A program made the position numbers and the translations under genes. Shown here piece by piece: positions 1 to 64,000 of a stretch of DNA of 64,000 bases. A model generated the notes under the pieces. It did no database searches, was not told where the DNA came from, and saw nothing but the letters and a program-made list of their open reading frames with translations. The DNA is from Alphaproteobacteria bacterium (GTDB taxonomy: Bacteria; Pseudomonadota; Alphaproteobacteria; Micavibrionales; UBA2020): the NCBI GenBank assembly GCA_025934695.1, contig JAICWS010000001.1, positions 1-64,000 of the forward strand. The letters run 5' to 3'. The stretch's first letter is position 1; the number at the start of each line of letters is the position of its first letter.

Positions 1-2778
1 ACCAACCGCCGCAAGGCAACGCCCGAACATTACTTCAAGTCGGCCGACCAGATGGCCGAACTGTTCAAGGATCTGCCCGAGGCGATCGAGAACACGGTGC
101 AGATTGCCAAACGCTGCGCCTTCATGCTCAAAGAGGTCAAGCCGATCCTGCCGCGCTTCGAAACGGCGGACGGACGCACCGAAGAGCAGGAACTGCGCGA
201 GCGGACGGTCACGGGCCTCGAATGGCGCCTGCAGAATTACGTCTTCCGGCCCGACTGGGACGAGGCGAAGAAGGAAGCCGCGCGCAAGCAGTATTTCGAC
301 CGTATGGAATATGAACTCGGCGTCCTGATCAAGATGGGCTTCGCCGGCTACTTCCTCATCGTCTCGGATTTCATCCAATGGGCGAAAGACCGCGAGATTC
401 CCGTCGGCCCCGGCCGCGGTTCGGGCGCCGGTTCCGTCGTCGCCTGGGCGACCAAGATCACCGACTTGGATCCCATCGAGATGAACCTGCTGTTCGAGCG
501 TTTCCTGAACCCCGAGCGCGTGTCGATGCCCGACTTCGACGTCGACTTCTGCCAGGAGCGCCGGGGCGAGGTCATCAATTACGTGCGCGACAAGTACGGT
601 CATGACAGCGTGGCGCAGATCATCACTTTTGGTAAATTGCAGGCGCGCGCCGTGGTGCGCGACGTCGGCCGCGTACTCCAAATGCCTTACGGCCAGGTCG
701 ACAAGGTCGCCAAGCTCGTGCCACAGAATCCGGCCAACCCGATCAGCCTCGAGGAGGCGCTCGAGTCCGAGCCGATGCTGCGCGATGCCCGCGACGCGGA
801 TGAACAGGTGCGCAAGCTCATCGACATCGCACTGAAACTCGAAGGGCTTTACCGCCATGCCTCGACGCACGCGGCGGGCGTGGTCATCGGCGACCGGCGG
901 CTTGATGAACTCGTGCCGCTCTACCGCGATCCGGGTTCCGAGATCGCGGCCACGCAGTTCAACATGAAAGACGTGGAGAAGGCGGGCCTCGTCAAGTTCG
1001 ACTTCCTCGGCCTGAAGACACTGACCGTCATCAAGGACGCGATCCGACTTATCCGGGAAACGACGGGGCAGGAGCTCGATCCGCTCAAGTTCCCGCTCGA
1101 CGACAAGCCGACCTACCAGCTGCTCGCCAAGGGCGATTGTTCCGCCGTCTTCCAGCTTGAAAGCGCCGGCATGCGCGATCTTTGCAAGCAGATGAACGTC
1201 AAGAACTTCGAGGAAATCATCGCTATCGTGGCGCTGTTCCGTCCGGGCCCGATGGAAAATATCCCGAAGTACATCGCCAACCTGCGCGGCGAGGAAAAGA
1301 TCGAGTATATGCACCCGCTGCTCGAGCCGGTGCTGAAAGACACCTACGGCGTCATGATCTACCAGGAGCAGGTCATGGCCGCGGCGCAGATCCTCGCGGG
1401 CTATACGCTGGGCGGCGCCGACCTGCTGCGCCGCGCGATGGGCAAGAAGATCAAGGCCGAGATGGACCAGCAGCGCAGCGTCTTCGTCGAGGGCTGCGGC
1501 AAGACGCATAACATCTCGCCCGAAATGGCAAGCTCGATCTTCGACCAGATCGCGAAATTCGCCGACTATGGCTTCAACAAGGCGCACTCGGCCGTCTATG
1601 CCTATATCGCCTTCCAGACCGCTTACCTGAAGACGCATTACCCGGTGGAGTTCATGGCGGCGACCATGACGCAGGATATGAGCAATACCGACAAGCTCGC
1701 CGTCCTGCGCCAGGAACTCAACAAGATGAAGATCAGCTTGCTGCTGCCCGACATCAACAAATCGCTGCCGCGCTTCTCGGTCGAAAAGCTGGAAGACGGC
1801 AAAAAGGCGATCCGCTACGCGCTCGCGGCGCTCAAGGGCGTGGGCGAGGACGCGATGATCCGCGTCGTGGCGGAGCGCGCGAAGAACGGGCCGTTCAAGG
1901 ATCTTTACGACTTCGCGCGCCGCCTCGATAGCGGCGTCATCAACAAGCGCCAGATGGAATCCTTGTCGTCTTCCGGCGCCTTCGACGCATTCAACCCGAA
2001 CCGCGCGGAAGTGCTGGCCTCGGTCGAAATCCTGATGCGCTACGCTTCCGCCCATGCCGAGGAAAAGGCGAGCGGACAGGTGAGCCTGTTTGGCGGCGGC
2101 GGCAACGCGCTGCCCGAACCGCCGCTGGCGAAAGCGGACAAATGGGAACCGCTCGAGCGCCTGCGCCATGAATTCGAGGCGGTCGGTTTCTACCTCTCTG
2201 CCCATCCGCTCGACAACATGACCTCGCAGCTGGAGCGCCTGCGCGTCGTCCCATCGACGCGCGTGCAGGAAGCCCTGCATGCCAGCCCGACCAATCGCCT
2301 GCGCATGGCGGGCATCGTCGTGCGCAAGCAGGAACGCACCTCGCAAAAGGGTAACCGCTTTGCGTTCGTCTCGGTTTCCGACCCGTTCGGCGTGTTCGAG
2401 ATGATGGTTTTCTCGGAACTGCTGAACGCCAGCCGCGAATTGCTGGAGGCGGGGACACCGATCCTCTTGTCCGTCGATGTCGACAAGAAAGGCGAGGACG
2501 AACTGCGCTTCCTCGCCCAAAGTATCGAGCCGCTCACCGCCGCCGTGCAAAGCGTCACGCGCCAGATCGTCATTCACGTCGGCCAGCCGGCGGCCCTTGC
2601 GAAGATCAAGTCCATCCTCGACCAGAACGGCCAGGGCCGCGTTAAAGTCCACCTCATCATGGACGCCGGCAAAAACCGCGAAGCGACGGTCGAACTGCCG
2701 GGCGGCTGGAACCTCAAGGAAGAGACGCCGCGGGCACTGCGGGCGGTTGGCGGCGTGACGGACGTCCGGGAAATCTAA
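1..2778 (+). CDS. dnaE: DNA polymerase III subunit alpha, C-terminal 925 residues (5' truncated by window edge)
   Basis: Catalytic subunit of the replicative DNA polymerase III. The reading frame is open from base 1, so the start and the N-terminal PHP domain lie outside the window; the full protein is usually near 1150 residues. In this fragment the palm begins at once, with PGRGSGAGS near residue 137 and the catalytic aspartate motif PDFDVDF near residue 177 (equivalent to E. coli Asp401/Asp403). The fingers, including the FADYGFNKAHSA segment, follow. A C-terminal OB-fold starts near residue 768 (RMAGIVVRKQERTSQKGN) and a short tau-binding-like tail ends the protein. The sequence is intact with no frameshift. 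It is followed by a palindromic repeat and two convergent hypothetical genes. Assignment is secure. Confidence 0.97.
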   Translation, partial: TNRRKATPEHYFKSADQMAELFKDLPEAIENTVQIAKRCAFMLKEVKPILPRFETADGRTEEQELRERTVTGLEWRLQNYVFRPDWDEAKKEAARKQYFDRMEYELGVLIKMGFAGYFLIVSDFIQWAKDREIPVGPGRGSGAGSVVAWATKITDLDPIEMNLLFERFLNPERVSMPDFDVDFCQERRGEVINYVRDKYGHDSVAQIITFGKLQARAVVRDVGRVLQMPYGQVDKVAKLVPQNPANPISLEEALESEPMLRDARDADEQVRKLIDIALKLEGLYRHASTHAAGVVIGDRRLDELVPLYRDPGSEIAATQFNMKDVEKAGLVKFDFLGLKTLTVIKDAIRLIRETTGQELDPLKFPLDDKPTYQLLAKGDCSAVFQLESAGMRDLCKQMNVKNFEEIIAIVALFRPGPMENIPKYIANLRGEEKIEYMHPLLEPVLKDTYGVMIYQEQVMAAAQILAGYTLGGADLLRRAMGKKIKAEMDQQRSVFVEGCGKTHNISPEMASSIFDQIAKFADYGFNKAHSAVYAYIAFQTAYLKTHYPVEFMAATMTQDMSNTDKLAVLRQELNKMKISLLLPDINKSLPRFSVEKLEDGKKAIRYALAALKGVGEDAMIRVVAERAKNGPFKDLYDFARRLDSGVINKRQMESLSSSGAFDAFNPNRAEVLASVEILMRYASAHAEEKASGQVSLFGGGGNALPEPPLAKADKWEPLERLRHEFEAVGFYLSAHPLDNMTSQLERLRVVPSTRVQEALHASPTNRLRMAGIVVRKQERTSQKGNRFAFVSVSDPFGVFEMMVFSELLNASRELLEAGTPILLSVDVDKKGEDELRFLAQSIEPLTAAVQSVTRQIVIHVGQPAALAKIKSILDQNGQGRVKVHLIMDAGKNREATVELPGGWNLKEETPRALRAVGGVTDVREI

Positions 2779-2801
2779 GAGCTGCCATTCCAACAACAGC
2801 T

Positions 2802-2827
2802 GTCATTCCCGCGCAGGCGGGAATCCA
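2802..2827. repeat. Palindromic intergenic repeat, single arm
   Basis: An imperfect palindrome with core ATTCCCGCGCAGGCGGGAAT lies just after dnaE. It belongs to the same class as repeats near 4.9, 7.3, 42.2 and 43.8 kb, all of which carry a GTCAT/GTAAC edge and a CGCGNAAGCG-like centre. Only one arm is present here. It may act as a weak transcript-end hairpin. Confidence 0.6.
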
Positions 2828-2884
2828 GTACCGTTGTCAAAACGGCGTATTCGGCAAGTTACATCGAAGGCTGTTTTATAAATT

Positions 2885-3262
2885 CTACTTCGGCCTGAAA
2901 CCCGGTCCGGGACGTCTTTGCTTCAACAGCTCGTACATTTTATTCGCGACGATCGCTTCGTGCTTGTCGATGAATAATTCCGCCTCGTGATAATCCGGGC
3001 CGAGCTCATCGAGTTCCTTGCCGGTAACTTTCTTCGCCGAGGCATGCTGGCGCTCCAGTTCGGCCAGCTTGCGCAGACCGTCTTTTTCGGAAAGCCCGTC
3101 GGCAATGCGGACAGTGGCGCCGCAATAGGTGCCTTTTTCGTGCTCTTTGATCTGGTAGCCCGGCTTCTGGTAGGCGGGCGACATGACGAAGTAGCGATAT
3201 AGATAGCCGCCGCCGCCGTTGGTGTGGAAGGCCGACGTCCGGTATGTCCGCTCTGTGCTCAC
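2885..3262 (-). CDS. Hypothetical protein, 125 aa
   Basis: Function not recognised. The protein is soluble and charged, with a Gly-rich stretch near the N-terminus (NGGGGYLYRY) and a helical, Glu/Lys-rich second half. It ends in a Pro/Gly-rich basic tail (RRPGPGFRPK). The start is GTG at 3260–3262. It overlaps the stop of the preceding minus-strand gene by four bases (GTGA), so the two are probably translated together. No signal peptide or membrane segment is visible. Real-gene status is supported by the coupling and by codon usage like its neighbours. Confidence 0.6.
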   Translation of the reverse strand: MSTERTYRTSAFHTNGGGGYLYRYFVMSPAYQKPGYQIKEHEKGTYCGATVRIADGLSEKDGLRKLAELERQHASAKKVTGKELDELGPDYHEAELFIDKHEAIVANKMYELLKQRRPGPGFRPK

Positions 3263-3753
3263 GGCTTGGGCGGTTCCTGTTTCGCGGGTGCGGGCGGCGT
3301 AGCGGGAGGAGGCGTATTGTCGTTCTTCGACTCGGGTTGCGCGGCGGGGCCGAAGGCGGGTTTCAGCGGAGGCATTGTGGTGCTCGGCTTGGCGTCGGTT
3401 TTCGGGGCGGGCGCCTTTTGGACGATCACACCGCGTTTCTCAAGGATATGGGTGCTTGCTTTATAAAGGGCGTCGCTGACGCGGTTGGCCACGGCCGACT
3501 TCAGGGCGAAAAGCGCGCCAAGCGCAATCGTGCCCACACCCAGGAACATGGGGATACAGACCCCTGCGGCATTCAGCCCCAGCGCGATGGCGCCGACGAC
3601 GCCCACGGCGACCCACAAGCCGGCATGTCCGGCGGCCAGCGTGGCCGAGACCTGCGAGGCTTTGCGGACGAGCTTCAGGTGCCTGTCGCTCAGGCTGTTC
3701 AGACTGACCTTTTGGGCCAGCTTGTTGAATTTATCCTTCAGATTCTTGAGCAT
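3259..3753 (-). CDS. Hypothetical membrane protein with Pro/Lys-rich tail, 164 aa
   Basis: Function not recognised. The N-terminus is a short basic amphipathic stretch (MLKNLKDKFNKLAQK). Two adjacent hydrophobic segments lie near residues 45–85, suggesting a membrane hairpin. The last ~50 residues are Pro/Ala/Lys-rich and end in EPPKP. ATG at 3751–3753 is preferred over an in-frame TTG two codons upstream; neither has a clear Shine-Dalgarno. It is first in a two-gene minus-strand unit with the 125-aa protein downstream (4-base overlap). The N- and C-terminal features recur in several other small proteins of this window. Confidence 0.6.
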   Translation of the reverse strand: MLKNLKDKFNKLAQKVSLNSLSDRHLKLVRKASQVSATLAAGHAGLWVAVGVVGAIALGLNAAGVCIPMFLGVGTIALGALFALKSAVANRVSDALYKASTHILEKRGVIVQKAPAPKTDAKPSTTMPPLKPAFGPAAQPESKNDNTPPPATPPAPAKQEPPKP

Positions 3754-3931
3754 GCCCAAAGATGTTATCGGTTTTGGCGGGAAATAACATACATCAGATG
3801 GAGATGGGTCAGCACCTGTGGATTACATTTAACATATTGAAACTCATCGGAAATTCCCGCAATATTTCAGTGCCGCGGCGGGTGAGGGCGGCAGCGTGCG
3901 CCAAGCCGCCGAGGTTTTTCTTGCAAAAGCC

Positions 3932-3962
3932 TTGAAATACCTTTAAAAACCCCATCTATAAC
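3932..3962 (+). promoter_or_regulatory. Candidate sigma-70 promoter for rpsB–tsf
   Basis: TTGAAA (3932–3937) and TATAAC (3957–3962) are separated by 19 bases in a locally AT-rich patch, the best promoter-like pair upstream of rpsB. The spacing is longer than ideal. The 178 bases between the divergent hypothetical gene and this point show no further recognisable feature. Confidence 0.4.
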
Positions 3963-4091
3963 AGGCGTCCGAATGGTTCGGGCGTCTCAACTAAAATCAC
4001 ATGCGGATCTTATAGGTTGCTTGCAACCGCTTCGGTGCCTCGAAAGAGGCTTCTGGTCCGCAGAGGCATAACCGGGAAAGGAACTTCTCCA
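3963..4091 (+). promoter_or_regulatory. Structured rpsB leader (candidate S2 autoregulatory region)
   Basis: About 130 bases between the promoter-like site and the rpsB start contain three small inverted repeats. They are CCGAA-TGG-TTCGG (3969–3981), GGTTGC-TT-GCAACC (4015–4028) and GCCTC-GAAA-GAGGC (4037–4050), the last closing on a GNRA tetraloop. A ribosome-binding site (AAAGGAA) lies about 10 bases before the ATG. In E. coli the rpsB–tsf operon is repressed by S2 binding its own leader; a similar role here is an inference. Confidence 0.4.
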
Positions 4092-4880
4092 ATGACCATG
4101 CCCTCGTTCACCATGCGCCAGCTTCTGGAAGCCGGCGTCCACTTCGGCCACCACACCCGCCGCTGGAACCCGAAGATGAAACCCTACATCTACGGCGACC
4201 GCAACAACGTCCATATCATCAACCTCGAGCTGACCGTTCCGATGCTGCACCATGCGCTGAAGAACGTGCGCGACATCGTCGCGAACCGCGGCCGCGTCCT
4301 CTTCGTCGGCACCAAGCGCCAGGCGTCGGAAAAGATCGCCGAGACCGCCAAGCGTTGCGGCCAGTACTACGTGAACTACCGCTGGCTGGGCGGCATGCTC
4401 ACCAACTGGAACACGATCTCGCAGTCCATCAAGCGCCTGCGCCAAGTCGACGAGATGCTGAACAACGACGAAGTCAAGCACGGCCTGACCAAGAAAGAAC
4501 AGCTCAACCTCGCCCGCGAAAAAGTGAAGCTTGAAAAAGCGCTCGGCGGCATCAAGGACATGGGCGGCCTCCCCGACGCGATGATCGTCATCGACGTCAT
4601 GAAGGAAGCCAACGCGATCCTGGAAGCCAAGCGCCTCGGTATCCCCGTGTTCGGCGTCGTCGACACGAACTGCGATCCGGATAACGTCGATTTCGTCGTT
4701 CCCGGCAACGATGACGCAACCCGCGCCATCAACCTCTACTGCGACCTGTTCGCCGAAGCCGTTCTCGACGGGCTGCAGGCGGAAGTCACCGCTTCGGGCA
4801 CCGATGTCGGCGCTGCCGAGAACCCGGTGGCCGAAAACCTGGCCCAGACTGAAGAAGTCAAAGCCGCCGCTGCGGGCTAA
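4092..4880 (+). CDS. rpsB: 30S ribosomal protein S2
   Basis: Ribosomal protein S2 of the small subunit, 262 aa. The N-terminus ([17 protein letters not shown]) is the classic S2 opening, and the S2 signature region with [21 protein letters not shown] follows in the centre. The frame is open further upstream, but ATG at 4092 has a Shine-Dalgarno (AAAGGAA) and gives the family's usual start; a second ATG two codons later is possible. An Ala/Glu-rich C-terminal extension (about 25 residues) is common in alphaproteobacterial S2. It is followed by tsf, with a palindromic repeat between them. Confidence 0.96.
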
Positions 4881-4890
4881 TGGATAAGAC

Positions 4891-4955
4891 GTCACCCCCG
4901 CGCAAGCGGGGGTCTCGTTGAATGACGACGGGATTCCTGCCTTCGCGGGAATGAC
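4891..4955. repeat. Paired palindromic repeat between rpsB and tsf
   Basis: Two inverted copies of the dispersed repeat lie back to back. The first arm, CACCCCCGCGCAAGCGGGGGT, is at 4893–4913; a more degenerate arm with core TTCCTGCCTTCGCGGGAA is at 4934–4951. Each arm is itself a palindrome, so the transcript could fold locally or as one long stem. The pair sits inside the rpsB–tsf transcription unit, upstream of the tsf ribosome-binding site (AAGGGGAA). Confidence 0.65.
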
Positions 4956-4981
4956 GAAACAATAAGAACAAGGGGAATACA

Positions 4982-5905
4982 ATGACAGAAATCACTGCGA
5001 AACTCGTCGCTGAACTGCGCGAGAAGAGCGGCGCCGGCATGCTCGATTGCAAAAAGGCGCTCGTCGAACACAATGGCGACGTCGAAAAAGCCATGGATCA
5101 CCTGCGCAAGAAAGGTCTCGCGTCGGCCGCGAAGAAATCCAGCCGCGCGGCCTCGCAAGGCCTCGTGAGCGTCGCGGCGTCGGGCAACTACGGCCTCGCG
5201 CTGGAACTGAACGCGGAAACGGACTTCGTGTCGCGCAATGACCAGTTCCAGAAATTCCTGAACGACGTGACCGACCTCGCCCTGAAGAACAAGATCGACA
5301 CGATCGAGAAACTCAAAGCCGCGCAGCTCGGCGGCAAAACGGTCGAAGCCACGCTGACCGATCTCATCGCCACGATCGGCGAAAACATGGCGCTGCGCCG
5401 CCTGCAATCGCTGTCCGTCGGCCAAGGCGTCGTCGCGACCTACGTTCACAACGCGCTGCTGCCCAACCGCGGCAAGATCGGCGTGCTCGTCGCGCTCGAC
5501 TCCACAGGCGACAAGGAAAAGCTGGGCGCTCTCGGTCGCCAACTCGCGATGCACATTGCCGCCGCGCGTCCTGAATCGCTCGATGTCGCGGGCCTCAGCA
5601 AAGACCTGATCGCGCGCGAACGCGCCGTCTACGCCGACAAGGCGCAGAAGAGCGGCAAGCCCGCCGAGATCGTCGAAAAGATGATCGAAGGCTCGCTCCG
5701 CAAGTTCTACGAGCAGGTCGTCCTTCTCGAGCAGACCTTCGTCATCGACGGCCAGACCAAAATCTCGGCCGTGCTGCAAAACGCGACGAAAGACGTGGGC
5801 GCGCCTGTCAAGCTGGCCGGCTACGTCCGCTACGAGCTGGGTGAAGGCGTCGAGAAAAAAGCCGACGACTTCGCCGCCGAAGTCGCCAAAATGGCGCACG
5901 GGTAA
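4982..5905 (+). CDS. tsf: Elongation factor Ts
   Basis: Guanine-nucleotide exchange factor that regenerates EF-Tu·GTP, 307 aa, the usual length. The N-terminal UBA-like domain (ITAKLVAELREKSGAGMLDC) and the TDFV motif (ETDFVSRND, near residue 80), which contacts EF-Tu, are both intact. ATG is preceded at 5–6 bases by AAGGGGAA. It lies in the conserved rpsB–tsf–pyrH–frr order. No anomalies apart from the repeats that flank it on both sides. Confidence 0.97.
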   Translation: MTEITAKLVAELREKSGAGMLDCKKALVEHNGDVEKAMDHLRKKGLASAAKKSSRAASQGLVSVAASGNYGLALELNAETDFVSRNDQFQKFLNDVTDLALKNKIDTIEKLKAAQLGGKTVEATLTDLIATIGENMALRRLQSLSVGQGVVATYVHNALLPNRGKIGVLVALDSTGDKEKLGALGRQLAMHIAAARPESLDVAGLSKDLIARERAVYADKAQKSGKPAEIVEKMIEGSLRKFYEQVVLLEQTFVIDGQTKISAVLQNATKDVGAPVKLAGYVRYELGEGVEKKADDFAAEVAKMAHG

Positions 5906-5916
5906 CTGAATTACTA

Positions 5917-5974
5917 CCGCCCCGGCGAATGCCTGATTTCAGCGACGGCTGGAATCCGGTGTTCGCCGGGGCGG
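5917..5974. repeat. Long hairpin between tsf and pyrH
   Basis: Perfect 13-base inverted arms, CCGCCCCGGCGAA (5917–5929) and TTCGCCGGGGCGG (5962–5974), enclose a 32-base loop. No T-run follows, so it is not a typical intrinsic terminator. It resembles the dispersed palindromes in composition and may stabilise or process the message ahead of pyrH. Confidence 0.6.
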
Positions 5975-5996
5975 CACAAGACGAGGGGGAATCTTT

Positions 5997-6731
5997 ATGT
6001 CCAAACCACGGTTCAAGCGCGTCCTGCTCAAGATTTCCGGCGAAGCCCTGATGGGCGAGGGGGAATACGGGATCGAGCTTGCGACTGTCAACCGCATCGC
6101 GCAGGACGTAAAGGACGCCATCAAGCTCGGCGTCCAGGTCTGCCTCGTCATCGGCGGCGGCAATATCTTCCGCGGCGTCTCGGGCGCTTCGGTCGGCATG
6201 GACCGCGCTTCGGCCGACTACATGGGGATGCTGGCGACCGTCATCAACTCTCTCGCCGTGCAGAACGCGCTTGAGAAGATCGGCGTCGACACCCGCGTGC
6301 AGTCAGCAATTCCGATGGCCAGCGTATGCGAGCCCTACATCCGCCGCAAGGCGCTGCGCCACATGGAAAAAGGCCGCGTGGTCATTTTCGGCGCGGGGAC
6401 CGGCAACCCGTTCTTCACCACCGACACCGCCGCCGCATTGCGCGCCTCGGAAATGAGCTGCGATGCGCTGCTCAAAGGCACTAAGGTCGATGGCGTCTAT
6501 ACGGCTGATCCGGTCAAGAACCCGAGCGCCAAGAAGCTCGACCAGATCACCTATCTCGAAGTGCTGGCGAAAGACCTGGGCGTCATGGACGCCTCGGCCA
6601 TCGCCCTTGCGCGCGAGAGCAATATTCCCGTCATCGTCTTTTCCATCAAGCGTCCGGGCGCCTTTGCGGAGTTGATGCAGGGACGCGGCGAATGCACCAT
6701 TGTGACTGAAAAGGAGGCTGTCAATGCCTGA
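5997..6731 (+). CDS. pyrH: UMP kinase
   Basis: Phosphorylates UMP to UDP with ATP in pyrimidine nucleotide synthesis; cytosolic hexamer of the amino-acid-kinase fold. 244 aa, typical. The N-terminal phosphate loop region ([13 protein letters not shown]), the glycine-rich GGGNIFRG and the [14 protein letters not shown] segment are all conserved, as is the acidic C-terminal ATP site ([13 protein letters not shown]). The Shine-Dalgarno GAGGGGGA precedes ATG by about 8 bases. Its end overlaps frr by 8 bases, indicating coupled translation. Confidence 0.97.
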
Positions 6732-7275
6732 TGTAACCTTGAATATGAACGACCTCGAGCGCCGCATGCACGGCGCGCACGACAATCTTTCCAAGGAACT
6801 CGCAGGCCTGCGCACCGGCCGCGCTTCGGCCAGCCTGCTCGACAGCGTGCAGGTCGAAGTCTACGGCACCAAGATGCCGATCAATCAGGTAGCGAGCGTT
6901 GCCGTCGCCGAACCCCGCCTCATCACGGTGCAGGTCTGGGACGCCAACAACACCAAGGCCGTCGAGAAGGCGATCTCGTCCTCCGGCCTCGGCCTCAACC
7001 CGCAGCCCTCGGGCACCCTCATCCGCGTTCCGCTGCCGGGCCTGACCGAAGAGCGCCGCCAGGAACTCGCGAAAGTCGCCGCCAAATACGCCGAACAGGC
7101 GCGCATCGCCGTCCGCAACGTTCGCCGCGAAGGCATGGACGTGAACAAGAAGAGCAAGATTTCCGAGGACGAGCAGAAGAAGAACGAGGAAAAGATCCAG
7201 AAAATGACCGACAGCTGGATCAAGAAAATCGACGAAAGCCTTGCCCACAAGGAAACCGAGATCAAGCAGGTGTAA
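6724..7275 (+). CDS. frr: Ribosome recycling factor
   Basis: With EF-G, splits the post-termination ribosome. 183 aa, the family's usual size. The central [20 protein letters not shown] and the C-terminal three-helix-bundle segment ([13 protein letters not shown]) are characteristic. It starts inside the pyrH 3' end (8-base overlap), with the GAAAAGGAGG of the pyrH coding sequence serving as its ribosome-binding site. It is followed by a 153-base gap holding a perfect inverted repeat pair before uppS. Confidence 0.97.
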
Positions 7276-7284
7276 TTTAAACCC

Positions 7285-7402
7285 GTAACCCCGGCGAAAG
7301 CCGGGGTCTTGCATCTCTCCATTCCAACGGTGGACATCGTTTTCAGACGACTGCCACCATAAGTGCCGAGAGACTTCAGACCCCGGCTTTCGCCGGGGTT
7401 AC
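7285..7402. repeat. Perfect 25-base inverted repeat pair between frr and uppS
   Basis: Arms at 7285–7309 and 7378–7402 are exact reverse complements. Each contains the palindrome ACCCCGGCGAAAGCCGGGGT. The 68-base spacer has no coding signal. This is the best-preserved pair of the dispersed repeat family here and lies in an essential operon. The uppS ribosome-binding site (AAGGAAGG) starts immediately after the second arm. Confidence 0.75.
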
Positions 7403-7428
7403 AAGGAAGGTAAGAAGCCGTCGTCCAA

Positions 7429-8172
7429 ATGTCCTCCACCGCCCAGCCACCTCTTGTGATCCCGCAACACGTCGCCATCATCATGGATGGCAACGGGCGC
7501 TGGGCCACGCAGCGGGGTCTGAGCCGGACCGAAGGGCACAAGAAAGGCGCGGAAGCCGCGCAGCGCGCGGTCGAGGCTGCGCGAGACCTCGGCATTCCCT
7601 ACATCACGCTGTTCAGCTTCTCCTCGGAGAACTGGAACCGTCCGGCGAGCGAAATCGAAGACCTCATGAACCTTCTTCGCTATTACCTGAAGAAGGAAAC
7701 ATCCGAACTGCAGCGCAAGAATGCGCGGCTCGTCGTCATCGGCGACCGCGCGCGGCTTCCCGCCGACATTCAAAAGCAGATCGAAACTTCCGAACGCGAT
7801 ACCGAACATAATACGCAGCTGACGGTTATCATCGCCCTGTCGTACGGCGGGCGGCATGACATCGTCTTCGCGGCGCGGGAACTCGCGCGTCTGGCCAAGG
7901 CCGGCAAGATCGATATCGAGAAGATCGACGAGGATATTTTCTCGCGCTACCTGATGACGAAGGGCATCCCCGATCCCGACCTCATGATCCGCACGAGCGG
8001 CGAGTCGCGCATCAGCAACTTCCTGATGTGGCAGCTTGCCTATGCCGAGCTGTTCTTCACCAACACGCTCTGGCCCGATTTCGGCAAGACCGACATGGAA
8101 GAGGCTATCGCCTTCTTCAACGGCCGCGACCGCCGCTATGGGGGCCTGTCGCGCAAGGCCGCGTCGTCATGA
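7429..8172 (+). CDS. uppS: Isoprenyl transferase (undecaprenyl diphosphate synthase)
   Basis: Condenses isopentenyl diphosphate with farnesyl diphosphate to form the C55 carrier lipid for peptidoglycan and O-antigen. 247 aa. The Mg-binding aspartate lies in HVAIIMDGNGRWA (Asp20), and the substrate-binding FSSENWNRP and the C-terminal RTSGESRISNFLMWQLAYAE are present. ATG at 7429 follows AAGGAAGG at about 13 bases. The stop overlaps the cdsA start (ATGA), so precursor and phospholipid synthesis are coupled. Product chain length is inferred from the family. Confidence 0.94.
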   Translation: MSSTAQPPLVIPQHVAIIMDGNGRWATQRGLSRTEGHKKGAEAAQRAVEAARDLGIPYITLFSFSSENWNRPASEIEDLMNLLRYYLKKETSELQRKNARLVVIGDRARLPADIQKQIETSERDTEHNTQLTVIIALSYGGRHDIVFAARELARLAKAGKIDIEKIDEDIFSRYLMTKGIPDPDLMIRTSGESRISNFLMWQLAYAELFFTNTLWPDFGKTDMEEAIAFFNGRDRRYGGLSRKAASS

Positions 8173-9041
8173 CGTCCGCTGCGAAAACCGACTCTTCTCT
8201 CAAGACGCGCACCAGGTCGGCGCTCATTTTCGGGCCGGCGGTCCTGATCATCCTCTATCTCGGCGGCTGGCCGTTCATGCTGATGATCGCGGCGGGCTCG
8301 GCGGTCGCCACTTTCGAATGGGCGCGCATGGTCATGATCGGCAGCCGGCCGCCGCGCCTGCTGACGCGCATCGCCGCCGGCGCCGCCGGCATTTCGACGC
8401 TGGCATCGGGGCTTTACAAGGACGTCCACGGCTATGTCCAGAACCCCATCCTGTCCTTCGCGTTCCTGCTGGCGCTGACGTTATTGGTCTTCGTTTACAA
8501 TCTCGCCCGCAAGGGGCCGCCGTTCAACCAGATCCTGCTGGGCATGCTCTATGTCGGCTTCTCGATGTCGGTGATGATCTGGCTGCGCAATGGCACGGCT
8601 GATGCGCAGGGGCTGTACTATATGCTGACCGTGCTGTTCATCGTCTGGGCCAGCGATATTTCCGCCTACTTTACCGGCAAGGCGATCGGCGGTCCGAAAC
8701 TCGCGCCGAAAATCAGCCCGAAGAAAACCTGGGCCGGCTTCCTGGGATCCAGCGTCGGTGCGGCGGCCGTGGCCGCGGCGCTGGCCTGCCCTGATCTCCA
8801 GGCCCATTACGGCATTCATACTGCCGGCCACATGAGCCCTTGGGGCTATGCGGTCATGGGCTTCGTCCTGGGCGCGGTCGGGCAGGCGGGCGACCTGTTC
8901 AAGTCGATCTTCAAGCGCCATTACGGCATCAAGGACATGGGCAACCTCATTCCCGGCCACGGCGGGTTATTCGACCGCATCGACGCGCTGCTGCTGGTCG
9001 CGCTCGTCTTCGGCACCGTCCTGATGGCGGCCGGCGGATAA
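8169..9041 (+). CDS. cdsA: Phosphatidate cytidylyltransferase
   Basis: Makes CDP-diacylglycerol from phosphatidate and CTP at the inner membrane, the branch point to all bacterial phospholipids. 290 aa with about eight hydrophobic segments. The C-terminal signature is complete near residues 248–275: SIFKRHYGIKDMGN followed by PGHGGLFDR. The frame extends upstream into uppS, but ATG at 8169 overlapping the uppS stop by four bases is the natural start. dxr begins 4 bases after the stop. Confidence 0.95.
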   Translation: MTSAAKTDSSLKTRTRSALIFGPAVLIILYLGGWPFMLMIAAGSAVATFEWARMVMIGSRPPRLLTRIAAGAAGISTLASGLYKDVHGYVQNPILSFAFLLALTLLVFVYNLARKGPPFNQILLGMLYVGFSMSVMIWLRNGTADAQGLYYMLTVLFIVWASDISAYFTGKAIGGPKLAPKISPKKTWAGFLGSSVGAAAVAAALACPDLQAHYGIHTAGHMSPWGYAVMGFVLGAVGQAGDLFKSIFKRHYGIKDMGNLIPGHGGLFDRIDALLLVALVFGTVLMAAGG

Positions 9042-9045
9042 TCTC

Positions 9046-10239
9046 ATGCAGAATACCGCCCCTGTCGTCGCCGCTAACGCGAAAGCCCGGACTGTCACCA
9101 TTCTCGGTTCGACCGGCTCGGTCGGCAAAAGCACCGTCAGCCTGCTGGAAGGCCATCGCGACAAATTCCGGGTGAGGGCGCTGACCGCGAACAAGAATGT
9201 CGCACTGCTCGCCGCGCAGGCGAAAAGCTTGAGCGCCGAGCTTGCCGTCATCGCGGATGAGTCCCTCTATGGCGCCCTCAAGGAAGCGCTGTCCGGAACT
9301 GGCATCAAGGTCGCCGCGGGGCATCAGGCCCTGATCGACGCCGCTGGCGCGCCTGCTGACTGGGTGATGGCCGCGATCGTCGGCGCGGCGGGCGTTGAAT
9401 CGACTCTGAAGGCGATCCAGCAGGGACGGACGGTCGCGCTGGCGAACAAGGAGTCGCTGGTCTGCGCCGGTCCCTTCATGATGGAAGCGGTGCGCAAATC
9501 GGGCGCCACTTTGCTTCCGGTCGACAGCGAGCATAATGCCGTCTTCCAGGTGCTCGACCCGGCGCAGTCGGCGCAGATCCGCCGCATCATCCTGACCGCT
9601 TCGGGCGGTCCCTTCCTGAGAAAGACACGTGCCGAGCTCGCGAACGTGACGCCGGAAGAGGCGGTACGGCATCCGAACTGGTCGATGGGCGCCAAGATTT
9701 CCGTCGACAGCGCAACGATGATGAATAAATCTTTAGAAATCATTGAGGCAGCGTATTTGTTTCACGTGAAATCTGAACAAATCGACGTTCTTATCCACCC
9801 GCAATCCGTTGTTCATTCAATGGTTGAATATATTGACGGAAGTATCTTGTCTCAAATGGGTGCCCCCGACATGCGCACGCCAATTGCCCACACGCTGGGT
9901 TGGCCGCAGCGTGTTGCAACGACCGGCGACCGGCTCGATCTGACAAAGAACATTAACTTGACCTTTGAACCTATTGATATAGAACGATTTTATGCGATAA
10001 AACTGGCGCGGCAAGCGCTGGCTTCAGGTCTCGGCTATCCGACGGTCCTGAACGCGGCCAATGAGGTCGCGGTTGAGGCCTTCCTGGCCCGCAAGCTGGC
10101 GTTTTCGGCCATCGAAAGCATTGCTGACCAGACCTTGCAAAAGGTTAAAATCGGGCCCATATCAAGCCTCACCGATGTTTTTGCCCTGGATCGCGAAGCC
10201 CGTGCTATTGCGGGGAAGACGCTTGCGGCGTTAAAATAA
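9046..10239 (+). CDS. dxr: 1-deoxy-D-xylulose 5-phosphate reductoisomerase
   Basis: First committed step of the MEP isoprenoid pathway: DXP to 2-C-methyl-D-erythritol 4-phosphate with NADPH. 397 aa, normal. The NADPH loop GSTGSVGKS is at residues 21–29. The metal/substrate-binding VDSEHNAVFQ is near 160, and ASGGPF and HPNWSMG follow. Codon usage changes sharply about two thirds through: from about 9715 to the stop the sequence is AT-rich, with codons such as AAA, TTA and ATT that are rare in the first part, while the protein stays collinear with the family. This could be a recombination patch. Confidence 0.96.
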   Translation: MQNTAPVVAANAKARTVTILGSTGSVGKSTVSLLEGHRDKFRVRALTANKNVALLAAQAKSLSAELAVIADESLYGALKEALSGTGIKVAAGHQALIDAAGAPADWVMAAIVGAAGVESTLKAIQQGRTVALANKESLVCAGPFMMEAVRKSGATLLPVDSEHNAVFQVLDPAQSAQIRRIILTASGGPFLRKTRAELANVTPEEAVRHPNWSMGAKISVDSATMMNKSLEIIEAAYLFHVKSEQIDVLIHPQSVVHSMVEYIDGSILSQMGAPDMRTPIAHTLGWPQRVATTGDRLDLTKNINLTFEPIDIERFYAIKLARQALASGLGYPTVLNAANEVAVEAFLARKLAFSAIESIADQTLQKVKIGPISSLTDVFALDREARAIAGKTLAALK

Positions 10240-10281
10240 AAGAATGGGCATTCGAGTTCATTATCAGGCAGGGGATTTCCT

Positions 10282-11613
10282 ATGAATATCATGGAATTGG
10301 TTCATACCGTCGTGACGAAGCCCGTCCAGTACGTCGGGCCGTTCATTGTCGTCCTGAGCCTGCTCATCTTCGTCCACGAGTGGGGCCATTATATTGTCGC
10401 GCGGATGTGCGGCGTCAAAGTCATCAAGTTCTCCATCGGCTTCGGCAAGGAGCTCTTCGGACGCACCGACAAGAACGGCACGCGATGGAAATTCTGCCTG
10501 ATTCCGCTGGGCGGCTACGTGCAGATGTTCGGCGACACCGACCCTGCCAGCGCCCATCATACGGAAGGCGTGGAAGAGGGGGATCATTGCCGCCCCTTTA
10601 CGCCGGAGGAAAAGAAAGTCGCGTTCTACACGCAGCCGATCGCGAAGCGCGCCGCCATCGTCGCGGCGGGTCCTTCGATCAATTATCTCTTCGCCATCCT
10701 GATCCTGACCGGCCTTTACTGGGTGCAGGGCGAGCCGTATTTGCCGGCTGTCGCCGCGGCGCTCATAAAAGACCATCCGGCGGAAGCCGCCGGCGTGCAG
10801 GTCGACGACAAAATCCTGAGCCTGAACGGAAAGACGGTCGAGCGCTTTGAAGATCTGCGTGAGATGACCAACCTGAACATGGGCAAGGAAATGGACGTTG
10901 AAGTCGTCCATGTCGTCAAGGACCAACCCTACAAGGATTACCAGAAATATCTCGACGCCAGAAACGCGCGCAAAGACGCTTGGGAAAAAGCGCATCCGAA
11001 AGGCCCCGCCTTCAAGGAAGACGCAAGGGACGAGAAGAAACCGCCTGTCCTGCATTGGGAAACGACGCCGGTGCACATCAAAGTCACGCCCCGCAAGGAG
11101 ATCGAGACGGATCGCTTCGGCTTCAAGCATGAAATCGGCCGCATGGGCATCGTCGGTCCCACGACCGAAATGGATACCATTCCGCATAATCTTTTCGGCG
11201 CCATGGGCGCGGCCGTCGCGACGACGTGGAAAATCACCTCCGACACGTTGCAGGCGCTCGGCCAGATGATCATGGGTACGCGCTCGACAGATGAGCTCGG
11301 CGGCATCATCCGTATCGGCGCTTACGCGGGCGACTTCGCCCAACAGGGCATCATCGCCTTTATCACCTTCGCAGGTTTGCTGTCAGTGAACCTCGGCCTC
11401 GTCAACTTCCTTCCAATCCCGCTTCTCGATGGCGGCTACCTCGCCATGTACGCTATGGAAAAAATACGCGGCAGACCTTTGCACGAGCGTGTCCAGGAAT
11501 ACGCTTTAAGGGTTGGCTTAGTCTTTTTACTTGGTATTATGTTTCTGGCGACGTGGAACGACATCGTCCAGATGGGATGGGTCGATAAGCTTCGCAGTCT
11601 GATATCCGGATAA
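10282..11613 (+). CDS. rseP: RIP metalloprotease RseP / site-2 protease
   Basis: Membrane-embedded zinc protease that clips transmembrane anchors such as anti-sigma factors. 443 aa. HEWGH (zinc ligands and catalytic Glu) lies in the first membrane segment near residue 33. A PDZ domain begins near residue 170 (AAGVQVDDKILSLNGKTV), and the third zinc ligand motif PIPLLDGGYL is near residue 382. The PDZ region is interrupted by a charged insertion of about 40 residues (roughly 217–258, rich in Lys, Asp, Glu and Ala). ATG follows AGGCAGGGG. It lies directly before bamA, the usual order. Confidence 0.95.
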   Translation: MNIMELVHTVVTKPVQYVGPFIVVLSLLIFVHEWGHYIVARMCGVKVIKFSIGFGKELFGRTDKNGTRWKFCLIPLGGYVQMFGDTDPASAHHTEGVEEGDHCRPFTPEEKKVAFYTQPIAKRAAIVAAGPSINYLFAILILTGLYWVQGEPYLPAVAAALIKDHPAEAAGVQVDDKILSLNGKTVERFEDLREMTNLNMGKEMDVEVVHVVKDQPYKDYQKYLDARNARKDAWEKAHPKGPAFKEDARDEKKPPVLHWETTPVHIKVTPRKEIETDRFGFKHEIGRMGIVGPTTEMDTIPHNLFGAMGAAVATTWKITSDTLQALGQMIMGTRSTDELGGIIRIGAYAGDFAQQGIIAFITFAGLLSVNLGLVNFLPIPLLDGGYLAMYAMEKIRGRPLHERVQEYALRVGLVFLLGIMFLATWNDIVQMGWVDKLRSLISG

Positions 11614-11655
11614 AAAGAACAATAAAAATAAAGACTTCATCGAAGCGCACAGGGA

Positions 11656-13944
11656 ATGAGAAAACCATTGTCAGTACTACGGTTGTTGGCCGTTGCCGGC
11701 TTAGCGATTCTATTCTCGCTGGCATGGGTCATCCCCGCCGCGCACGCCGCGGATATCATAAAACATGTCAGAGTTGAAGGCGCGCAGCGTATCGAGACGC
11801 CGACCGTGCTGTCCTATATCGACCTGCAACCGGGCGATGTTTTTGACCAGGACAAGCTGGACCGCGCGCTGAAGAACCTTTATGCGACGGGGCTGTTCGC
11901 CGATGTCTCCCTCTACCGCGAGGGGCAGGACCTCGTCATCGTCGTCGTGGAGAACCCGATCATCAACCAGATTGCCTTCGAGGGGAACAAGAAGGTCAAG
12001 GACGACGACCTCCGGAACGAAATCCAGCTCAAGCCCCGTAACGTGCTGACGCGCACCAAGGTGCAGGCGGACGTGGAACGCATCCAGGAAGTCTACCGCG
12101 TCGGCGGATACTTCTCGGCGGACGTCCAGGCCAAAATCATCAAGCTCGACCAGAACCGCGTCAACCTCGTCTATGAAATCAACGAAGGCGCGCCGACCTA
12201 TATTTCCCGCATCAGCTTCGTCGGCAACCGCCACTACGACGAAGGCCAGCTCCAGAAAGTCATCCGCAGCCGCGAAGAGCGCTGGTGGCGTTTTTGGTCT
12301 TCTGATGACAAATACGATCCCGACCGCCTAGCCTATGACCGCGAAATGTTGCGCAAGTTCTATCTCGATCACGGCTATGCCGACTTCCGGGTCGAGAACG
12401 CCGTCGCCGAACTGTCGCCCGACCACAAGAATTTCTATGTAACCTTCGTCCTCGACGAAGGCGACCGGTATCGGGTCGGCAATCTCGACGTCAGGAGCTT
12501 CATTCCGGAAGTCGATGCGAAGGCGTACCGGAAGAACCTGACTTTCAAGTCCGGCGACTGGTATAACGCCAGCGAGATCGAAAAGAGCGTCAACGCGCTC
12601 ACCGATGCGCTCAGCAACCGCCAGCATCCGTTCATCGACGTGCGTCCCGACGTGCAGCGCAACAAGGACAAGCATACGGTCGACGTGACCTTCAGCATCA
12701 ATGAAGGCCCCAAGATATTCGTCGAAAACATCAACATCAGCGGCAACGTGCGCACGCTGGATGAAGTTATCCGCCGCGAGATCACGATGTCCGAAGGCGA
12801 CCCGTTCAACCAGGCGAAGATGGCCAAATCCGAGCAGCGCCTGAAAGACCTCGGCTTCTTCGACAAGGTCAGCATCAAGCAGGTCCCGGGCAGCGCGCCT
12901 GACAAGACCAACCTCGACGTTCAGGTGACTGAGAAATCGACTGGCCAGCTGTCGATCGGCGCGGGCTTCTCGACCTCCGACGGTCCGCTCGCCGACTTCA
13001 GCATCCAGGAGAAGAACTTCCTCGGCCGCGGCCAGGAATTCGACCTTGCGACGACGCTCGCCAAGAAACGCACCGATATCAACCTTAGCTTCACCGAGCC
13101 TTACTTCCTCAAGCGCGACCTGAGCGCCACGGTCAACGCGTTCCACAGCAGCACGAACTATCAGCAGGAAAGCTCCTACGACTACAAGCGCACTGGCGGG
13201 GGTTTTGGCTTCGGTTATCCGCTCTCGGACAAGTGGCGCCAGAATCTTAATTATGAGTACGCCGACAACGACATTTTCAACGTGCCCACCACCGCCTCGA
13301 TCTTCATCAAGGAGCAGGCGGGACGCCGGAGTGCATCGACGCTGTCGCAGCGGCTGACCTATGACTCGACCGACAGCAAGCAGGATCCCACCGAAGGTCT
13401 CGTCACGCGCATCGACCTGGAAGGCACGGGCCTGGGCGGGGAATCGCACTACGTGAAGGCGCGCGTTGGCGGCACCTATTACTATCCGATCATGGACAAG
13501 TGGGTCCTGAGCCTGCTGGGCGAGGGCGGTTATATGCACGGCTGGGACGGCCAGACCGTCCATATCAACGAGCGCTTCTACATCGGCGGCTCGACTCTGC
13601 GCGGCTTCTATGACTCCGGCATCGGCCCACGCGACCTCGCGACCCGCGACGCGCTGGGCGGCGACATGTTCTACCGCGGCTCCGGTCAGGTGGAATTCCC
13701 CTCGGGCCTGCCGGAAGATCTGGGCGTCCGGCTGCATGTTTTCTCGGATTTTGGCTCTCTATGGAAAATAGATGATACCGGTCCGACCGTTATCGACGAC
13801 AATATTATGCGCATTTCGGTCGGTAGTGGTGTATCTTGGCGGTCGCCGCTGGGACCCGTGCAGGCGGATCTGGCGTGGCCGCTGCGCAAGGCGCCGCTGG
13901 ACCATACAGAATTGTTCCGCTTTAATTTTGGCACGCGATTCTAG
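11656..13944 (+). CDS. bamA: Outer membrane protein assembly factor BamA
   Basis: Core of the BAM complex that inserts beta-barrel proteins into the outer membrane. 762 aa. A signal peptide (basic MRKPLSVLR, hydrophobic core, cleavage after AHA near residue 31) is followed by five POTRA repeats to about residue 420 and a 16-strand barrel. The barrel carries the VRGF-type motif (STLRGFYDSG). The protein ends in Phe (FRFNFGTRF), the outer-membrane barrel signal. The Shine-Dalgarno is weak and close to the ATG, but this start gives an intact signal peptide. It is followed by its periplasmic chaperone gene. Confidence 0.96.
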   Translation: MRKPLSVLRLLAVAGLAILFSLAWVIPAAHAADIIKHVRVEGAQRIETPTVLSYIDLQPGDVFDQDKLDRALKNLYATGLFADVSLYREGQDLVIVVVENPIINQIAFEGNKKVKDDDLRNEIQLKPRNVLTRTKVQADVERIQEVYRVGGYFSADVQAKIIKLDQNRVNLVYEINEGAPTYISRISFVGNRHYDEGQLQKVIRSREERWWRFWSSDDKYDPDRLAYDREMLRKFYLDHGYADFRVENAVAELSPDHKNFYVTFVLDEGDRYRVGNLDVRSFIPEVDAKAYRKNLTFKSGDWYNASEIEKSVNALTDALSNRQHPFIDVRPDVQRNKDKHTVDVTFSINEGPKIFVENINISGNVRTLDEVIRREITMSEGDPFNQAKMAKSEQRLKDLGFFDKVSIKQVPGSAPDKTNLDVQVTEKSTGQLSIGAGFSTSDGPLADFSIQEKNFLGRGQEFDLATTLAKKRTDINLSFTEPYFLKRDLSATVNAFHSSTNYQQESSYDYKRTGGGFGFGYPLSDKWRQNLNYEYADNDIFNVPTTASIFIKEQAGRRSASTLSQRLTYDSTDSKQDPTEGLVTRIDLEGTGLGGESHYVKARVGGTYYYPIMDKWVLSLLGEGGYMHGWDGQTVHINERFYIGGSTLRGFYDSGIGPRDLATRDALGGDMFYRGSGQVEFPSGLPEDLGVRLHVFSDFGSLWKIDDTGPTVIDDNIMRISVGSGVSWRSPLGPVQADLAWPLRKAPLDHTELFRFNFGTRF

Positions 13945-13987
13945 ATCCCGGATTTAAACGACCTAACCTTCGAAAGTGAGACTGAAC

Positions 13988-14587
13988 ATGAATACCATCA
14001 GGACAACCATCATCGCCGCGGCCGCATTCGTGCTCGCCGGCGCCGCGCTGCCGGCCTTCGCAGACACGCCGCCTGCCGCCCAATCCTCTATTTCCGTTCC
14101 GCTGAGCTATGCCTTCGTCGACATGGGCAGAGTCATGCGCGAGACTTCCGCCGGAAAGACCGTTAGCGACGAGATCATCGCGCGCAAAAAGCAGATCAAG
14201 GGCGAGATCGACAAGAAAGTCCAGTCCGTCCGCGAGGAAGACGAGGCGCTCGACAAGCAGCACGATACGTTGTCGAAAGAACAGTTCGCCGCCAAGAAGC
14301 AGGCGATCGGCCAAAAGATCGACGATATCCGCAAGTTCTCGAACGATAACGGCAACGCCTTCGACAACGCCGCCGGGGAAGCGATGAGCAAGGTCCGCGA
14401 CCTCGCGGGCGACACGATCGAACAGATCGCGCAGCAGCACAAATACGCAGCCGTATTCTCGCGCGACGCGGTCATCCTCGGCGCCAAAGATCTCGATATC
14501 ACCGATGAAGTCATCAAGGCCATGAACGAAAGCGGCAAGAAAGTCGCCGTTGACTGGTCTGCAAAGCCGAAAAAAGCCAAAGACTAA
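13988..14587 (+). CDS. skp: OmpH/Skp family periplasmic chaperone
   Basis: Periplasmic holdase that escorts unfolded outer-membrane proteins to BamA. 199 aa. The signal peptide ([18 protein letters not shown], cleavage after AFA near residue 25) is clear. The mature part opens with [12 protein letters not shown], typical of the family, followed by long Lys/Glu-rich helices that form the tentacles. ATG at 13988 is preferred over the in-frame GTG at 13976, because GAAAGTGAG sits 7 bases before it. It is placed between bamA and lpxD as in many proteobacteria. Confidence 0.9.
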
Positions 14588-14604
14588 GTCTTTGCGTTAA
14601 TGAC

Positions 14605-15633
14605 ATGGCTGACAAGCGCTTCTTTACGGTCGCCGGCCCGTTTACCCTGGGCCAGCTCGCGGAGATGACGGGGTCCGTTCTCTCAGATCCCGCCGCCGCG
14701 GGCAGGAGCGTCGTCGACGTCGCGACGCTCCAGGAGGCTAACGAGAACAAAGTCAGCTTTCTCGACAACAAGAAATACGCCGAGTCCTTCCGCCAGACCA
14801 AGGCGGCCGCCGTTTTCGTGAGGCCCGAACTTGCAGTCGGCGCGCCCGCCGGCACGGTCTGCCTGACGCACAAAAACCCGTATAAGGCCTATGCCATCGC
14901 GGCACAGGCTTTTTATCCCGGCGAAAAGCCCCGCGCCTCGGTGGCGCCGACGGCGGTCATCGACCCGTCTGCCCTCATTGGGGGCGAAAGCGCGATCGAG
15001 CACGGCGTTGTCATCGGACGCAACGTGAAGATCGGTGCGCGCTGCCGCATCCAGGCGAACGCGGTGATCCGCGACGGCGTAGAGATCGGCGACGATGCGG
15101 ATGTGGGCCCGAACGTCTATATCAGCCATGCGATCATCGGCAACAAATTCCGCGTCCATCCGGGCGCGGTCATTGGCCGCCAGGGGTTCGGCTTCGCGCT
15201 GGACATGGGCGGCTATGTCGCTGTGCCGCAGCTGGGACGGGTAGTGATCGGCAACGACGTGGAGATCGGCGCGAACACGACGGTCGACCGCGGCGCGGGG
15301 CCGGACACGGAAATCGGCGACGGCACGCGCATCGACAACCTCGTGCAGATCGCACATAACGTCAAAATCGGCAAATTTTGCGTCATCGTGTCGCAGACCG
15401 GCATCTCGGGCTCGACGCAACTCGGCGACTACGTGATGACCGGGGGGCAGTCAGGCTTCGCCGGGCATCTCAAGATCGGCGCTGGCGCGAAGATCGCGGC
15501 GCAATCGGGCATCATGCGCGACATTCCCCCGAAGGAGGAGGTCATGGGGTCTCCCGCCGTGCCGATCCGCCAGCATCTGCGCCAGGTGGCGCTGCTGTCG
15601 CGCATGTCTGCGAAGAAAGGGCAGGAAGAATGA
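14605..15633 (+). CDS. lpxD: UDP-3-O-acylglucosamine N-acyltransferase
   Basis: Third step of lipid A synthesis: transfers a hydroxyacyl chain from ACP to the 2-amino group of UDP-3-O-acylglucosamine. 342 aa. An N-terminal uridine-binding domain (about 1–110) is followed by hexapeptide repeats forming a left-handed beta-helix (for example [13 protein letters not shown]). The catalytic histidine is in QIAHNVKIG near residue 250. The C-terminal helix is present ([11 protein letters not shown]-like region, [17 protein letters not shown]). The stop overlaps fabZ by four bases (ATGA). Confidence 0.96.
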
Positions 15634-16076
15634 CTGACACCATCGACATCACACGGATCCTCGAAGTCCTGCCGCACCGCTATCCGATTCTGCTGGTCGA
15701 CCGCATGAAGGACATCGTGCCGAACGAGAGCGCGACCGGCATCAAGAATGTCACCATCAACGAGCCGTTTTTTCAGGGGCATTTCCCCGGCGCCCCTGTC
15801 ATGCCGGGCGTGCTGATCGTCGAGGCGATGGCCCAGGTGGCCGGCGCCCTGGTCGTTCATTCGGCGGGCGACGCGCTGAAAGGGAAGCTCGTCTACTTCC
15901 TCGCCATCGACGAGGCGCGTTTTCGCAAACCCGTGGTGCCGGGGGACCAGCTGATGATCCACGTCAAAAAGGAACAGAACCGCCGCAACGTCTGGAAGTT
16001 CAGATGCGAGGCCAAAGTCGACGGCGCGGTAAGCGCCGAAGCCGTCGTGACGGCCATGATTATGGATCGCGCTTGA
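15630..16076 (+). CDS. fabZ: 3-hydroxyacyl-ACP dehydratase FabZ
   Basis: Dehydrates 3-hydroxyacyl-ACP in fatty-acid elongation and so competes with LpxA/LpxD for the same acyl-ACP pool. 148 aa hotdog fold. The catalytic pair is His51 ([13 protein letters not shown]) and Glu65 (VEAMAQ). The frame is open far upstream inside lpxD, but ATG at 15630 overlapping the lpxD stop, with AGGAAGA ahead of it, is the real start. Its place between lpxD and lpxA is the classic arrangement. Confidence 0.96.
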
Positions 16077-16173
16077 CGATTTCTAATTGAAATACAATGT
16101 CATAGAGAGTGATTTGCCGGTGATGGACGCCATTGCTACCAAGAATATGCGCTCATCCGGGATGGAGAAAGAC

Positions 16174-16977
16174 ATGACGAATGCATCGATTCACCCGACC
16201 GCCGTCGTCGAAAAGGGCGCGGTCATCGGCGCCGACGTGAAGATCGGTCCTTACTGCGTGGTCGGCCCCAACGTGAAACTGGCCAACGGCGTCGAGCTCA
16301 AATCGCACGTCGTGGTTGACGGCTATACGACGATCGGCGAAGAAACGGTGATCTATCCCTTCGCCTCGATCGGCAGCCAGCCGCAGGATCTCAAATACAA
16401 GGGCGAAAAATCCGAGCTGATCATCGGCAAGCGCAACCAGATCCGCGAACATGTCACCATGAATCCCGGCACCGCAGGCGACCTGATGAAGACGGTTGTC
16501 GGCGACAATTGCCTGTTCATGATGTCGTCGCACGTCGCGCATGACTGCATCGTGGGCAACAACGTGATCATGGCGAACAACGCGACGCTGGCCGGCCACG
16601 TCGAGGTGGGCGACTACGCAATTATCGGCGGACTTTCCGCCGTGCACCAGTTCGTGCGCATCGGGCCATTCTCGATGATCGGCGGCATGTCCGGCGTGCC
16701 TTATGACGTCATCCCCTTCGGTCTCGTGAAAGCGAAGACCGGATATCTCGCCGGGCTGAACTATGTCGGCCTCGAGCGCCGCGGCTACACCAAGGAACAG
16801 GTGCAGGTGCTGATGAAGGCGTTCAAGCAGCTCTTCGCCGACGAAGGAACGCTGGTCGAACGCACCGAGAAAGTGGCGAATGATTTCGGCTCGGAGCAGA
16901 CGGTCATGCGTATCGTCGAATTCATCCGCGCGCAGACGGGCCGCTCGCTTCTCCAGCCCCGGGAAGCGGCGGGTTAA
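16174..16977 (+). CDS. lpxA: Acyl-ACP–UDP-N-acetylglucosamine O-acyltransferase
   Basis: First step of lipid A synthesis; 267 aa. Hexapeptide beta-helix from the N-terminus (IHPTAVVEKGAVIG, VKIGPYCVVG). The catalytic His is in SSHVAHDCIVGNN near residue 123 (E. coli His125), and the C-terminal helical domain is present. A longer in-frame start at 16087 adds 29 unconserved residues. ATG at 16174, with GGAG six bases before it, gives the family N-terminus and is chosen. Five bases separate the stop from lpxI. Confidence 0.95.
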   Translation: MTNASIHPTAVVEKGAVIGADVKIGPYCVVGPNVKLANGVELKSHVVVDGYTTIGEETVIYPFASIGSQPQDLKYKGEKSELIIGKRNQIREHVTMNPGTAGDLMKTVVGDNCLFMMSSHVAHDCIVGNNVIMANNATLAGHVEVGDYAIIGGLSAVHQFVRIGPFSMIGGMSGVPYDVIPFGLVKAKTGYLAGLNYVGLERRGYTKEQVQVLMKAFKQLFADEGTLVERTEKVANDFGSEQTVMRIVEFIRAQTGRSLLQPREAAG

Positions 16978-16982
16978 ATGCC

Positions 16983-17795
16983 ATGTCGCGCCTCGGCATC
17001 ATCGCGGGGGGCGGAGGACTGCCGGCACGGCTGATCGCGGCCTGCCGTCGCGACCAGCGCCCGTTTTTCGTGCTCGGCCTCAAAGGGCAGACGGACGGAG
17101 GCATTCTGCGCGACACGTCGCATGCCTGGTCGCGCTTGGGCGCTACGTCGGAATCCATCAAGATCCTTAAATCCAATGATGTGGATACGCTCGTCATGGC
17201 GGGCGCGATCCGCCGGCCCTCGCTCGCCGAGATGAAGCCGGATCTGCGCACAATCCAGATCTTCGCCAAGTTGGGTCTGCGCGCGCTGGGCGACGACGCC
17301 CTGCTGCGGACGGTCGCCGAGGAAGCCGAGAAGGAGGGGTTCAGGCTGATCGGCGTGCAGGAAATCGAGCCCGGGCTTCTGTCGCCGGAAGGCGTGATCG
17401 GAAAAGTCGCCCCCACCGCGGAGCATCGCGCCGATATCGACTTCGGCATTCGCGTCGCGAAGGACCTGGGGAGGCTCGACGTCGGGCAGGCCTGCGTCGT
17501 GCAGCAGGGCATCGTGCTGGGCGTGGAGGCGGTCGAAGGCACCGATGCGCTGCTCGAACGCTGCCGCAAGCTGCGCCGCAAGGGCCGCGGCGGCGTGCTG
17601 GTCAAAAGCTGCAAGCCGCAGCAGGACCGGCGTCTCGATCTGCCGGCCATCGGTCTGCGCACGGTGCGCCGGGCTTATGAAGCCGGGCTCGAGGGCATCG
17701 CAATCGAAGCGGGAGCGGCGGTGCTGCTCGACCGCGACGAGGTCGCGGCGGCGGCCGACAAGCTCGGCATGTTCATTCTGGGATTCAAACCCTGA
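16983..17795 (+). CDS. lpxI: UDP-2,3-diacylglucosamine diphosphatase LpxI
   Basis: Hydrolyses UDP-2,3-diacylglucosamine to lipid X by attack on the alpha phosphate, replacing LpxH in alphaproteobacteria. 270 aa. Opens with LGIIAGGGGLPARLI, the LpxI N-terminal domain. The C-terminal DUF1009 domain carries GTDALLERC and the VKSCKPQQDRRLDLPAIG segment. Its stop and the lpxB ATG share one base. The neighbours on both sides are lipid A enzymes, which supports the call. Confidence 0.93.
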   Translation: MSRLGIIAGGGGLPARLIAACRRDQRPFFVLGLKGQTDGGILRDTSHAWSRLGATSESIKILKSNDVDTLVMAGAIRRPSLAEMKPDLRTIQIFAKLGLRALGDDALLRTVAEEAEKEGFRLIGVQEIEPGLLSPEGVIGKVAPTAEHRADIDFGIRVAKDLGRLDVGQACVVQQGIVLGVEAVEGTDALLERCRKLRRKGRGGVLVKSCKPQQDRRLDLPAIGLRTVRRAYEAGLEGIAIEAGAAVLLDRDEVAAAADKLGMFILGFKP

Positions 17796-18973
17796 TGGGG
17801 CAAAACCTCAACATATTCATCATCGCCGGCGAAGCCTCCGGGGACCTGCTGGGCGCGAACCTCATGCGCGCGTTGAAGCAGGAGCGCCCGGATGCCGTTT
17901 TCCACGGCATCGGCGGCAGCAAGATGGTGGCGGAAGGGCTGAAAAGCCTGTTCCCGATGGAAGAACTCTCTGTCATGGGCATTGCCGAAGTGCTGCCGCG
18001 CCTGTTCACCATCCTGCGCCGCATCCGCCAAACGGCGCAGGAAATCGAGCGTCTCAGGCCCGACGCGGTTATCACGATCGATTCGCCGGATTTCTGCTTC
18101 CGCGTCGTCAAAAAGTTCAAGTCGCGGATCAAAACCATTCCCTGCATCCATTACGTCGCCCCTAGCGTCTGGGCCTGGCGGCCGGGGCGCGCGGAGAAGG
18201 TGGCGAAGTTCCTCGACCATATCCTGACGCTGCTGCCTTTCGAGCCGCCCTATTTTCAGGAGCACGGCCTCGGCGCCACTTTCGTCGGCCATAGCGTCGT
18301 CGAGCGCATGGAGAATCGCGGGCAGGGCGATCGTTTCCGCCAAAAATATTCGCTCAAGCCCGATCAGCCGGTACTCTGCATGCTGCCAGGCAGCCGGATG
18401 AGCGAGCTGTCGCGCCTGCTCGACAAATTCAGCGAGACGGCAGACATCGTTTTGCGCAACCGGCACCAGGCCGTCATCGTCATCCCGACATTGCCGCACC
18501 TGAAATCTGTCATCGAGAAATTCTTCGTGGGCCGGGGGATCAACCCGATCCTGGTCTATGACGAGCAGGAAAAGTTCGACGCTTTCGCCGCAAGCCATGT
18601 CGCCATCGCCGCCTCCGGCACGGTGTCGCTGGAGCTCGCGATGACCGACACGCCGCATATCATCGCCTACAAGCTGAGCCCGGTGTCCGCGATGGTGGCG
18701 CGGCATCTCGTGAAGACGCCCTACGTGAACCTGATCAATATCCTGCTCAAGCGCAGGTCCGTGCCCGAGCTGCTGCTCGACCAGTGCGAGCCGGGCCCGA
18801 TGTCCAAAGAACTCATGCGCCTGATGGACAGCAAGGACGCGCGCACGGCGCAGCTCATGGATTTTCGCGAGGCGCTGATCAAGATCGGGCTCGGCGATCC
18901 TGTCAAGCCCAGCCAGCGGGCGGCGAAGGCCGTCCTTTCTGTCATCGCGCAAAAAGGTAAATCCGCGCCATGA
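17795..18973 (+). CDS. lpxB: Lipid-A-disaccharide synthase
   Basis: GT19 glycosyltransferase that joins lipid X and UDP-diacylglucosamine into the lipid A disaccharide at the inner membrane. 392 aa. N-terminal IIAGEASGDLLGANLM, then the conserved HYVAPSVWAWRPGRAEK. The C-terminal nucleotide-binding half has LPGSRMSEL and ASGTVSLELA. It overlaps lpxI by one base and the AsmA-like gene by four, so it is part of a tightly coupled run. Confidence 0.96.
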   Translation: MGQNLNIFIIAGEASGDLLGANLMRALKQERPDAVFHGIGGSKMVAEGLKSLFPMEELSVMGIAEVLPRLFTILRRIRQTAQEIERLRPDAVITIDSPDFCFRVVKKFKSRIKTIPCIHYVAPSVWAWRPGRAEKVAKFLDHILTLLPFEPPYFQEHGLGATFVGHSVVERMENRGQGDRFRQKYSLKPDQPVLCMLPGSRMSELSRLLDKFSETADIVLRNRHQAVIVIPTLPHLKSVIEKFFVGRGINPILVYDEQEKFDAFAASHVAIAASGTVSLELAMTDTPHIIAYKLSPVSAMVARHLVKTPYVNLINILLKRRSVPELLLDQCEPGPMSKELMRLMDSKDARTAQLMDFREALIKIGLGDPVKPSQRAAKAVLSVIAQKGKSAP

Positions 18974-21900
18974 TGAAGAAGCTCGTCGCGACGCTGTTTT
19001 TTCTTGCGCTCATTCTTGTGGCCGCCGCGCTGATCGCGCCCGGCTTTATCGACTGGAGCCAGCACAAGGAAGGCATCCTCAATCAGCTTAAGCCCTATCT
19101 CGGCCGCAAGATCGAGGTCGCGGGACAGGTGAAATTCCGCCTCGTCCCGAACCCCGAGATTTTGCTGGAAGACGTGACCCTGTCGAACGCGGAAGGCGCG
19201 AAGGCCGACAATTTCATGAAGCTGAAGCAGCTGCAGGCCAGCATGAAATTCCAGCCGCTGCTGCAGGGCCGCTTCGAGGTCGAAGCGATCAACCTCGAGG
19301 AGCCCGAGCTCGATCTCGAGACGCTGGACGACGGCAGCAATAACTGGACTGGCATCCTGAAGCAGCGGGAAGAGGGCGCTTCCGGCCTCGAAAACGCCGT
19401 TCAATTCAACCAGATCACGATGACCAACGGCACGCTGCATTACCTGAATCAGGTGACGGGCGCCGAAGTTGAACTCGACAAGCTGAACCTGACCGTGTCG
19501 GCGGATACGCTGTTCGGTCCCTACCGCGTCGCGGGCGATATGCAATACAAAGGATCGCAGGTGTCGGTGAACGTCGCGACCGGGAAATTCGGAAGCGGCG
19601 AGGTGCCGCTGAAAGCCACGCTGACGCCCGTCGAAAACCTGCCGCTGGTCAGGCTGGACGGCACGATGGACACCAGTGGTGGTCTGAACGTGAAGGGGAA
19701 CCTGTTTATCTCGCAGGGCAATGTCGCGAGCCTGTTCGACAGCGACTTCATCCGGAACATCGCCTTCCTGAACGATGAGACCGACCTTTCCGGCGATCTT
19801 GACCTCAAGGGCGGGCAGATGTCGCTCAGCGATATCAAGGCCAAATTCGGACGCAGAGGCGACCTGTCGGGCAGCGTGTCGGTATCGTTTGAAAAAGGCA
19901 AAAAGCCCGCCGTGACGGTGGATATCGCCGGCAGCAACCTGAAGGTCGCCGCGAAATCCGGCTTTATGGCGGTTCCCGACGGGTTCGACGCGCATCTGAA
20001 GCTGAAGGGAAAAAATATCGTTTGGGACGGCACTTCGCTTTATAACGTGACCCTTGCCGCGGATACGGACAAGGACGGCTGGGCGATCAAGAGCGGTCGC
20101 TTCGACCTGCCAGGCAAGTCGGTCGCGAAGATTTCTGGCATCGCGACGCCGAAGACGAAATATGCGTCGTATAGCGTGCAGGTCAATACCGAGGACCTGT
20201 CGGCGCTGCTGAAAGCGCTGCCGCTGGGAGACGGAAACTTCCTGAAGACGGTGGGCGACAGCGGCCTCATCAAAAAGCTGGACTGGAGCAGCAGCCTCGA
20301 CCTGCGGCCTGACAAGGCAAGCTTGTCCGATATCGACGCGCGGATCGCCGACAAGATGAAGGTTTCGGGCGTCCTTGATGTCATGCCAGGACAGACTCCC
20401 GCCTATAAAGCGACCTTGAATCTCGATGACGCGGACATGGCGGTTTTCCCGGCGGATGGCTGGAAAGCCTTTACCACGACCGCCGTCAAATCCGACGGCA
20501 GCGCCGAAATTTCGGCGAAGAACCTCGCGAAAGATGAGCTGAAACTGTCCGATCTTTCGCTGGCCGCGGAGACTGGAGAGGCGGGACTGCATATCAAGGA
20601 TATGTCGGGCGCTTTTGCCGATGGCGGCGCCTTCAAGGTGACTGGAACCGTCGCGAGTCTCGATCCCGCCACGGGCCTCGATGTCGAATATAACCTGAAG
20701 ACTCAGGCGCCCGGCGCGGTGGCGAAGGCGCTTGGCATTACGCTGCCGCCGCCTCTGAAAGCAGGCGCTCCCGTCGACATCCATGGACATGTCGGCGGCG
20801 AGGCGCGGAAATATACTTTCAACGCCGAAGGCCATGGCCTGCATATGATCGGCGCGGCGGAAACCGGCGCGGACGGCGCGGAGACTTATCAGACCACGCT
20901 GCATGTCGAACTGCCGGACGGCGGCGTTCTGGCCATGCTTGGCGTTCCGGTCGACAAGCTTCTGGGGTCGCCCAAGGATCTGTCGGGCGAACTCTCCGGC
21001 ACGCGCAGCAACTATAAAATCGCCAAGCTCGACGCGGGCGGCGTGACCGGCTGGCTCGCGCGCAAGGACGAGAAATACAGCGGCGAGCTGTCGGCAACCA
21101 CGCTCGATTTCGACAACTGGCTGTCGGACGCCTGGGCGGTCAAGGACCCCGTCAGCCTCAAACTGATCGGCAAGAAGCTGATCTGGCGCAACGACGAGGT
21201 CGATAGCCCGGCCGCGACCCTGGATGCCGTGGCGGACGGGCTCGATGTCAATGTCACGGGCGGCAAAGTCTGGGACGGCGACCTGACGGCGGAAGTGAGT
21301 GGCAAGCGCGCGGGCGATAAATGGAGCGGCAGCATGAAAGGCCACCTGAAAGGCGCCGATCTTTCCAGGCTGGCGGCGCTGATGGAGTTCAAGGGGTTCT
21401 CCGTCGGAACCGGCGACCTCGATTTCAATCTGTCGTCCAGCGAGGCGCAGCAGGATAAGGAATGGTTTCACGGCATCGACGGCGATCTTGGCATGAAAGC
21501 GCATGAACTGACCGTTACGGATTTCGCGCCGGCGGCCATGCCCGACCTGATCGCGTCTTATAAGGGTAAGCCCGAGGATTTCACTGCCGCTGCCCTGAAG
21601 GCGCTCGGCTCCGGCGACACGAAGTACGACGACGTCGACGCCGCCTTCAAGGTCGGCGGCGGAAAAGTCGACCTCAGCCACATGATGCTGCGGGATGCGA
21701 GCGGCACCGTCGATGTCAAAGGATCCTGGGACCTGAGCCCCGATACGTATCACGTGAGCGCGGAGGTAAAGCTGACAACGCCCGAAGATGCGCCCGGCTT
21801 CAGCGTCAGCCGCTCGGGCCCGCTGAAAAACGCGCCGGATTATTCCATCAACGCAGCACAGCTTCTCGACTACATCGCCAAGCGCAATGCGCAGGAGGAG

Positions 21901-22431
21901 CCCAAGCCTTCCGTGACGCCCGCCGGCTCGCCGGTTCTGAAACCCGGCGAGCAGGCCGCGCAGCCGACGGCAGAGGAGCATCCCGCGCCCGAGGCGAAGG
22001 AACAGCAAGGGCCTCCCCGGCCGCCGGAAACAAAACCGTCAAACCCGGCTGAAAACCAGAAACCCGTGCAGCTGACGCCGCCTCCCGAAGCAGCGCCCGC
22101 CGAAGCGCCGCCGCCGGCGCTGCCGACGCCTGCCGATGTCGGCGGCAACGGCGGCCGTATCGATGAGCCCATAGAGACCGAGCCGCTGGCAGCACCTCCG
22201 GCGCCGCCCGCGCCACCCTTGCCGCCGATTCCCGCACCGTCACCGGTTACGGCGCCCGCACCGCCGCCGGCGGAACAGGCCGCCCCGAACGGGCCGGCAA
22301 ATCCTGCCATTAAGGGCATTCTCGACCGCCTCAACGATGGCAGCGAGAAAAACACGCTCGGCAATACCGATAAGATGACGCCCCCGCCGAGCGAGGCGCC
22401 GCCTGCGGGCGCGCCGGGCCAGCCGCAGTAG
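18970..22431 (+). CDS. AsmA family protein with long Pro-rich C-terminus, 1153 aa
   Basis: Large envelope protein of the AsmA/TamB-like group, which in other bacteria bridges or supports lipid transport to the outer membrane. One N-terminal membrane anchor (residues about 4–26) is followed by an AsmA N-terminal domain (IEVAGQVKFRLVPNPEILLEDV). A long repetitive beta-rich region then runs to about residue 970. The last ~180 residues are Pro/Ala/Glu-rich and low complexity (PPPALPTPADVGG, PPAPPAPPLPPIP). The start overlaps lpxB by four bases, tying it to lipid A synthesis. The exact cargo is unknown. Confidence 0.85.
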   Translation: MMKKLVATLFFLALILVAAALIAPGFIDWSQHKEGILNQLKPYLGRKIEVAGQVKFRLVPNPEILLEDVTLSNAEGAKADNFMKLKQLQASMKFQPLLQGRFEVEAINLEEPELDLETLDDGSNNWTGILKQREEGASGLENAVQFNQITMTNGTLHYLNQVTGAEVELDKLNLTVSADTLFGPYRVAGDMQYKGSQVSVNVATGKFGSGEVPLKATLTPVENLPLVRLDGTMDTSGGLNVKGNLFISQGNVASLFDSDFIRNIAFLNDETDLSGDLDLKGGQMSLSDIKAKFGRRGDLSGSVSVSFEKGKKPAVTVDIAGSNLKVAAKSGFMAVPDGFDAHLKLKGKNIVWDGTSLYNVTLAADTDKDGWAIKSGRFDLPGKSVAKISGIATPKTKYASYSVQVNTEDLSALLKALPLGDGNFLKTVGDSGLIKKLDWSSSLDLRPDKASLSDIDARIADKMKVSGVLDVMPGQTPAYKATLNLDDADMAVFPADGWKAFTTTAVKSDGSAEISAKNLAKDELKLSDLSLAAETGEAGLHIKDMSGAFADGGAFKVTGTVASLDPATGLDVEYNLKTQAPGAVAKALGITLPPPLKAGAPVDIHGHVGGEARKYTFNAEGHGLHMIGAAETGADGAETYQTTLHVELPDGGVLAMLGVPVDKLLGSPKDLSGELSGTRSNYKIAKLDAGGVTGWLARKDEKYSGELSATTLDFDNWLSDAWAVKDPVSLKLIGKKLIWRNDEVDSPAATLDAVADGLDVNVTGGKVWDGDLTAEVSGKRAGDKWSGSMKGHLKGADLSRLAALMEFKGFSVGTGDLDFNLSSSEAQQDKEWFHGIDGDLGMKAHELTVTDFAPAAMPDLIASYKGKPEDFTAAALKALGSGDTKYDDVDAAFKVGGGKVDLSHMMLRDASGTVDVKGSWDLSPDTYHVSAEVKLTTPEDAPGFSVSRSGPLKNAPDYSINAAQLLDYIAKRNAQEEPKPSVTPAGSPVLKPGEQAAQPTAEEHPAPEAKEQQGPPRPPETKPSNPAENQKPVQLTPPPEAAPAEAPPPALPTPADVGGNGGRIDEPIETEPLAAPPAPPAPPLPPIPAPSPVTAPAPPPAEQAAPNGPANPAIKGILDRLNDGSEKNTLGNTDKMTPPPSEAPPAGAPGQPQ

Positions 22432-22439
22432 TGCGCCGC

Positions 22440-22664
22440 TTAAGGCTGCACTTTGTTCTTATAATAATCGAGGATATAGACGCGCAGGGCGCTCGACAGG
22501 TTTTCGGGCTGCGAGACGTCGATTTCGGCGATGAGGGAATTGACCGACTTGTCCTGCGCGATCGCGATTTCGCGCAAGGAGTCCCAGAAGGCGGCTTCGA
22601 GGGTGATGCTGGTGCGGTGTCCCGCGACGGTCACCGAATGTTTCTGCGATAGACGGCGGGGCAT
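22440..22664 (-). CDS. Ribbon-helix-helix domain protein, 74 aa
   Basis: Small DNA-binding-type protein of the RHH_4 class. The strand-helix-helix core is RTSITLEAAFWDSLREIA followed by SVNSLIAEID. ATG is preceded by GAGGAGA. It is the last gene of the minus-strand unit after fumC, 18 bases away. Similar proteins are widespread next to metabolic genes in alphaproteobacteria; whether it represses this operon is not shown. Confidence 0.8.
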   Translation of the reverse strand: MPRRLSQKHSVTVAGHRTSITLEAAFWDSLREIAIAQDKSVNSLIAEIDVSQPENLSSALRVYILDYYKNKVQP

Positions 22665-22682
22665 GTTCCGTTCTCCTCGTCG

Positions 22683-24107
22683 TTAATCTTTGGGCGAGAT
22701 CATGTCTTCGGGACGGACGGCCTGGTCGAATTCCTCGGCCGTCAGCAATTTCAAATCGACCGCCACCTGCTTCAGCGTCTTGTCTTCGCGCAGGGCCTTC
22801 TTCGCGATCGTGGCCGCCTTGTCATAGCCGATGACGGGATTGAGGGCGGTCACCAGCATCAGGCTTTCATTCAAAAGCTTCTTGATCCGGTCGGTGTTGG
22901 GCTCGATGCCGACGACGCAGTTGGCCGTGAAGCTGTTGCAGGCGTCCGCCAGCAGGCGGATGGACTGCAGCAGGTTATAGATCAGCACCGGCTTGAAGAC
23001 GTTCAGCTCGAAATTCCCCTGGCTGCCCGCGACGGTGATCGTCACGTGGTTGCCCATCACCTGCGTGCAGACCATCGTCATCGCTTCGGACTGGGTGGGG
23101 TTGACCTTGCCCGGCATGATGGAAGATCCCGGCTCGTTCTCGGGCAGGTGGATTTCGCCGATGCCGCAGCGCGGCCCCGACCCCAGCCAGCGGACGTCGT
23201 TCGCGATCTTCATGAGCGAGCAGGACAAGGTATTGAGCGCGCCCGAGGTTTCGACGATCGCGTCATGCGCGGCCATCGCCTCGAACTTGTTCTCGGCGGT
23301 CGTGAAGGGGATGCCGGTGATATCGGTGGTTTTTTTCGCGAACAATTCGGCGAAGCCGCGCTTGCAGTTGATGCCCGTGCCGACGGCGGTGCCGCCCTGC
23401 GCCAGTTGCGAGAGGCGCGGCAGGCAGGCCTTCACCCGCGCGATGCCGTACTGGACCTGCTTGGCGTAGCCGCCGAACTCCTGCCCGAGCGTGACCGGCG
23501 TCGCGTCCTGCAGGTGGGTGCGGCCGATCTTGATGATCTCCATGAACTCCGCCGATTTCCGGGCCAGCGCCTTATGCAGGGCTTCGAGGGCCGGGATCAA
23601 CTCGTGGTGCAGCTGTTCCACCGCCGAAATGTGCATGACGGTCGGGAAAGTGTCGTTCGACGACTGGCCCATGTTGACATGGTCGTTCGGGTGGACGGGC
23701 GTCTTGGAGCCGATCTTGCCGCCCAAAATTTCGATGGCGCGGTTGGCCACGACCTCGTTGATGTTCATGTTCGTCTGCGTGCCCGAGCCGGTCTGCCAAA
23801 CGACCAGCGGGAAATGGTCGTTCAGATGGCCGTCCATGACTTCCTCGGCGGCCTGCACGATGGCGGCGCCGATCTTCTTGTCGAGGATGCCGAGCTCCAT
23901 GTTGGCCAGCGCCGCCGCCTTCTTCTGCACGCCAAGCGCGCGGATCAGGGGCAGGGGCATTTTTTCGGTGCCGATCTTGAAGTTCTGGTACGAGCGCTGC
24001 GTCTGGGCGCCCCAATATTTGTCCGCGGGGACTTCGACTTCGCCCATCGAGTCCGTTTCGATGCGGGTGCCCGCCGTCTTGGCTTGGGCAGAGGATTGTT
24101 TGGCCAT
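22683..24107 (-). CDS. fumC: Class II fumarate hydratase
   Basis: Interconverts fumarate and malate in the TCA cycle; oxygen-stable homotetramer. 474 aa. The signature [15 protein letters not shown] is intact, as are [22 protein letters not shown] and [17 protein letters not shown] longer frame exists, but ATG at 24107 has AAGGGAGA six bases upstream and gives a normal length. Only two bases separate it from the upstream methyltransferase stop, so it is cotranscribed with the two TPR-methyltransferases. Confidence 0.97.
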
Positions 24108-24109
24108 AA

Positions 24110-26047
24110 TCAAGTCTCCCTTGAGTTTTTTTGGCACCAGAACTGGTACATCGCGATGAACGTATCGGGATTGCGCCGTTCGAAGTCGTTCCAGTTGTCG
24201 AGCGCCCGGCCTTCCGGGTCGTCTGGATAAAGGGTCCGGAATTGCGACATGACAGCCGGCGGGACGCTCATCTTAAGGAAAGTCAGGCCAAGATCGGCCA
24301 AAATCCCCTTTATTTTCAGGAGGTCGAAGCGGTGCTCCTGAACGTGGAAGAGCATATCACGGTACATCGCTAACTGGTAGTAGTCTTCGGCCCGGGCAAT
24401 ATCGTGAAAAACCTCCCAGGACAGCAGCTTGCGGCTATCCTGGCGGAAGGCCTTCATGCCCTCGGCGGTCGGGGCGTAACCGTTTTTACGGATGATTTCC
24501 TGCACCTTGACGATATTCTGCCGGGCCATCTCGCTGTAGAGCGAGATGCGCATCAACCCACCGGGCTTCACCATGCCGCACAGGACTTTCCAACCTTTGA
24601 CCGGATCTTCCATGTGATGCAGCACGCCGCCCGACAGGATGCCGTCGAAACGGCGGCCCGTCGCGCCCATGTTCAGGATGTCTGCTTGCGCGAATTCGAT
24701 ATTCAGCAGGCTGAATTCCTTCGCTTTGAGCGCGCCATAGGCGAGGCTGGCGCGGCTCAGGTCGACGGCAAGAATTTTGCTGTCGGGGAAAACGGTTGAG
24801 ACCTGCGCCGCTTCGCTGCCCGTCCCGCAGCCCGCTATCAATATCTCCGCGCCCTTTTTCTTCAGCGGCGCGCCGACGCCCTCGTCGGTGGCATTTTTTG
24901 GCTTCGTGTTCCAGAGCGGGTAGGGGAATTCTTCGTATTGCTCGCGCACGCGCGCGGAGACGCCGGCTTCGATGGGGGTCAGCTCGCGTAAGGTTTCGCC
25001 GATTTCCTCGAGCGTCAGATATTCGAAAATCTGGCTCCGCACGAGGTCGGACATGGCAGGCAGGCCGGCGAAGGCTTCCGAGATCATGCCCGCGTTGCGC
25101 AGTTTGTAGAGCGGAACGTAACAGGCATAGAGGCAGGCCTGCCATTCCTTGCCCTCGGGCAGCCCGGCCTCCAGCTTCAGGCGCACCCCCTCGACCTTCT
25201 TCCGCTCGTCTTCGGTGTCGGGAAAAATATAGCGGGTGCGGAAGCAATAGGCGGCCAGCGCGGCCGCGAGCGGCAGCAGCTCTTCGCTGGGCGACATGTC
25301 GAGCAGCCGCGCGCGCAGCGCCACCAGGAATTCCTCAAACGGCAGGCTGAGGACAAGCAGGCGTTGGAGGCCGAGAAGAAAGAAGGGATTGAGCAGCGGC
25401 GCCAGGCTTTTCGCCTGCTGGAAATTGTCCCGGTCAAAAAATGAATATTGCGGGCCGCCCGCATAGGCGCCGAGAAGCTTTTTGAAGCCGGACGCCTTCT
25501 GTTTTCCGGTGGGATCGGTGGTCTGATAGGTTTTGTAAAGGCTCCGGTAATCCGGCCCCAGCGAAAAAGTATTGTACCAGAGCGCCTGCAGGTTGTTGAC
25601 GTCAAGCCCCGGCGTTTTGAGGCATTCGATGAGAGTGTTCTCGATCAGCGTGCTGTATTCGAGGAACGCCAGGCTGGACGAGAAATGGACGAAGCGTTCC
25701 TTATACCGGATTTCCTGAGGCTTCTCCGCCATCGCCATCATGGAGTAGCCGGCGCAATGCACGTCGCCCATCGCGAAGAAAACTTCTGCCAGCATCGCCA
25801 TCGACGCATGGTCGTGCGGATCGGCCTTGAGCGCCTCGTTGAACAGCGCGATGGCCTTGTCCATGTCGCGCCGCACGTAGCGGATGTTGCCGAGCAGGCG
25901 ATAGGCCGTGGCCGTCTTTCCCATCTGCAGCGAGGCCGCAAGCAGTTGCTCCGCCTCGTCGAAGCGCTGCTCGCCGACAAGCTGGCGTGCCTGCGCATTG
26001 AGCTGGTCGGACGTCTGGTCATGCGAAAAGGCGGGCTGCATGTTCAT
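24110..26047 (-). CDS. TPR-repeat class I SAM-dependent methyltransferase (paralogue 2)
   Basis: 645 aa. The N-terminal ~120 residues are TPR-like ([35 protein letters not shown]). A middle helical region follows, then YEEFPYPLW near residue 370. The class I methyltransferase domain has motif [13 protein letters not shown] near residue 400, the acidic [11 protein letters not shown] and QADILNMG. The C-terminal ~120 residues are helical. The start is set at the ATG that overlaps the stop of the preceding paralogue (ATGA); no strong Shine-Dalgarno, so reinitiation is likely. The substrate is unknown; proteins of this layout are usually just annotated as TPR methyltransferases. Confidence 0.82.
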
Positions 26048-27966
26048 GCGCAGATCTTGTCGCACCAGAAGACATAGCAGGCGCTGAACGTCGACGGGTT
26101 CTTCGGTTCGAACTGTTGCCAGTTCTTAAGCGACGCGCCTTCCGGATCCTTCGGGAAGGCCGCAGCGAATTTCGCCATCGTTTCGCGCGGGAGGACAAAC
26201 CGCAGGAACTTCAGGCCGAGCCGGTTCAGGTCGTCCTCGATCTCATGCAGGTCGGGATCGTGTTCCTGCACGTGGAACATCATGTCGCGGTACATCGAAA
26301 GATAATAGTAATCGTCGTAGCTGGAGACAATCGACAGGATGTTTTTTCCGAGAATCTTCTCGCTGTCGCGGCGGAAGCGGCGCATGCCCTTCAGGTCGAG
26401 GCCGGTCTTTCCCTGTTCGCGGATGATCTTGTGCGCCGCCAGCAGGTCGCGCCGGGCGAGCTTGCTGTAAAGTCCGATCTTCATGACGCCGTCGGGCTTC
26501 AGGAGGCCGGCGAGCACCTGCCAGCCGCGGAACGGATCCTTCAGGTGGTGCAGCACCCCCGCCGACACGACGCAGTCGAACTGCCTGTTCAGCGTCCCGA
26601 GGTGCAGGATATCGCCCTGGCGGAAAGTGATGTTGTTGAGCTTGTAGTCTTTCGCCTTGTAAATCGCATAGGAAAGGCTGGACAGGCTCAAGTCCACCGC
26701 CAGCACCTCCGCGTCGGGAAACAGGACGGCGTACTGAATCGCCTCGTGTCCCGTGCCGCAGCCGGCGATTAAAATCTGCGCGCCTTTTTTCTGCTGCAGC
26801 GTCTTGCCGTTGGCGTCGAGCTGGAAGTTTCGCGGGATAGCCTTCCAGCGCGGGTAAGGCGACTCTTCGTACATTTCGCGCACTTTTTGCGACACGGCAT
26901 CGTCGATAGGCGTGACGGCCGTGATCGTTCCGCGCAGGCGCTGCAATTCGAAATGTTCGGCAAGCTGGCCGCGCAGGGCGGCAAGGTCGGGCACGTCAGC
27001 CAGCGCCGCCTCGATTTCCCGCGCATTCGCCAGCGCGTGGAGCGGAAAATAGCAGCCGTAGATGGCGACGAGGTCGAGGTTGTCCAGGATATTCTCCCCG
27101 GTTTCGATGCGCTGGCGCAGCGCGGCCAGTTTCGTTTCCTCTTCGGTCGTAAGATCGATGGCGTATTCGTTGTTGAAGCTGTAGTTCGCAACCGCGCCCG
27201 CCAGAACGGCGGTTTCGGCGCGGCTCAGCTGTTTTGCCGGCGCGCCTGCGGCGTTCAGCAGCGCCTGCCGCAGCGCGCCCACGAAATCCTCGAACACGAG
27301 ACTGCACACGGTGATGTTCTGAAGGCCGAGGATGAAGAAGGGGCGCAGCAGCGGGCGGTAGTCGCCCGCCTGATCGAAATGCTTTCGATCGAAGCTGCCC
27401 GCGTCGCGGCCCGCCAAGCCCGGAAGCCCGCCCGCGGAGACCATTTTGTAAAAGGGCTGGAACGCGGGATTCAGGTGGAAGGTATTGTACCAGAAAGCCT
27501 GCGCGGGCGTGCAGTCGAGTTCCCGGGTCGCAAGGCATTCCGTCAGCGCCGCCTCGACAATCTCGGTATAGTTGGAGAAGGCGACCTTCGCGCCGATGCC
27601 AATAAAACGTTCCTTATAAAACAGGTCTTGCGGATTGTGGCAGATGGCGAAAGCGTAGTAGGCCGTGGCCTGCATGTAATCGCCTGCGTCGAAATAGGTT
27701 TCGGCAAGCTGCTGAAGCGTGGCGTGATCCTGCGCGTCGACCTTCAGCGATTTTTCAAGCCACTGGAGCGCGCCCTTGAAGTCCTTCCGGAATCGGCACA
27801 TGACGCCGAGGTACCGGTAGGCCGCCGGTGTTTCGTTGATCTTCAGGGACGCATGGAGCACCGAGGCCGCTTCGTCATAACGGCGTTCCTGGATGAGGCG
27901 CTTGGCCTGCTGGTTCAGCGCGTCAGCTGAATTCGGGGGTTCGCCGGAAACTGCTTGATTTTTCAT
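26044..27966 (-). CDS. TPR-repeat class I SAM-dependent methyltransferase (paralogue 1)
   Basis: 640 aa and collinear with the next gene downstream. TPR-like N-terminus (ERRYDEAASVLHASLKIN, FKGALQWLEKSLKVDAQDH), a linker region, then YEESPYPRW and SAM motif [13 protein letters not shown] near residue 397. VLAVDLSLSSLSYA and FRQGDILHLG follow. ATG at 27966 is preferred to an ATG two codons earlier, because AAGG lies seven bases before it. It is first in the operon with paralogue 2, fumC and the RHH gene. The two clearly come from a tandem duplication, but they have diverged substantially outside the motifs. Confidence 0.82.
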   Translation of the reverse strand: MKNQAVSGEPPNSADALNQQAKRLIQERRYDEAASVLHASLKINETPAAYRYLGVMCRFRKDFKGALQWLEKSLKVDAQDHATLQQLAETYFDAGDYMQATAYYAFAICHNPQDLFYKERFIGIGAKVAFSNYTEIVEAALTECLATRELDCTPAQAFWYNTFHLNPAFQPFYKMVSAGGLPGLAGRDAGSFDRKHFDQAGDYRPLLRPFFILGLQNITVCSLVFEDFVGALRQALLNAAGAPAKQLSRAETAVLAGAVANYSFNNEYAIDLTTEEETKLAALRQRIETGENILDNLDLVAIYGCYFPLHALANAREIEAALADVPDLAALRGQLAEHFELQRLRGTITAVTPIDDAVSQKVREMYEESPYPRWKAIPRNFQLDANGKTLQQKKGAQILIAGCGTGHEAIQYAVLFPDAEVLAVDLSLSSLSYAIYKAKDYKLNNITFRQGDILHLGTLNRQFDCVVSAGVLHHLKDPFRGWQVLAGLLKPDGVMKIGLYSKLARRDLLAAHKIIREQGKTGLDLKGMRRFRRDSEKILGKNILSIVSSYDDYYYLSMYRDMMFHVQEHDPDLHEIEDDLNRLGLKFLRFVLPRETMAKFAAAFPKDPEGASLKNWQQFEPKNPSTFSACYVFWCDKICA

Positions 27967-28068
27967 TATCATGCCTTGTTAGGGGAATTATCCCCGAGTG
28001 CCTGTTTTCTTCAAAAATACGGCGGTCCGGCAGGCTTTGTTTTAGCGCTCTATTTTGAGCAAAAAGCC

Positions 28069-28098
28069 TTCACAAATCAATAGTATTACGACTATATT
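28069..28098 (+). promoter_or_regulatory. Candidate sigma-70 promoter for valS
   Basis: TTCACA (28069–28074) and TATATT (28093–28098) with 18-base spacing lie in the AT-rich divergent gap between the methyltransferase operon and valS, about 35 bases before the valS ATG. The minus-strand operon must also be driven from this gap, but I see no single convincing site for it. Confidence 0.45.
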
Positions 28099-28133
28099 AT
28101 GTAGTTCAAAAATGCGTTAAAGGCAGGCGAAAA

Positions 28134-30803
28134 ATGGCCGAAAAAACATCGGAAAGCAAAGAACTCGAAAAGAAGCAGTACTCTCTCTGGGAAAAATCCG
28201 GGATCTTCGCCGCCGACGTCAAGAGCAACAAGGCGCCCTATTGCATCCCTATGCCGCCGCCCAACGTAACGGGCAGCCTGCACATGGGCCATGCGCTGAA
28301 TATGACATTGCAGGATATCCTCACCCGTTTCGAACGCATGCAGGGCCGCGACGTGCTCTGGCAGCCGGGCACCGACCATGCGGGTATCGCCACGCAGATG
28401 GTCGTCGAACGCCTGTTGGCCGACGAGGGCAAGACGCGCCACGACCTCGGCCGCGAAAACTTCCTCAAACGCGTGTGGGAATGGAAAGAACATTCCGGCT
28501 CGACCATCACCACCCAGCTTCGCCGTCTGGGCGCCACGCCCGACTGGAGCCGCGAGCGCTTCACGATGGACGAGGGGCTGAACAAGGCCGTGAACAAGGT
28601 CTTCGTCCAGCTGTATAAGGAAAAGCTGATTTACAAGGACAAGCGCCTCGTTAACTGGGACCCGAAGCTGCATACCGCCATCTCCGACCTCGAGGTCGAG
28701 CAGCGCGAAGAAACCGGCAGCATGTGGCACTTCAAGTACCCGATCAAGGGCCAGCCCGATCGCTTCATCACCATCGCCACGACAAGGCCCGAAACGATGC
28801 TGGGCGATACGGCTGTCGCCGTGCACCCCTCGGATGAGCGCTATAGAGATCTCGTCGGCAAGCTGGTCGTACTGCCGATCGTTGGCCGCGAGATTCCGAT
28901 CATCGCCGACGAATATGCCGATCCGGAAAAAGGCTCGGGCGCGGTGAAAATCACCCCGGCGCATGACTTCAACGACTTTGAAGTCGGCAAGCGCCATAAT
29001 CTGCCGATGATTTCGATTTTGGACATCAATGCCAAAATCAACGAGAACGGGCCGCAGGAATACGTCGGCATGGACCGTTTCGCCGCCCGCAAGAAAGTGG
29101 TGGCGGAAATCGAGGCGCTGGGCTTGCTTGAGAAAATCGACAAGCACAAGTACCAGCTTCCCTACGGCGACCGTTCCAACGTTATTATCGAACCGCTACT
29201 GACCGATCAGTGGTATTGCGATGCGAAAACGCTCGCCGGTCCGGCAATAAAGGCGGTGGAGGAGGGGCGCACGCAGTTCGTGCCGGCGAACTGGACCAAG
29301 ACCTATTACGAATGGATGCACAATATCCAGCCTTGGTGTATTTCCCGCCAGCTGTGGTGGGGCCACCAGATCCCCGCCTGGTACGGACCCGACAAGTCGG
29401 TCTTCGTGGCCGAGACGGAAGAAGAGGCGAAGGCGCAGGCCAAGGAGAAATTCGGCAAGGACGTGACGCTCGAGCGCGACCCGGACGTACTGGATACCTG
29501 GTTCTCCTCCGCGCTCTGGCCGTTCTCGACGCTGGGCTGGCCCGATAATGTGCCGGAAGTGAAGCGCTATTATCCCGCCGAAACGCTGATCACCGGTTTC
29601 GACATCATCTTCTTCTGGGTCGCCCGCATGATGATGATGGGCATTCATTTCATGGGCGATGTGCCGTTCCGCAAGGTCTATATCCATGCGCTGGTCCGCG
29701 ACGAAAAGGGCCAGAAGATGTCCAAATCAAAAGGCAACATCATCGACCCGCTGCAGCTGATCGACGAATTCGGCGCGGACGCCCTACGCTTTACGCTGAC
29801 CTCGATGGCGGCGCAGGGGCGCGACGTGAAGCTGGGCGCCAAGAATGTCGAGGGCAACCGGAATTTTGCCACAAAGCTGAAAAGCGCGGTGAACTTCTGC
29901 GAGATGAACAACGCCAGGCTGAAGCTGGATTTCAAGCCTGAAAGCGTCAAGTTGACGCTCAACAAGTGGATCATCGGCGAACTGGTCACGACCAGCATGG
30001 AGACGGCCGAGGCATTGAAAGCCTACCGTTTCAACGAAGCCGCGAAGCACCTCTCCGAATTCGCGTGGGACATGTTCTGCGACTTGTATATCGAGTTTAC
30101 CAAGCCTGTTTTCATGGGAACAGACGAGGTCGCCAAGCAGGAGACGCGTGATACCCTGGCCTGGGTTCTCGGGCAGGTCCTGCTCCTGCTGAACCCGATT
30201 ATGCCCTATGTGACAGAAACTCTGCACATGCACCTTTTAGGAAAGCCGGAGGCTTCACCTGACAAGTCGGACTGGCTGCAATCCAAACGCTGGCCGGAGT
30301 TTGATGCGAAGATCATCGATCAGGCGGCCCGTGACGAGATGAACTGGGTCGTGAAACTCATTTCTGAAATTCGCAGCGTCCGCTCGGTCATGGGGGTGCC
30401 TGCTGCCGACCAGATCAGGATGCTGCTGAAAGGTGCTTCCGACGTGAACAAGAAGCGCCTGAAAGCGCATCAGGACATCATTTGCCGTCGTGCGCGTCTC
30501 ATTAGCGCGGAAGCGAATGATGCGGCCGCGCCGAAGGGTTCCGTCACACAGGTGCTGGGTGAGGCGACGATTATTCTTCCGATTGCCGATGTTATCGATT
30601 TTGGCAAGGAACAGGCGCGCCTGAAGAAGGAAATCGAAAAAGTCGAAGCCGATATCGAGCGTATCGACCGTAACCTCAACAACAAGGACTTCCTCGCCAA
30701 GGCCGACGCCGAAATCGTCGCCGAAAAACGCGAAGCCCGCGCCGAGGCCGAGAGCGCGAAAGCGAAGCTCGCGCAGGCCCTGAAACAACTCGAGGCCGCG
30801 TGA
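28134..30803 (+). CDS. valS: Valyl-tRNA synthetase
   Basis: Charges tRNA-Val and edits mischarged Thr. 889 aa. The HIGH motif appears as PPPNVTGSLHMGHAL near residue 40, and the class I KMSKS motif as GQKMSKSKGNIIDP near residue 527. The CP1 editing domain lies between them (TTRPETMLGDTAVAVHP). The C-terminal arm is the usual charged coiled coil (EQARLKKEIEKVEADIERI). AAAGGCAGG precedes the ATG. It is followed after one base by the small monooxygenase-like gene. Confidence 0.97.
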   Translation: MAEKTSESKELEKKQYSLWEKSGIFAADVKSNKAPYCIPMPPPNVTGSLHMGHALNMTLQDILTRFERMQGRDVLWQPGTDHAGIATQMVVERLLADEGKTRHDLGRENFLKRVWEWKEHSGSTITTQLRRLGATPDWSRERFTMDEGLNKAVNKVFVQLYKEKLIYKDKRLVNWDPKLHTAISDLEVEQREETGSMWHFKYPIKGQPDRFITIATTRPETMLGDTAVAVHPSDERYRDLVGKLVVLPIVGREIPIIADEYADPEKGSGAVKITPAHDFNDFEVGKRHNLPMISILDINAKINENGPQEYVGMDRFAARKKVVAEIEALGLLEKIDKHKYQLPYGDRSNVIIEPLLTDQWYCDAKTLAGPAIKAVEEGRTQFVPANWTKTYYEWMHNIQPWCISRQLWWGHQIPAWYGPDKSVFVAETEEEAKAQAKEKFGKDVTLERDPDVLDTWFSSALWPFSTLGWPDNVPEVKRYYPAETLITGFDIIFFWVARMMMMGIHFMGDVPFRKVYIHALVRDEKGQKMSKSKGNIIDPLQLIDEFGADALRFTLTSMAAQGRDVKLGAKNVEGNRNFATKLKSAVNFCEMNNARLKLDFKPESVKLTLNKWIIGELVTTSMETAEALKAYRFNEAAKHLSEFAWDMFCDLYIEFTKPVFMGTDEVAKQETRDTLAWVLGQVLLLLNPIMPYVTETLHMHLLGKPEASPDKSDWLQSKRWPEFDAKIIDQAARDEMNWVVKLISEIRSVRSVMGVPAADQIRMLLKGASDVNKKRLKAHQDIICRRARLISAEANDAAAPKGSVTQVLGEATIILPIADVIDFGKEQARLKKEIEKVEADIERIDRNLNNKDFLAKADAEIVAEKREARAEAESAKAKLAQALKQLEAA

Positions 30804-30804
30804 C

Positions 30805-31131
30805 ATGGCTTATGCCGTGATCTTCGTCTCGAAACTGAAAGATCCGGCAAGCCCGTCTTACGCCGCTATGGCGGGGAAAATGGAAGAGTTCGTCAAGTTG
30901 CAGCCGGGCTATCTTGGCATCGACTCCGTCCGCAACGACGCAGGCGAAGGGATCACCGTCTCCTATTGGGACAGCCTGCAGGCAATCGAAAAATGGAAGG
31001 CTGATGAGCGGCACCTTGTCGCGCAGAGACAGGGCAAAGATGATTGGTACGCACATTACAAGGTGATCGTGGCGCAATCCATTAAAGATTATTCAAAGAT
31101 TATTCGCACGGAGCGGCCGCATGAAATTTGA
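30805..31131 (+). CDS. Antibiotic biosynthesis monooxygenase-family (ABM) protein, 108 aa
   Basis: Small dimeric alpha/beta-barrel fold of the ABM group. Typical features are a first strand AYAVIFVSKL, the central PGYLGIDSVR and SYWDSLQAIEKWKADERH. Members include haem-degrading and quinol monooxygenases, but many have no known activity. It begins one base after the valS stop and overlaps the next gene by 11 bases, so it is probably a passenger in the valS unit. Confidence 0.8.
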   Translation: MAYAVIFVSKLKDPASPSYAAMAGKMEEFVKLQPGYLGIDSVRNDAGEGITVSYWDSLQAIEKWKADERHLVAQRQGKDDWYAHYKVIVAQSIKDYSKIIRTERPHEI

Positions 31132-31645
31132 CTTTCTGAAGAAGCTGAAGAACTTTCGGCTGGTTCCGAATGCTGACAAGATGAAGGCGAGCACTTTTCG
31201 CAAGTTCATCAACCTCTGGCCGCCGTTCCTGGGCGCCGGCATCAAGGTCAGCAAAATCGCGCCCGACTATTCGTCCGCCGACGTGGAGATGAAGCTGCGC
31301 AGCTGGAACAAGAATTACGTTGGCACGCATTACGGCGGCTCGATCTTTTCGATGACCGATCCGTTCTTTGCGCTGATCCTGATCAAGGGCCTGGGCAAGG
31401 ATTATATCGTCTGGGACAAGGCCTCCGAGATCAAGTTCAAGAAGCCGGGCAAGGGAGTTATTACCGCGCATTTCAATATAGCGAAGGAAAAAGTCCAGGA
31501 AATCCGCGAACTCGCCGAAAAGAACGACAAGGTCGAGCCGAAGTTCGTGGTCGAGGTGAAGGACGAAGCGGGCGACGTCGTGGCCGAAGTTACTAAGACT
31601 CTCTACGTCCGCCACAAAAGCAAGCCGCCCAAACCGCGGCCCTGA
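31121..31645 (+). CDS. DUF4442 hotdog-fold (thioesterase-like) protein, 174 aa
   Basis: Hotdog-fold protein of the DUF4442 group, related to acyl-CoA thioesterases. Conserved segments are WNKNYVGTHYGGSIFSMTDP and the strand pairs that follow. The N-terminus (MKFDFLKKLKNFRLV) is basic and amphipathic, and the tail is Pro/Lys-rich (KSKPPKPRP). GGAG lies 7 bases before the ATG. The catalytic role is not established for the family. It is last in the valS unit; downstream is the non-coding hairpin array. Confidence 0.78.
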   Translation: MKFDFLKKLKNFRLVPNADKMKASTFRKFINLWPPFLGAGIKVSKIAPDYSSADVEMKLRSWNKNYVGTHYGGSIFSMTDPFFALILIKGLGKDYIVWDKASEIKFKKPGKGVITAHFNIAKEKVQEIRELAEKNDKVEPKFVVEVKDEAGDVVAEVTKTLYVRHKSKPPKPRP

Positions 31646-31650
31646 TTTTG

Positions 31651-31748
31651 AAAAAAAAGGAGACGAAGGCAGCTTGGAGGATAAATCCAACAAATCGCCG
31701 TTCGTCTCCCGCTCAGTCTTACGGCCGGCGCGTGGAAGCCGTTCCTTA
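31651..31748 (-). ncRNA. Candidate small RNA, unit A (degenerate copy of the hairpin array)
   Basis: On the minus strand, a hairpin with arms at 31659–31670 and 31697–31709 (GGAGACGAA pairing TTCGTCTCC) is followed at once by eight T (31651–31658), an intrinsic-terminator layout. The loop contains an inner stem TTGGA/TCCAA exposing TCCTCC, an anti-Shine-Dalgarno-like sequence. A GGAA…TTCC mini-stem lies at the 5' side (31734–31745). It shares the GGAGACG stem with units B and C but lacks their separate GC-rich terminator hairpin. No promoter can be assigned with confidence. Confidence 0.4.
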
Positions 31749-31777
31749 GCCGACCGCGATGGATGATGATACCTCTC

Positions 31778-31930
31778 AAAAAAAAGCAGACCCCCGCGTC
31801 AGGGGGCGGGGGTCTGTTTTCAATCCGGGGGGAAAGAGAAGGAGACGAAGAAAACGTCCGATTTTGACATCTTCAGTTTCTTGCGTCTCCCGGTTATTCC
31901 AACACGCGCCCCGGGAAAGTTGTTCCGCGC
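31778..31930 (-). ncRNA. Candidate small RNA, unit B of the hairpin array
   Basis: Minus-strand order: a 5' GGAA/TTCC mini-stem; hairpin I with arms 31841–31853 and 31877–31890 (GGAGACG…CGTCTCC); and a C-rich linker, TTCTCTTTCCCCCCGGATTG (31821–31840). A perfect 11-bp hairpin with 8-base loop follows (arms 31787–31797 and 31806–31816, CAGACCCCCGC), then one base and eight T (31778–31785). That is a strong intrinsic terminator in this orientation. The terminator hairpin and linker are identical in unit C exactly 200 bases away. No open reading frame of plausible composition fits. Confidence 0.5.
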
Positions 31931-31967
31931 GCCTGTAAAATTCGTAACACCCATGCTTCGGATTGGG

Positions 31968-32128
31968 AAAAAAAGCCCCAAAATAACAGACCCCCGCGTC
32001 AGGGGGCGGGGGTCTGCTCAATCCGGGGGGAAAGAGAATGGAGACTGAAGAATTTCCGATTTTGAGGTCTTCTATTCCTCGCGTCTCCGGTAATTCCAAC
32101 CAAGGAAAGGCTTAAGGCGTTCCTTTCC
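31968..32128 (-). ncRNA. Candidate small RNA, unit C of the hairpin array
   Basis: Same minus-strand layout as unit B. It has a 5' stem GGAAAGG/CCTTTCC (32104–32128), hairpin I (GGAGAC 32040–32045 with GCGTCTCC 32081–32088), the same C-rich linker and the same 11-bp terminator hairpin (31987–31997 with 32006–32016). TTATTTT and a run of seven T at 31968–31974 follow. The loop and upper stem of hairpin I differ from B while the base of the stem pairs in both, which suggests structure under selection. The 40 bases on its 5' side are AT-rich and could hold a promoter. Confidence 0.5.
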
Positions 32129-32269
32129 GATTCATGATTTTTTAAATTGTCATAAAATTCACGAAGAGAGTTTCTGCACCTGGATGGCAGCGCAGCGAGG
32201 TCAGACACCGTTGCGCCTGGTCTTTTAAAGGCGCAATATTCGTCCATATCTCTATCAGGGATTGCGTAA

Positions 32270-32746
32270 ATGATCGAAATCAAGGCGCCCGACGATTATA
32301 CGGGCATCAAAGGCAAAAAGGCGATCTTCCTCGCCGGCAGCATCGAAATGGGCAAAGCCGAAAACTGGCAGGAGCGCCTCGTCTCCGCGCTGCGGCATTT
32401 CGACGTTCTCATCCTCAACCCGCGCCGCGCCCATTGGAACGCCTCCTGGGAACAGAGCATCGACAATCCCGATTTCTGCCAGCAGGTGGAGTGGGAGCTC
32501 GATGCGCTTGACCGGGCCGACCTCGTTATCTTGTATTTCGCGCCTGAGACCCGCTCGCCGATATCCCTGCTTGAGCTCGGCATTCATGCCGCCGCCAACC
32601 CGGACAAGCTGATCGTCTGCTGCCCGGATGGCTTCTGGCGCAAGGGCAATGTGGATATCGTCTGCCGCCGTTACGGCGTCCGCCAGGTCCCGGCGATCGA
32701 CGATCTTGTGAAGAGCGCCGTAACCTTTGTACAGAAGGCGGCCTGA
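32270..32746 (+). CDS. Nucleoside 2-deoxyribosyltransferase-like protein, 158 aa
   Basis: Rossmann-like protein of the nucleoside 2-deoxyribosyltransferase-like group. KAIFLAGSIEMGKAENWQ opens the nucleotide-binding part. SWEQ, WELDALDRADLVILYF and the probable catalytic glutamate in SPISLLELGIHA near residue 105 follow. Relatives cleave or transfer deoxyribosyl groups, or hydrolyse deoxynucleoside monophosphates; the substrate here is not known. One base separates it from the next small gene. Upstream lies the hairpin array. Confidence 0.78.
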   Translation: MIEIKAPDDYTGIKGKKAIFLAGSIEMGKAENWQERLVSALRHFDVLILNPRRAHWNASWEQSIDNPDFCQQVEWELDALDRADLVILYFAPETRSPISLLELGIHAAANPDKLIVCCPDGFWRKGNVDIVCRRYGVRQVPAIDDLVKSAVTFVQKAA

Positions 32747-32747
32747 C

Positions 32748-33002
32748 ATGTGGGGAAGAATCATCGGCGTCTTCGTCTCGCTGGGCGTCATCGCCTACAT
32801 GTTCCATGCCATGAACGGGTCGGACTCGGCGGTCAAGAATGCAGTCGACAACAGCCCGGCGATGAAAGAGCAGAGGCAGATGTTAAGGGATGCGGGCGTC
32901 AACCCCGACGATCCGGATGCCGTCAAGAAATACGCCGCCCAGAAAGCGAAGGAAATCGAGGAGTACCAGCACTCCGCCGACAATCTGCAGAAAGAGCCTT
33001 AA
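32748..33002 (+). CDS. Small single-pass membrane protein, 84 aa
   Basis: Function not recognised. One N-terminal hydrophobic segment (residues 4–20, IIGVFVSLGVIAYMF) is followed by a charged helical domain (SPAMKEQRQMLRDAGVNP…EEYQHSADNL), so a type II-like anchor is likely. ATG at 32748 begins one base after the preceding stop with AAGG ahead of it, indicating cotranscription with the deoxyribosyltransferase-like gene. Confidence 0.65.
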   Translation: MWGRIIGVFVSLGVIAYMFHAMNGSDSAVKNAVDNSPAMKEQRQMLRDAGVNPDDPDAVKKYAAQKAKEIEEYQHSADNLQKEP

Positions 33003-33075
33003 CGCAAAAAGTGCCAACGCCGCCGGCCCTTGGGGGGCGCGGCGGCGCGGAATGGCTATTCGAATGCGTCAGCGA

Positions 33076-33399
33076 TTAGTACAGCTGAACCGCGTCGATG
33101 ATCTTACGATCGCTCTTGTTGATGAGATAGACGTTGCCGCCCGAGCTCACATAAGTCGCGCCTGCGGGGGCCGGCACGAGCTTGGTCGTCACAGTGGACG
33201 GCAGTTCGGTGTAGGTGACCGTCTCGGGCAGGATGGTGCCCGGCGAATAGAAGGTCACGTTCTCCGAGGGAGCCGTTACGTAATCCTTCAGGATCACGCG
33301 GTCGGGATCGCGGAAATAGACATCGGCCTTCGCGGACACGCTGGCCAGCAGGCCGGCGGCGATCAGGGCGAGAGCAAAGGGGGTCGCAAGCTTCTTCAT
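33076..33399 (-). CDS. DUF1236-like exported protein, 107 aa
   Basis: Small secreted protein. The signal peptide (MKKLATPFALALIAAGLLAS) is probably cleaved after AKA near residue 24. The mature part resembles the DUF1236 pattern: ETVTYTELPSTV, then a proline-glycine segment and VYLINKSDRKIIDAVQLY at the C-terminus. Periplasmic location is inferred. ATG at 33399 has GGAGG 8–9 bases upstream, which settles the start against a longer frame. Role unknown. Confidence 0.72.
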   Translation of the reverse strand: MKKLATPFALALIAAGLLASVSAKADVYFRDPDRVILKDYVTAPSENVTFYSPGTILPETVTYTELPSTVTTKLVPAPAGATYVSSGGNVYLINKSDRKIIDAVQLY

Positions 33400-33488
33400 T
33401 TGATATCCTCCGTTGGGTGATTTCACTTGCAATCAACGCCAGGAGCCAGCGTAAAGTTCCGCGGCACGGGAGGGTGGCTTTATTAAAA

Positions 33489-33788
33489 TCAGGGGGTCGG
33501 CGGCGCCGGCGGTTGGACAGGTTTATCCGATACCACTTTCCAGTCGCGCCCGTATTCCAGCTGGAGGACAAGCAGCGCTTTTTTGGCGGCGGGGTCCGGC
33601 GTGCCGGCGGGGACGCAGCAGCGGATTTCATTTTTTGCGCTGTCCTGAGTGACCGTCTTCGAAATCGCCTCATAGGCATCGCGCTCCACGCCATTCATCG
33701 TGCTGCGGTGAAAGCGCACGCGCAGCATTTCGAGGGCGAGGGGCCCGCTGTTCTTTGCCGCTTTCAGGAAATCTCTGATCATTCCCAT
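33489..33788 (-). CDS. Hypothetical protein, 99 aa
   Basis: Function not recognised. The N-terminus is a short basic amphipathic helix (MGMIRDFLKAAKNSG) and the C-terminus a Pro-rich tail (PVQPPAPPTP). The middle is a compact charged domain with a Cys pair (IRCCVP). ATG at 33788 is preceded by AGGAG at 8 bases. It lies 19 bases after the 391-aa protein gene and is probably cotranscribed with it. Confidence 0.6.
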   Translation of the reverse strand: MGMIRDFLKAAKNSGPLALEMLRVRFHRSTMNGVERDAYEAISKTVTQDSAKNEIRCCVPAGTPDPAAKKALLVLQLEYGRDWKVVSDKPVQPPAPPTP

Positions 33789-33807
33789 GTGAAATACTCC
33801 TAAAGTT

Positions 33808-34983
33808 CTATGGCTTGGGCGGGCGCGGCTTGTCTTTCGCGGCTTGCCCCGGCTGCGCATGGCCGTACTCCTTCCGCGTGTCTTTGTAGCGGGAAATAAA
33901 GGCGCCGATGGCGTCGGGGACCTTCGGCTCGGGCATCTGGACGATCATGTTCTGCAGCGTCTTCATGCCCGCGTCGGAATTGTCGATCTTCTTGTATTCT
34001 TCCATGGCTTGGTGGACGCGCGACTTGAACAGGGTTTCGTTGGCATCGAAATCGCCCTTGCCCGCATTCATGAGGCCGTAAAGCCCCTCGGCGTGCAGCA
34101 CGTAGCAGGAAATCTTGCACTGGAGCACGAAGGATTCGAATTCCGCCGTGTCGACGCCATAGGCCTTCATCTGCTTGACGGAAGATTCCGCCAGCGCCAG
34201 CGCGTCTTCGGCCTCTGTGATCAGCTCGCCTTGCCCGAGTTCCTGGTATTTTTTGCAGTATTCAGTAAGCTTGCCATGCGCCTTTTCGACATGGTCGACA
34301 AAACGGTCGAGGATATTCAGGACGCGGGCGGATGTCGTCGCGCTGCTGAAATCCGTGTCGCGCCCGGCGCGCGTGAAATGGTCGAGCAGGAAATGCGCGT
34401 TGGGCGCCTTGCTGGCCGGGCCGTTATTGTCAAATTCGGCCGCCGGTCTTTGCACATGCGTGTCCGCGCGCGCGATGTCGTCATCGTAAAAGCTGAAGCC
34501 CGCGGGCAGCGCCTTTTCGTCGGGCCGTGCGCGGGGATTGCCCCGTGTGTCGAAAACATATCCTTCGCGCTCGGCGAAAGCCTTGAAGTGCAGGAAACCC
34601 ATCGCATCCGCCTCGGGATAGAGCGGCAGGAAAATGGTGGGCTTGTCGCGGCATTGCTTTTCGAAATGAGCGATCTCCGTCACCGCTTCCTTGAAATTGA
34701 CCTTGGACTTGATCTTGTGAACGTGCGTCACCGTCTTCTTCTTGTAAGGATTGAAGGAGGGATAGATGCGGCGCACGACTTTGGCCACCGTCCAGGTCTT
34801 GGCGACGGGATCATCCATATAGGCTTCGCAGTGGATATGCGAGGTGGTTTTTTCGGCGTCCGTCGCCGAAAAAGTTTCGCTGCGGCAGTAGGTGCCGAAA
34901 AGCGGATGCAGGCATTTGTTGTCCGGCGCGGGCGTCGGCGGAAGACTGTTCGGATCGATATCGTTCTTGCCGGGCTCGCTCAA
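33808..34983 (-). CDS. Hypothetical protein with C-terminal PPKP tail, 391 aa
   Basis: Function not recognised. Soluble; no signal peptide or membrane segment. The first third is Cys/His-containing (CLHPLFGTYC, HIHCEAYMDDP), which could bind a metal. The second half is helical (FVDHVEKAHGKLTEYCKKYQ), and the tail ends KPRPPKP. The only start consistent with the length is TTG at 34981–34983, supported by GGAG eight bases before it; the next internal ATG would remove ~55 residues. It forms a two-gene unit with the downstream 99-aa gene. Confidence 0.6.
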   Translation of the reverse strand: MSEPGKNDIDPNSLPPTPAPDNKCLHPLFGTYCRSETFSATDAEKTTSHIHCEAYMDDPVAKTWTVAKVVRRIYPSFNPYKKKTVTHVHKIKSKVNFKEAVTEIAHFEKQCRDKPTIFLPLYPEADAMGFLHFKAFAEREGYVFDTRGNPRARPDEKALPAGFSFYDDDIARADTHVQRPAAEFDNNGPASKAPNAHFLLDHFTRAGRDTDFSSATTSARVLNILDRFVDHVEKAHGKLTEYCKKYQELGQGELITEAEDALALAESSVKQMKAYGVDTAEFESFVLQCKISCYVLHAEGLYGLMNAGKGDFDANETLFKSRVHQAMEEYKKIDNSDAGMKTLQNMIVQMPEPKVPDAIGAFISRYKDTRKEYGHAQPGQAAKDKPRPPKP

Positions 34984-35065
34984 GGCTGATGCTCCGCAGG
35001 GGTGAAACTTATGGAATGCTTATTTTTAACAGAGGCCTGCCGGGCGGTCAATTTGGAATTCCCGC

Positions 35066-35093
35066 TTGCCATTGAATCTTTAGAGGTTATATC
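35066..35093 (+). promoter_or_regulatory. Candidate promoter for the F420-reductase-like gene
   Basis: TTGCCA (35066–35071) and TATATC (35088–35093) are separated by 16 bases, 26 bases before the start codon. The gene has a strong GGAGG site. Confidence 0.45.
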
Positions 35094-35119
35094 CTGACGC
35101 GACAAAACGGAGGTGCAAC

Positions 35120-35755
35120 ATGGATATCGCAATTATCGGAGCGGGTAACGTCGGCGCGGCTTTGGCCAAGGGTTGGGCAAAGAAAGGACATAATCTGTAT
35201 ATCGGTGTGCGTCATCCCGATGATGCCAAGTATGCCGCTTTGAAAAGCCAGCTTGGCGCCCAGGCGAAATTCGTGACGCCGGCGGAAGCGGCAAAGGCGG
35301 CGAGCGTTATCCTCCTCGCGACGCCCTGGGGGCAGACAGAGCAGGCGGTCAAATCGCTGGGACCGGTTTCCGGAAAAATTATCATCGACGCGACCAACCC
35401 GCTGAAGCCGGATTTGAGCGGCCTGACGCATAATGGCGATACTTCCGCCGCCGAAACGATTCAATCCTGGGTGCCGGATGCGAAAGTCATCAAGGCTTTC
35501 AACACCGTGGGCGCGAATATCATGGAGAAGCCTGAAGTCCGTGGATATAAGGCCATGATGTATTTTTGCGGCAATGACTCTCAGGCGCGTCAGACGGTTA
35601 AGAAACTTATCTCAGATATTGGTTTCGAACCCGTCGAAGCGGGCGACCTGAAAGAGGCCCGCCTGCTTGAGCCGCTGGCGATGCTCTGGATCAAATCAGC
35701 CTATGCTTTCGGCATGGGCCGCGACTTCGCCTTCGGTCTCCTGAAAGCGTCATAA
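35120..35755 (+). CDS. NADP-dependent oxidoreductase, F420-reductase-like, 211 aa
   Basis: Rossmann-fold protein of the coenzyme F420-dependent NADP oxidoreductase family, whose many bacterial members act as NAD(P)-linked reductases without F420. The dinucleotide motif IAIIGAGNVGAALAKGW is at the N-terminus. GVRHPDD supplies the NADP phosphate-binding Arg/His region, and DATNPLKPD and KAFNTVG are conserved. Stand-alone gene with its own promoter-like site. The substrate is unknown. Confidence 0.8.
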   Translation: MDIAIIGAGNVGAALAKGWAKKGHNLYIGVRHPDDAKYAALKSQLGAQAKFVTPAEAAKAASVILLATPWGQTEQAVKSLGPVSGKIIIDATNPLKPDLSGLTHNGDTSAAETIQSWVPDAKVIKAFNTVGANIMEKPEVRGYKAMMYFCGNDSQARQTVKKLISDIGFEPVEAGDLKEARLLEPLAMLWIKSAYAFGMGRDFAFGLLKAS

Positions 35756-35765
35756 GGGTCTCATA

Positions 35766-35820
35766 AATAAGCCTATTTCAGAGATGCTTATTATTAAGCC
35801 TTTGTCAGTTTTTGAGGCTT
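35766..35820. terminator. Two small inverted repeats after the oxidoreductase gene
   Basis: AATAAGC/GCTTATT (35766–35792) and AAGCCT/AGGCTT (35796–35820) lie in an AT-rich gap. The first has no T-run; the second holds its T-run inside the loop. They may end the upstream transcript but do not make a textbook terminator. Confidence 0.25.
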
Positions 35821-35902
35821 AAAATAAGATGAGGGGAGTGTGTCTGGCGACGATCTTCCAGACGGCGCGTTGTCCTTTGACGGCGAGGAGTAGGATCGAA
35901 TT

Positions 35903-36235
35903 ATGGCAGACAAAATCGACGAGAGTGCGCCTGACGGGAACGGCGCTGCCGACGATAAAGTGTCGGTCATAACCGTCAATTTCAAGGACGGCGCGATCGT
36001 CAGCAAGGTCCAGTTCGACGGCGAGGGCGGCATTCCGAAATTCCTGCGCGACATGGCCAAGTTCGCCAAGCAGAACAACGTCAAATCCGTCGTCATTATG
36101 ACCATCAACGACGAGGAGCACGTCGACTGGGTCCACATCGCGGATTCCGAACATCACCTCGCCTTGGCGGCGCTCTGCCTCGACGATATCAAGGAAGACC
36201 TCAAGGCGGTCATCTTTAAGGAAACCGAAGAATAG
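35903..36235 (+). CDS. Hypothetical protein, 110 aa
   Basis: Function not recognised. A short acidic N-terminal tail is followed by an alpha/beta domain: VSVITVNFKDG strand, FLRDMAKFAKQN helix and VKSVVIMTIND strand. A C-terminal acidic helix (LCLDDIKEDLKAVIF) completes it. Soluble and cytosolic by appearance. AGGAGTAGGA precedes the ATG. It converges with the pore-like membrane gene with no gap. Confidence 0.6.
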   Translation: MADKIDESAPDGNGAADDKVSVITVNFKDGAIVSKVQFDGEGGIPKFLRDMAKFAKQNNVKSVVIMTINDEEHVDWVHIADSEHHLALAALCLDDIKEDLKAVIFKETEE

Positions 36236-36634
36236 CTATTGCGGCCCCGTGGGCGGCCGGTGCGCATGGAAGTGGTGCAGCAACCGGTGCAGCACGGGCG
36301 TCATGATAAGCCCGAACGACACAACGACCAGAAGCCCGGAATAGAGCGCATAAAGCCCGGCAAAAATCTTGCCGCCGTCCGTCTTGATCGGATCGACTTC
36401 ACCCATCCCGCCCAAAATCATCGACGCATCCAGAAAGCAATCGATCCAGGGGAGATTTTCGAACGAGTGGTATCCCGCGATGCCGACGAGCAGCGATACA
36501 CCCATGATGAAAATGGCGATCAGCGTGTTGATCGACAATCTGCGGATGAAGTAGCGGAGAGGGATGAGCGGCTTGGAATGATGTTCGTACATGCGATAAT
36601 CCCGGAGAAGCGCTGACGGGAAATCATACGTCAT
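36236..36634 (-). CDS. Small membrane protein with potassium-channel-like pore region
   Basis: 132 aa. A basic N-terminus is followed by a membrane segment (INTLIAIFIMGVSLLVGIAG). A re-entrant-like stretch WIDCFLDASMILGGMGEVDP comes next, where the GGMGE sequence sits where two-TM potassium channels have their filter. A second membrane segment (IFAGLYALYSGLLVVVSFGL) and a His-rich basic tail end it. The layout (TM–pore–TM) is like ion_trans_2 proteins, but the canonical GYG filter is absent, so conduction is uncertain. An alternative start at 36592 (MYEHHSKPL) removes 14 residues and may be the true one. Confidence 0.65.
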   Translation of the reverse strand: MTYDFPSALLRDYRMYEHHSKPLIPLRYFIRRLSINTLIAIFIMGVSLLVGIAGYHSFENLPWIDCFLDASMILGGMGEVDPIKTDGGKIFAGLYALYSGLLVVVSFGLIMTPVLHRLLHHFHAHRPPTGPQ

Positions 36635-36760
36635 ATCCGGCGGGGAAGAAAGCGCTCCGCCGCTCGGGGTTTTACATACTTAAACGGCGCGCGTGCTGTG
36701 AATGCCGCGTCTTTATGTTAGGATGACGGCTGCAAGATTACCGCGCTCAACAGTTGTGAC

Positions 36761-39163
36761 ATGACGAAATCCCCGTCCCGCTCCCCACGTTCCTTCTACG
36801 CCGGCGTCTTCCTCGTCAGTGGGTTGCTGATGGCGCTGCAAATCGTGCAGTCGCGCATTTTCTCGGTCACCACCTGGTATCACATTTCTTTCCTTGTCGT
36901 CAGCGTCGCGATGTTCGGCCTGACGCTCGGCGCGCTCAGCGTGCACCGCGGACGCGAGGCGGAACAACGCAGGAATTATTCCGAAGCCATGGCGGCGGCG
37001 GCTTTCCGCTTCGCCATCGGCATTCTCGTGTCCCTGACCGGGCAGCTGATCCTGCCGGTCCTGTCGGAGAAGCTTCTTTATACATTGCTCGTGCTGCCGC
37101 TGGTGACGGGTTTCGCGCTGCCGCCTTATTATTTCGCCGGTGTCGCGCTCAGCCTCGCGATCACCCGCGCGCCGTATCCAGCGGCGCGCACCTATGGTTT
37201 CGACCTTATCGGCGCGGCGGCGGGATGCCTCTTCGCCCTCGGCCTCATGGAAACGGTCGACGGGCCTTCGGCCATGATGATACTGGCGCTTCTCGCGATG
37301 CTGTCGGGCGCCTGTTTCGGCAAACTGCCAAAGCGCCCCGCCATCGGCTTCGCAATGCTTGCTGTCGCTGGATTGCTGCTGAACCTCGTGCCGGCCAAGC
37401 CGACCATTTATCCGTACTACACGAAATTCCACATGATTCCGGAATCCTCGCTTGCTTACGACAAGTGGAATTCGATCTCGCGCGTGACGCTCGACAACGA
37501 GAGGAAGAACGTGATGCCGCCCCTGTGGGGGCCTTCGGCACGCATGCCTGACAGCCTGAAAACGTCATATTATATGTTCGCGGTCGACGGCGACGCGGGC
37601 GCCGCTATCTCCAGATGGGCGGGCGATGCCGGTGCGCCGCTGCATTACCTCGATTATGACGTCACGACGATTGCCTATGCCATTCCCGGCCTGAAGACCT
37701 CGGCCATCATCGGCCTCGGCGGCGGGCGCGATGTTTTAAGCTCACTGCACGCCGGCGTGAAATCGGTCACGGCGATGGACGTTAATAACATACAGGTCTC
37801 GCTGCTGACGCGCGTAGAGCCCTTCAAGGATTACGCCAACATCGGCGACCGGAAGGATGTGCGGCTCATCCACAGCGAGGCGCGCAGCTGGTTCGCGCGC
37901 AACCCTGACAAGTTCGATCTTATCCAGATGAGCCTTGTCGACACCTGGGCGGCGACAGGCGCGGGGGCTTTCGCGCTGACCGAAAACGGGCTCTATACGG
38001 TCGAAGCCTGGAAGCTTTTCTATGACCATCTCAATCCGGGCGGCGTCATGACGGTAAGCCGCTGGTACCTCGAGGATGCGCAGAGCGAGGGCGAGCGCCT
38101 GGTATCGCTCGCGGTGGGGGCCCTGTTCGACGCCGGTGTGACGGAACCGAAAAAGCACCTGTTCATGGCCACCTGCGATCGCATCGTGACTCTCGTCCTC
38201 TCGCGCGACCCGATGACCGAGCCGCAGATCGCCGCGATGGAGCGGCGGGTGAAGCAGATGGATTTCCAGACCCTCATCTCTCCGCACAAGGATGCGACGG
38301 GAGGCGAGTTCGCAAACATCTTGAACGCCAAAAGCCGCGCGGATCTCGACAATCTCGCCAAAACCGCCGAATACGACATCAGTCCGCCGACCGACTGGCG
38401 GCCGTTCTTCTTCAACCAGATCAAGCTGACCAATCCGCGCCAGGTCATCACGCTTGCCATCGGCAACGAGCATAGCGCCATCGTCGGCCACGCGCATGCG
38501 CTGGCAAACCTTTACGTCATCATGATCTTCTCGTTGATTATGGTCGTCTTCGCCATCCTTTGGCCCCTGCGCGCGGAACTGGCCGCGCGCAATGCGTTTA
38601 TCCGCGCGGGCACGGCTTGGTTCGTCCTGATCGGCCTCGGCTTCATGCTGCTGGAAATGTCGCTCATGCAGCGCATGAGCGTCTACCTCGGCCACCCGGC
38701 CTATGGGCTCAGCATCGTCCTGTTCAGCCTCGTTCTGTCGACCGGCATCGGCAGCCTGCTCTGCAACGAAAGGCCGCTGAAGACAGCGTCCAGCCGCGTC
38801 ATCTGGGCGCTGTGCACCGCTGCAGCGATTTTTTGCGCGGTGTTCTTTATCGACGGGGCCATGAAAACCTTCTCGGACGCGCCCCTGCTGGTCAGGGGCA
38901 TCCTTTGCGTGTGCGTCACCCTGCCGATCGGCTGCCTGATGGGTTTCGGCTTCCCGACCGGCATCGAAATGGCGCGGGAAGCCCATGCGCGGTCGACCGC
39001 CTGGTTCTGGGGCATCAACGGCGCGGCGGGTGTCTTGGGAAGCTCGCTCGCCATCGCCATCAATATCGGGGCTGGGATCGACGTCGCGATGTTCTGCGCG
39101 GCGCTATGCTACGCGCTGCTCGTGGTGCCGGCGCTGGCCTACAAGGCAAAGCTAAAGCATTAA
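36761..39163 (+). CDS. Polytopic membrane protein with embedded spermidine-synthase-like domain, 800 aa
   Basis: An N-terminal bundle of about six to seven hydrophobic segments (residues 12–235) is followed by a soluble spermidine-synthase-like Rossmann domain. Its glycine motif AIIGLGGGRDVL is near residue 316 and MDVNNIQVSLL follows, with acidic residues in MSLVDTW near the usual catalytic region. A second bundle of about six segments (from about 585) completes it. Proteins with this sandwich layout exist in several phyla and are annotated as membrane-fused spermidine synthases; activity is largely unproven. The gene diverges from the pore-like protein gene. Confidence 0.75.
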   Translation: MTKSPSRSPRSFYAGVFLVSGLLMALQIVQSRIFSVTTWYHISFLVVSVAMFGLTLGALSVHRGREAEQRRNYSEAMAAAAFRFAIGILVSLTGQLILPVLSEKLLYTLLVLPLVTGFALPPYYFAGVALSLAITRAPYPAARTYGFDLIGAAAGCLFALGLMETVDGPSAMMILALLAMLSGACFGKLPKRPAIGFAMLAVAGLLLNLVPAKPTIYPYYTKFHMIPESSLAYDKWNSISRVTLDNERKNVMPPLWGPSARMPDSLKTSYYMFAVDGDAGAAISRWAGDAGAPLHYLDYDVTTIAYAIPGLKTSAIIGLGGGRDVLSSLHAGVKSVTAMDVNNIQVSLLTRVEPFKDYANIGDRKDVRLIHSEARSWFARNPDKFDLIQMSLVDTWAATGAGAFALTENGLYTVEAWKLFYDHLNPGGVMTVSRWYLEDAQSEGERLVSLAVGALFDAGVTEPKKHLFMATCDRIVTLVLSRDPMTEPQIAAMERRVKQMDFQTLISPHKDATGGEFANILNAKSRADLDNLAKTAEYDISPPTDWRPFFFNQIKLTNPRQVITLAIGNEHSAIVGHAHALANLYVIMIFSLIMVVFAILWPLRAELAARNAFIRAGTAWFVLIGLGFMLLEMSLMQRMSVYLGHPAYGLSIVLFSLVLSTGIGSLLCNERPLKTASSRVIWALCTAAAIFCAVFFIDGAMKTFSDAPLLVRGILCVCVTLPIGCLMGFGFPTGIEMAREAHARSTAWFWGINGAAGVLGSSLAIAINIGAGIDVAMFCAALCYALLVVPALAYKAKLKH

Positions 39164-39167
39164 AGGA

Positions 39168-39569
39168 TTAGAGAGCGGGGCCCTTGAACTTCGTTTGGGG
39201 CGCCGCTGCGGCGACGGGCTGCTGCGGGAGAACGGGAGCTGCGGCATCGGCTTTCTGGCCTAGGAATTCGGGAATGGTGACGAAAGGCATCGTCTCGACG
39301 CTGTCCATCGGACGGTCGAGTTCCGACATGCGGCCGCGATGGATCAAGGGCGGCTCGTTCTGCGGGCGGTTGAAGCGCATGATGACGAACTCATCCGTGC
39401 GCTCGTTGATGTAGATGGAGAATACTTCCTGTCCGAAAGTATCGCCGCCGCGGAATTCGAATCCGTTCGCGGTCAGGGGACGAAGCACGCTGTCGAGCGC
39501 CTTCATTTCGGCATCACCGGCCACGCCGGCAAAAACGCCGGACAGGCTCTTATTGGCAGTCGTTGGCAT
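39168..39569 (-). CDS. Hypothetical protein, 133 aa
   Basis: Function not recognised. The globular part spans about residues 10–95 (LDSVLRPLTANGFEFRGGDT, FSIYINERTDEFVIMRFN). An Ala/Pro/Gln-rich tail (PVLPQQPVAAAAPQTKF) ends it. ATG at 39569 is supported by AAGG eight bases upstream; a longer frame has no such site. It converges with the 800-aa membrane protein with four bases between stops. Confidence 0.6.
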   Translation of the reverse strand: MPTTANKSLSGVFAGVAGDAEMKALDSVLRPLTANGFEFRGGDTFGQEVFSIYINERTDEFVIMRFNRPQNEPPLIHRGRMSELDRPMDSVETMPFVTIPEFLGQKADAAAPVLPQQPVAAAAPQTKFKGPAL

Positions 39570-39714
39570 TACACACCTTTTTTTTGGGGGCGCCAGCGCG
39601 GTTCGCAACCAGCGTCAAAATCAAAAACGAGTACCTCTTCTAAAGTATCCACAGGCACCCGTCAACGGCATTTCGAACAAAATTTATAGATTCCAAACCC
39701 TTACATAACTCTGT

Positions 39715-40635
39715 TCAAGAGCGTATGTTCAAAATGCTTTTTTTGTACTTTTTCAGCCTTTTAGGGCGGGCGCGCGAAATTTTCTTTTTCTCCGCTTTTT
39801 TTGCTTCATCCCAAAGGGCGAGCCTTTCGCTGCGCGTCGAATTCTTGATTTCCTTGCCGCGCTTTTTGAGGCCCTGTTCCATGTAGCGGAAGCGGCGCTC
39901 GAAACGGTTGTTGGTGATGCGCAGCGCGTCTTCCGCGTCGATGCCGTGCCAGCGCGCGAAATCGACCAGCATGAACATCAGGTCGCCGAATTCGGCCGCG
40001 ATCTTTTCCTTGTCGGGTTTTTTCGCCTCGATCTCGTCGCGCAATTCGCCGACTTCCTCCGAAATCTTGTCGAGCAGCATCGTCACATCCGGCCATTCCC
40101 AGCCGGCTTTCGACGCGCGGCCCTTGAGCTTGGACGAACGAATAAGCGCGGGCAGGGCGTGCGAGATTTCGTCAAGAATGCTGGCGTCGGGCTTGACGCC
40201 TTTTTTCTTGCGCTCCTCGGCCTTGATTTCTTCCCAACGGCGGTCGATCTCGGCCGCCGTTTTCAGCGTATTCGGCTCATCGCCGAGGATGGTGGGATAG
40301 CGGCGCTCCAGCTTGTCGACGATGGCCTGCGCCACATCGTCGAATTTGAACGATTTTCTCTGCTCGGCAATCGCGGCATGGAAAACGATCTGCAGCAGAA
40401 GATCGCCGAGTTCATCGCGCAGGTGCTCGTCATACTGGCCCTGGTCGATCATGTCGGCGGTTTCATAGGCTTCTTCGATCAGGTAAGGGGTCAGCGACTT
40501 ATGCGTCTGTTCCTGTGTCCAGACGCAGCCTTCGGGATGGTTGCGCAGGTGATGCATGATGTCGAGCAGCCGGTCGATGGGCTTCACCGCCGTGGTGACG
40601 GTCGGCTTCCTCTTGGGCTTAGATTTCGAGCTCAT
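39715..40635 (-). CDS. mazG: Nucleoside triphosphate pyrophosphohydrolase MazG
   Basis: Hydrolyses NTPs and dNTPs to monophosphates, clearing aberrant nucleotides and modulating ppGpp in other bacteria. 306 aa with the two tandem MazG domains. The first carries EEAYETADMID and RDELGDLLLQIVFHA; the second has EEVGELRDEIE and EFGDLMFMLVDFARW. These acidic residues bind magnesium. ATG at 40635 has GGAGA eight bases upstream. A basic C-terminal tail (KKKISRARPKRLKKYKK) extends beyond the usual end. It overlaps the GNAT gene by 17 bases. Confidence 0.93.
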   Translation of the reverse strand: MSSKSKPKRKPTVTTAVKPIDRLLDIMHHLRNHPEGCVWTQEQTHKSLTPYLIEEAYETADMIDQGQYDEHLRDELGDLLLQIVFHAAIAEQRKSFKFDDVAQAIVDKLERRYPTILGDEPNTLKTAAEIDRRWEEIKAEERKKKGVKPDASILDEISHALPALIRSSKLKGRASKAGWEWPDVTMLLDKISEEVGELRDEIEAKKPDKEKIAAEFGDLMFMLVDFARWHGIDAEDALRITNNRFERRFRYMEQGLKKRGKEIKNSTRSERLALWDEAKKAEKKKISRARPKRLKKYKKSILNIRS

Positions 40636-41068
40636 GGGTGACGTCTCCTTCGCCGACGTAAGAGAACCCGAGCCGTTCGTAGAACTTCCGCGCGGCCGGG
40701 TTGAGCGTGCGGAGGGTAAATTTCTTAAACGGCCCGCGCGGAATATCAAGCACCTTCTTCATCAAAGCGCTGGCGAGGCCGAGGCGCCGCCATTCCGGCA
40801 GCACATAGACGTGCCGCACGCGCAGGATCGCGGGGTCGTTGATGTACGGATCGAGTGAACGCCCGCCGACCGCCAGGAAGCGGCCTTCGTGCTCGACGCC
40901 GTAAAAGGCTTCGCCGGGCTTGTTAAAACGGTTCGACTCATTCTCCCAGTTCTCGGTCATGCGCAGGATCAGATTCAATCCTTCGCCGCGGCTCTTCTTG
41001 AGCAGCAGGGCGAAACGGGAAGGGTCGTAAGCGTCTTCGGTAATCGGTTTGATACTAAAATTAATCAT
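40619..41068 (-). CDS. GNAT-family N-acetyltransferase, 149 aa
   Basis: Acetyl-CoA-dependent transferase fold. Motif A is VRHVYVLPEWRRLGLASALM (acetyl-CoA pyrophosphate loop RRLGLA), and the C-terminal NPAARKFYERLGFSYVG is the typical motif B end. The substrate is unknown. It is upstream of mazG on the same strand with a 17-base overlap, so the two are cotranscribed. ATG at 41068. Confidence 0.82.
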   Translation of the reverse strand: MINFSIKPITEDAYDPSRFALLLKKSRGEGLNLILRMTENWENESNRFNKPGEAFYGVEHEGRFLAVGGRSLDPYINDPAILRVRHVYVLPEWRRLGLASALMKKVLDIPRGPFKKFTLRTLNPAARKFYERLGFSYVGEGDVTHELEI

Positions 41069-41230
41069 GGGGCGTGAGCCTAGCCGATAATGGTTAATTT
41101 TTTCAAGTCATCTGAGTTTAGTTATGAAAAAGCTCAATATCAAGCCATATCAGGGTGCTATTTTTTGTTACCCCTCGCTGCCCGAAATCCGGTAAATATG
41201 TCTGGTTCAAGCGCTTAAATAAACTACGTC

Positions 41231-42208
41231 ATGGGCATGGAACAGGACACGACAGACACAGAAAAGAAGAAATCCGAATTCCGGCATCCGGAAAAGCGGA
41301 ATCGCCCCGACACGCCTATCCTGCGCAAGCCGGAATGGATCCGCGTGAAGGCGCCGGTGTCGCCCGAATACCATGAAACCCGCAACCTGATGCGCAACCT
41401 GAAGCTCGCGACGGTCTGCGAAGAGGCGGCCTGCCCGAACATCGGCGAATGCTGGAAGCAGAAACACGCGACCTTCATGATCCTGGGCGCGACCTGCACG
41501 CGGGCCTGCTCCTTCTGCAATGTGGCCACGGGCATTCCCGACAAGCTCGATCCGTTCGAACCCGCGCGCGTCGCGATCGGCGTGCAGAAGCTGGGCCTGA
41601 AGCATGTCGTCATCACCTCCGTCGACCGCGACGATCTGCAAGATGGCGGGTCGGAGCAGTTCGTCAAGGTCATCAGCGAAATCCGCCGCCTGTCGCCCGG
41701 CACAACCATCGAAATCCTCACCCCCGACTTTAAGGACAAGAACAACGCCATCGAGCCCATTGCCGTCGCGCGCCCCGATGTTTTCAACCACAACCTTGAA
41801 ACCGTGCCGCGCCTGTATCCGACGATCCGCCCCGGCGCGCGCTACTTTACGTCGCTCGAGCTCCTGAACCGCGTGAAGAAGATCGACCCGACCATCTTCA
41901 CCAAGTCCGGCCTGATGGTCGGCCTCGGCGAGACCAAGCAGGAAGTCATGCAGGTCATGGACGATCTGCGCGCTGCCGACGTGGATTTTCTCACCATCGG
42001 CCAATATCTGCAGCCGACGCCCAAACATGCTGCGGTCGATAGATTTGTGACGCCAGATGAATTCAAGTCGTACGAGACCATCGCGCGCGGCAAGGGATTC
42101 CTGATGGTCTCGGCCTCGCCGCTGACGCGCTCGTCCTATCACGCCGATTCCGACTTCGAAAAGCTTCGCGCCGCGCGCGAAGCCAAACACGCCGCCAGCG
42201 GCAAATAA
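41231..42208 (+). CDS. lipA: Lipoyl synthase
   Basis: Radical SAM enzyme that inserts two sulfurs into octanoyl-E2 domains to form lipoate. 325 aa. The auxiliary cluster motif [12 protein letters not shown] and the radical SAM motif [10 protein letters not shown] are both present, as is the C-terminal RSSYHAD serine region. The start is ATG at 41231 or 41237; neither has a strong Shine-Dalgarno. The downstream neighbour is a RatA/COQ10-like gene, a common pairing in alphaproteobacteria, but a palindromic repeat lies between. Confidence 0.96.
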
Positions 42209-42238
42209 TGTCATGCGCCGTGTCTCACGCCCATTAGC

Positions 42239-42335
42239 TGTCATCCCCGCGAAAGCGGGGATCTCGCAGGTCGAAGACCTGCAAAATATAAATGCGCGCT
42301 GCACGCGTGAGATCCCGGCTTTCGCCGGGATGACA
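42239..42335. repeat. Inverted pair of palindromic repeats after lipA
   Basis: Two 27-base arms (42239–42265 and 42309–42335) are near-perfect reverse complements differing at a few positions. Each has the edge TGTCATCCC and the end GATCTC. Each arm is itself palindromic around CGCGAAAGCG or CGGCTTTCGC. The 43-base spacer is AT-richer. The second arm ends immediately before the GGGGG that serves as ribosome-binding site for the next gene. Confidence 0.7.
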
Positions 42336-42345
42336 GGGGGATAAG

Positions 42346-42789
42346 TTGCCCTCCCATTCCGAAAAGCGCGTCCTGCCCTATACCGCCGAGCAGCTTTTCG
42401 ACCTTGTCATGGATATCGAAAAATACCCCGAATTCCTGCCCTGGTGCCTGGCCGCGCGCATCAACGAGCGCGGAAAGAATGAGCTCAGCGCCGATGTCGT
42501 CGTTGGCTACAAGATGTTCCGCGAAAAATTCTCGTCGAAAGTGCATTTCAAACGGCCGAAAGAGATCGAGGTCGAGTACCTGAAGGGTCCGATGCGCCAC
42601 CTTCAGAATAAGTGGTCATTCCGCGACCTGCGCGGCGGCGAGTGCGAGGTGGATTTCTACGTCGATTTTTCGTTGAAAACAAAATTGTTTGAAACGCTGG
42701 TCGACCAGTTCTTCCACCGGGCGCTGGTGAAAATGATCAACGCCTTCGAGGGCAGGGCGCTGCAGCTCTACGGTGGTAATAAACATTAA
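42346..42789 (+). CDS. RatA/COQ10-family START-like protein
   Basis: 147 aa START/polyketide-cyclase-like domain. PYTAEQLFDLVMDIEKYPEFLPWC is the diagnostic N-terminal segment. In mitochondria and several bacteria this family chaperones ubiquinone; the E. coli member RatA was described as a toxin that blocks subunit joining. Here the lipA neighbourhood favours the ubiquinone-type role. The start is TTG at 42346, with AGGGGG five bases upstream; no in-frame ATG keeps the conserved N-terminus. Confidence 0.85.
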   Translation: MPSHSEKRVLPYTAEQLFDLVMDIEKYPEFLPWCLAARINERGKNELSADVVVGYKMFREKFSSKVHFKRPKEIEVEYLKGPMRHLQNKWSFRDLRGGECEVDFYVDFSLKTKLFETLVDQFFHRALVKMINAFEGRALQLYGGNKH

Positions 42790-42832
42790 CGTCCGGCATC
42801 CCTTTGAATTGGCAAGCATAGATGTCAGCGCC

Positions 42833-42862
42833 TTGACAACTTTATGGAATGTCTGCTATTCC
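42833..42862 (+). promoter_or_regulatory. Strong sigma-70-like promoter giving a probable leaderless message
   Basis: A consensus TTGACA (42833–42838) is followed, after 18 bases, by TATTCC (42857–42862) with an extended TG two bases upstream (TGC-TATTCC). Transcription would begin about 7 bases later, at 42869–42870, which is the A of the gene's ATG. Confidence 0.5.
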
Positions 42863-42869
42863 AACCAGA

Positions 42870-43805
42870 ATGGCAAAATCTCCTTCTGACATTCCCGCCG
42901 GGTCGCTGAGCCCGGCTTTCGACGGACCCGCGAAAGGGCAGGATGTTCCTGCGCCGACGGCGGACGAGGAATCACAGGTCGCCCGCAACCGCAATGTTCC
43001 GGAAGAACGCCGGGAGCAGGCGAGCTTCGCCATCGGCGCCTTCAACACGCTGCGCGCGAGGGAGATCATCTATATCAGCGAACCGATCACGAGTGGCCGG
43101 CGCTTGTATACATTCATGGATGCGCATGGCTATAAAACCATCGAGCAGGCCAAGAAGGATGCTGATTTCTTTAAGGACGTGGTCGGGCCGAACCTTGCCG
43201 AAGGCAACCGGATCGCCGACCTCTGGGCGCAGCGTGCCAAGGGCGTCGTCATCGCGACGACGGACTTCGAAAAATCCGTCCGCGCCAGCGGCAAATCGCC
43301 CGACTGGGGCCAGGACGATTTCATGAGCATGTGGATGGCGCTCGTCGACAAGAAAGTCACCAAGATGGTCATGGTCGACGGCTGGGAATATTCCAACGGC
43401 TCGGGCGAGGAATATCTGCAGGCAGCGCTGATGGAAATGGGCGACCGTTCGCGCAACAACATCGCCGTCATCGACGAAGACGGCAAGCCCGTGCATTTCG
43501 ACAAGGCTCTGCAACTCCTGGCGGCCTCTTTCGACGATGTGCGCGGCCGCGGCATGGATGTGACCAACATGGCCGAGACGCTGTCCCGCTTCATCGAGGC
43601 CGAGCGCCGCTATGCGGCTGAGCCTGCCAACGCCAACCCCAAGCTGCATTATGATCACAAGAAATTTCACGAGATCGCGGCGAAAGTGACTGAGACGCTG
43701 GACCGGGATTTCCCGGCCGTCCAGGACATCGTCCGCAAAACTCCCGCGCAGGAATTCTCGCCGATCGACGATATCTTCCGCAAACCGGCGCCGCCGAAGC
43801 CTTAA
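42870..43805 (+). CDS. Nucleoside deoxyribosyltransferase/DUF4406-like protein with PPKP tail, 311 aa
   Basis: Not firmly recognised. A disordered N-terminal ~45 residues is followed by a domain opening with IIYISEPITSGRRLYTF. NRIADLWAQRAKGVVIAT and DWGQDDFMSMWMALVDKKV come next, then MVMVDGWEYSNGSGEE, a pattern like DUF4406 and nucleoside 2-deoxyribosyltransferase-like folds (sugar-binding loop, acidic segment, W…SxGxxxE). The C-terminal half is helical, and the tail is KPAPPKP. An upstream in-frame ATG at 42849 falls inside the promoter, so ATG at 42870 is preferred, as a leaderless start. Confidence 0.6.
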   Translation: MAKSPSDIPAGSLSPAFDGPAKGQDVPAPTADEESQVARNRNVPEERREQASFAIGAFNTLRAREIIYISEPITSGRRLYTFMDAHGYKTIEQAKKDADFFKDVVGPNLAEGNRIADLWAQRAKGVVIATTDFEKSVRASGKSPDWGQDDFMSMWMALVDKKVTKMVMVDGWEYSNGSGEEYLQAALMEMGDRSRNNIAVIDEDGKPVHFDKALQLLAASFDDVRGRGMDVTNMAETLSRFIEAERRYAAEPANANPKLHYDHKKFHEIAAKVTETLDRDFPAVQDIVRKTPAQEFSPIDDIFRKPAPPKP

Positions 43806-43810
43806 TCTCA

Positions 43811-43976
43811 TCGTCATCCCCGACCGCGTGCGGCGCAGCCGCATCGCGAGCGCGGGGATCCGGGAGTCAGTCCACGCCGCGGAGCGGCGTGTCCTTAATG
43901 AGCGCCTTACGGCGCGAGTAAATGCTGGATCCCGGATCAGCGTTCGGCCTTCGGCCTCACTGGTCGGGGATGACGA
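43811..43976. repeat. Composite inverted-repeat element, 166 bases, with perfect 15-base ends
   Basis: The termini TCGTCATCCCCGACC (43811–43825) and GGTCGGGGATGACGA (43962–43976) are exact reverse complements. Inside, GATCCGGGA and TCCCGGATC form a second pair, and several small palindromes (GCGGCGCAGCCGC, CGCCGCGGAGCGGCG, CGGCCTTCGGCC) fill the rest. It exactly fills the gap between two convergent genes and could fold into a long cruciform. It shares the TCATCCCC edge with the shorter repeats but is larger and more elaborate. Confidence 0.7.
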
Positions 43977-44720
43977 TTATGGTTTAAATGCAGGAGCGGA
44001 TTTCTTTGCCGCAGGCGGCGGACAGACCATGTTCTTCAGCGCCGCCAGAAACTCCGCATCGCCATTCACCGTCACGTCCGCCTGCGGGAAAGCGACTTTC
44101 GGATCGACCGGACGGAAGATCAAAGTGAAGCCCGCGGCCTTTGCAGCCTCCGCCCCGGTCGGGCTGTCTTCGATGCAGACGGGGTTGATCCGCTCTTCAT
44201 CGACGCCCAGCAGTTCCGCCATCTTCTTCCGGGCCTTCAGATAGCAGTAGGGGTCGGGCTTGCCATTGTGGCCGTCGAGGTCGTCGATGGAGAGGACGAA
44301 TTTGAAATCCGTCGCAGGATCGGGGTGAATGTCGATGGCATCGAGCGTGCGCACCGCCGCATAGCCGCGGCTGCCAGAGACAGCGGCCATCGGAACGCCG
44401 GCTGCTTCGAGCAGGTCGAGCGCCTGCGTGATTGCCGGACGGCGTTTTATTTCGCCGGCATGTGCCATATAATATTCCTTCGCTTCCTCGTGGAAGCGCG
44501 CGAAGTCGTTCACTTCAGGAAAAATCTTTTGCAGCCGCTTGAACATCTCGGGTTCGGGGATGCCGACGGTGTAGAACCATTCCTCGTCCTTCACCGGGCA
44601 GCCGATGAAAGAGGAGGCGACGGCGCGGTACTTGCTGTCATGCAGCTTCTCGGTCTCGGCCAGCGTGCCATCGATGTCCCAGAAGACCACCGTGATTTTG
44701 TCCTGCGCGGCCACCGTCAT
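43977..44720 (-). CDS. HAD-superfamily phosphatase/phosphoglucomutase-like, 247 aa
   Basis: HAD hydrolase of the CbbY/beta-phosphoglucomutase-like group. Motif I is FWDIDGTLAETE (nucleophile Asp near residue 15), motif II is AAVSGSRG, motif III is the Lys of NGKPDPYCY, and motif IV is CIEDSPTGAEAAKAAG. A helical cap lies between I and II. An Ala/Lys/Pro tail of ~15 residues (PPPAAKKSAPAFKP) is added at the C-terminus. The start overlaps the ankyrin-like gene's stop by four bases (ATGA). Substrate unknown. Confidence 0.82.
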   Translation of the reverse strand: MTVAAQDKITVVFWDIDGTLAETEKLHDSKYRAVASSFIGCPVKDEEWFYTVGIPEPEMFKRLQKIFPEVNDFARFHEEAKEYYMAHAGEIKRRPAITQALDLLEAAGVPMAAVSGSRGYAAVRTLDAIDIHPDPATDFKFVLSIDDLDGHNGKPDPYCYLKARKKMAELLGVDEERINPVCIEDSPTGAEAAKAAGFTLIFRPVDPKVAFPQADVTVNGDAEFLAALKNMVCPPPAAKKSAPAFKP

Positions 44721-45400
44721 AGGTTCAGCCCCGGCTTCGGCGGTTTCTTTGGCGACAGGGCATCCGCTTCGCGCAACAGCTTTTCGGCTTCGATGCGTTT
44801 TTGCGCGGCTTGTTCGGAAAGCTCGTCCGCCTGTTCCTGCGCGCGGGCGGCCAGCATCGGCTTCAATCTTTCTTCTATTGCCTCGGCGACGCGGGGCAGC
44901 CCTTGCTCGCGCGCGAAGGCGGCCGGAGTTTTCAGCAATTGATATTCCGGCGCATCGGGCGGCAGACGTGGCAGGCCGGGTTTCGTGAGTTCGCCCGGCA
45001 GTTCGACATCCACCAGCGGCAGCTTGACGAGCGCCAGCGCGATGCCTTCGCGCTTCTGTTCGATCGCGGCATAAAGCAGCGAGGGGAGGAAGTAGACCTG
45101 CTTTTCAGGGTCGTTCGACCGAGTCAGGCGCCTGAAATCGTAATGCCAGATCATCAGCGACATCTTGCCCTTGTCGGTGTTCAGCAGGGTCTCAAAAATT
45201 TCGGTATTGCCCTGTTTCAGGGCGAGGGGCAGCGGCATCTTCTTGGTGTTGCCGGGGAAGTACCCGGCATCGGCTCCTTTCGCGAGGGCGGCTTTCACGC
45301 CGTCGAGGTCTTCCGCGCGGATGGTGGCGGCCAGCGCTTTGTATTTGCGCTTTTCTTCGCGTTTTTCCGCCAGCTTGTTAAAAAAGGATCTGATGCTCAT
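44717..45400 (-). CDS. Ankyrin-repeat-like protein, 227 aa
   Basis: The basic amphipathic N-terminus (MSIRSFFNKLAEKREEKRK) is followed by ankyrin-like repeats (IRAEDLDGVKAALAKGADAG and PLPLALKQGNTEIFETLL). A third degenerate repeat follows (YAAIEQKREGIALALVKLP). The C-terminal coiled coil (ARAQEQADELSEQAAQKR) ends in a Pro/Lys stretch (SPKKPPKPGLNL). ATG at 45400 is preferred over an upstream ATG because its N-terminus matches other proteins in this window. It is coupled to the HAD gene by a 4-base overlap. A protein-binding role is inferred. Confidence 0.68.
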   Translation of the reverse strand: MSIRSFFNKLAEKREEKRKYKALAATIRAEDLDGVKAALAKGADAGYFPGNTKKMPLPLALKQGNTEIFETLLNTDKGKMSLMIWHYDFRRLTRSNDPEKQVYFLPSLLYAAIEQKREGIALALVKLPLVDVELPGELTKPGLPRLPPDAPEYQLLKTPAAFAREQGLPRVAEAIEERLKPMLAARAQEQADELSEQAAQKRIEAEKLLREADALSPKKPPKPGLNL

Positions 45401-45468
45401 GACAGATGTTCTACCATGGCGATTAGTCATAATCAAATAATATAAGATATCTTCGCCGCATCAAAGCC

Positions 45469-45972
45469 TTAGCTGGCCTCGATTTCCTTGCGGATGGCGG
45501 TAAGGGCGGTCTCGACGGTTTCCAGCCGCACCGCCGCGCGGTCGCCGCCGAACATGTTTTTCAGGGTGAATGCATTGCCGGTTTTGCCGTTGGCGACGCC
45601 GATATAGACGAGGCCGACGGGTTTCGCATCCGACCCGCCACCGGGGCCCGCGATGCCGGTCGCGGAAACGGCGATCTGCGCGCGCGATACCTTCAGCGCA
45701 CCGCGCGCCATCTCGAGCGCGGTTTCGGCGCTGACGGCGCCGGTCTTTTCAAGCGTATCGGGATTGACGGCGAGGTGCTGAACCTTCGCATCGTTCGAAT
45801 AGGTGATAAAGCCCCGGTCAACCACATCGGAAGAACCGGCGATTTCGGTGAGGCATCCGGCGATCAGCCCGCCGGTGCAGGATTCCGCCGTCGCGATGCG
45901 CAGGCCCCGTTTGCGCGCCTCGGTCAGAATGCTCTCGGCCAGTTGCGTCAGGTGCTGCGGGAAAATCGTCAC
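45469..45972 (-). CDS. pncC: CinA-family nicotinamide-nucleotide amidase (PncC)
   Basis: Deamidates NMN to nicotinic acid mononucleotide in pyridine nucleotide recycling. 167 aa, the stand-alone C-terminal domain of CinA. RIATAESCTGGLIAG carries the catalytic Ser, and VSATGIAGPGGGSDAKPVG is conserved. The start is GTG at 45970–45972, with AGAGGAA seven bases upstream. It is third in the ispDF–pgpA–pncC unit, a common alphaproteobacterial order. Confidence 0.92.
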   Translation of the reverse strand: MTIFPQHLTQLAESILTEARKRGLRIATAESCTGGLIAGCLTEIAGSSDVVDRGFITYSNDAKVQHLAVNPDTLEKTGAVSAETALEMARGALKVSRAQIAVSATGIAGPGGGSDAKPVGLVYIGVANGKTGNAFTLKNMFGGDRAAVRLETVETALTAIRKEIEAS

Positions 45973-45983
45973 GGGCTATTCCT

Positions 45984-46520
45984 CTAGATATAGGCGACCG
46001 CGAAAGCGCCGACGCCCAGCATCGCATAGATGCCGGCCACGACATCATCCATCATCACATCGACGCCCGACTTGCTGCGGTTGTCGAACCAGGAGGCGGG
46101 CCAGGGTTTCCAGACGTCGAACAGGCGGAACAGCATCAACCCGAGCAACCAGAGGTTCCAGTGCCCCTCGGCGGGAATGGCCGCGATCCACATGCCGACG
46201 ACTTCGTCCACCACGATGGTCTGGTCATCGACCACGCCGGATTTCTTGCCATAGCCGTCGGCCGCAACCGTGCCGATCAGCAGCAGAGCGAGCGCGGCAA
46301 GGGCGAGGCCGATCCAGCTGGCCTCCTGCGCGATGAGGTATCCGACGGGAATGGCGGCGATCGAGCCCATGGTGCCGGGCGCGGGGCGGATGCGGCCCGA
46401 GCCGAACCAGGTCGCGAGCCAGATGCGCCATTGCACCATCGCTGTTTCCGCCGGCAAGGGTTCGATGCGCGGCGTCAGCTTTGCGAGCCAGGGATGCGGC
46501 GCTTTTTGCAGCTCTTCCAT
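45984..46520 (-). CDS. pgpA: Phosphatidylglycerophosphatase A
   Basis: Removes phosphate from phosphatidylglycerophosphate to make phosphatidylglycerol at the inner membrane. 178 aa. The acidic catalytic motif DDQTIVVDEVVGMWI and MLFRLFDVWKPWPASWFD are diagnostic, and VDVMMDDVVAGIYA is conserved at the C-terminus. A ~30-residue N-terminal extension precedes the first hydrophobic helix. It starts one base after the ispDF stop (TGACATG). Confidence 0.94.
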   Translation of the reverse strand: MEELQKAPHPWLAKLTPRIEPLPAETAMVQWRIWLATWFGSGRIRPAPGTMGSIAAIPVGYLIAQEASWIGLALAALALLLIGTVAADGYGKKSGVVDDQTIVVDEVVGMWIAAIPAEGHWNLWLLGLMLFRLFDVWKPWPASWFDNRSKSGVDVMMDDVVAGIYAMLGVGAFAVAYI

Positions 46521-46521
46521 G

Positions 46522-47742
46522 TCAAGTCCCCCATTTTCTGATGTCGTCGGCAGCGGCGGCGGGCGCCAGTGTGAAAGGCAGCCGCACGGTCGCCACAGCT
46601 TCGGCGGCGATGCCTTCGCCGCGTCCGGTGAAACCCAGTCCTTCCGTCGTCGTCGCCTTGAGGCTGACGCGCGAGACGGGCAGGTTCATGATGTCCGCGA
46701 TGCGCGCGCGCATCCGGTCGCGGTGCGGGCCGATCTTCGGCGCTTCGCAGATAATCGTGACATCGACATGACTGACGAGGCCGCCGCGCGCGGCGACAAG
46801 ATTATTCGCATGCTTCAGGAACGCGGCGCTGTCCGCGCCTTTCCAGCGATTGTCCTTGGGGCTGAAATGCATGCCGATATCGCCGTCGCCGATGGCGCCC
46901 AGCAGCGCATCGGTGAGCGCATGAAGTCCGACATCGGCGTCGGAATGGCCTTCGAGGACTTTGTCATGCGCGAACTCGATGCCGCAGAGCATGAGTTTCC
47001 GTCCGCCCGTAGTCGCGACGAGACGATGCACATCATAGCCGGTGCCGGTGCGGACATCGCCGCAGCGCGCGCTGAGCTGCTGTTCCATCAGCGCGAGGTC
47101 GTCGTTATGAGTGATCTTGAAATTGCCCTTGTCGCCAGGCACCAGCGATACTTTGCGTCCTGCCAGTTCGCACAGGGCGGCGTCGTCGGTGACGGTCGCG
47201 CTTCTATGCTTCCGATGCAGGTCGAGGATCAGGCTGAAACGGAAAGCCTGCGGCGTTTGGACCGTATAGAGATTGTCGCGGTTTTCCGTCCCGCTGCCGG
47301 CCGGCGTCACACGCCGGATCGTATCGGTGACGGGCAGGCCGGGCACGACCGCCTCATCCTGCCGGACCTTGCCGCAGATTGCGCTGATCAAGGCGGGGGT
47401 GATGCCAGGCCGGGCCGCATCATGGATGAGAATGAAATCCGGCTTCGCGGCGGCGATGGCCTCGAGCCCTTTGAGCACGGAATCCTGTCGCGAGGTGCCG
47501 CCGGTGATGGGGGCGGCCAGCTTCAGCCCTTCGACGGCCTGGGCGTAGAGGGACTGATGATCGGCGTGGATAACGACATGAACATCGGAAATATCCGGGC
47601 ACTGAAGGAAATTTTCGACGCTCCAGCGCAGGACCGGACGGCCCAGCAGGGGCAGATACTGCTTGGGCAAGCCGCCGCCGAAACGCTCGCCGGTGCCGGC
47701 GGCGACGATGAGGGCGGCGATGCGCGGCTTTTTATTATCCAT
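46522..47742 (-). CDS. ispDF: Bifunctional IspD/IspF enzyme (MEP pathway)
   Basis: 406 aa fusion catalysing two non-consecutive MEP steps. The first is CTP-dependent cytidylylation of methylerythritol phosphate (IspD, residues 1–230: AAGTGERFGGGLPKQYL, HDAARPGITP). The second is cyclisation to the 2,4-cyclodiphosphate (IspF, from about 240: GTGYDVHRL with zinc ligands, GHSDADVGLHALTDALL). The fusion is a hallmark of alphaproteobacteria and a few others. It shares the pathway with dxr at 9 kb. It heads a three-gene minus-strand unit. Confidence 0.96.
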   Translation of the reverse strand: MDNKKPRIAALIVAAGTGERFGGGLPKQYLPLLGRPVLRWSVENFLQCPDISDVHVVIHADHQSLYAQAVEGLKLAAPITGGTSRQDSVLKGLEAIAAAKPDFILIHDAARPGITPALISAICGKVRQDEAVVPGLPVTDTIRRVTPAGSGTENRDNLYTVQTPQAFRFSLILDLHRKHRSATVTDDAALCELAGRKVSLVPGDKGNFKITHNDDLALMEQQLSARCGDVRTGTGYDVHRLVATTGGRKLMLCGIEFAHDKVLEGHSDADVGLHALTDALLGAIGDGDIGMHFSPKDNRWKGADSAAFLKHANNLVAARGGLVSHVDVTIICEAPKIGPHRDRMRARIADIMNLPVSRVSLKATTTEGLGFTGRGEGIAAEAVATVRLPFTLAPAAAADDIRKWGT

Positions 47743-47813
47743 AATATACCAAAAGTGAGCGCCAAAGCACTGTCAAAATTAACTTTAGGGCTGCGAGAAT
47801 GCCCGGTCAACGC

Positions 47814-47843
47814 TTGTTATTTTTCACAAAATAGGGCTATATG
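47814..47843 (+). promoter_or_regulatory. Candidate sigma-70 promoter for ntrBC
   Basis: TTGTTA (47814–47819) and TATATG (47838–47843) are separated by 18 bases in the AT-rich gap between ispDF and ntrB. I looked for a sigma-54 pair (GG–N10–GC) and did not find one with correct spacing. Confidence 0.4.
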
Positions 47844-47931
47844 TTGCGGTGCATAAACTTTGGGCGGTATCCTGTTTTGCACAAATAGTAGGCAACAAAA
47901 ACTTTCTATAAAAAGACCAGACCTGGCCTCG

Positions 47932-49005
47932 ATGCGCAATTTGAAAGAAAAACAGATCATCGTCCCCCTCAAGCGGACGGCTTCGCCGGACGTGAAGGCG
48001 ATTTTTCACGCGCTGCCGGATGCCGTGCTGGTATTCGATGCCGCTGACGGCGTTGTTCTTTATTCAAACCACGCCGCGCAGGCCTTCTTCGGGCTCGGCG
48101 ATAAAAATCTTCTGGGAAAACAAATCCACGCGCTGCTGGGTGAGGCGAGCCCGGCCCTGAATAACTCCGGCCAGACCGTGACGCTGCATGACATACATAT
48201 CAACGCGAAGCGCGTCGAGAGCCTGTCCCTCATCCCGATGGAGGAGCAGGGGCTTTGCCTGCTCGTCCTGCGGCATGAGGCGCTGCCGGTGCGCAATGAA
48301 TGGGTCTCGCGCGTCAAGCGCAGCCTGCAGCCCGCGCAGCACCTGGCGCGCGTGCTGGCGCATGAGATCAAGAACCCGCTGGCCGGCATCCGCGGCGCAG
48401 CGCAGTTGCTGGCGAAGTCCGACCTGTCGCCGGACGACCAAGAACTGGCGCAACTCATCGATGCCGAGACGCAGCGCATTTCGCGGCTGATCGACAAAGT
48501 CAATATTTTCGACGATGCGCCGGCGCAGCAGTACCGCCTCATCAACATCCATGAAGTGCTGGAACATGTCGCGCGCCTCGCGGAGTCCGGCTTCGGCGTC
48601 AAAATCACGCCGCAATATGATCCATCGCTGCCCGACATTCACGGCCATCCGGACCGGCTCGTGCAGGCGCTGCTGAATCTCGTCAAGAACGCGGCGGAAG
48701 CGCTGCCCGCGGAAGGCGGGCGCATCATCGTGCGCACTTATTACGACACGGCGGCGGCCTTCCATCCCGAAAGCCGCGCCAAGCTTCCGGTCTGCGTCGC
48801 CGTCGAAGACAACGGCACGGGCATCGATCCTACGATGCAGGAAAGAATTTTCGAGCCCTATCGCACGACGAAACCGAAGGGCGAGGGGCTCGGCCTGTCT
48901 ATCGTCTCCAAGATCGTCGACGACCATGGCGGCGCCATCGATGTGGCGAGCGCGCCGGGCAGGACTGTCTTCAGGCTCAGCTTTCCGCGGGGTGATCGGA
49001 CATGA
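47932..49005 (+). CDS. ntrB: Nitrogen regulation sensor kinase NtrB
   Basis: PII-controlled histidine kinase/phosphatase that sets NtrC phosphorylation. 357 aa, cytosolic. A PAS domain (about 20–120, FHALPDAVLVFDAADGVVLY) is followed by the dimerisation H-box LAHEIKNPLAGIRG (His144). The HATPase domain has NLVKNAAEAL and GEGLGLSIV. The frame opens at 47860, but ATG at 47932 gives the usual N-terminus. The stop overlaps ntrC (ATGA). The dusB gene often found just upstream in relatives is not here. Confidence 0.93.
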   Translation: MRNLKEKQIIVPLKRTASPDVKAIFHALPDAVLVFDAADGVVLYSNHAAQAFFGLGDKNLLGKQIHALLGEASPALNNSGQTVTLHDIHINAKRVESLSLIPMEEQGLCLLVLRHEALPVRNEWVSRVKRSLQPAQHLARVLAHEIKNPLAGIRGAAQLLAKSDLSPDDQELAQLIDAETQRISRLIDKVNIFDDAPAQQYRLINIHEVLEHVARLAESGFGVKITPQYDPSLPDIHGHPDRLVQALLNLVKNAAEALPAEGGRIIVRTYYDTAAAFHPESRAKLPVCVAVEDNGTGIDPTMQERIFEPYRTTKPKGEGLGLSIVSKIVDDHGGAIDVASAPGRTVFRLSFPRGDRT

Positions 49006-50426
49006 CCGATACCCGCACTGTCCTGATCGCCGACGACGATGTGTCGATCCGCACCGTGCTGTCGCAGGCGCTGAAACGCGCCGGCTACGACGTCGAGGCG
49101 ACCGACAATGGCGCGACGCTGTACCAGTGGATATTGGAAGGCCGCGGCGATCTCGTCATCACCGATGTGATGATGCCGGGCGAAAACGGCCTCGACCTGA
49201 TCCCCAAAATCCATGCCAAGCGTCCCGGCATGAAAGTCATCGTCATGAGCGCGCAGAATGCGCTGACGACGGCGATCTCGGCTTCCGAAAAAGGCGCGCT
49301 GGATTATTTGCCCAAGCCCTTCGATATCGACGGGCTTCTCGAAACGGTGCGCGGCGCCTTCCGCAAGACCATCGCGACGGAGCAGGACAATACCATCGAC
49401 ACGGCGGATGCGCTCAACAAGTCCTTCGTTGTCGGCCAGTCACGCGCCATGCAGGAGATTTACCGCACCGTCGCGCGCCTGCGCAATTCGGACCTCACCG
49501 TTCTCATGACCGGCGAATCCGGCACCGGCAAGGAAGTCATCGCCCGTGCGCTGCATGCCTTCAGCCGCTGGAAAGAGGGGCCTTTTGTCGCGCTCAACAT
49601 GGCGGCGATCCCGAAAGAGCTTATCGAAAGCGAACTGTTCGGCCATGAAAAGGGCGCCTTCACCGGCGCCACGCAGAAAACCATCGGACGCTTCGAGCAG
49701 GCTCAAGGAGGAACCCTGTTCCTCGATGAAATCGGCGACATGCCCTACGAGGCGCAGACGCGCCTCTTGCGCGTGCTGCAGGAAGGCGAATTCACCAGCG
49801 TCGGCGGCCGCCGCCTCGTCAAAACGCGCCTGCGCATCATCGCCGCGACAAACCGCGACATGCAGGCGCTCGTGCGGCAGGGCAAGTTCCGCGAGGACCT
49901 TTACTATCGCCTTAACGTCATTCCGCTGCACATTCCGCCCTTGCGCGACCGGTCCGAGGATATCCCGGCGCTGGTGCAGCATTTCATCGCACAGTTGGGC
50001 AGCCTGAAAGTCTTCGAGCCCGAGGCGATGCGCCTGATCCAGCAGCAGCCCTGGGCCGGCAATATCCGCGAGCTAGAGAATTTCACGCGCCGTCTGGCGG
50101 CGCTATGTCCGCAGGAAATCATCGACGCGGCCGCGGCTGCCGCCGAACTCAAGCGCCTATCGCGCGCCGAAAACGCTGCGCCCAAAGGCCGCGACGAACT
50201 GATCGCGGCGCTGATGAACGATTATTTCGCGGCCTGGGGCAACGCCCTTCCGCAAGGCGGCATCCATGCGCCGGTCATCTGCGACATCGAAAAGCCGCTG
50301 ATCGAGCGGGCGCTGGAGCTGACCGGCGGCAACCAGATCCGCGCCGCCGAAATCCTCGGCCTTAATCGCAACACGCTGCGCAAGAAAATCCGCGAGCTGC
50401 GGATCGACGTCAGGAGGGGCGCATGA
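49002..50426 (+). CDS. ntrC: Nitrogen regulation response regulator NtrC
   Basis: Sigma-54 activator for nitrogen-starvation genes. 474 aa. The receiver domain has phospho-acceptor Asp55 (VITDVMMPGENG). The AAA+ domain carries Walker A GESGTGKE, the sigma-54-contacting loop GAFTGA near residue 218 and Walker B GGTLFLDEIGD. The C-terminal Fis-type HTH reads GGNQIRAAEILGLNRNTLR. It overlaps ntrB and ntrY by four bases each. All residues for activation are intact. Confidence 0.96.
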   Translation: MTDTRTVLIADDDVSIRTVLSQALKRAGYDVEATDNGATLYQWILEGRGDLVITDVMMPGENGLDLIPKIHAKRPGMKVIVMSAQNALTTAISASEKGALDYLPKPFDIDGLLETVRGAFRKTIATEQDNTIDTADALNKSFVVGQSRAMQEIYRTVARLRNSDLTVLMTGESGTGKEVIARALHAFSRWKEGPFVALNMAAIPKELIESELFGHEKGAFTGATQKTIGRFEQAQGGTLFLDEIGDMPYEAQTRLLRVLQEGEFTSVGGRRLVKTRLRIIAATNRDMQALVRQGKFREDLYYRLNVIPLHIPPLRDRSEDIPALVQHFIAQLGSLKVFEPEAMRLIQQQPWAGNIRELENFTRRLAALCPQEIIDAAAAAAELKRLSRAENAAPKGRDELIAALMNDYFAAWGNALPQGGIHAPVICDIEKPLIERALELTGGNQIRAAEILGLNRNTLRKKIRELRIDVRRGA

Positions 50427-52627
50427 CCGAAGCCGTCGCCGATCTGCGGCAGAGCCTGGCGAGCCGTCTCGGTTTCGCGATGCTGCGCCTCGCGGATTCG
50501 CGCCGTCTCATGGTGGCGCTGACCATCGTCGCCTGCGTGGCCTGCTTCGCGACCGGCGAGGTGATGACGCAGGGCTCGGGCGACAGCGTCAAGACCGGCT
50601 ACTGGCTGCTCAACCTCGATCTCGTCGTCCTGTTGCTGCTCGGCACGATGGTCGCCTACAAGCTCGTCGGCCTGTGGGCGCGCAAGAAAAGCGGCATCGC
50701 GGGCGCGCAGCTGCATACCCAGCTTGTCCTTATCTTCAGTTTCATCGCGGCGGCGCCCGCGATCCTGATGGTCGTCTTTTCCTCGGCCTTCCTCTATTTC
50801 GGCGTCCATGCCTGGTTCGACGAGCGCGTCAGCACGGCAGTGAACGAGTCCCGCGTGGTGGCGCAGGCATACCTCAAGGAACACCAGCAGGTCATGCGCG
50901 CCGATGTCCTCGCGATGGCGAACGACCTGAATCGCGAAGCGCCCGCTATGATGGAAAGCCCGGACAATTTCAATACCTTCGTCGACACGCAAAGCCAGCT
51001 GCGCAATCTGTCCGAGGCGCTGGTGTTCCGCTCCTCCGACAGCGCTGTGCTGGCGCGCTCGCGCCTCGCCGTCACGCTCCAACTCGACTGGCCCTCGCCG
51101 AAGAATATAGCAGATGCGGCCAAGGGCGACGTCGTGCTGATCACGACCGACAACAGCGACCGCATCCGTGCCCTGGTGCGCCTCGATCGTTATGTCGATG
51201 CTTACCTGTACGTCGAGCGCTTCGTCGACGCCAATGTGCTGCAGCACATGCAGACGACGCAGGAGGCGGTCGACGCCTATAATACGCTGAAAGCGCGCCA
51301 GAACCAGATGCAGATCGTCGCGACCTCGACCTTCATGGCGGTCTCGCTGCTGCTGCTGATGGCGGCCGTGTGGTTCGGCCTGATGTTCTCGGAACGCCTT
51401 GTCGCGCCGATCTCGGCGCTTATCACGGCGACCGAGCGCGCGCGGCGCGGCGATCTTTCGGTGCGCGTGGCGGAGCCGCAGACGGATGACGAGCTCGCGC
51501 TGTTGGGCCGCGCGTTCAACCGCATGACGAACCAGCTGGAAGGCCAGCAGGAAGAACTGCTCGCCGCCAACCGTATGCTCGACGAGCGCCGCCGCTTCAC
51601 CGAGGCCATCCTGGCTGGTGCCTCGACGGGAGTCGTAGGGTTGGGCTTCGAGGGCGTCATCACCCTCGCCAACAAGATGGCGGAAGAATTGCTGCTGGGC
51701 GCGCAGGCAGGTGTGCTGACCGGCCGCAAGCTGGTCGAATTCATCCCGGAAGCCGAGGAAGTCCTCAAGAACGCGCTGCCGCACCAGGAACGCGTCTGGC
51801 CGCTGGAACTGGAATATGCCGCCGGCGACGGGCCGCGCAAAACCATCCTCCTGCGCATCATGGCCGAGCGCGGCGGGCAAGGGGCGGTCGCCACGCTCGA
51901 CGATATTTCCGCGCTCGTCTCCGCCCAGCGCAAGGCCGCCTGGGCCGACGTGGCGCGCCGCATCGCCCATGAGATCAAGAACCCGCTGACGCCGATCCAG
52001 CTTTCGGCCGAGCGTCTGCGCCGCCGCTACCTGCCGCAGATCAAGGACGATCCCGAGACTTTCGAAAAATGCACCGAAACGATCATCCGCCAAGTGAACG
52101 ATATCGGCCATATGGTCAGCGAATTTTCGGCCTATGCCCGGATGCCGGTGCCAAACAAGAAAATCGAGAATGTTGTAGAGGTGTGTCAGGATGCGCTGAT
52201 TCTGCAACGGCAGGCGCATCCCGACATCGGCTTCGGCTTTATCGCGGGCGAAACGGTCATCAACGCGAACGTCGACCGGGCGCAGCTGACGCAGGTGCTG
52301 ACCAATCTTCTGAATAACGCCATTGACTCCATCCACGAGCGCCAGCAGCAAAAGCCGGGCGACGGGCGCGTTAAGATCGTGGTCGAACAAAAGGGCGCAA
52401 ATATTTCAATTTCCGTTGAAGATAATGGTCTCGGCCTGCCCGACAAGGTCAAGGACCAGCTCACGGAACCCTATGTGACGACGAAGAAGAAAGGCTCGGG
52501 TCTCGGCCTTGCTATCGTCAAGAAAATTATGGAAGATCATGCCGGAAGCGTGGTATTGGAAGACAGTCTTTTTCAGGACGTTAAATCCGGCGCAAAAGCT
52601 GTTATAGTCTTCCCCAGTGACATTTAG
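50423..52627 (+). CDS. ntrY: Nitrogen regulation transmembrane sensor kinase NtrY
   Basis: Membrane histidine kinase of the NtrY/NtrX pair, linked to nitrogen and redox responses and envelope functions. 734 aa. Membrane segments lie near residues 30–50, 60–80, 95–125 and 295–320, with an extracytoplasmic stretch between the last two. HAMP (about 320–375), PAS, the H-box IAHEIKNPLTPIQ (His516) and a HATPase domain (NNAIDSIHERQ, GSGLGLAIV) follow. It starts inside ntrC (ATGA), with GGAGGGG as ribosome-binding site. Confidence 0.95.
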   Translation: MTEAVADLRQSLASRLGFAMLRLADSRRLMVALTIVACVACFATGEVMTQGSGDSVKTGYWLLNLDLVVLLLLGTMVAYKLVGLWARKKSGIAGAQLHTQLVLIFSFIAAAPAILMVVFSSAFLYFGVHAWFDERVSTAVNESRVVAQAYLKEHQQVMRADVLAMANDLNREAPAMMESPDNFNTFVDTQSQLRNLSEALVFRSSDSAVLARSRLAVTLQLDWPSPKNIADAAKGDVVLITTDNSDRIRALVRLDRYVDAYLYVERFVDANVLQHMQTTQEAVDAYNTLKARQNQMQIVATSTFMAVSLLLLMAAVWFGLMFSERLVAPISALITATERARRGDLSVRVAEPQTDDELALLGRAFNRMTNQLEGQQEELLAANRMLDERRRFTEAILAGASTGVVGLGFEGVITLANKMAEELLLGAQAGVLTGRKLVEFIPEAEEVLKNALPHQERVWPLELEYAAGDGPRKTILLRIMAERGGQGAVATLDDISALVSAQRKAAWADVARRIAHEIKNPLTPIQLSAERLRRRYLPQIKDDPETFEKCTETIIRQVNDIGHMVSEFSAYARMPVPNKKIENVVEVCQDALILQRQAHPDIGFGFIAGETVINANVDRAQLTQVLTNLLNNAIDSIHERQQQKPGDGRVKIVVEQKGANISISVEDNGLGLPDKVKDQLTEPYVTTKKKGSGLGLAIVKKIMEDHAGSVVLEDSLFQDVKSGAKAVIVFPSDI

Positions 52628-52638
52628 GTGACGATCAT

Positions 52639-54030
52639 ATGCAGGCCGACATACTCATTGTTGATGATCAGGACGACATCCGCGCGTTGATCGAGGGCAT
52701 CCTCGAGGACGAGGGTTTCAAGCCGCGCGCCGCGAAGGATTCCCAGACGGCTATGAAAATGATCGCCGAGCGGGAGCCCGAGCTGCTCGTGCTCGACATC
52801 TGGCTGGAGAACAGCGAGATGGACGGGATGGAGATGCTCAAGAAGCTCGTCCGCACCAACCCCGACATGCCCGTCATCATGATCAGCGGCCATGGCAATA
52901 TCGAGACCGCCGTCAACGCCATCCAGATCGGGGCCTATGATTTCATCGAGAAGCCGTTCAAATCCGACAAGCTTCTCGTGCTCGCCCGGCGCGCCCTCGA
53001 GGCCGCGCGGCTCAAGAAGGAAAACCAGGAACTGCGCCTGAAGGCCTTGGGCAGCGTTTCCGAACTTCATGGCACGTCGCAGACCATGCAGCAGGTCCGC
53101 CAGGCGATCGAGCGCGTCGCGCCGACCAATAGCCGCGTCCTTATCACAGGTTTGCCCGGCACCGGCAAGAACGTCGCCGCGCGCATGATCCATACGCTGT
53201 CCAAGCGCGCCGACAAGAATTACCTGGCGCTTAATTGCGCCGTGCTGTCGCCTGACCGCATCGAACTCGAGTTGTTCGGCGCCGAAGGCAGCATGGGCCG
53301 CAAGGAAGGCGTCCTCGAGCAGGCCAACAACGGCACGCTGTTCCTCGACGAAGTGGCCGACATGCCGCTGGAGACGCAGGCCAAGATCGTGCGCGTACTG
53401 CAGGACCAGCATTTCACGCGCCTCGGCGGCACGCAGCGCGTCGATGTGGACGTGCGCATCATCGCCTCGACCGCGCAAAACCTTCCCGAGCTGATGACGA
53501 AAGAGCGGTTCCGGCAGGACCTCTATTACCGGCTTAACGTCGTTCCCATCGCCATCCCGGCGTTGCAGGAGCGCCTCGAGGACATCCCCTTGCTGTCGCG
53601 GTTCTTCATGGATCTGGCCGCCCGCACGTCGGATGCGACGCCGCGCAAGTTCGCGGACGATGCAATGGCGCTCATGCAGTCCTACGACTGGCCGGGCAAC
53701 GTCCGCCAGCTGCGCAACGTGATCGAATGGCTTCTGATCATGGCGCCGGGCGACGCGATGCAGCCTATCACGGCGGACATGCTGCCGCCCGACCTCAAGC
53801 AGCAGGCGGTCGAGATGATCCGCGGCCGCGAGGGTGTCGAACTCATGTCCAAGCCGCTGCGCGAGGCGCGCGAGATATTCGAGCGGGAATACCTGCTCTC
53901 CCAGGTCAACCGCTTCGGCGGCAACATCTCTAAAACCGCCGGGTTCATCGGCATGGAGCGTTCCGCTCTACATCGCAAGCTCAAGTCCCTCGGCATTCAG
54001 ACCGGGGAAAAAGAGCGGGCAGAGGGTTAA
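52639..54030 (+). CDS. ntrX: Nitrogen response regulator NtrX
   Basis: Partner of NtrY. 463 aa: receiver domain with Asp53 (LVLDIWLENSEMDG), AAA+ domain with GLPGTGKN and LFLDEVADMP, and Fis-type HTH at the C-terminus (GGNISKTAGFIGMERSALH). Where NtrC has GAFTGA, this protein reads FGAEGSMGRKEGVLE, so it probably cannot remodel sigma-54 holoenzyme. This is a known trait of many NtrX proteins. Twelve bases (11 intergenic) separate it from ntrY. Confidence 0.94.
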   Translation: MQADILIVDDQDDIRALIEGILEDEGFKPRAAKDSQTAMKMIAEREPELLVLDIWLENSEMDGMEMLKKLVRTNPDMPVIMISGHGNIETAVNAIQIGAYDFIEKPFKSDKLLVLARRALEAARLKKENQELRLKALGSVSELHGTSQTMQQVRQAIERVAPTNSRVLITGLPGTGKNVAARMIHTLSKRADKNYLALNCAVLSPDRIELELFGAEGSMGRKEGVLEQANNGTLFLDEVADMPLETQAKIVRVLQDQHFTRLGGTQRVDVDVRIIASTAQNLPELMTKERFRQDLYYRLNVVPIAIPALQERLEDIPLLSRFFMDLAARTSDATPRKFADDAMALMQSYDWPGNVRQLRNVIEWLLIMAPGDAMQPITADMLPPDLKQQAVEMIRGREGVELMSKPLREAREIFEREYLLSQVNRFGGNISKTAGFIGMERSALHRKLKSLGIQTGEKERAEG

Positions 54031-54037
54031 TTAAAAA

Positions 54038-55414
54038 ATGAAAGTCGTCATCTGCGGCGCGGGCCAGGTCGGATCGGCCATTGCGGCCTATCTTTCCGAG
54101 GAAGGCAACGACGTTACGCTTATCGACCAGAACGCAGAGCTCATCGCCGAGGTGAACGAAAACCTCGACGTGACTGGCATCGTGGGACATGCGTCCTTGC
54201 CCGACACGCTCGACCGCGCCGGCTGCGCCGACGCGGAAATGCTCATCGCCGCGACGCAATACGACGAAGTCAACATGGTGGCCTGCCAGGTCGCGCATTC
54301 GCTGTTCAAGGTACCGATGAAAATCGCGCGGGTGAGGGAGCCAAGCTATTTGCGCCCGGTGTGGGGCGGTTTGTATAACCGCGACCACCTGCCCATCGAC
54401 GTCATCATTTCGCCGGAAATCGAGGTGGCGCGCGCCATCGCGAACCGCATCCGCGTGCCGGGCGCCTATAACATCATTCCGCTGGCCGATGGCCGCGCGC
54501 AGCTGGTGTCCGTCATCTGCAAGACGAACTGCCCGCTGGTGCATACGCCGCTCCGCCACCTGACCTCGCTGTTCCCCGACCTGACGATGGAAATCGTGGC
54601 GGTTGTGCGCGGCGAGAAGAAGATCATTCCGACGCACGAAGACGAGCTGTTTCCGGGCGACGAGGTTTATTTCGTGGCCTCGACCGATCATCTCAAGCGC
54701 GCCATGGCGGCTTTCGGCTATGACGAGCAGCAGACACGCCGTGTCCTGATCGTGGGCGCCGGCAAGATCGGTACGCGCCTGGCCGAGGATATCCGCGACA
54801 CGCTGAAAGACGTGACCGTACGCCTGATCGAGGCCGACTACGACAAGGCGACCATCGTTTCCGAGCGGCTGCAGGGCATCACCGTCGTCCACGGCGATGG
54901 CCTGTCGAAAGAAATTCTCGAAGAGGCGCATATCGGCACGACCGAAGCTGTCATTGCCGTCATGAACCACGACGAAAGCAATATCCTCGTTTCCATGCTG
55001 GCCAAGCAGCACGGCGGCGAGCGCGCCATCACGCTCATCAACAACGATACTTTTACACCGCTGGTGACCAGTCTTGGCGTGGACGCCATCGTCAACCCGC
55101 GCGCGATCACAGTGTCCACGATCCTTCAGCACGTGCGCCGCGGCCGGATCAAGGCCGCGCATTCATTGCGCGAAGGCTTCGCCGAGATCCTCGAGGTCGA
55201 GGCCCTCGATACGTCGGCCATCGTCAATACGCCTATCCGCGAAATTAAGCGTCCGAAAGACATGATCTTCGGCCTGATCGTGCGCGGCGACCAGATCATG
55301 ACACCCAAGCCCGACATGGTCATCAAGCCCGACGACCGCGTCATTATCCTGGCGGCGCATGACCAGGTCAAGCGCGTCGAGCAGATGTTCGCCGTGCGGC
55401 CGGAGTATTTCTGA
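54038..55414 (+). CDS. trkA: Trk system potassium uptake protein TrkA
   Basis: Peripheral NAD-binding gating subunit of Trk potassium channels. 458 aa with two RCK halves. The first Rossmann motif is VVICGAGQVGSAIAAYL and the second VLIVGAGKIGTRLAED, each followed by a TrkA_C domain. The partner membrane subunit TrkH/TrkG is not in the window. The gene follows ntrX after seven bases, the order seen in many alphaproteobacteria. Confidence 0.95.
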   Translation: MKVVICGAGQVGSAIAAYLSEEGNDVTLIDQNAELIAEVNENLDVTGIVGHASLPDTLDRAGCADAEMLIAATQYDEVNMVACQVAHSLFKVPMKIARVREPSYLRPVWGGLYNRDHLPIDVIISPEIEVARAIANRIRVPGAYNIIPLADGRAQLVSVICKTNCPLVHTPLRHLTSLFPDLTMEIVAVVRGEKKIIPTHEDELFPGDEVYFVASTDHLKRAMAAFGYDEQQTRRVLIVGAGKIGTRLAEDIRDTLKDVTVRLIEADYDKATIVSERLQGITVVHGDGLSKEILEEAHIGTTEAVIAVMNHDESNILVSMLAKQHGGERAITLINNDTFTPLVTSLGVDAIVNPRAITVSTILQHVRRGRIKAAHSLREGFAEILEVEALDTSAIVNTPIREIKRPKDMIFGLIVRGDQIMTPKPDMVIKPDDRVIILAAHDQVKRVEQMFAVRPEYF

Positions 55415-55416
55415 CC

Positions 55417-56301
55417 ATGCCACGTATCGCCTATGTCAACGGCCGCTATGTGCCGCACCGTGAAGCTGCCGTCCATGTCGAAGACCGCGGGTTCCAGTTC
55501 GCCGACAGCGTTTATGAAGTCATCGCGCTCATGGGCGGAAAGCTGGCCGATGAAGTCGGGCATCTCGACCGGCTGGAACGTTCACTGAAAGAGCTGCGTA
55601 TCGCCATGCCGCGTTCCCGCAGGGCGATGCAATTCGCCATCCGCGAGATGGTGCGCCGCAACCGCATCAGGGACGGCATGATTTACATGCAGGTCACACG
55701 CGGCACGGCGCCGCGGGATTTTAAATTCCCCTCCAAAGGCGCCTCGACACTGGTCATGACGCTATATCCCGCGAGCTACGACATCCCTGCGCGCAAGGCT
55801 GCGGTTAAGAAAGCCGTGACGGTGCCCGATATCCGCTGGAAGCGGCGCGACATCAAGACGACGGCGCTCATTGCGCAGGTGCTGGCCAAACAGGCGGCGG
55901 CCGAGAAGGGCGCTTATGAAGCCTGGATGGTCGATGACAAGGGCTATGTGACGGAAGGCTCTTCCAGCAACGCTTGGATCGTCGACAAGAAAGGCAATCT
56001 GATCACGCGTCCGACCGCCAACAATACGATCCTCAAGGGCGTCACGCGCAGCGCGCTGCAGGCCCTGTGCAAAAAAGAGAAGATCAAAATCGTCGAGCGT
56101 CCTTTTACGGTGGCGGAAGCCTATAAGGCGAAGGAAGCCTTTACCTCGTCCGCCGTCGCGCTGATCGCGCCGGTGGTCGAGATCGACGGCAAAAAGATCG
56201 GCAATGGCAAAGCGGGCGACCTCACCTGCAAGGTTCTCGACCTCTACATGGATTACGCGACGGACGAACATCGCCGCCAGGAACGTTGGAATCCCAAATG
56301 A
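55417..56301 (+). CDS. dat: D-amino-acid transaminase (class IV PLP enzyme)
   Basis: Converts D-alanine and 2-oxoglutarate to pyruvate and D-glutamate, relevant to cell-wall precursors. 294 aa class IV fold. AYVNGRYVPHREAAVHVEDRG starts the family. The PLP lysine is in RRDIKTTALIAQVLAKQ near residue 145, and the phosphate-binding EGSSSNAWIV follows. A branched-chain aminotransferase is the main alternative, but the short N-terminal domain and the trkA–dat–hfq context favour dat. Two bases separate it from trkA; the stop overlaps the HAD gene (ATGA). Confidence 0.87.
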   Translation: MPRIAYVNGRYVPHREAAVHVEDRGFQFADSVYEVIALMGGKLADEVGHLDRLERSLKELRIAMPRSRRAMQFAIREMVRRNRIRDGMIYMQVTRGTAPRDFKFPSKGASTLVMTLYPASYDIPARKAAVKKAVTVPDIRWKRRDIKTTALIAQVLAKQAAAEKGAYEAWMVDDKGYVTEGSSSNAWIVDKKGNLITRPTANNTILKGVTRSALQALCKKEKIKIVERPFTVAEAYKAKEAFTSSAVALIAPVVEIDGKKIGNGKAGDLTCKVLDLYMDYATDEHRRQERWNPK

Positions 56302-56963
56302 GGACGCTGCCCAGGCCGCAGGCCGTTATCTTCGACTGGGATGATACGCTGGTCGATAACTGGGATACGGCTTTCAAGGCCCTCAATGCCGCGCTCGTCC
56401 ATATGGGCGCGCCGCCCTGGACGGAAGAAGAGGCGCGCCGGCGCTCCGGCCCCTCGGCCCGCGACCTGTTTACCCAACTGTTCGGCGCCGACCGCTGGAA
56501 GGAAGCCGACAAAGTCTATTACGACACTTTCTGCGCGCTCGTCCTCAATAACGTCAAGCTGCACGAGAAGGCGGAAGACTTCCTGAAAGCGCTGAAGGCG
56601 AACGGCATCTATATGGCGGTCGTCAGCAACAAGCGGAACCCGCTACTGAGCCGCGAGGTCGAGCATCTGGGTTTCAATAAATATTTCTCCAAGGTCGTGG
56701 GTGCGGGCGAAGCCAGGGCCGACAAGCCGGATCCGGCGCCGCTGCTGCTGGCGCTCGAGGGCAGCGGCATCCCGGCGGGCCCTGCCGTCTGGTACATCGG
56801 CGACAGCCACACGGACATGATGTGCGCCCTGCGCGCGAACTGCACCGCCGTGCTGATCGAAACCAAGCCGCCGCCGGAGGATCTTCTGGCCAATTATCCA
56901 CCCGCCGAAAGAGTGCGGCATCATGGCGATCTTATGGAATTACTCGGCCAGTATTTTGGCTGA
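56298..56963 (+). CDS. HAD-family hydrolase, 221 aa
   Basis: Phosphoglycolate-phosphatase-like HAD enzyme. Motif I is VIFDWDDTLVDNWD (nucleophile and acid Asp near residue 13), motif II VVSNK, motif III the Lys of RADKPDP, and motif IV YIGDSHTDMMCA. A helical cap is present. The substrate is unknown; the FDWDDTLVD variant is typical of the gene found between dat and hfq in alphaproteobacteria. ATG at 56298 overlaps the dat stop; an in-frame TTG four codons earlier is less likely. Confidence 0.85.
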   Translation: MRTLPRPQAVIFDWDDTLVDNWDTAFKALNAALVHMGAPPWTEEEARRRSGPSARDLFTQLFGADRWKEADKVYYDTFCALVLNNVKLHEKAEDFLKALKANGIYMAVVSNKRNPLLSREVEHLGFNKYFSKVVGAGEARADKPDPAPLLLALEGSGIPAGPAVWYIGDSHTDMMCALRANCTAVLIETKPPPEDLLANYPPAERVRHHGDLMELLGQYFG

Positions 56964-56988
56964 ATTTCACAAAGGTTATTGATTTTGC

Positions 56989-57017
56989 TTGTGACTTTTA
57001 CGGCGGCAGATTAATAC
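56989..57017 (+). promoter_or_regulatory. Candidate sigma-70 promoter for hfq
   Basis: TTGTGA (56989–56994) and TAATAC (57012–57017) are separated by exactly 17 bases in an AT-rich gap, 63 bases before the hfq ATG. Confidence 0.5.
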
Positions 57018-57080
57018 TTTTAGAGGCGGCACAGCTTAATTGCCTATTGAATGATAAAAGATATTTAAGGGACCATAAGA

Positions 57081-57356
57081 ATGTCCGATAAAAGTCAGAA
57101 TTTGCAGGATAAATTCCTGAACAAAATCCGCAAAGAAAAAATGTCGGTGACGGTTTTCCTCGTCAACGGGGTCAAGCTGCAGGGAATTATCACCTGGTTC
57201 GACAATTTCTCGATGCTGCTGCGCCGGGACTCCCATTCGCAGCTGATCTACAAGCACGCGATCTCGACCATCATGCCGGCGGCGCCTGTCCGCCTGAACG
57301 ACGATGAGCCGGGCGGAGCGGCGGCTGAAGCCGAGGCTGAAAGCGCGAGCGCGTAA
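57081..57356 (+). CDS. hfq: RNA chaperone Hfq
   Basis: Hexameric Sm-like chaperone that anneals small RNAs to mRNAs. 91 aa. Sm1 motif ([26 protein letters not shown] split over strands 1–3, with the Gln and Phe of the proximal site) and Sm2 motif ([11 protein letters not shown], containing the conserved YKHA) are intact. The C-terminal tail is short, acidic and Ala-rich ([14 protein letters not shown]). AAGGGA lies nine bases before the ATG. It is followed by hflX, as in most proteobacteria. Confidence 0.97.
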
Positions 57357-57380
57357 GACAATCAGGACTATATTGTTCCT

Positions 57381-58709
57381 ATGACCGAAAAAGTAGTCGT
57401 CGTCCATCCCGAGCTGTCGAAGTATGCGCGGGAGGGCGAAGAGCGTAAATTCGCGCGCGATCCCTTTGCGTCCCTCGAGGAAGCCGTTGGATTGGCGTCC
57501 GCCATCAACCTCGACGTTGTGCACCAGGAAATTGTTAACCTGTCGCGCATCACGCCTGCGACCCTGATGGGCGGCGGCGTCGTGGAGCGGCTGAAGATGT
57601 TCGTCGACGACAATGAGGCCGGCCTCGTCTTCGTCGACCATTCCCTGTCGCCCACGCAGCAGCGCAACCTCGAAAAGGCTTGGAACTGCAAGGTCATCGA
57701 CCGCACCGGGCTCATCCTTGAAATCTTCGGCGCCCGCGCACGCACCAAGGAAGGCCAGTTGCAGGTCGAGCTCGCGGCCTTGCAATACCAGCGTTCGCGC
57801 CTCGTGCGGTCCTGGACCCACCTCGAGCGCCAGCGCGGCGGCTTCGGCTTCATGGGCGGCCCCGGCGAAACGCAGATCGAAATCGACCGCCGCCTGATCG
57901 ACGAGCGCATCCGCCGCCTGAAGGAAGAGCTGGAGCATGTCCGCGCGAACCGCAAGCTTCAGCGCGAGTCCCGCAAGCGCGAGCCTTATCCGATCGTCGC
58001 CATCGTCGGCTATACGAACGCGGGCAAATCCACGCTGTTCAATCGTATAACCGGCGCGAAAGTCTTCGTGAAAGACCTGCTGTTCGCGACGCTCGACACC
58101 ACCATGCGCGGCCTCGAATTGCCCTCGGGCAAGAAGGTGATCTTGTCGGATACGGTCGGCTTTATCTCGGAACTCCCCACGCATCTTGTCGCCGCGTTCC
58201 GCGCGACGCTGGAAGAAGTGCAGGAAGCTGCCGTCATCCTGCATGTCCGCGATATCGGGCAGGAAAACACCGAAGCCGAGAAGGAAGACGTGCTGGCCAT
58301 CCTGCACGACCTCGGTATCGACTCGGAACACGACCCGCGCATCATCGAGGTCATGAACAAGATCGACAGCCTGCCCGCGCCCGACCGCGAGGCCGTCATT
58401 ACCCGCGCGAAGCGGCAGGAACGCGTCGCCGCCGTGTCGGCGCTGACGGGCGAGGGGATTGATGATTTGCTGGCGCAGATCGACGCGAAACTCGGCGAGG
58501 ACCGCAAGACGCTATACGTGGATATCGATCTGACGGACGGGAAGGCGCTGTCTTGGCTCTATCGCCGCGGCCATGTCATCGACCGCCTTGACGACGAGCA
58601 GTTCGCACATGTGAAGGTCGCGCTCGATCCCGCCGACTGCGACCGCTTCAAAAGCCAGTTTTCTTATAAATTGCTCAATAAAAAACCCCGGTCCCGAAAG
58701 AAGGCGTAA
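57381..58709 (+). CDS. hflX: GTPase HflX
   Basis: Ribosome-splitting GTPase active in stress. 442 aa. The HflX N-terminal domain (about 1–190) includes GGPGETQIEIDRRLI. The GTPase domain has G1 GYTNAGKST, G2/G3 TLDTTMRG and DTVGFISELP, and G4 NKID. A small C-terminal domain with a basic end (NKKPRSRKKA) follows. The 3' end of the gene forms part of a terminator hairpin. Confidence 0.95.
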   Translation: MTEKVVVVHPELSKYAREGEERKFARDPFASLEEAVGLASAINLDVVHQEIVNLSRITPATLMGGGVVERLKMFVDDNEAGLVFVDHSLSPTQQRNLEKAWNCKVIDRTGLILEIFGARARTKEGQLQVELAALQYQRSRLVRSWTHLERQRGGFGFMGGPGETQIEIDRRLIDERIRRLKEELEHVRANRKLQRESRKREPYPIVAIVGYTNAGKSTLFNRITGAKVFVKDLLFATLDTTMRGLELPSGKKVILSDTVGFISELPTHLVAAFRATLEEVQEAAVILHVRDIGQENTEAEKEDVLAILHDLGIDSEHDPRIIEVMNKIDSLPAPDREAVITRAKRQERVAAVSALTGEGIDDLLAQIDAKLGEDRKTLYVDIDLTDGKALSWLYRRGHVIDRLDDEQFAHVKVALDPADCDRFKSQFSYKLLNKKPRSRKKA

Positions 58710-58739
58710 CGCCGTTCAACCGGAGACCGGGGTGTTTTT
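58685..58739. terminator. Bidirectional intrinsic terminator between hflX and the 59-aa gene
   Basis: The stem ACCCCGGTC (58685–58693) pairs with GACCGGGGT (58725–58733). T-runs follow on the plus strand (58735–58739) and on the minus strand (A-run 58680–58685). The 31-base loop holds an inner stem GGCG/CGCC that presents the hflX stop codon TAA (58707–58709) at its tip. It serves the two convergent genes at once. Confidence 0.75.
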
Positions 58740-58750
58740 AAGCGAAGCGA

Positions 58751-58930
58751 TTACGGCTTCGGAGCTTCCGGAGCAGCGGGCTTCGGCGCTTCAACGGCCG
58801 TAGCAGCGGGAGCCGCGGGGGCTTCAGCAGCGGGAGCAGCAGGAGCTTCGGTCTTCGGAGCTTCAGCTTGGGGCTCGGAAGCGCGATGGAATTTGTCGGT
58901 GATCGACTTGATGAACGATTTGATGGACAT
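58751..58930 (-). CDS. Very short Ala/Pro-rich protein, 59 aa
   Basis: Function not recognised. An N-terminal basic amphipathic helix (MSIKSFIKSITDKFHRA) is followed by ~40 residues made almost only of Ala, Pro, Glu and Lys in repeating EAPK/PAAP units. It ends APEAPKP. ATG is preceded by GAAAGG about nine bases upstream, and a promoter-like pair and a strong terminator frame it, so it looks like a complete small transcription unit. It has a shorter paralogue next to it at 59090–59227. Confidence 0.6.
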   Translation of the reverse strand: MSIKSFIKSITDKFHRASEPQAEAPKTEAPAAPAAEAPAAPAATAVEAPKPAAPEAPKP

Positions 58931-58985
58931 GGGCAGACCTTTCTATTCGTTGCCGTTGTGGGGTAGTGCGTTTAAGCTTGGACAG

Positions 58986-59012
58986 GCTATATGGCAACCA
59001 ATCTTCTGTCAA
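58986..59012 (-). promoter_or_regulatory. Candidate promoter for the 59-aa gene
   Basis: Read on the minus strand: TTGACA (59012–59007) then TATAGC (58991–58986) with a 15-base spacer; a TAGCCT at 17 bases is an alternative -10. It lies about 55 bases before the start codon. Confidence 0.45.
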
Positions 59013-59030
59013 GTACTGCTCTATGGGTAA

Positions 59031-59068
59031 AAAGAAAAACCCGATTCTGTTTTCCAGAATCGGGTTTT
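59031..59068 (-). terminator. Intrinsic terminator after the 45-aa gene
   Basis: A perfect 14-bp stem (59036–59049 with 59055–59068, AAAACCCGATTCTG) closes a 5-base loop. On the minus strand it runs into TTTTTCTTTTT. It lies 21 bases after the stop of the minus-strand gene at 59090. Confidence 0.8.
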
Positions 59069-59089
59069 CGCTTGACTGCGGCTTAAATT

Positions 59090-59227
59090 TTAGGCCGGTT
59101 TTGGCGCAGCAGGAGCGGCTGCAGCGACCGTGGCGGCTGGCTTCTCCTCGGGCTTGTTGAGATCGAGCGTAATCAGCGGCGGATTAATGAATTCCTTGAT
59201 GGATTTCCATGCGGATTTGAGACTCAT
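59090..59227 (-). CDS. Very short Ala/Pro-rich protein, 45 aa, paralogue of the 59-aa protein
   Basis: Function not recognised. Opens MSLKSAWKSIKEFINPP, matching the neighbour's MSIKSFIKSI pattern. A middle LITLDLNKPEEKP and an Ala/Pro tail ending APKPA follow. ATG at 59227 has AAAGG ten bases upstream. A promoter-like pair (59282–59310) and a perfect terminator hairpin (59031–59068) flank it. At 45 residues it is below usual gene-calling limits; the paralogy and flanking signals are the argument that it is real. Confidence 0.55.
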   Translation of the reverse strand: MSLKSAWKSIKEFINPPLITLDLNKPEEKPAATVAAAAPAAPKPA

Positions 59228-59536
59228 CTATGCTGTGCCTTTCACGTTGGGGTTTTTTTCATTTAGTGCCGTAGTAATTCAAGGTTACGAAGCGGACTTA
59301 ACAGCGTCAACAAAGGTACCCTGCCGGTTGCGAACGAAATCCTAGTCGTTTAGTAGAATATCCTTTTACTTCAGGGCTTAGGTTTATTAATTATGGATAA
59401 ATAAAAATTAGCGTCGTAATTCCATAAATAAATTATTTCGCCGCGGACGGCGGGACGATGAAAGAATCGGTGTCGTTGGTGGCGGAGCAGGAATATTGTT
59501 TACTGCTGGAAAAAAACTCCCGGAGTCTCAAGACAC
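59228..59536. other. 309-base AT-rich intergenic region
   Basis: Holds the minus-strand promoter-like pair at 59282–59310 and, further right (59345–59445), a markedly AT-rich stretch with several TATTAAT/TAAATAA-type sequences. That stretch could contain the promoter of the plus-strand inositol-monophosphatase gene. No single -35/-10 pair stands out there, and I see no gene or strong hairpin. Confidence 0.4.
59282..59310 (-). promoter_or_regulatory. Candidate promoter for the 45-aa gene
   Basis: Read on the minus strand: TTGACG (59310–59305), a 17-base spacer, then TAACCT (59287–59282), about 55 bases before the start codon, the same distance as in the neighbouring paralogue. Confidence 0.4.
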
Positions 59537-60352
59537 ATGGAAATCGATATCGAAAAAGTAGCCGACATCATTCGGCACGTCGCCGCGACCGAGGTCATGC
59601 CGCGCTTCAACAGGCTCGAGAAGGGCGATATCCGCGAAAAGAACCCGGGCGACTTCGTGACCGTCGCCGACGAGGTTTCCGAGAAGCTTCTGAGCGCCGC
59701 TTTCATGCAACTGCTGCCCGGCTCGACCGTGGTGGGCGAGGAAGCGGTCTCGAAGGACAGCAAGGTCCTCGAACGTTTCAACAGCGACCAGCCGGTCTGG
59801 GTCATCGACCCCATCGACGGCACCTATAACTTCGCACATGGGCGCAGCAAGTTCGGCATTCTCGTCGCGCTCGTAAAAAACGGCGTCACGCAATACGGCT
59901 GGGTCTATGACGCGCCCGGCGACCGCATGGCCATCGCCATCAAGGGCGGGGGTGCTACCATCAACGGCAAAAAGGCCAAGATCCGCGACAGCGCGATGGA
60001 GCTGAAAGATATGGTCGGCATGGGCGGCGGCGCGCAGGCTTGGCATTTCGAGGTGCTGAACGGCACTATCAAGGAAATCATCAACGTGCGCTCGTCGCTG
60101 CACGACTTCATGAACCTCGCCGCCGGCGATGCCGATTTCGTCGTACATATCAATAAGGTCACCCCTTGGGATCATTCGGCCACCGTGCTGCTGGCGGAAG
60201 AGTGTGGCGCTTTCGTCGCGCTGACGCCAGAGGAAATTCCCTTCGCGCCCTATATGCATCGCCCCTGCATGCTAATCGCCGCGCCCGACAAAAAGCGCTG
60301 GGAGATGCTGGCGGCGGCGCTCTATCCCAAGCTGATGAAACGGCGGGCGTAA
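59537..60352 (+). CDS. Inositol monophosphatase family protein
   Basis: Mg-dependent phosphatase fold. 271 aa. Metal site residues: GEEAVS, then WVIDPIDGTYNFAHG (motif A), and WDHSATVLLAEECGA (motif B). Family members dephosphorylate inositol-1-phosphate, 3'-phosphoadenosine-5'-phosphate or histidinol phosphate; the sequence does not decide which. ATG at 59537, with GGAG about 11 bases upstream. The next gene starts 11 bases after the stop. Confidence 0.88.
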   Translation: MEIDIEKVADIIRHVAATEVMPRFNRLEKGDIREKNPGDFVTVADEVSEKLLSAAFMQLLPGSTVVGEEAVSKDSKVLERFNSDQPVWVIDPIDGTYNFAHGRSKFGILVALVKNGVTQYGWVYDAPGDRMAIAIKGGGATINGKKAKIRDSAMELKDMVGMGGGAQAWHFEVLNGTIKEIINVRSSLHDFMNLAAGDADFVVHINKVTPWDHSATVLLAEECGAFVALTPEEIPFAPYMHRPCMLIAAPDKKRWEMLAAALYPKLMKRRA

Positions 60353-60363
60353 GGAGGAGCGGC

Positions 60364-60933
60364 ATGAAAGTCCTCTGCCTCGCGGCCGCTTTCGTTCTTG
60401 CGGGCTTTATGCTGGTTTCCGCGCAGGCCCAGGAGCAGGCTTCGCCGCCGCCGGACGCGGTCAAGCTGCGCGCGCTGCTGGGCCATTGGACAGGCACCGG
60501 CGAGATCCGGGCGGGCAAGGATATTCAACTCGTGACGTTGATGCTGAATTGCGACGATGCTGCCGCCGGCTGGGGCATCCTCTGCGAAGAATCGCTGATC
60601 GGCAAGGAGCTCAATTATCACGCCAGCAGCGTCATGGGCTATGACGCCCGTTCCGGGCTCGTTCATTGGTTTGTTGTCGCGAATGACGGCGAGACGCACG
60701 ACCGTACCGGCCAGTGGAAGGACGAACGCGAATTCATCGCCAATTCGACCAGCAACGCCGGCGGCAAGCCCGCGATGGAAAATATCACGCTGGAAATGAC
60801 CGGTGTCGGCGCGATGAAGGAGATCGTGGCGACGACGCGGGGCGGCGAACAGTCGCGGACTATGACGCTGACGCTGCAGAAGTCCGGCCAGCAAAAAAGC
60901 CTCAATCCCTTCAAGGCGAGATCGCGTGGCTGA
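60364..60933 (+). CDS. Secreted lipocalin-like hypothetical protein, 189 aa
   Basis: The signal peptide ([22 protein letters not shown]) is cleaved near residue 23. The mature part opens ALLGHWTGTGEIRAGKD and consists of alternating strands (SVMGYDARSGLVHWFVVAND, RTGQWKDEREF), like DUF1579/lipocalin-type barrels. A Cys pair (NCDD, LCEE) may form a disulfide. AAGGAGGAG is an excellent ribosome-binding site and fixes ATG at 60364 against a longer frame. It overlaps the next gene by 8 bases. Ligand unknown. Confidence 0.68.
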   Translation: MKVLCLAAAFVLAGFMLVSAQAQEQASPPPDAVKLRALLGHWTGTGEIRAGKDIQLVTLMLNCDDAAAGWGILCEESLIGKELNYHASSVMGYDARSGLVHWFVVANDGETHDRTGQWKDEREFIANSTSNAGGKPAMENITLEMTGVGAMKEIVATTRGGEQSRTMTLTLQKSGQQKSLNPFKARSRG

Positions 60934-61516
60934 TGTCGTACAGTCCATCGCGCATGCCTCGGCCCTCCAGGTCTGCGGCTGGCTCTGGATCGCGTGGATC
61001 TTTTATTGGACCGTCTCCTCGCAGTTCGTGCTGAAGACGAAGAAGAACGAAACCTTCCAGCGCCTGCAACACACGATCCCGACCCTCGTCGGCATCATGA
61101 CCATTTTTTACGGAACGGAAATACCCGCGTTGTCGTGGGGCCCGCTGTATGCCAAGGGCGTCGTAAACTGGATCGGCGTGCCGGTCACGCTCGCGGGCCA
61201 CCTGTTTTCCATCTGGGCGCGCATTCATCTCGGGAAATACTGGAGCGGCACGGTGGCGCTGAAATACGGCCACAAGATCGTCGATACCGGGCCGTACCGT
61301 TTCGTCCGCCATCCGATTTATACGGGACTGCTCTCATCCGTTCTGGGCTCGGCGATCGCTGCGGGGACGATACAGGCTTTCTGCGGCTTCCTTGTGATGA
61401 TCGTTGGCTATTACATCAAGTGGAAGCGCGAAGAAAAGATCATGCGCTCGGAATTCGGCGCGGACTACGTGAACTACATGAAGCGGACGAAGGCGATTAT
61501 TCCCTTCGTTTATTAG
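60926..61516 (+). CDS. Isoprenylcysteine carboxyl methyltransferase-like membrane protein
   Basis: 196 aa with about four to five membrane segments. The ICMT/phospholipid methyltransferase signature is GPYRFVRHPIYTGLLSS near residue 120, with the C-terminal glutamates (KREEKIMRSEFGADYVNYM) binding SAM. Bacterial members methylate lipids or small molecules, and their substrates are mostly unknown. The start is GTG at 60926, inside the previous gene, with AAGGCGAG upstream. Confidence 0.82.
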   Translation: MADVVQSIAHASALQVCGWLWIAWIFYWTVSSQFVLKTKKNETFQRLQHTIPTLVGIMTIFYGTEIPALSWGPLYAKGVVNWIGVPVTLAGHLFSIWARIHLGKYWSGTVALKYGHKIVDTGPYRFVRHPIYTGLLSSVLGSAIAAGTIQAFCGFLVMIVGYYIKWKREEKIMRSEFGADYVNYMKRTKAIIPFVY

Positions 61517-61623
61517 TCCCATCATCCCCGCTTTCGCAGAGATACATGGAGTATTTACGTAATTGAACGCCATTTGTCCCTTGTCCGGAAAGATGTTAGT
61601 TTGCCTCAATACAGGAAACCGCC

Positions 61624-62712
61624 ATGCCCAAAAAACCAGCCGACCTCACCTATAAATCCTATCTCGGCCTCGCCGACCTGCTCAAGACGCAGCACCCCTT
61701 GAGCGAGGCGCATGACGAGATGATGTTCATCGTCCTGCACCAGGCGTATGAGCTCTGGTTCAAGCTGATCCTGTTCGAACTCGACCGCGTGCAAAAGGTA
61801 TTCGGCGCGAAGACGGTGGCGGATGCCGATCTGCGGCTCGTCCTTGCCAGCATGTCGCGCATCGTGAACGTCATGCAGTTGCTGGTGCGCCAGCTCGACA
61901 TCATGGAAACAATGACTCCGCTCGACTTCCTCGATTTCCGCGGCGTGTTCCGCTCGGCCTCGGGCTTCCAGAGCATGCAGTTCCGCGAGCTGGAAGTGCG
62001 CTTGGGCCTCAAGAGCGACGAGCGCATCGGCTATGACGGCAAGTCATTCGAAAATTTCCTGCCCGAGGAAGACCGCGCGGAGCTTCACCGCATTATGAAG
62101 AAGCCCGCGCTCGTCGACCAGGTCGGTGCCTGGCTGGCGCGCACGCCCTTCGTCGAAATGGGCGGCTTCAGCTTCTGGAAAGCCTATCGCAAGGCGGTCG
62201 TCGACATGATCGAAAACGACCGCGAGGCCATTCTCAAGAGCAAGCGCATGCCGGCAAGCGCGCGGGAAACCGAGCTAACGAAGCTCAAGAACATGCAGGC
62301 CCAGTTCGACCAGCTTTTCCTGGAAGGCGAAGGCAAGGGCGAGGCGCTGCCATGGCGCTTCTCCAAGCCTGCGCTGCATGCCGCCTTGTTCATCAATCTC
62401 TATCGCGACCAGCCGGCCCTGCAAGTGCCGTTCCAGGTGCTGAATGGCCTCATGGACATCGACGAGCTTTTCGCGCTCTGGCGCTACCGCCATGCCCTGA
62501 TGGTGCAGCGCATGCTGGGCACCAAGATGGGCAGCGGCGGTTCGACCGGGCATGATTATCTCGCGGCCACGGCCAGCAAGCACCGTATCTTCAAGGACCT
62601 TTTCGGCCTTTCCACCTTCCTCATCCCGCGCTCCAAGCTGCCCAAGCTGCCGCGCCAGGTCGAGGAGCGCATGGGCTTCCGCTACTGGGACAAGGCGGAC
62701 GATGCCGCCTGA
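61624..62712 (+). CDS. kynA: Tryptophan 2,3-dioxygenase
   Basis: Haem enzyme opening the indole ring of L-tryptophan to N-formylkynurenine, the first step of the kynurenine route. 362 aa, slightly longer than short bacterial forms. The active-site segment VLHQAYELWFK carries the distal His, FRSASGFQSMQFRELE the substrate-binding Arg, and WRYRHALMVQRMLG with GSGGSTGHDYL the proximal His and the Gly/Ser loop. No kynureninase or formamidase gene is next to it; instead it overlaps ygfZ by 11 bases. Confidence 0.92.
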   Translation: MPKKPADLTYKSYLGLADLLKTQHPLSEAHDEMMFIVLHQAYELWFKLILFELDRVQKVFGAKTVADADLRLVLASMSRIVNVMQLLVRQLDIMETMTPLDFLDFRGVFRSASGFQSMQFRELEVRLGLKSDERIGYDGKSFENFLPEEDRAELHRIMKKPALVDQVGAWLARTPFVEMGGFSFWKAYRKAVVDMIENDREAILKSKRMPASARETELTKLKNMQAQFDQLFLEGEGKGEALPWRFSKPALHAALFINLYRDQPALQVPFQVLNGLMDIDELFALWRYRHALMVQRMLGTKMGSGGSTGHDYLAATASKHRIFKDLFGLSTFLIPRSKLPKLPRQVEERMGFRYWDKADDAA

Positions 62713-63493
62713 CTTCACCGCGCATCTGTCCGATCGGCTCATCGTGCGCATTTCCGGCGCGGACGCGGAATCTTTCCTGCAAAATATCGTCACCAACGAT
62801 GTGCGCAACATCGGCGCGGGCGAATTGCGCTTTGCCTGTCTGCTGACGCCCCAAGGGCAATACCTGCACGACTTCTTTATCTTCCCGGACGGCGAGGGCG
62901 GCTATTTCCTCGATTGCGAAGCCGCGCGGATTTCCGACCTGCTCAAGCGGTTCACGATTTTCAAACTGCGCTCGCGCGTGACTTTCGCGGAAGTGCCCGA
63001 CATGCGGGTATACGCCACGACGAAAGCCGGACAGGGCTATGCCGACCCGCGGCGCGACGGTCTTGGTTTTCGCATTTATACGAAGGAAGAGCTGCCGGCC
63101 GAACCGGTTGCGCGCTATTACGATTTCTGCATCGAGCGCGGCATCCCCTGCGGCACGCAGACGATCAGGCCCGAGAAGGAAACCATGGCGGATGTCAGCC
63201 TCGACCTGCTCAACGCCGTGTCTTGGGACAAGGGTTGTTTCATCGGGCAGGAAGTCGCGGCGCGCATGCATAACCGGGGGCTGACCAAGCGCCGGCTGTT
63301 CGTCGTATCCGGCGCGCAACTGCAACCGGGTATTCTGCGGCAGGGGGAAGTCGACGCGGGGGACGTCCGCCAGGTCAATTCAGCGGGAGACAAGGCGCTG
63401 GCGGTGATTAAGCTTGCCGCCGCCAGTCAGCAATCCCCCAGCTTTACGACGGCGCAAGGGACAGAGGTGAGCCTTGCCGAATATAATGTATAG
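62702..63493 (+). CDS. ygfZ: YgfZ/GcvT-domain folate-binding protein (iron-sulfur assembly)
   Basis: Tetrahydrofolate-binding protein needed for maintenance of some iron-sulfur enzymes, related to mitochondrial IBA57. 263 aa. The family motif KGCFIGQEVAARMHNRG (essential Cys) is intact near residue 180. N-terminal RLIVRISGADAESFLQNIVTNDV is typical. The frame is open upstream into the tdo gene, but ATG at 62702, with AAGG eight bases before it, gives the family N-terminus. The 11-base overlap implies coupled translation with the dioxygenase. Confidence 0.9.
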   Translation: MPPDFTAHLSDRLIVRISGADAESFLQNIVTNDVRNIGAGELRFACLLTPQGQYLHDFFIFPDGEGGYFLDCEAARISDLLKRFTIFKLRSRVTFAEVPDMRVYATTKAGQGYADPRRDGLGFRIYTKEELPAEPVARYYDFCIERGIPCGTQTIRPEKETMADVSLDLLNAVSWDKGCFIGQEVAARMHNRGLTKRRLFVVSGAQLQPGILRQGEVDAGDVRQVNSAGDKALAVIKLAAASQQSPSFTTAQGTEVSLAEYNV

Positions 63494-63554
63494 CCGCAAA
63501 TGGTTAATGGGGGCAAAATTAGCGCAAGAAAACATAGTCTTCTTAAGGGGATGA

Positions 63555-63582
63555 TTCCTTAACCTTTATGGATTACTATATT
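63555..63582 (+). promoter_or_regulatory. Weak candidate promoter before the last gene
   Basis: TTCCTT (63555–63560) and TATATT (63577–63582) with a 16-base spacer. The -10 is good and the -35 poor. Confidence 0.3.
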
Positions 63583-63609
63583 AGCTAGGGAAGAAGGCGG
63601 CATCGGGGG

Positions 63610-64000
63610 ATGACGGATAAATCCAAAGATTCCAAGGGTAAAGGCGGAAAACGTCCGCCTGTTTCCGACAAGGACGCAATCGACACATTGCCCTTGTCGA
63701 TGATTCCCTTGCAAAGCACCACGCTGAAGTCGGCGCGTCTGATCAAGAATTCGCGCCTCGAAACGGCGGTGGAGCTGCATAACGACCCGATTTCCGGGAG
63801 CCTGCAGATCCGGCCAGAAGACGTGGCCGAAAGCTTCCCCGGCGCCATCGGCGACCAGGAAATCATTTCGAGTCTCGCCAAGCTGCACAGCTATGACGTC
63901 TATTCCCTGCGCACGAGCCTGAAAAAGCTCGGCATCAAGGTCGACAACACGGTGCTCGAGCTGTCGGATGCCATGAAGGACCAGCTTGACCATTATGCTG
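63610..64000 (+). CDS. Conserved hypothetical protein, N-terminal 130 residues (3' truncated by window edge)
   Basis: Function not recognised. A Lys/Gly-rich basic N-terminal ~20 residues is followed by a folded part with LPLSMIPLQSTTLKSARLIK, ETAVELHNDPISGSLQIRPE and SLAKLHSYDVYSLRTSLKKL. I recall similar sequences as conserved hypotheticals in Rhodospirillales-like genomes but cannot name a domain. ATG at 63610; the frame stays open to the window end. Confidence 0.6.
   Translation, partial: MTDKSKDSKGKGGKRPPVSDKDAIDTLPLSMIPLQSTTLKSARLIKNSRLETAVELHNDPISGSLQIRPEDVAESFPGAIGDQEIISSLAKLHSYDVYSLRTSLKKLGIKVDNTVLELSDAMKDQLDHYA

Follow-up and report, generated by a model that had tools for sequence, protein, structure and literature searches.

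GsrN of Caulobacter is a sigma-T/EcfG-dependent small RNA (sRNA) whose C tract pairs with the katG leader; it is described as one gene, typically near ecfG-nepR-phyR (not in C. crescentus) (PMC5869019). ReC64, an EcfG1-dependent ncRNA of Rhizobium etli, lies directly behind an EcfG consensus promoter; it is one gene, placed downstream of phyR-tcrY, and its start was confirmed by 5' RACE (PMC3892343). In the literature compared here, EcfG-dependent sRNAs appear as single genes. Multicopy sRNAs have also been described. CcsR1-4 of Rhodobacter are processed by RNase E out of a single transcript that also carries the DUF1127 gene ccaF1, with one RpoHI/RpoHII promoter and a terminator at the 3' end (PMC10253847). 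In Neisseria, the two tandem homologous NmsR sRNAs carry CU-rich stretches complementary to ribosome sites (PMC5688073), and the Burkholderia 'toxic small RNAs' of RF02278 are double-hairpin RNAs of 57-92 nt with three to five dispersed homologues per genome (PMC5688073, PMC4603805).

Here we analysed a 64-kb stretch of alphaproteobacterial DNA (64,000 nucleotides, hereafter the window) together with the genome to which it belongs (G000). Within it stands a tandem array of three hairpin units, A, B and C, which are probably minus-strand small-RNA genes, each with an EcfG-like ECF promoter and an intrinsic terminator and driven by a stress sigma factor. This reading is based on sequence comparison, i.e. 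on a register of promoter and hairpin that stays fixed, on covariation in the hairpins, on paralogues and an orthologue, and on occurrence in five of the six genomes of the genus.

By its published description, GsrN resembles the units in its stress ECF-sigma promoter, its RNA of ~100 nt, its 3' intrinsic terminator and its six loop cytosines (PMC5869019), but many dispersed copies are found here instead of one gene. As described, GsrN also has its C-rich loop in the 5' half, whereas here the 5' part is a GGGAGAC hairpin and the C tract stands between the first hairpin (SL1) and the terminator. ReC64 shares the position directly behind an EcfG-type promoter and differs in being a single gene. 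CcsR1-4 are tandem homologous sRNAs like the units, and a role in stress defence is described for them (PMC10253847), but they share a single promoter and operon with ccaF1, where each unit here comes with a promoter motif and a terminator of its own. NmsR is similar in its tandem homologous arrangement and differs in being described as two copies. RF02278 shares with the units dispersed copies, two hairpins and CU-rich unpaired stretches; against its gathering threshold of 50, however, B scores 22.9 bits and C 15.8 bits. The units thus appear to form a new sRNA family of a known general kind, with an unusual multiplicity and two forms, seen in one genus so far; among the matches listed in a search of titles and abstracts, mostly outside subscription journals, the family was undescribed. 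A dispersed family with a stress-type promoter for each copy and two forms would extend the sRNA arm of the alphaproteobacterial stress response.

Architecture of the array

The original prediction placed three minus-strand units within 31651-32128, and all three were recovered in the sequence; the pattern GG[AG]GAC-N5..60-GTCTCC occurs in the 64-kb window only at A, B and C. We have high confidence that these units are real as sequence features. They are flanked by a DUF4442 gene and a nucleoside-deoxyribosyltransferase-like (Nuc_deoxyri_tr2) gene, both on the opposite (plus) strand. Their elements, and one further motif nearby, are given below, the predicted RNA starts at 31711 (A), 31892 (B) and 32089 (C) being placed from the promoter motif.

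31717..31745, minus strand: unit A promoter motif GGAAC-N18-GTA, with the weakest -10 element of the three (sequence motif)
31651..31711, minus strand: unit A predicted RNA, short form, ~61 nt (fold, promoter position)
within 31651..31711, minus strand: unit A hairpin GGGAGACGAA...TTCGTCTCC, then T8
31898..31926, minus strand: unit B promoter motif GGAAC-N18-GTTGGA (sequence motif)
31778..31892, minus strand: unit B predicted RNA, long form, ~115 nt (fold, promoter position)
31841..31890, minus strand: unit B SL1, the conserved GGAGAC...GTCTCC hairpin (alignments, pattern)
31824..31833, minus strand: unit B C-tract, predicted UCC[CCCC]GGA mini-hairpin (invariant sequence, predicted fold)
31787..31816, minus strand: unit B terminator hairpin, followed by a T-tract to 31778 (terminator scan, paired changes)
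32095..32123, minus strand: unit C promoter motif GGAAC-N18-GTTGGA (sequence motif)
31968 (or ~31980)..32089, minus strand: unit C predicted RNA, long form, ~110-122 nt by choice of T-tract (fold, G001 orthologue)
32040..32088, minus strand: unit C SL1 (alignments, pattern)
32022..32031, minus strand: unit C C-tract mini-hairpin, predicted (invariant sequence, predicted fold)
31987..32016, minus strand: unit C terminator hairpin, same sequence as that of B (repeat comparison)
33435..33460, minus strand: further GGAAC-N18-GTT motif upstream of a small ORF (pattern search)

The units folded more stably than dinucleotide shuffles (z of -2.95 for A, -3.69 for B and -5.04 for C), and a terminator scan of 31400-32500 returned nine sites against 1.8 +/- 1.4 in shuffles, five of them being the nested minus-strand terminators of B and C and the other four lying elsewhere. 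The long hairpin of A was missed because the scan requires a loop of 3-8; it folds and stands directly before T8, and is therefore taken as the terminator of this unit.

Much of the original description of the repeats was borne out, i.e. the T-tracts at the 3' ends and the identity of the 30-base terminator hairpin in B and C (copies at 31787 and 31987, spacing exactly 200). The 20-base C-rich linker is also identical in B and C, but its copies (31821 and 32019) are spaced 198 and not 200 bases apart. Likewise, the common GGAGACG…CGTCTCC hairpin is present in the window with its seventh stem pair broken in C, where the minus-strand arm reads AGTCTCC. The 5' GGAA/TTCC stem, which had been assigned to the RNA, is better placed in the promoter: its GGAA directly follows GTT in B and C and belongs to the GGAAC element in A, and it is therefore probably untranscribed promoter DNA. 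The bounds first given to the units begin 37-39 nt ahead of where the RNAs are predicted to start, and the RNA length, put at 95-160 nt, becomes ~61-122 nt when counted from the promoter positions.

A plan of the cuckoo/CcsR type had also been suggested, and tandem copies, two hairpins, a C-rich stretch and an alphaproteobacterial host would all fit an sRNA operon of that kind. The repetition of a promoter motif and a terminator in every unit disagrees with it, as does the motif itself, which is of the ECF and not the RpoH type; moreover, DUF1127 was absent from the two flanking genes scanned and Rfam gave no match at gathering score. Such an operon is, in our view, scarcely credible, and separate tandem minus-strand small-RNA genes, as the original prediction had it, are supported by the promoter motifs, the terminators, covariation, the orthologue and the paralogues.

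Copies and distribution of the family

A DNA search of the genome itself added two copies: D, which is full and 89% identical (C3:921 kb), and E, which is short (C3:607 kb). Altogether G000 holds 11 units, i.e. A-E, F-J at C3:1013-1021 kb and K at C3:1083 kb. F-J (L163) are five short units spread over 8 kb, with nearly identical hairpins and a promoter motif each. At least seven further units were found in congeners (two in G001, three in G002, one in G003 and one, cut off by a contig end, in G005), and none in G004, which is 77% complete, leaving units in five of the six genomes of the genus.

An orthologue of C adjoins the same Nuc_deoxyri_tr2 gene in G001. In G003 two divergent hairpins are arrayed between the same two flanking genes, which in G002, G006 and G009 are direct neighbours with no units between them. 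Two hairpins of the syntenic arrays, G003u2 and G005u2, were rejected as units, having no recognisable promoter (15.5 and 15.0 bits). Both (L168:2929-3003 and L169:2556-2630, respectively) end in short T-tracts.

Searches with covariance models, which had been proposed together with Rfam as a check, recovered units within one genus. Model R1 (from B and D), run over 18 genomes of the family, gave five matches in G000, two of them to the opposite strand of units, and one in G001; its matches in G012 (one), G002 (two) and G008 (one) were rejected as ordinary terminators, none with the promoter motif or the SL1 sequence. Model R2, comprising promoter and SL1, was built from A-E, G001c, G002a and G003u1. 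At E <= 0.05 it matched in 13 of the 142 genomes scanned in the order, and five of these were accepted, all in the genus (G000, G001, G002, G003 and G005). R2 recovered F-K, G001k, G002b and G002c, none of which belonged to its building set. Rejected matches, in G007, G057, G068, G032, G118, G121, G029 and G043 (E 7e-4 to 0.044), lacked the combination of promoter motif, hairpin and T-tract. Over 385 genomes of the class (a sample), R3 found units only in G000, and its matches in G162, G407, G445 and G204 (E 1e-4 to 0.006) were rejected on the same grounds. Both the R2 and the R3 scans used stricter filters, by which weak matches are lost. An exact 20-base pattern matched two records, one of them equated with G001; the other, from Treponema, was discarded, since the matched bases there look like the last part of a protein frame. 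Rfam, for its part, gave no match at gathering score in the window and a single tRNA across ten unit-bearing loci; with E up to 10 on 31600-32300, its 19 weak matches were all below their own thresholds. As far as detected, the dispersed family thus seems confined to one genus.

The contrast between 11 copies in G000 and one to three found in each of four congeners, together with the near identity of the F-J hairpins within 8 kb, is what a REP/MITE-like mobile hairpin would produce, spreading with no regulatory role in the host. Under such spread, one would not look for promoter spacers that diverge alongside an unchanged GGAAC, TTGG and spacing, for the same motif without the hairpin upstream of protein genes, or for an orthologue of C at the same gene in G001. 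Each of the 13 R2 matches in G000, furthermore, corresponds to a unit with a promoter (11 in all), on the same or the opposite strand; R2 itself contains the promoter, however, and with the strict filtering applied it could have passed over copies that lack one. We regard a mobile hairpin as very improbable.

Unit D is located in the leader of an HSP20 gene (G000 C3:921 kb; L059 ~6301-6510, minus; L002:949-1618, minus), where AAGGAGAC, which resembles a ribosome site, has its complement in GUCUCCUU of SL1; the predicted fold of the whole leader pairs the two. D may accordingly double as a cis switch on HSP20, as modelled, which would be compatible with small-RNA genes. That the units in general are cis-acting leaders or attenuators and not free sRNAs is quite improbable: A-C have no likely same-strand gene close downstream, the DUF4442 gene and the preceding valine-tRNA-ligase-like ORF being on the plus strand, and strong terminators end B and C.

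Promoter motif and candidate sigma factors

The EcfG binding motif of Sphingomonas melonis is given as GGAAC-N17-20-GTT, and ATT and GTA endings are present among published EcfG targets (PMC6599016). Upstream of the hairpins we found GGAAC-N18-GTT in B and C and GGAAC-N18-GTA in A, with 9 nt from the end of the motif to the stem; in G000 this gap is 9-10 nt. GGAAC-N17/18-[AG]T[TA] has 12 sites in the 64-kb window, both strands considered, three of which begin 35-36 nt before hairpins A, B and C. Where the 5' part is complete, as in 17 units, the EcfG-type motif stands directly upstream in every case, as GGAAC-N17/18 followed by GTT (7), ATT (9) or GTA (1), the motif being counted by eye in C, G001c and G002b. 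Six of the 17 (A, B, C, D, G001c and G003u1) had been detected without use of GGAAC, i.e. through the original prediction, DNA similarity or synteny.

In G000, GGAACN{16,19}GTTGGA occurs 13 times against two for the reversed control (nine against two when units B-E, four of the 13, are set aside), with a spacer of 17 or 18 at 12 of the 13 sites. The same motif was below the reversed control in each of the other five genomes of the genus, and the shorter GGAACN{16,19}GTT was below control in G000 as well (377 against 484); counts alone are therefore no proof of a regulon. The register of the motif relative to the hairpin is stronger evidence than its count, and we consider EcfG-type control of the units likely on these sequence grounds.

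Genes behind the motif include a hemerythrin in G000 and, in G003, DUF1328, EF-hand and glycine-zipper-like genes, the glycine-zipper matches being just under the Pfam cut-off; a Pfam match was absent in five of the nine motif-linked ORFs scanned, including four of the five from G000. Near the array lies a small ORF (33076-33399, minus strand) with a GGAAC-N18-GTT beginning 61 nt ahead of its ATG; the start codon and a signal-like N-terminus were judged by eye, and the ORF possibly belongs to the same regulon as the units.

The PhyR_sigma2 profile of Pfam matched three places in G000, all in ORFs read as ECF sigma factors, and two of these genes (C1:248734-249309 and C1:257254-257862) exceeded the cut-off of 27, with 27.8 and 28.7. 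The best solved-structure match of the C1:257254-257862 product was 5uxx_A (E 4.8e-27), which we take to be an EcfG-NepR complex. No NepR match was obtained in G000 with the NepR profile and no PhyR with PF22029, both profiles being short and liable to miss; the sigma factor and its switch are therefore inferred. The two EcfG-like genes are on contig C1, and all 11 units of G000 on C3. The EcfG-like sigma genes lie amid several receiver-domain proteins (C1:244-258 kb; L057, L058). One of them is followed by a short ORF, anti-sigma-like by eye, with its own GGAAC-N17-GTT and without a Pfam or NCBIfam match.

Short and long forms and their possible action

In an alignment of 18 units fitted to the model, 92.0% of 212 SL1 cells were paired, with two-sided changes in 8 of 12 pairs, and none of 500 shuffles reached the covariation score. 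An unfitted MAFFT alignment of eight units gave similar values (91.7% of 96 cells; two-sided changes in 5 of 12 pairs), and sliding the partners by 1-3 columns left 42-64% paired. As for the earlier claim that pairing is kept despite the sequence differences between B and C, the stem alignments uphold it for the lower and inner stem.

In the long forms (B, C, D and the G001 orthologue), SL1 is followed by a UUUCCCCCCGGA tract that does not vary and by a terminator that covaries; TTCTCTTTCCCCCCGGA, between SL1 and the terminator, is invariant in all four. Terminator and mini-hairpin together had 56 of 56 cells paired in these four, a covariation score reached by 8 of 500 shuffles; two-sided changes affect 3 of the 11 terminator pairs, D differing from B by paired changes. 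The three pairs of the predicted UCC[CCCC]GGA mini-hairpin are invariant among the four, with no covariation. In B, the C-tract occupies approximately positions 60-69 of 115, behind SL1. A small peptide of B, MSKSDVFFVSFSFPPD, was discarded, its stop being missing in D and its ATG in C and G001c.

Short forms contain nothing beyond the promoter motif, the hairpin, which is at once the terminator, and the T-tract, and their loops vary in sequence and length. This plainness would suit promoter-plus-terminator modules that titrate a sigma factor or insulate neighbouring genes, the RNA being a by-product, as would the placing of several copies where genes end: a same-strand ORF precedes F, G002b and G002c, and A, reading toward the DUF4442 gene, stops just before its stop codon. 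Yet the lower stem is conserved in sequence beyond what pairing asks, and the invariant C tract and terminator loop of the long forms would be needless in a plain terminator, so that we hold such modules to be unlikely.

If the units are small-RNA genes under a stress sigma factor, as we favour, the family probably tunes the stress response. Stress would activate or release the sigma factor, each unit would then be transcribed from its own promoter, and the RNAs would accumulate. Stems at the 5' end guard RNA against 5'-dependent decay; the transcripts would begin at or near the GGGAGAC stem, and their 5' hairpin could shield them in this way. The C6 tract of the long-form units B, C and D, presented in a small loop, might pair with G-rich stretches of target mRNAs or leaders, and by analogy these RNAs may work in the manner of GsrN, by way of their six cytosines. 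The short form (A) has no obvious exposed seed.

A general anti-Shine-Dalgarno action of the C-tract linker found no support, as no preference over shuffled linkers appeared in 56 start regions of the window: 97 of 100 shuffled linkers were at least as strong on average, and 18 of the 56 regions reached -12 kcal/mol or below with the linker against an average of 17.7 with shuffles (coding control, 8 of 57). Pairing energies of the linker, given raw and without control, were -14.1 kcal/mol for the hemerythrin start region and -10.1 for that of HSP20. Small-RNA genes as proposed here come with exact predicted 5' ends and testable mutations, yielded by the promoter and covariation data.

It is also conceivable, if doubtful, that the family is a lineage-specific expansion of modules made of a stress-sigma promoter and a hairpin, whose many short, 5'-paired RNAs form a pool that titrates the sigma factor, RNA polymerase or an RNA-binding protein or serves as a decoy for it, and that some copies (B, C and D) became GsrN-like regulators on acquiring a C6 seed and a further terminator; were this true, short seedless RNAs would be the ancestors of trans-acting sRNAs. 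Short, possibly intermediate and long units would in any case form a natural series, offering a route to how sRNA genes arise and multiply. Unit J (L163:10470-10622) is followed by TTTTCCCCCGGCG, which is similar to the C tract of the long forms, and by its sequence it may be an intermediate between the two.
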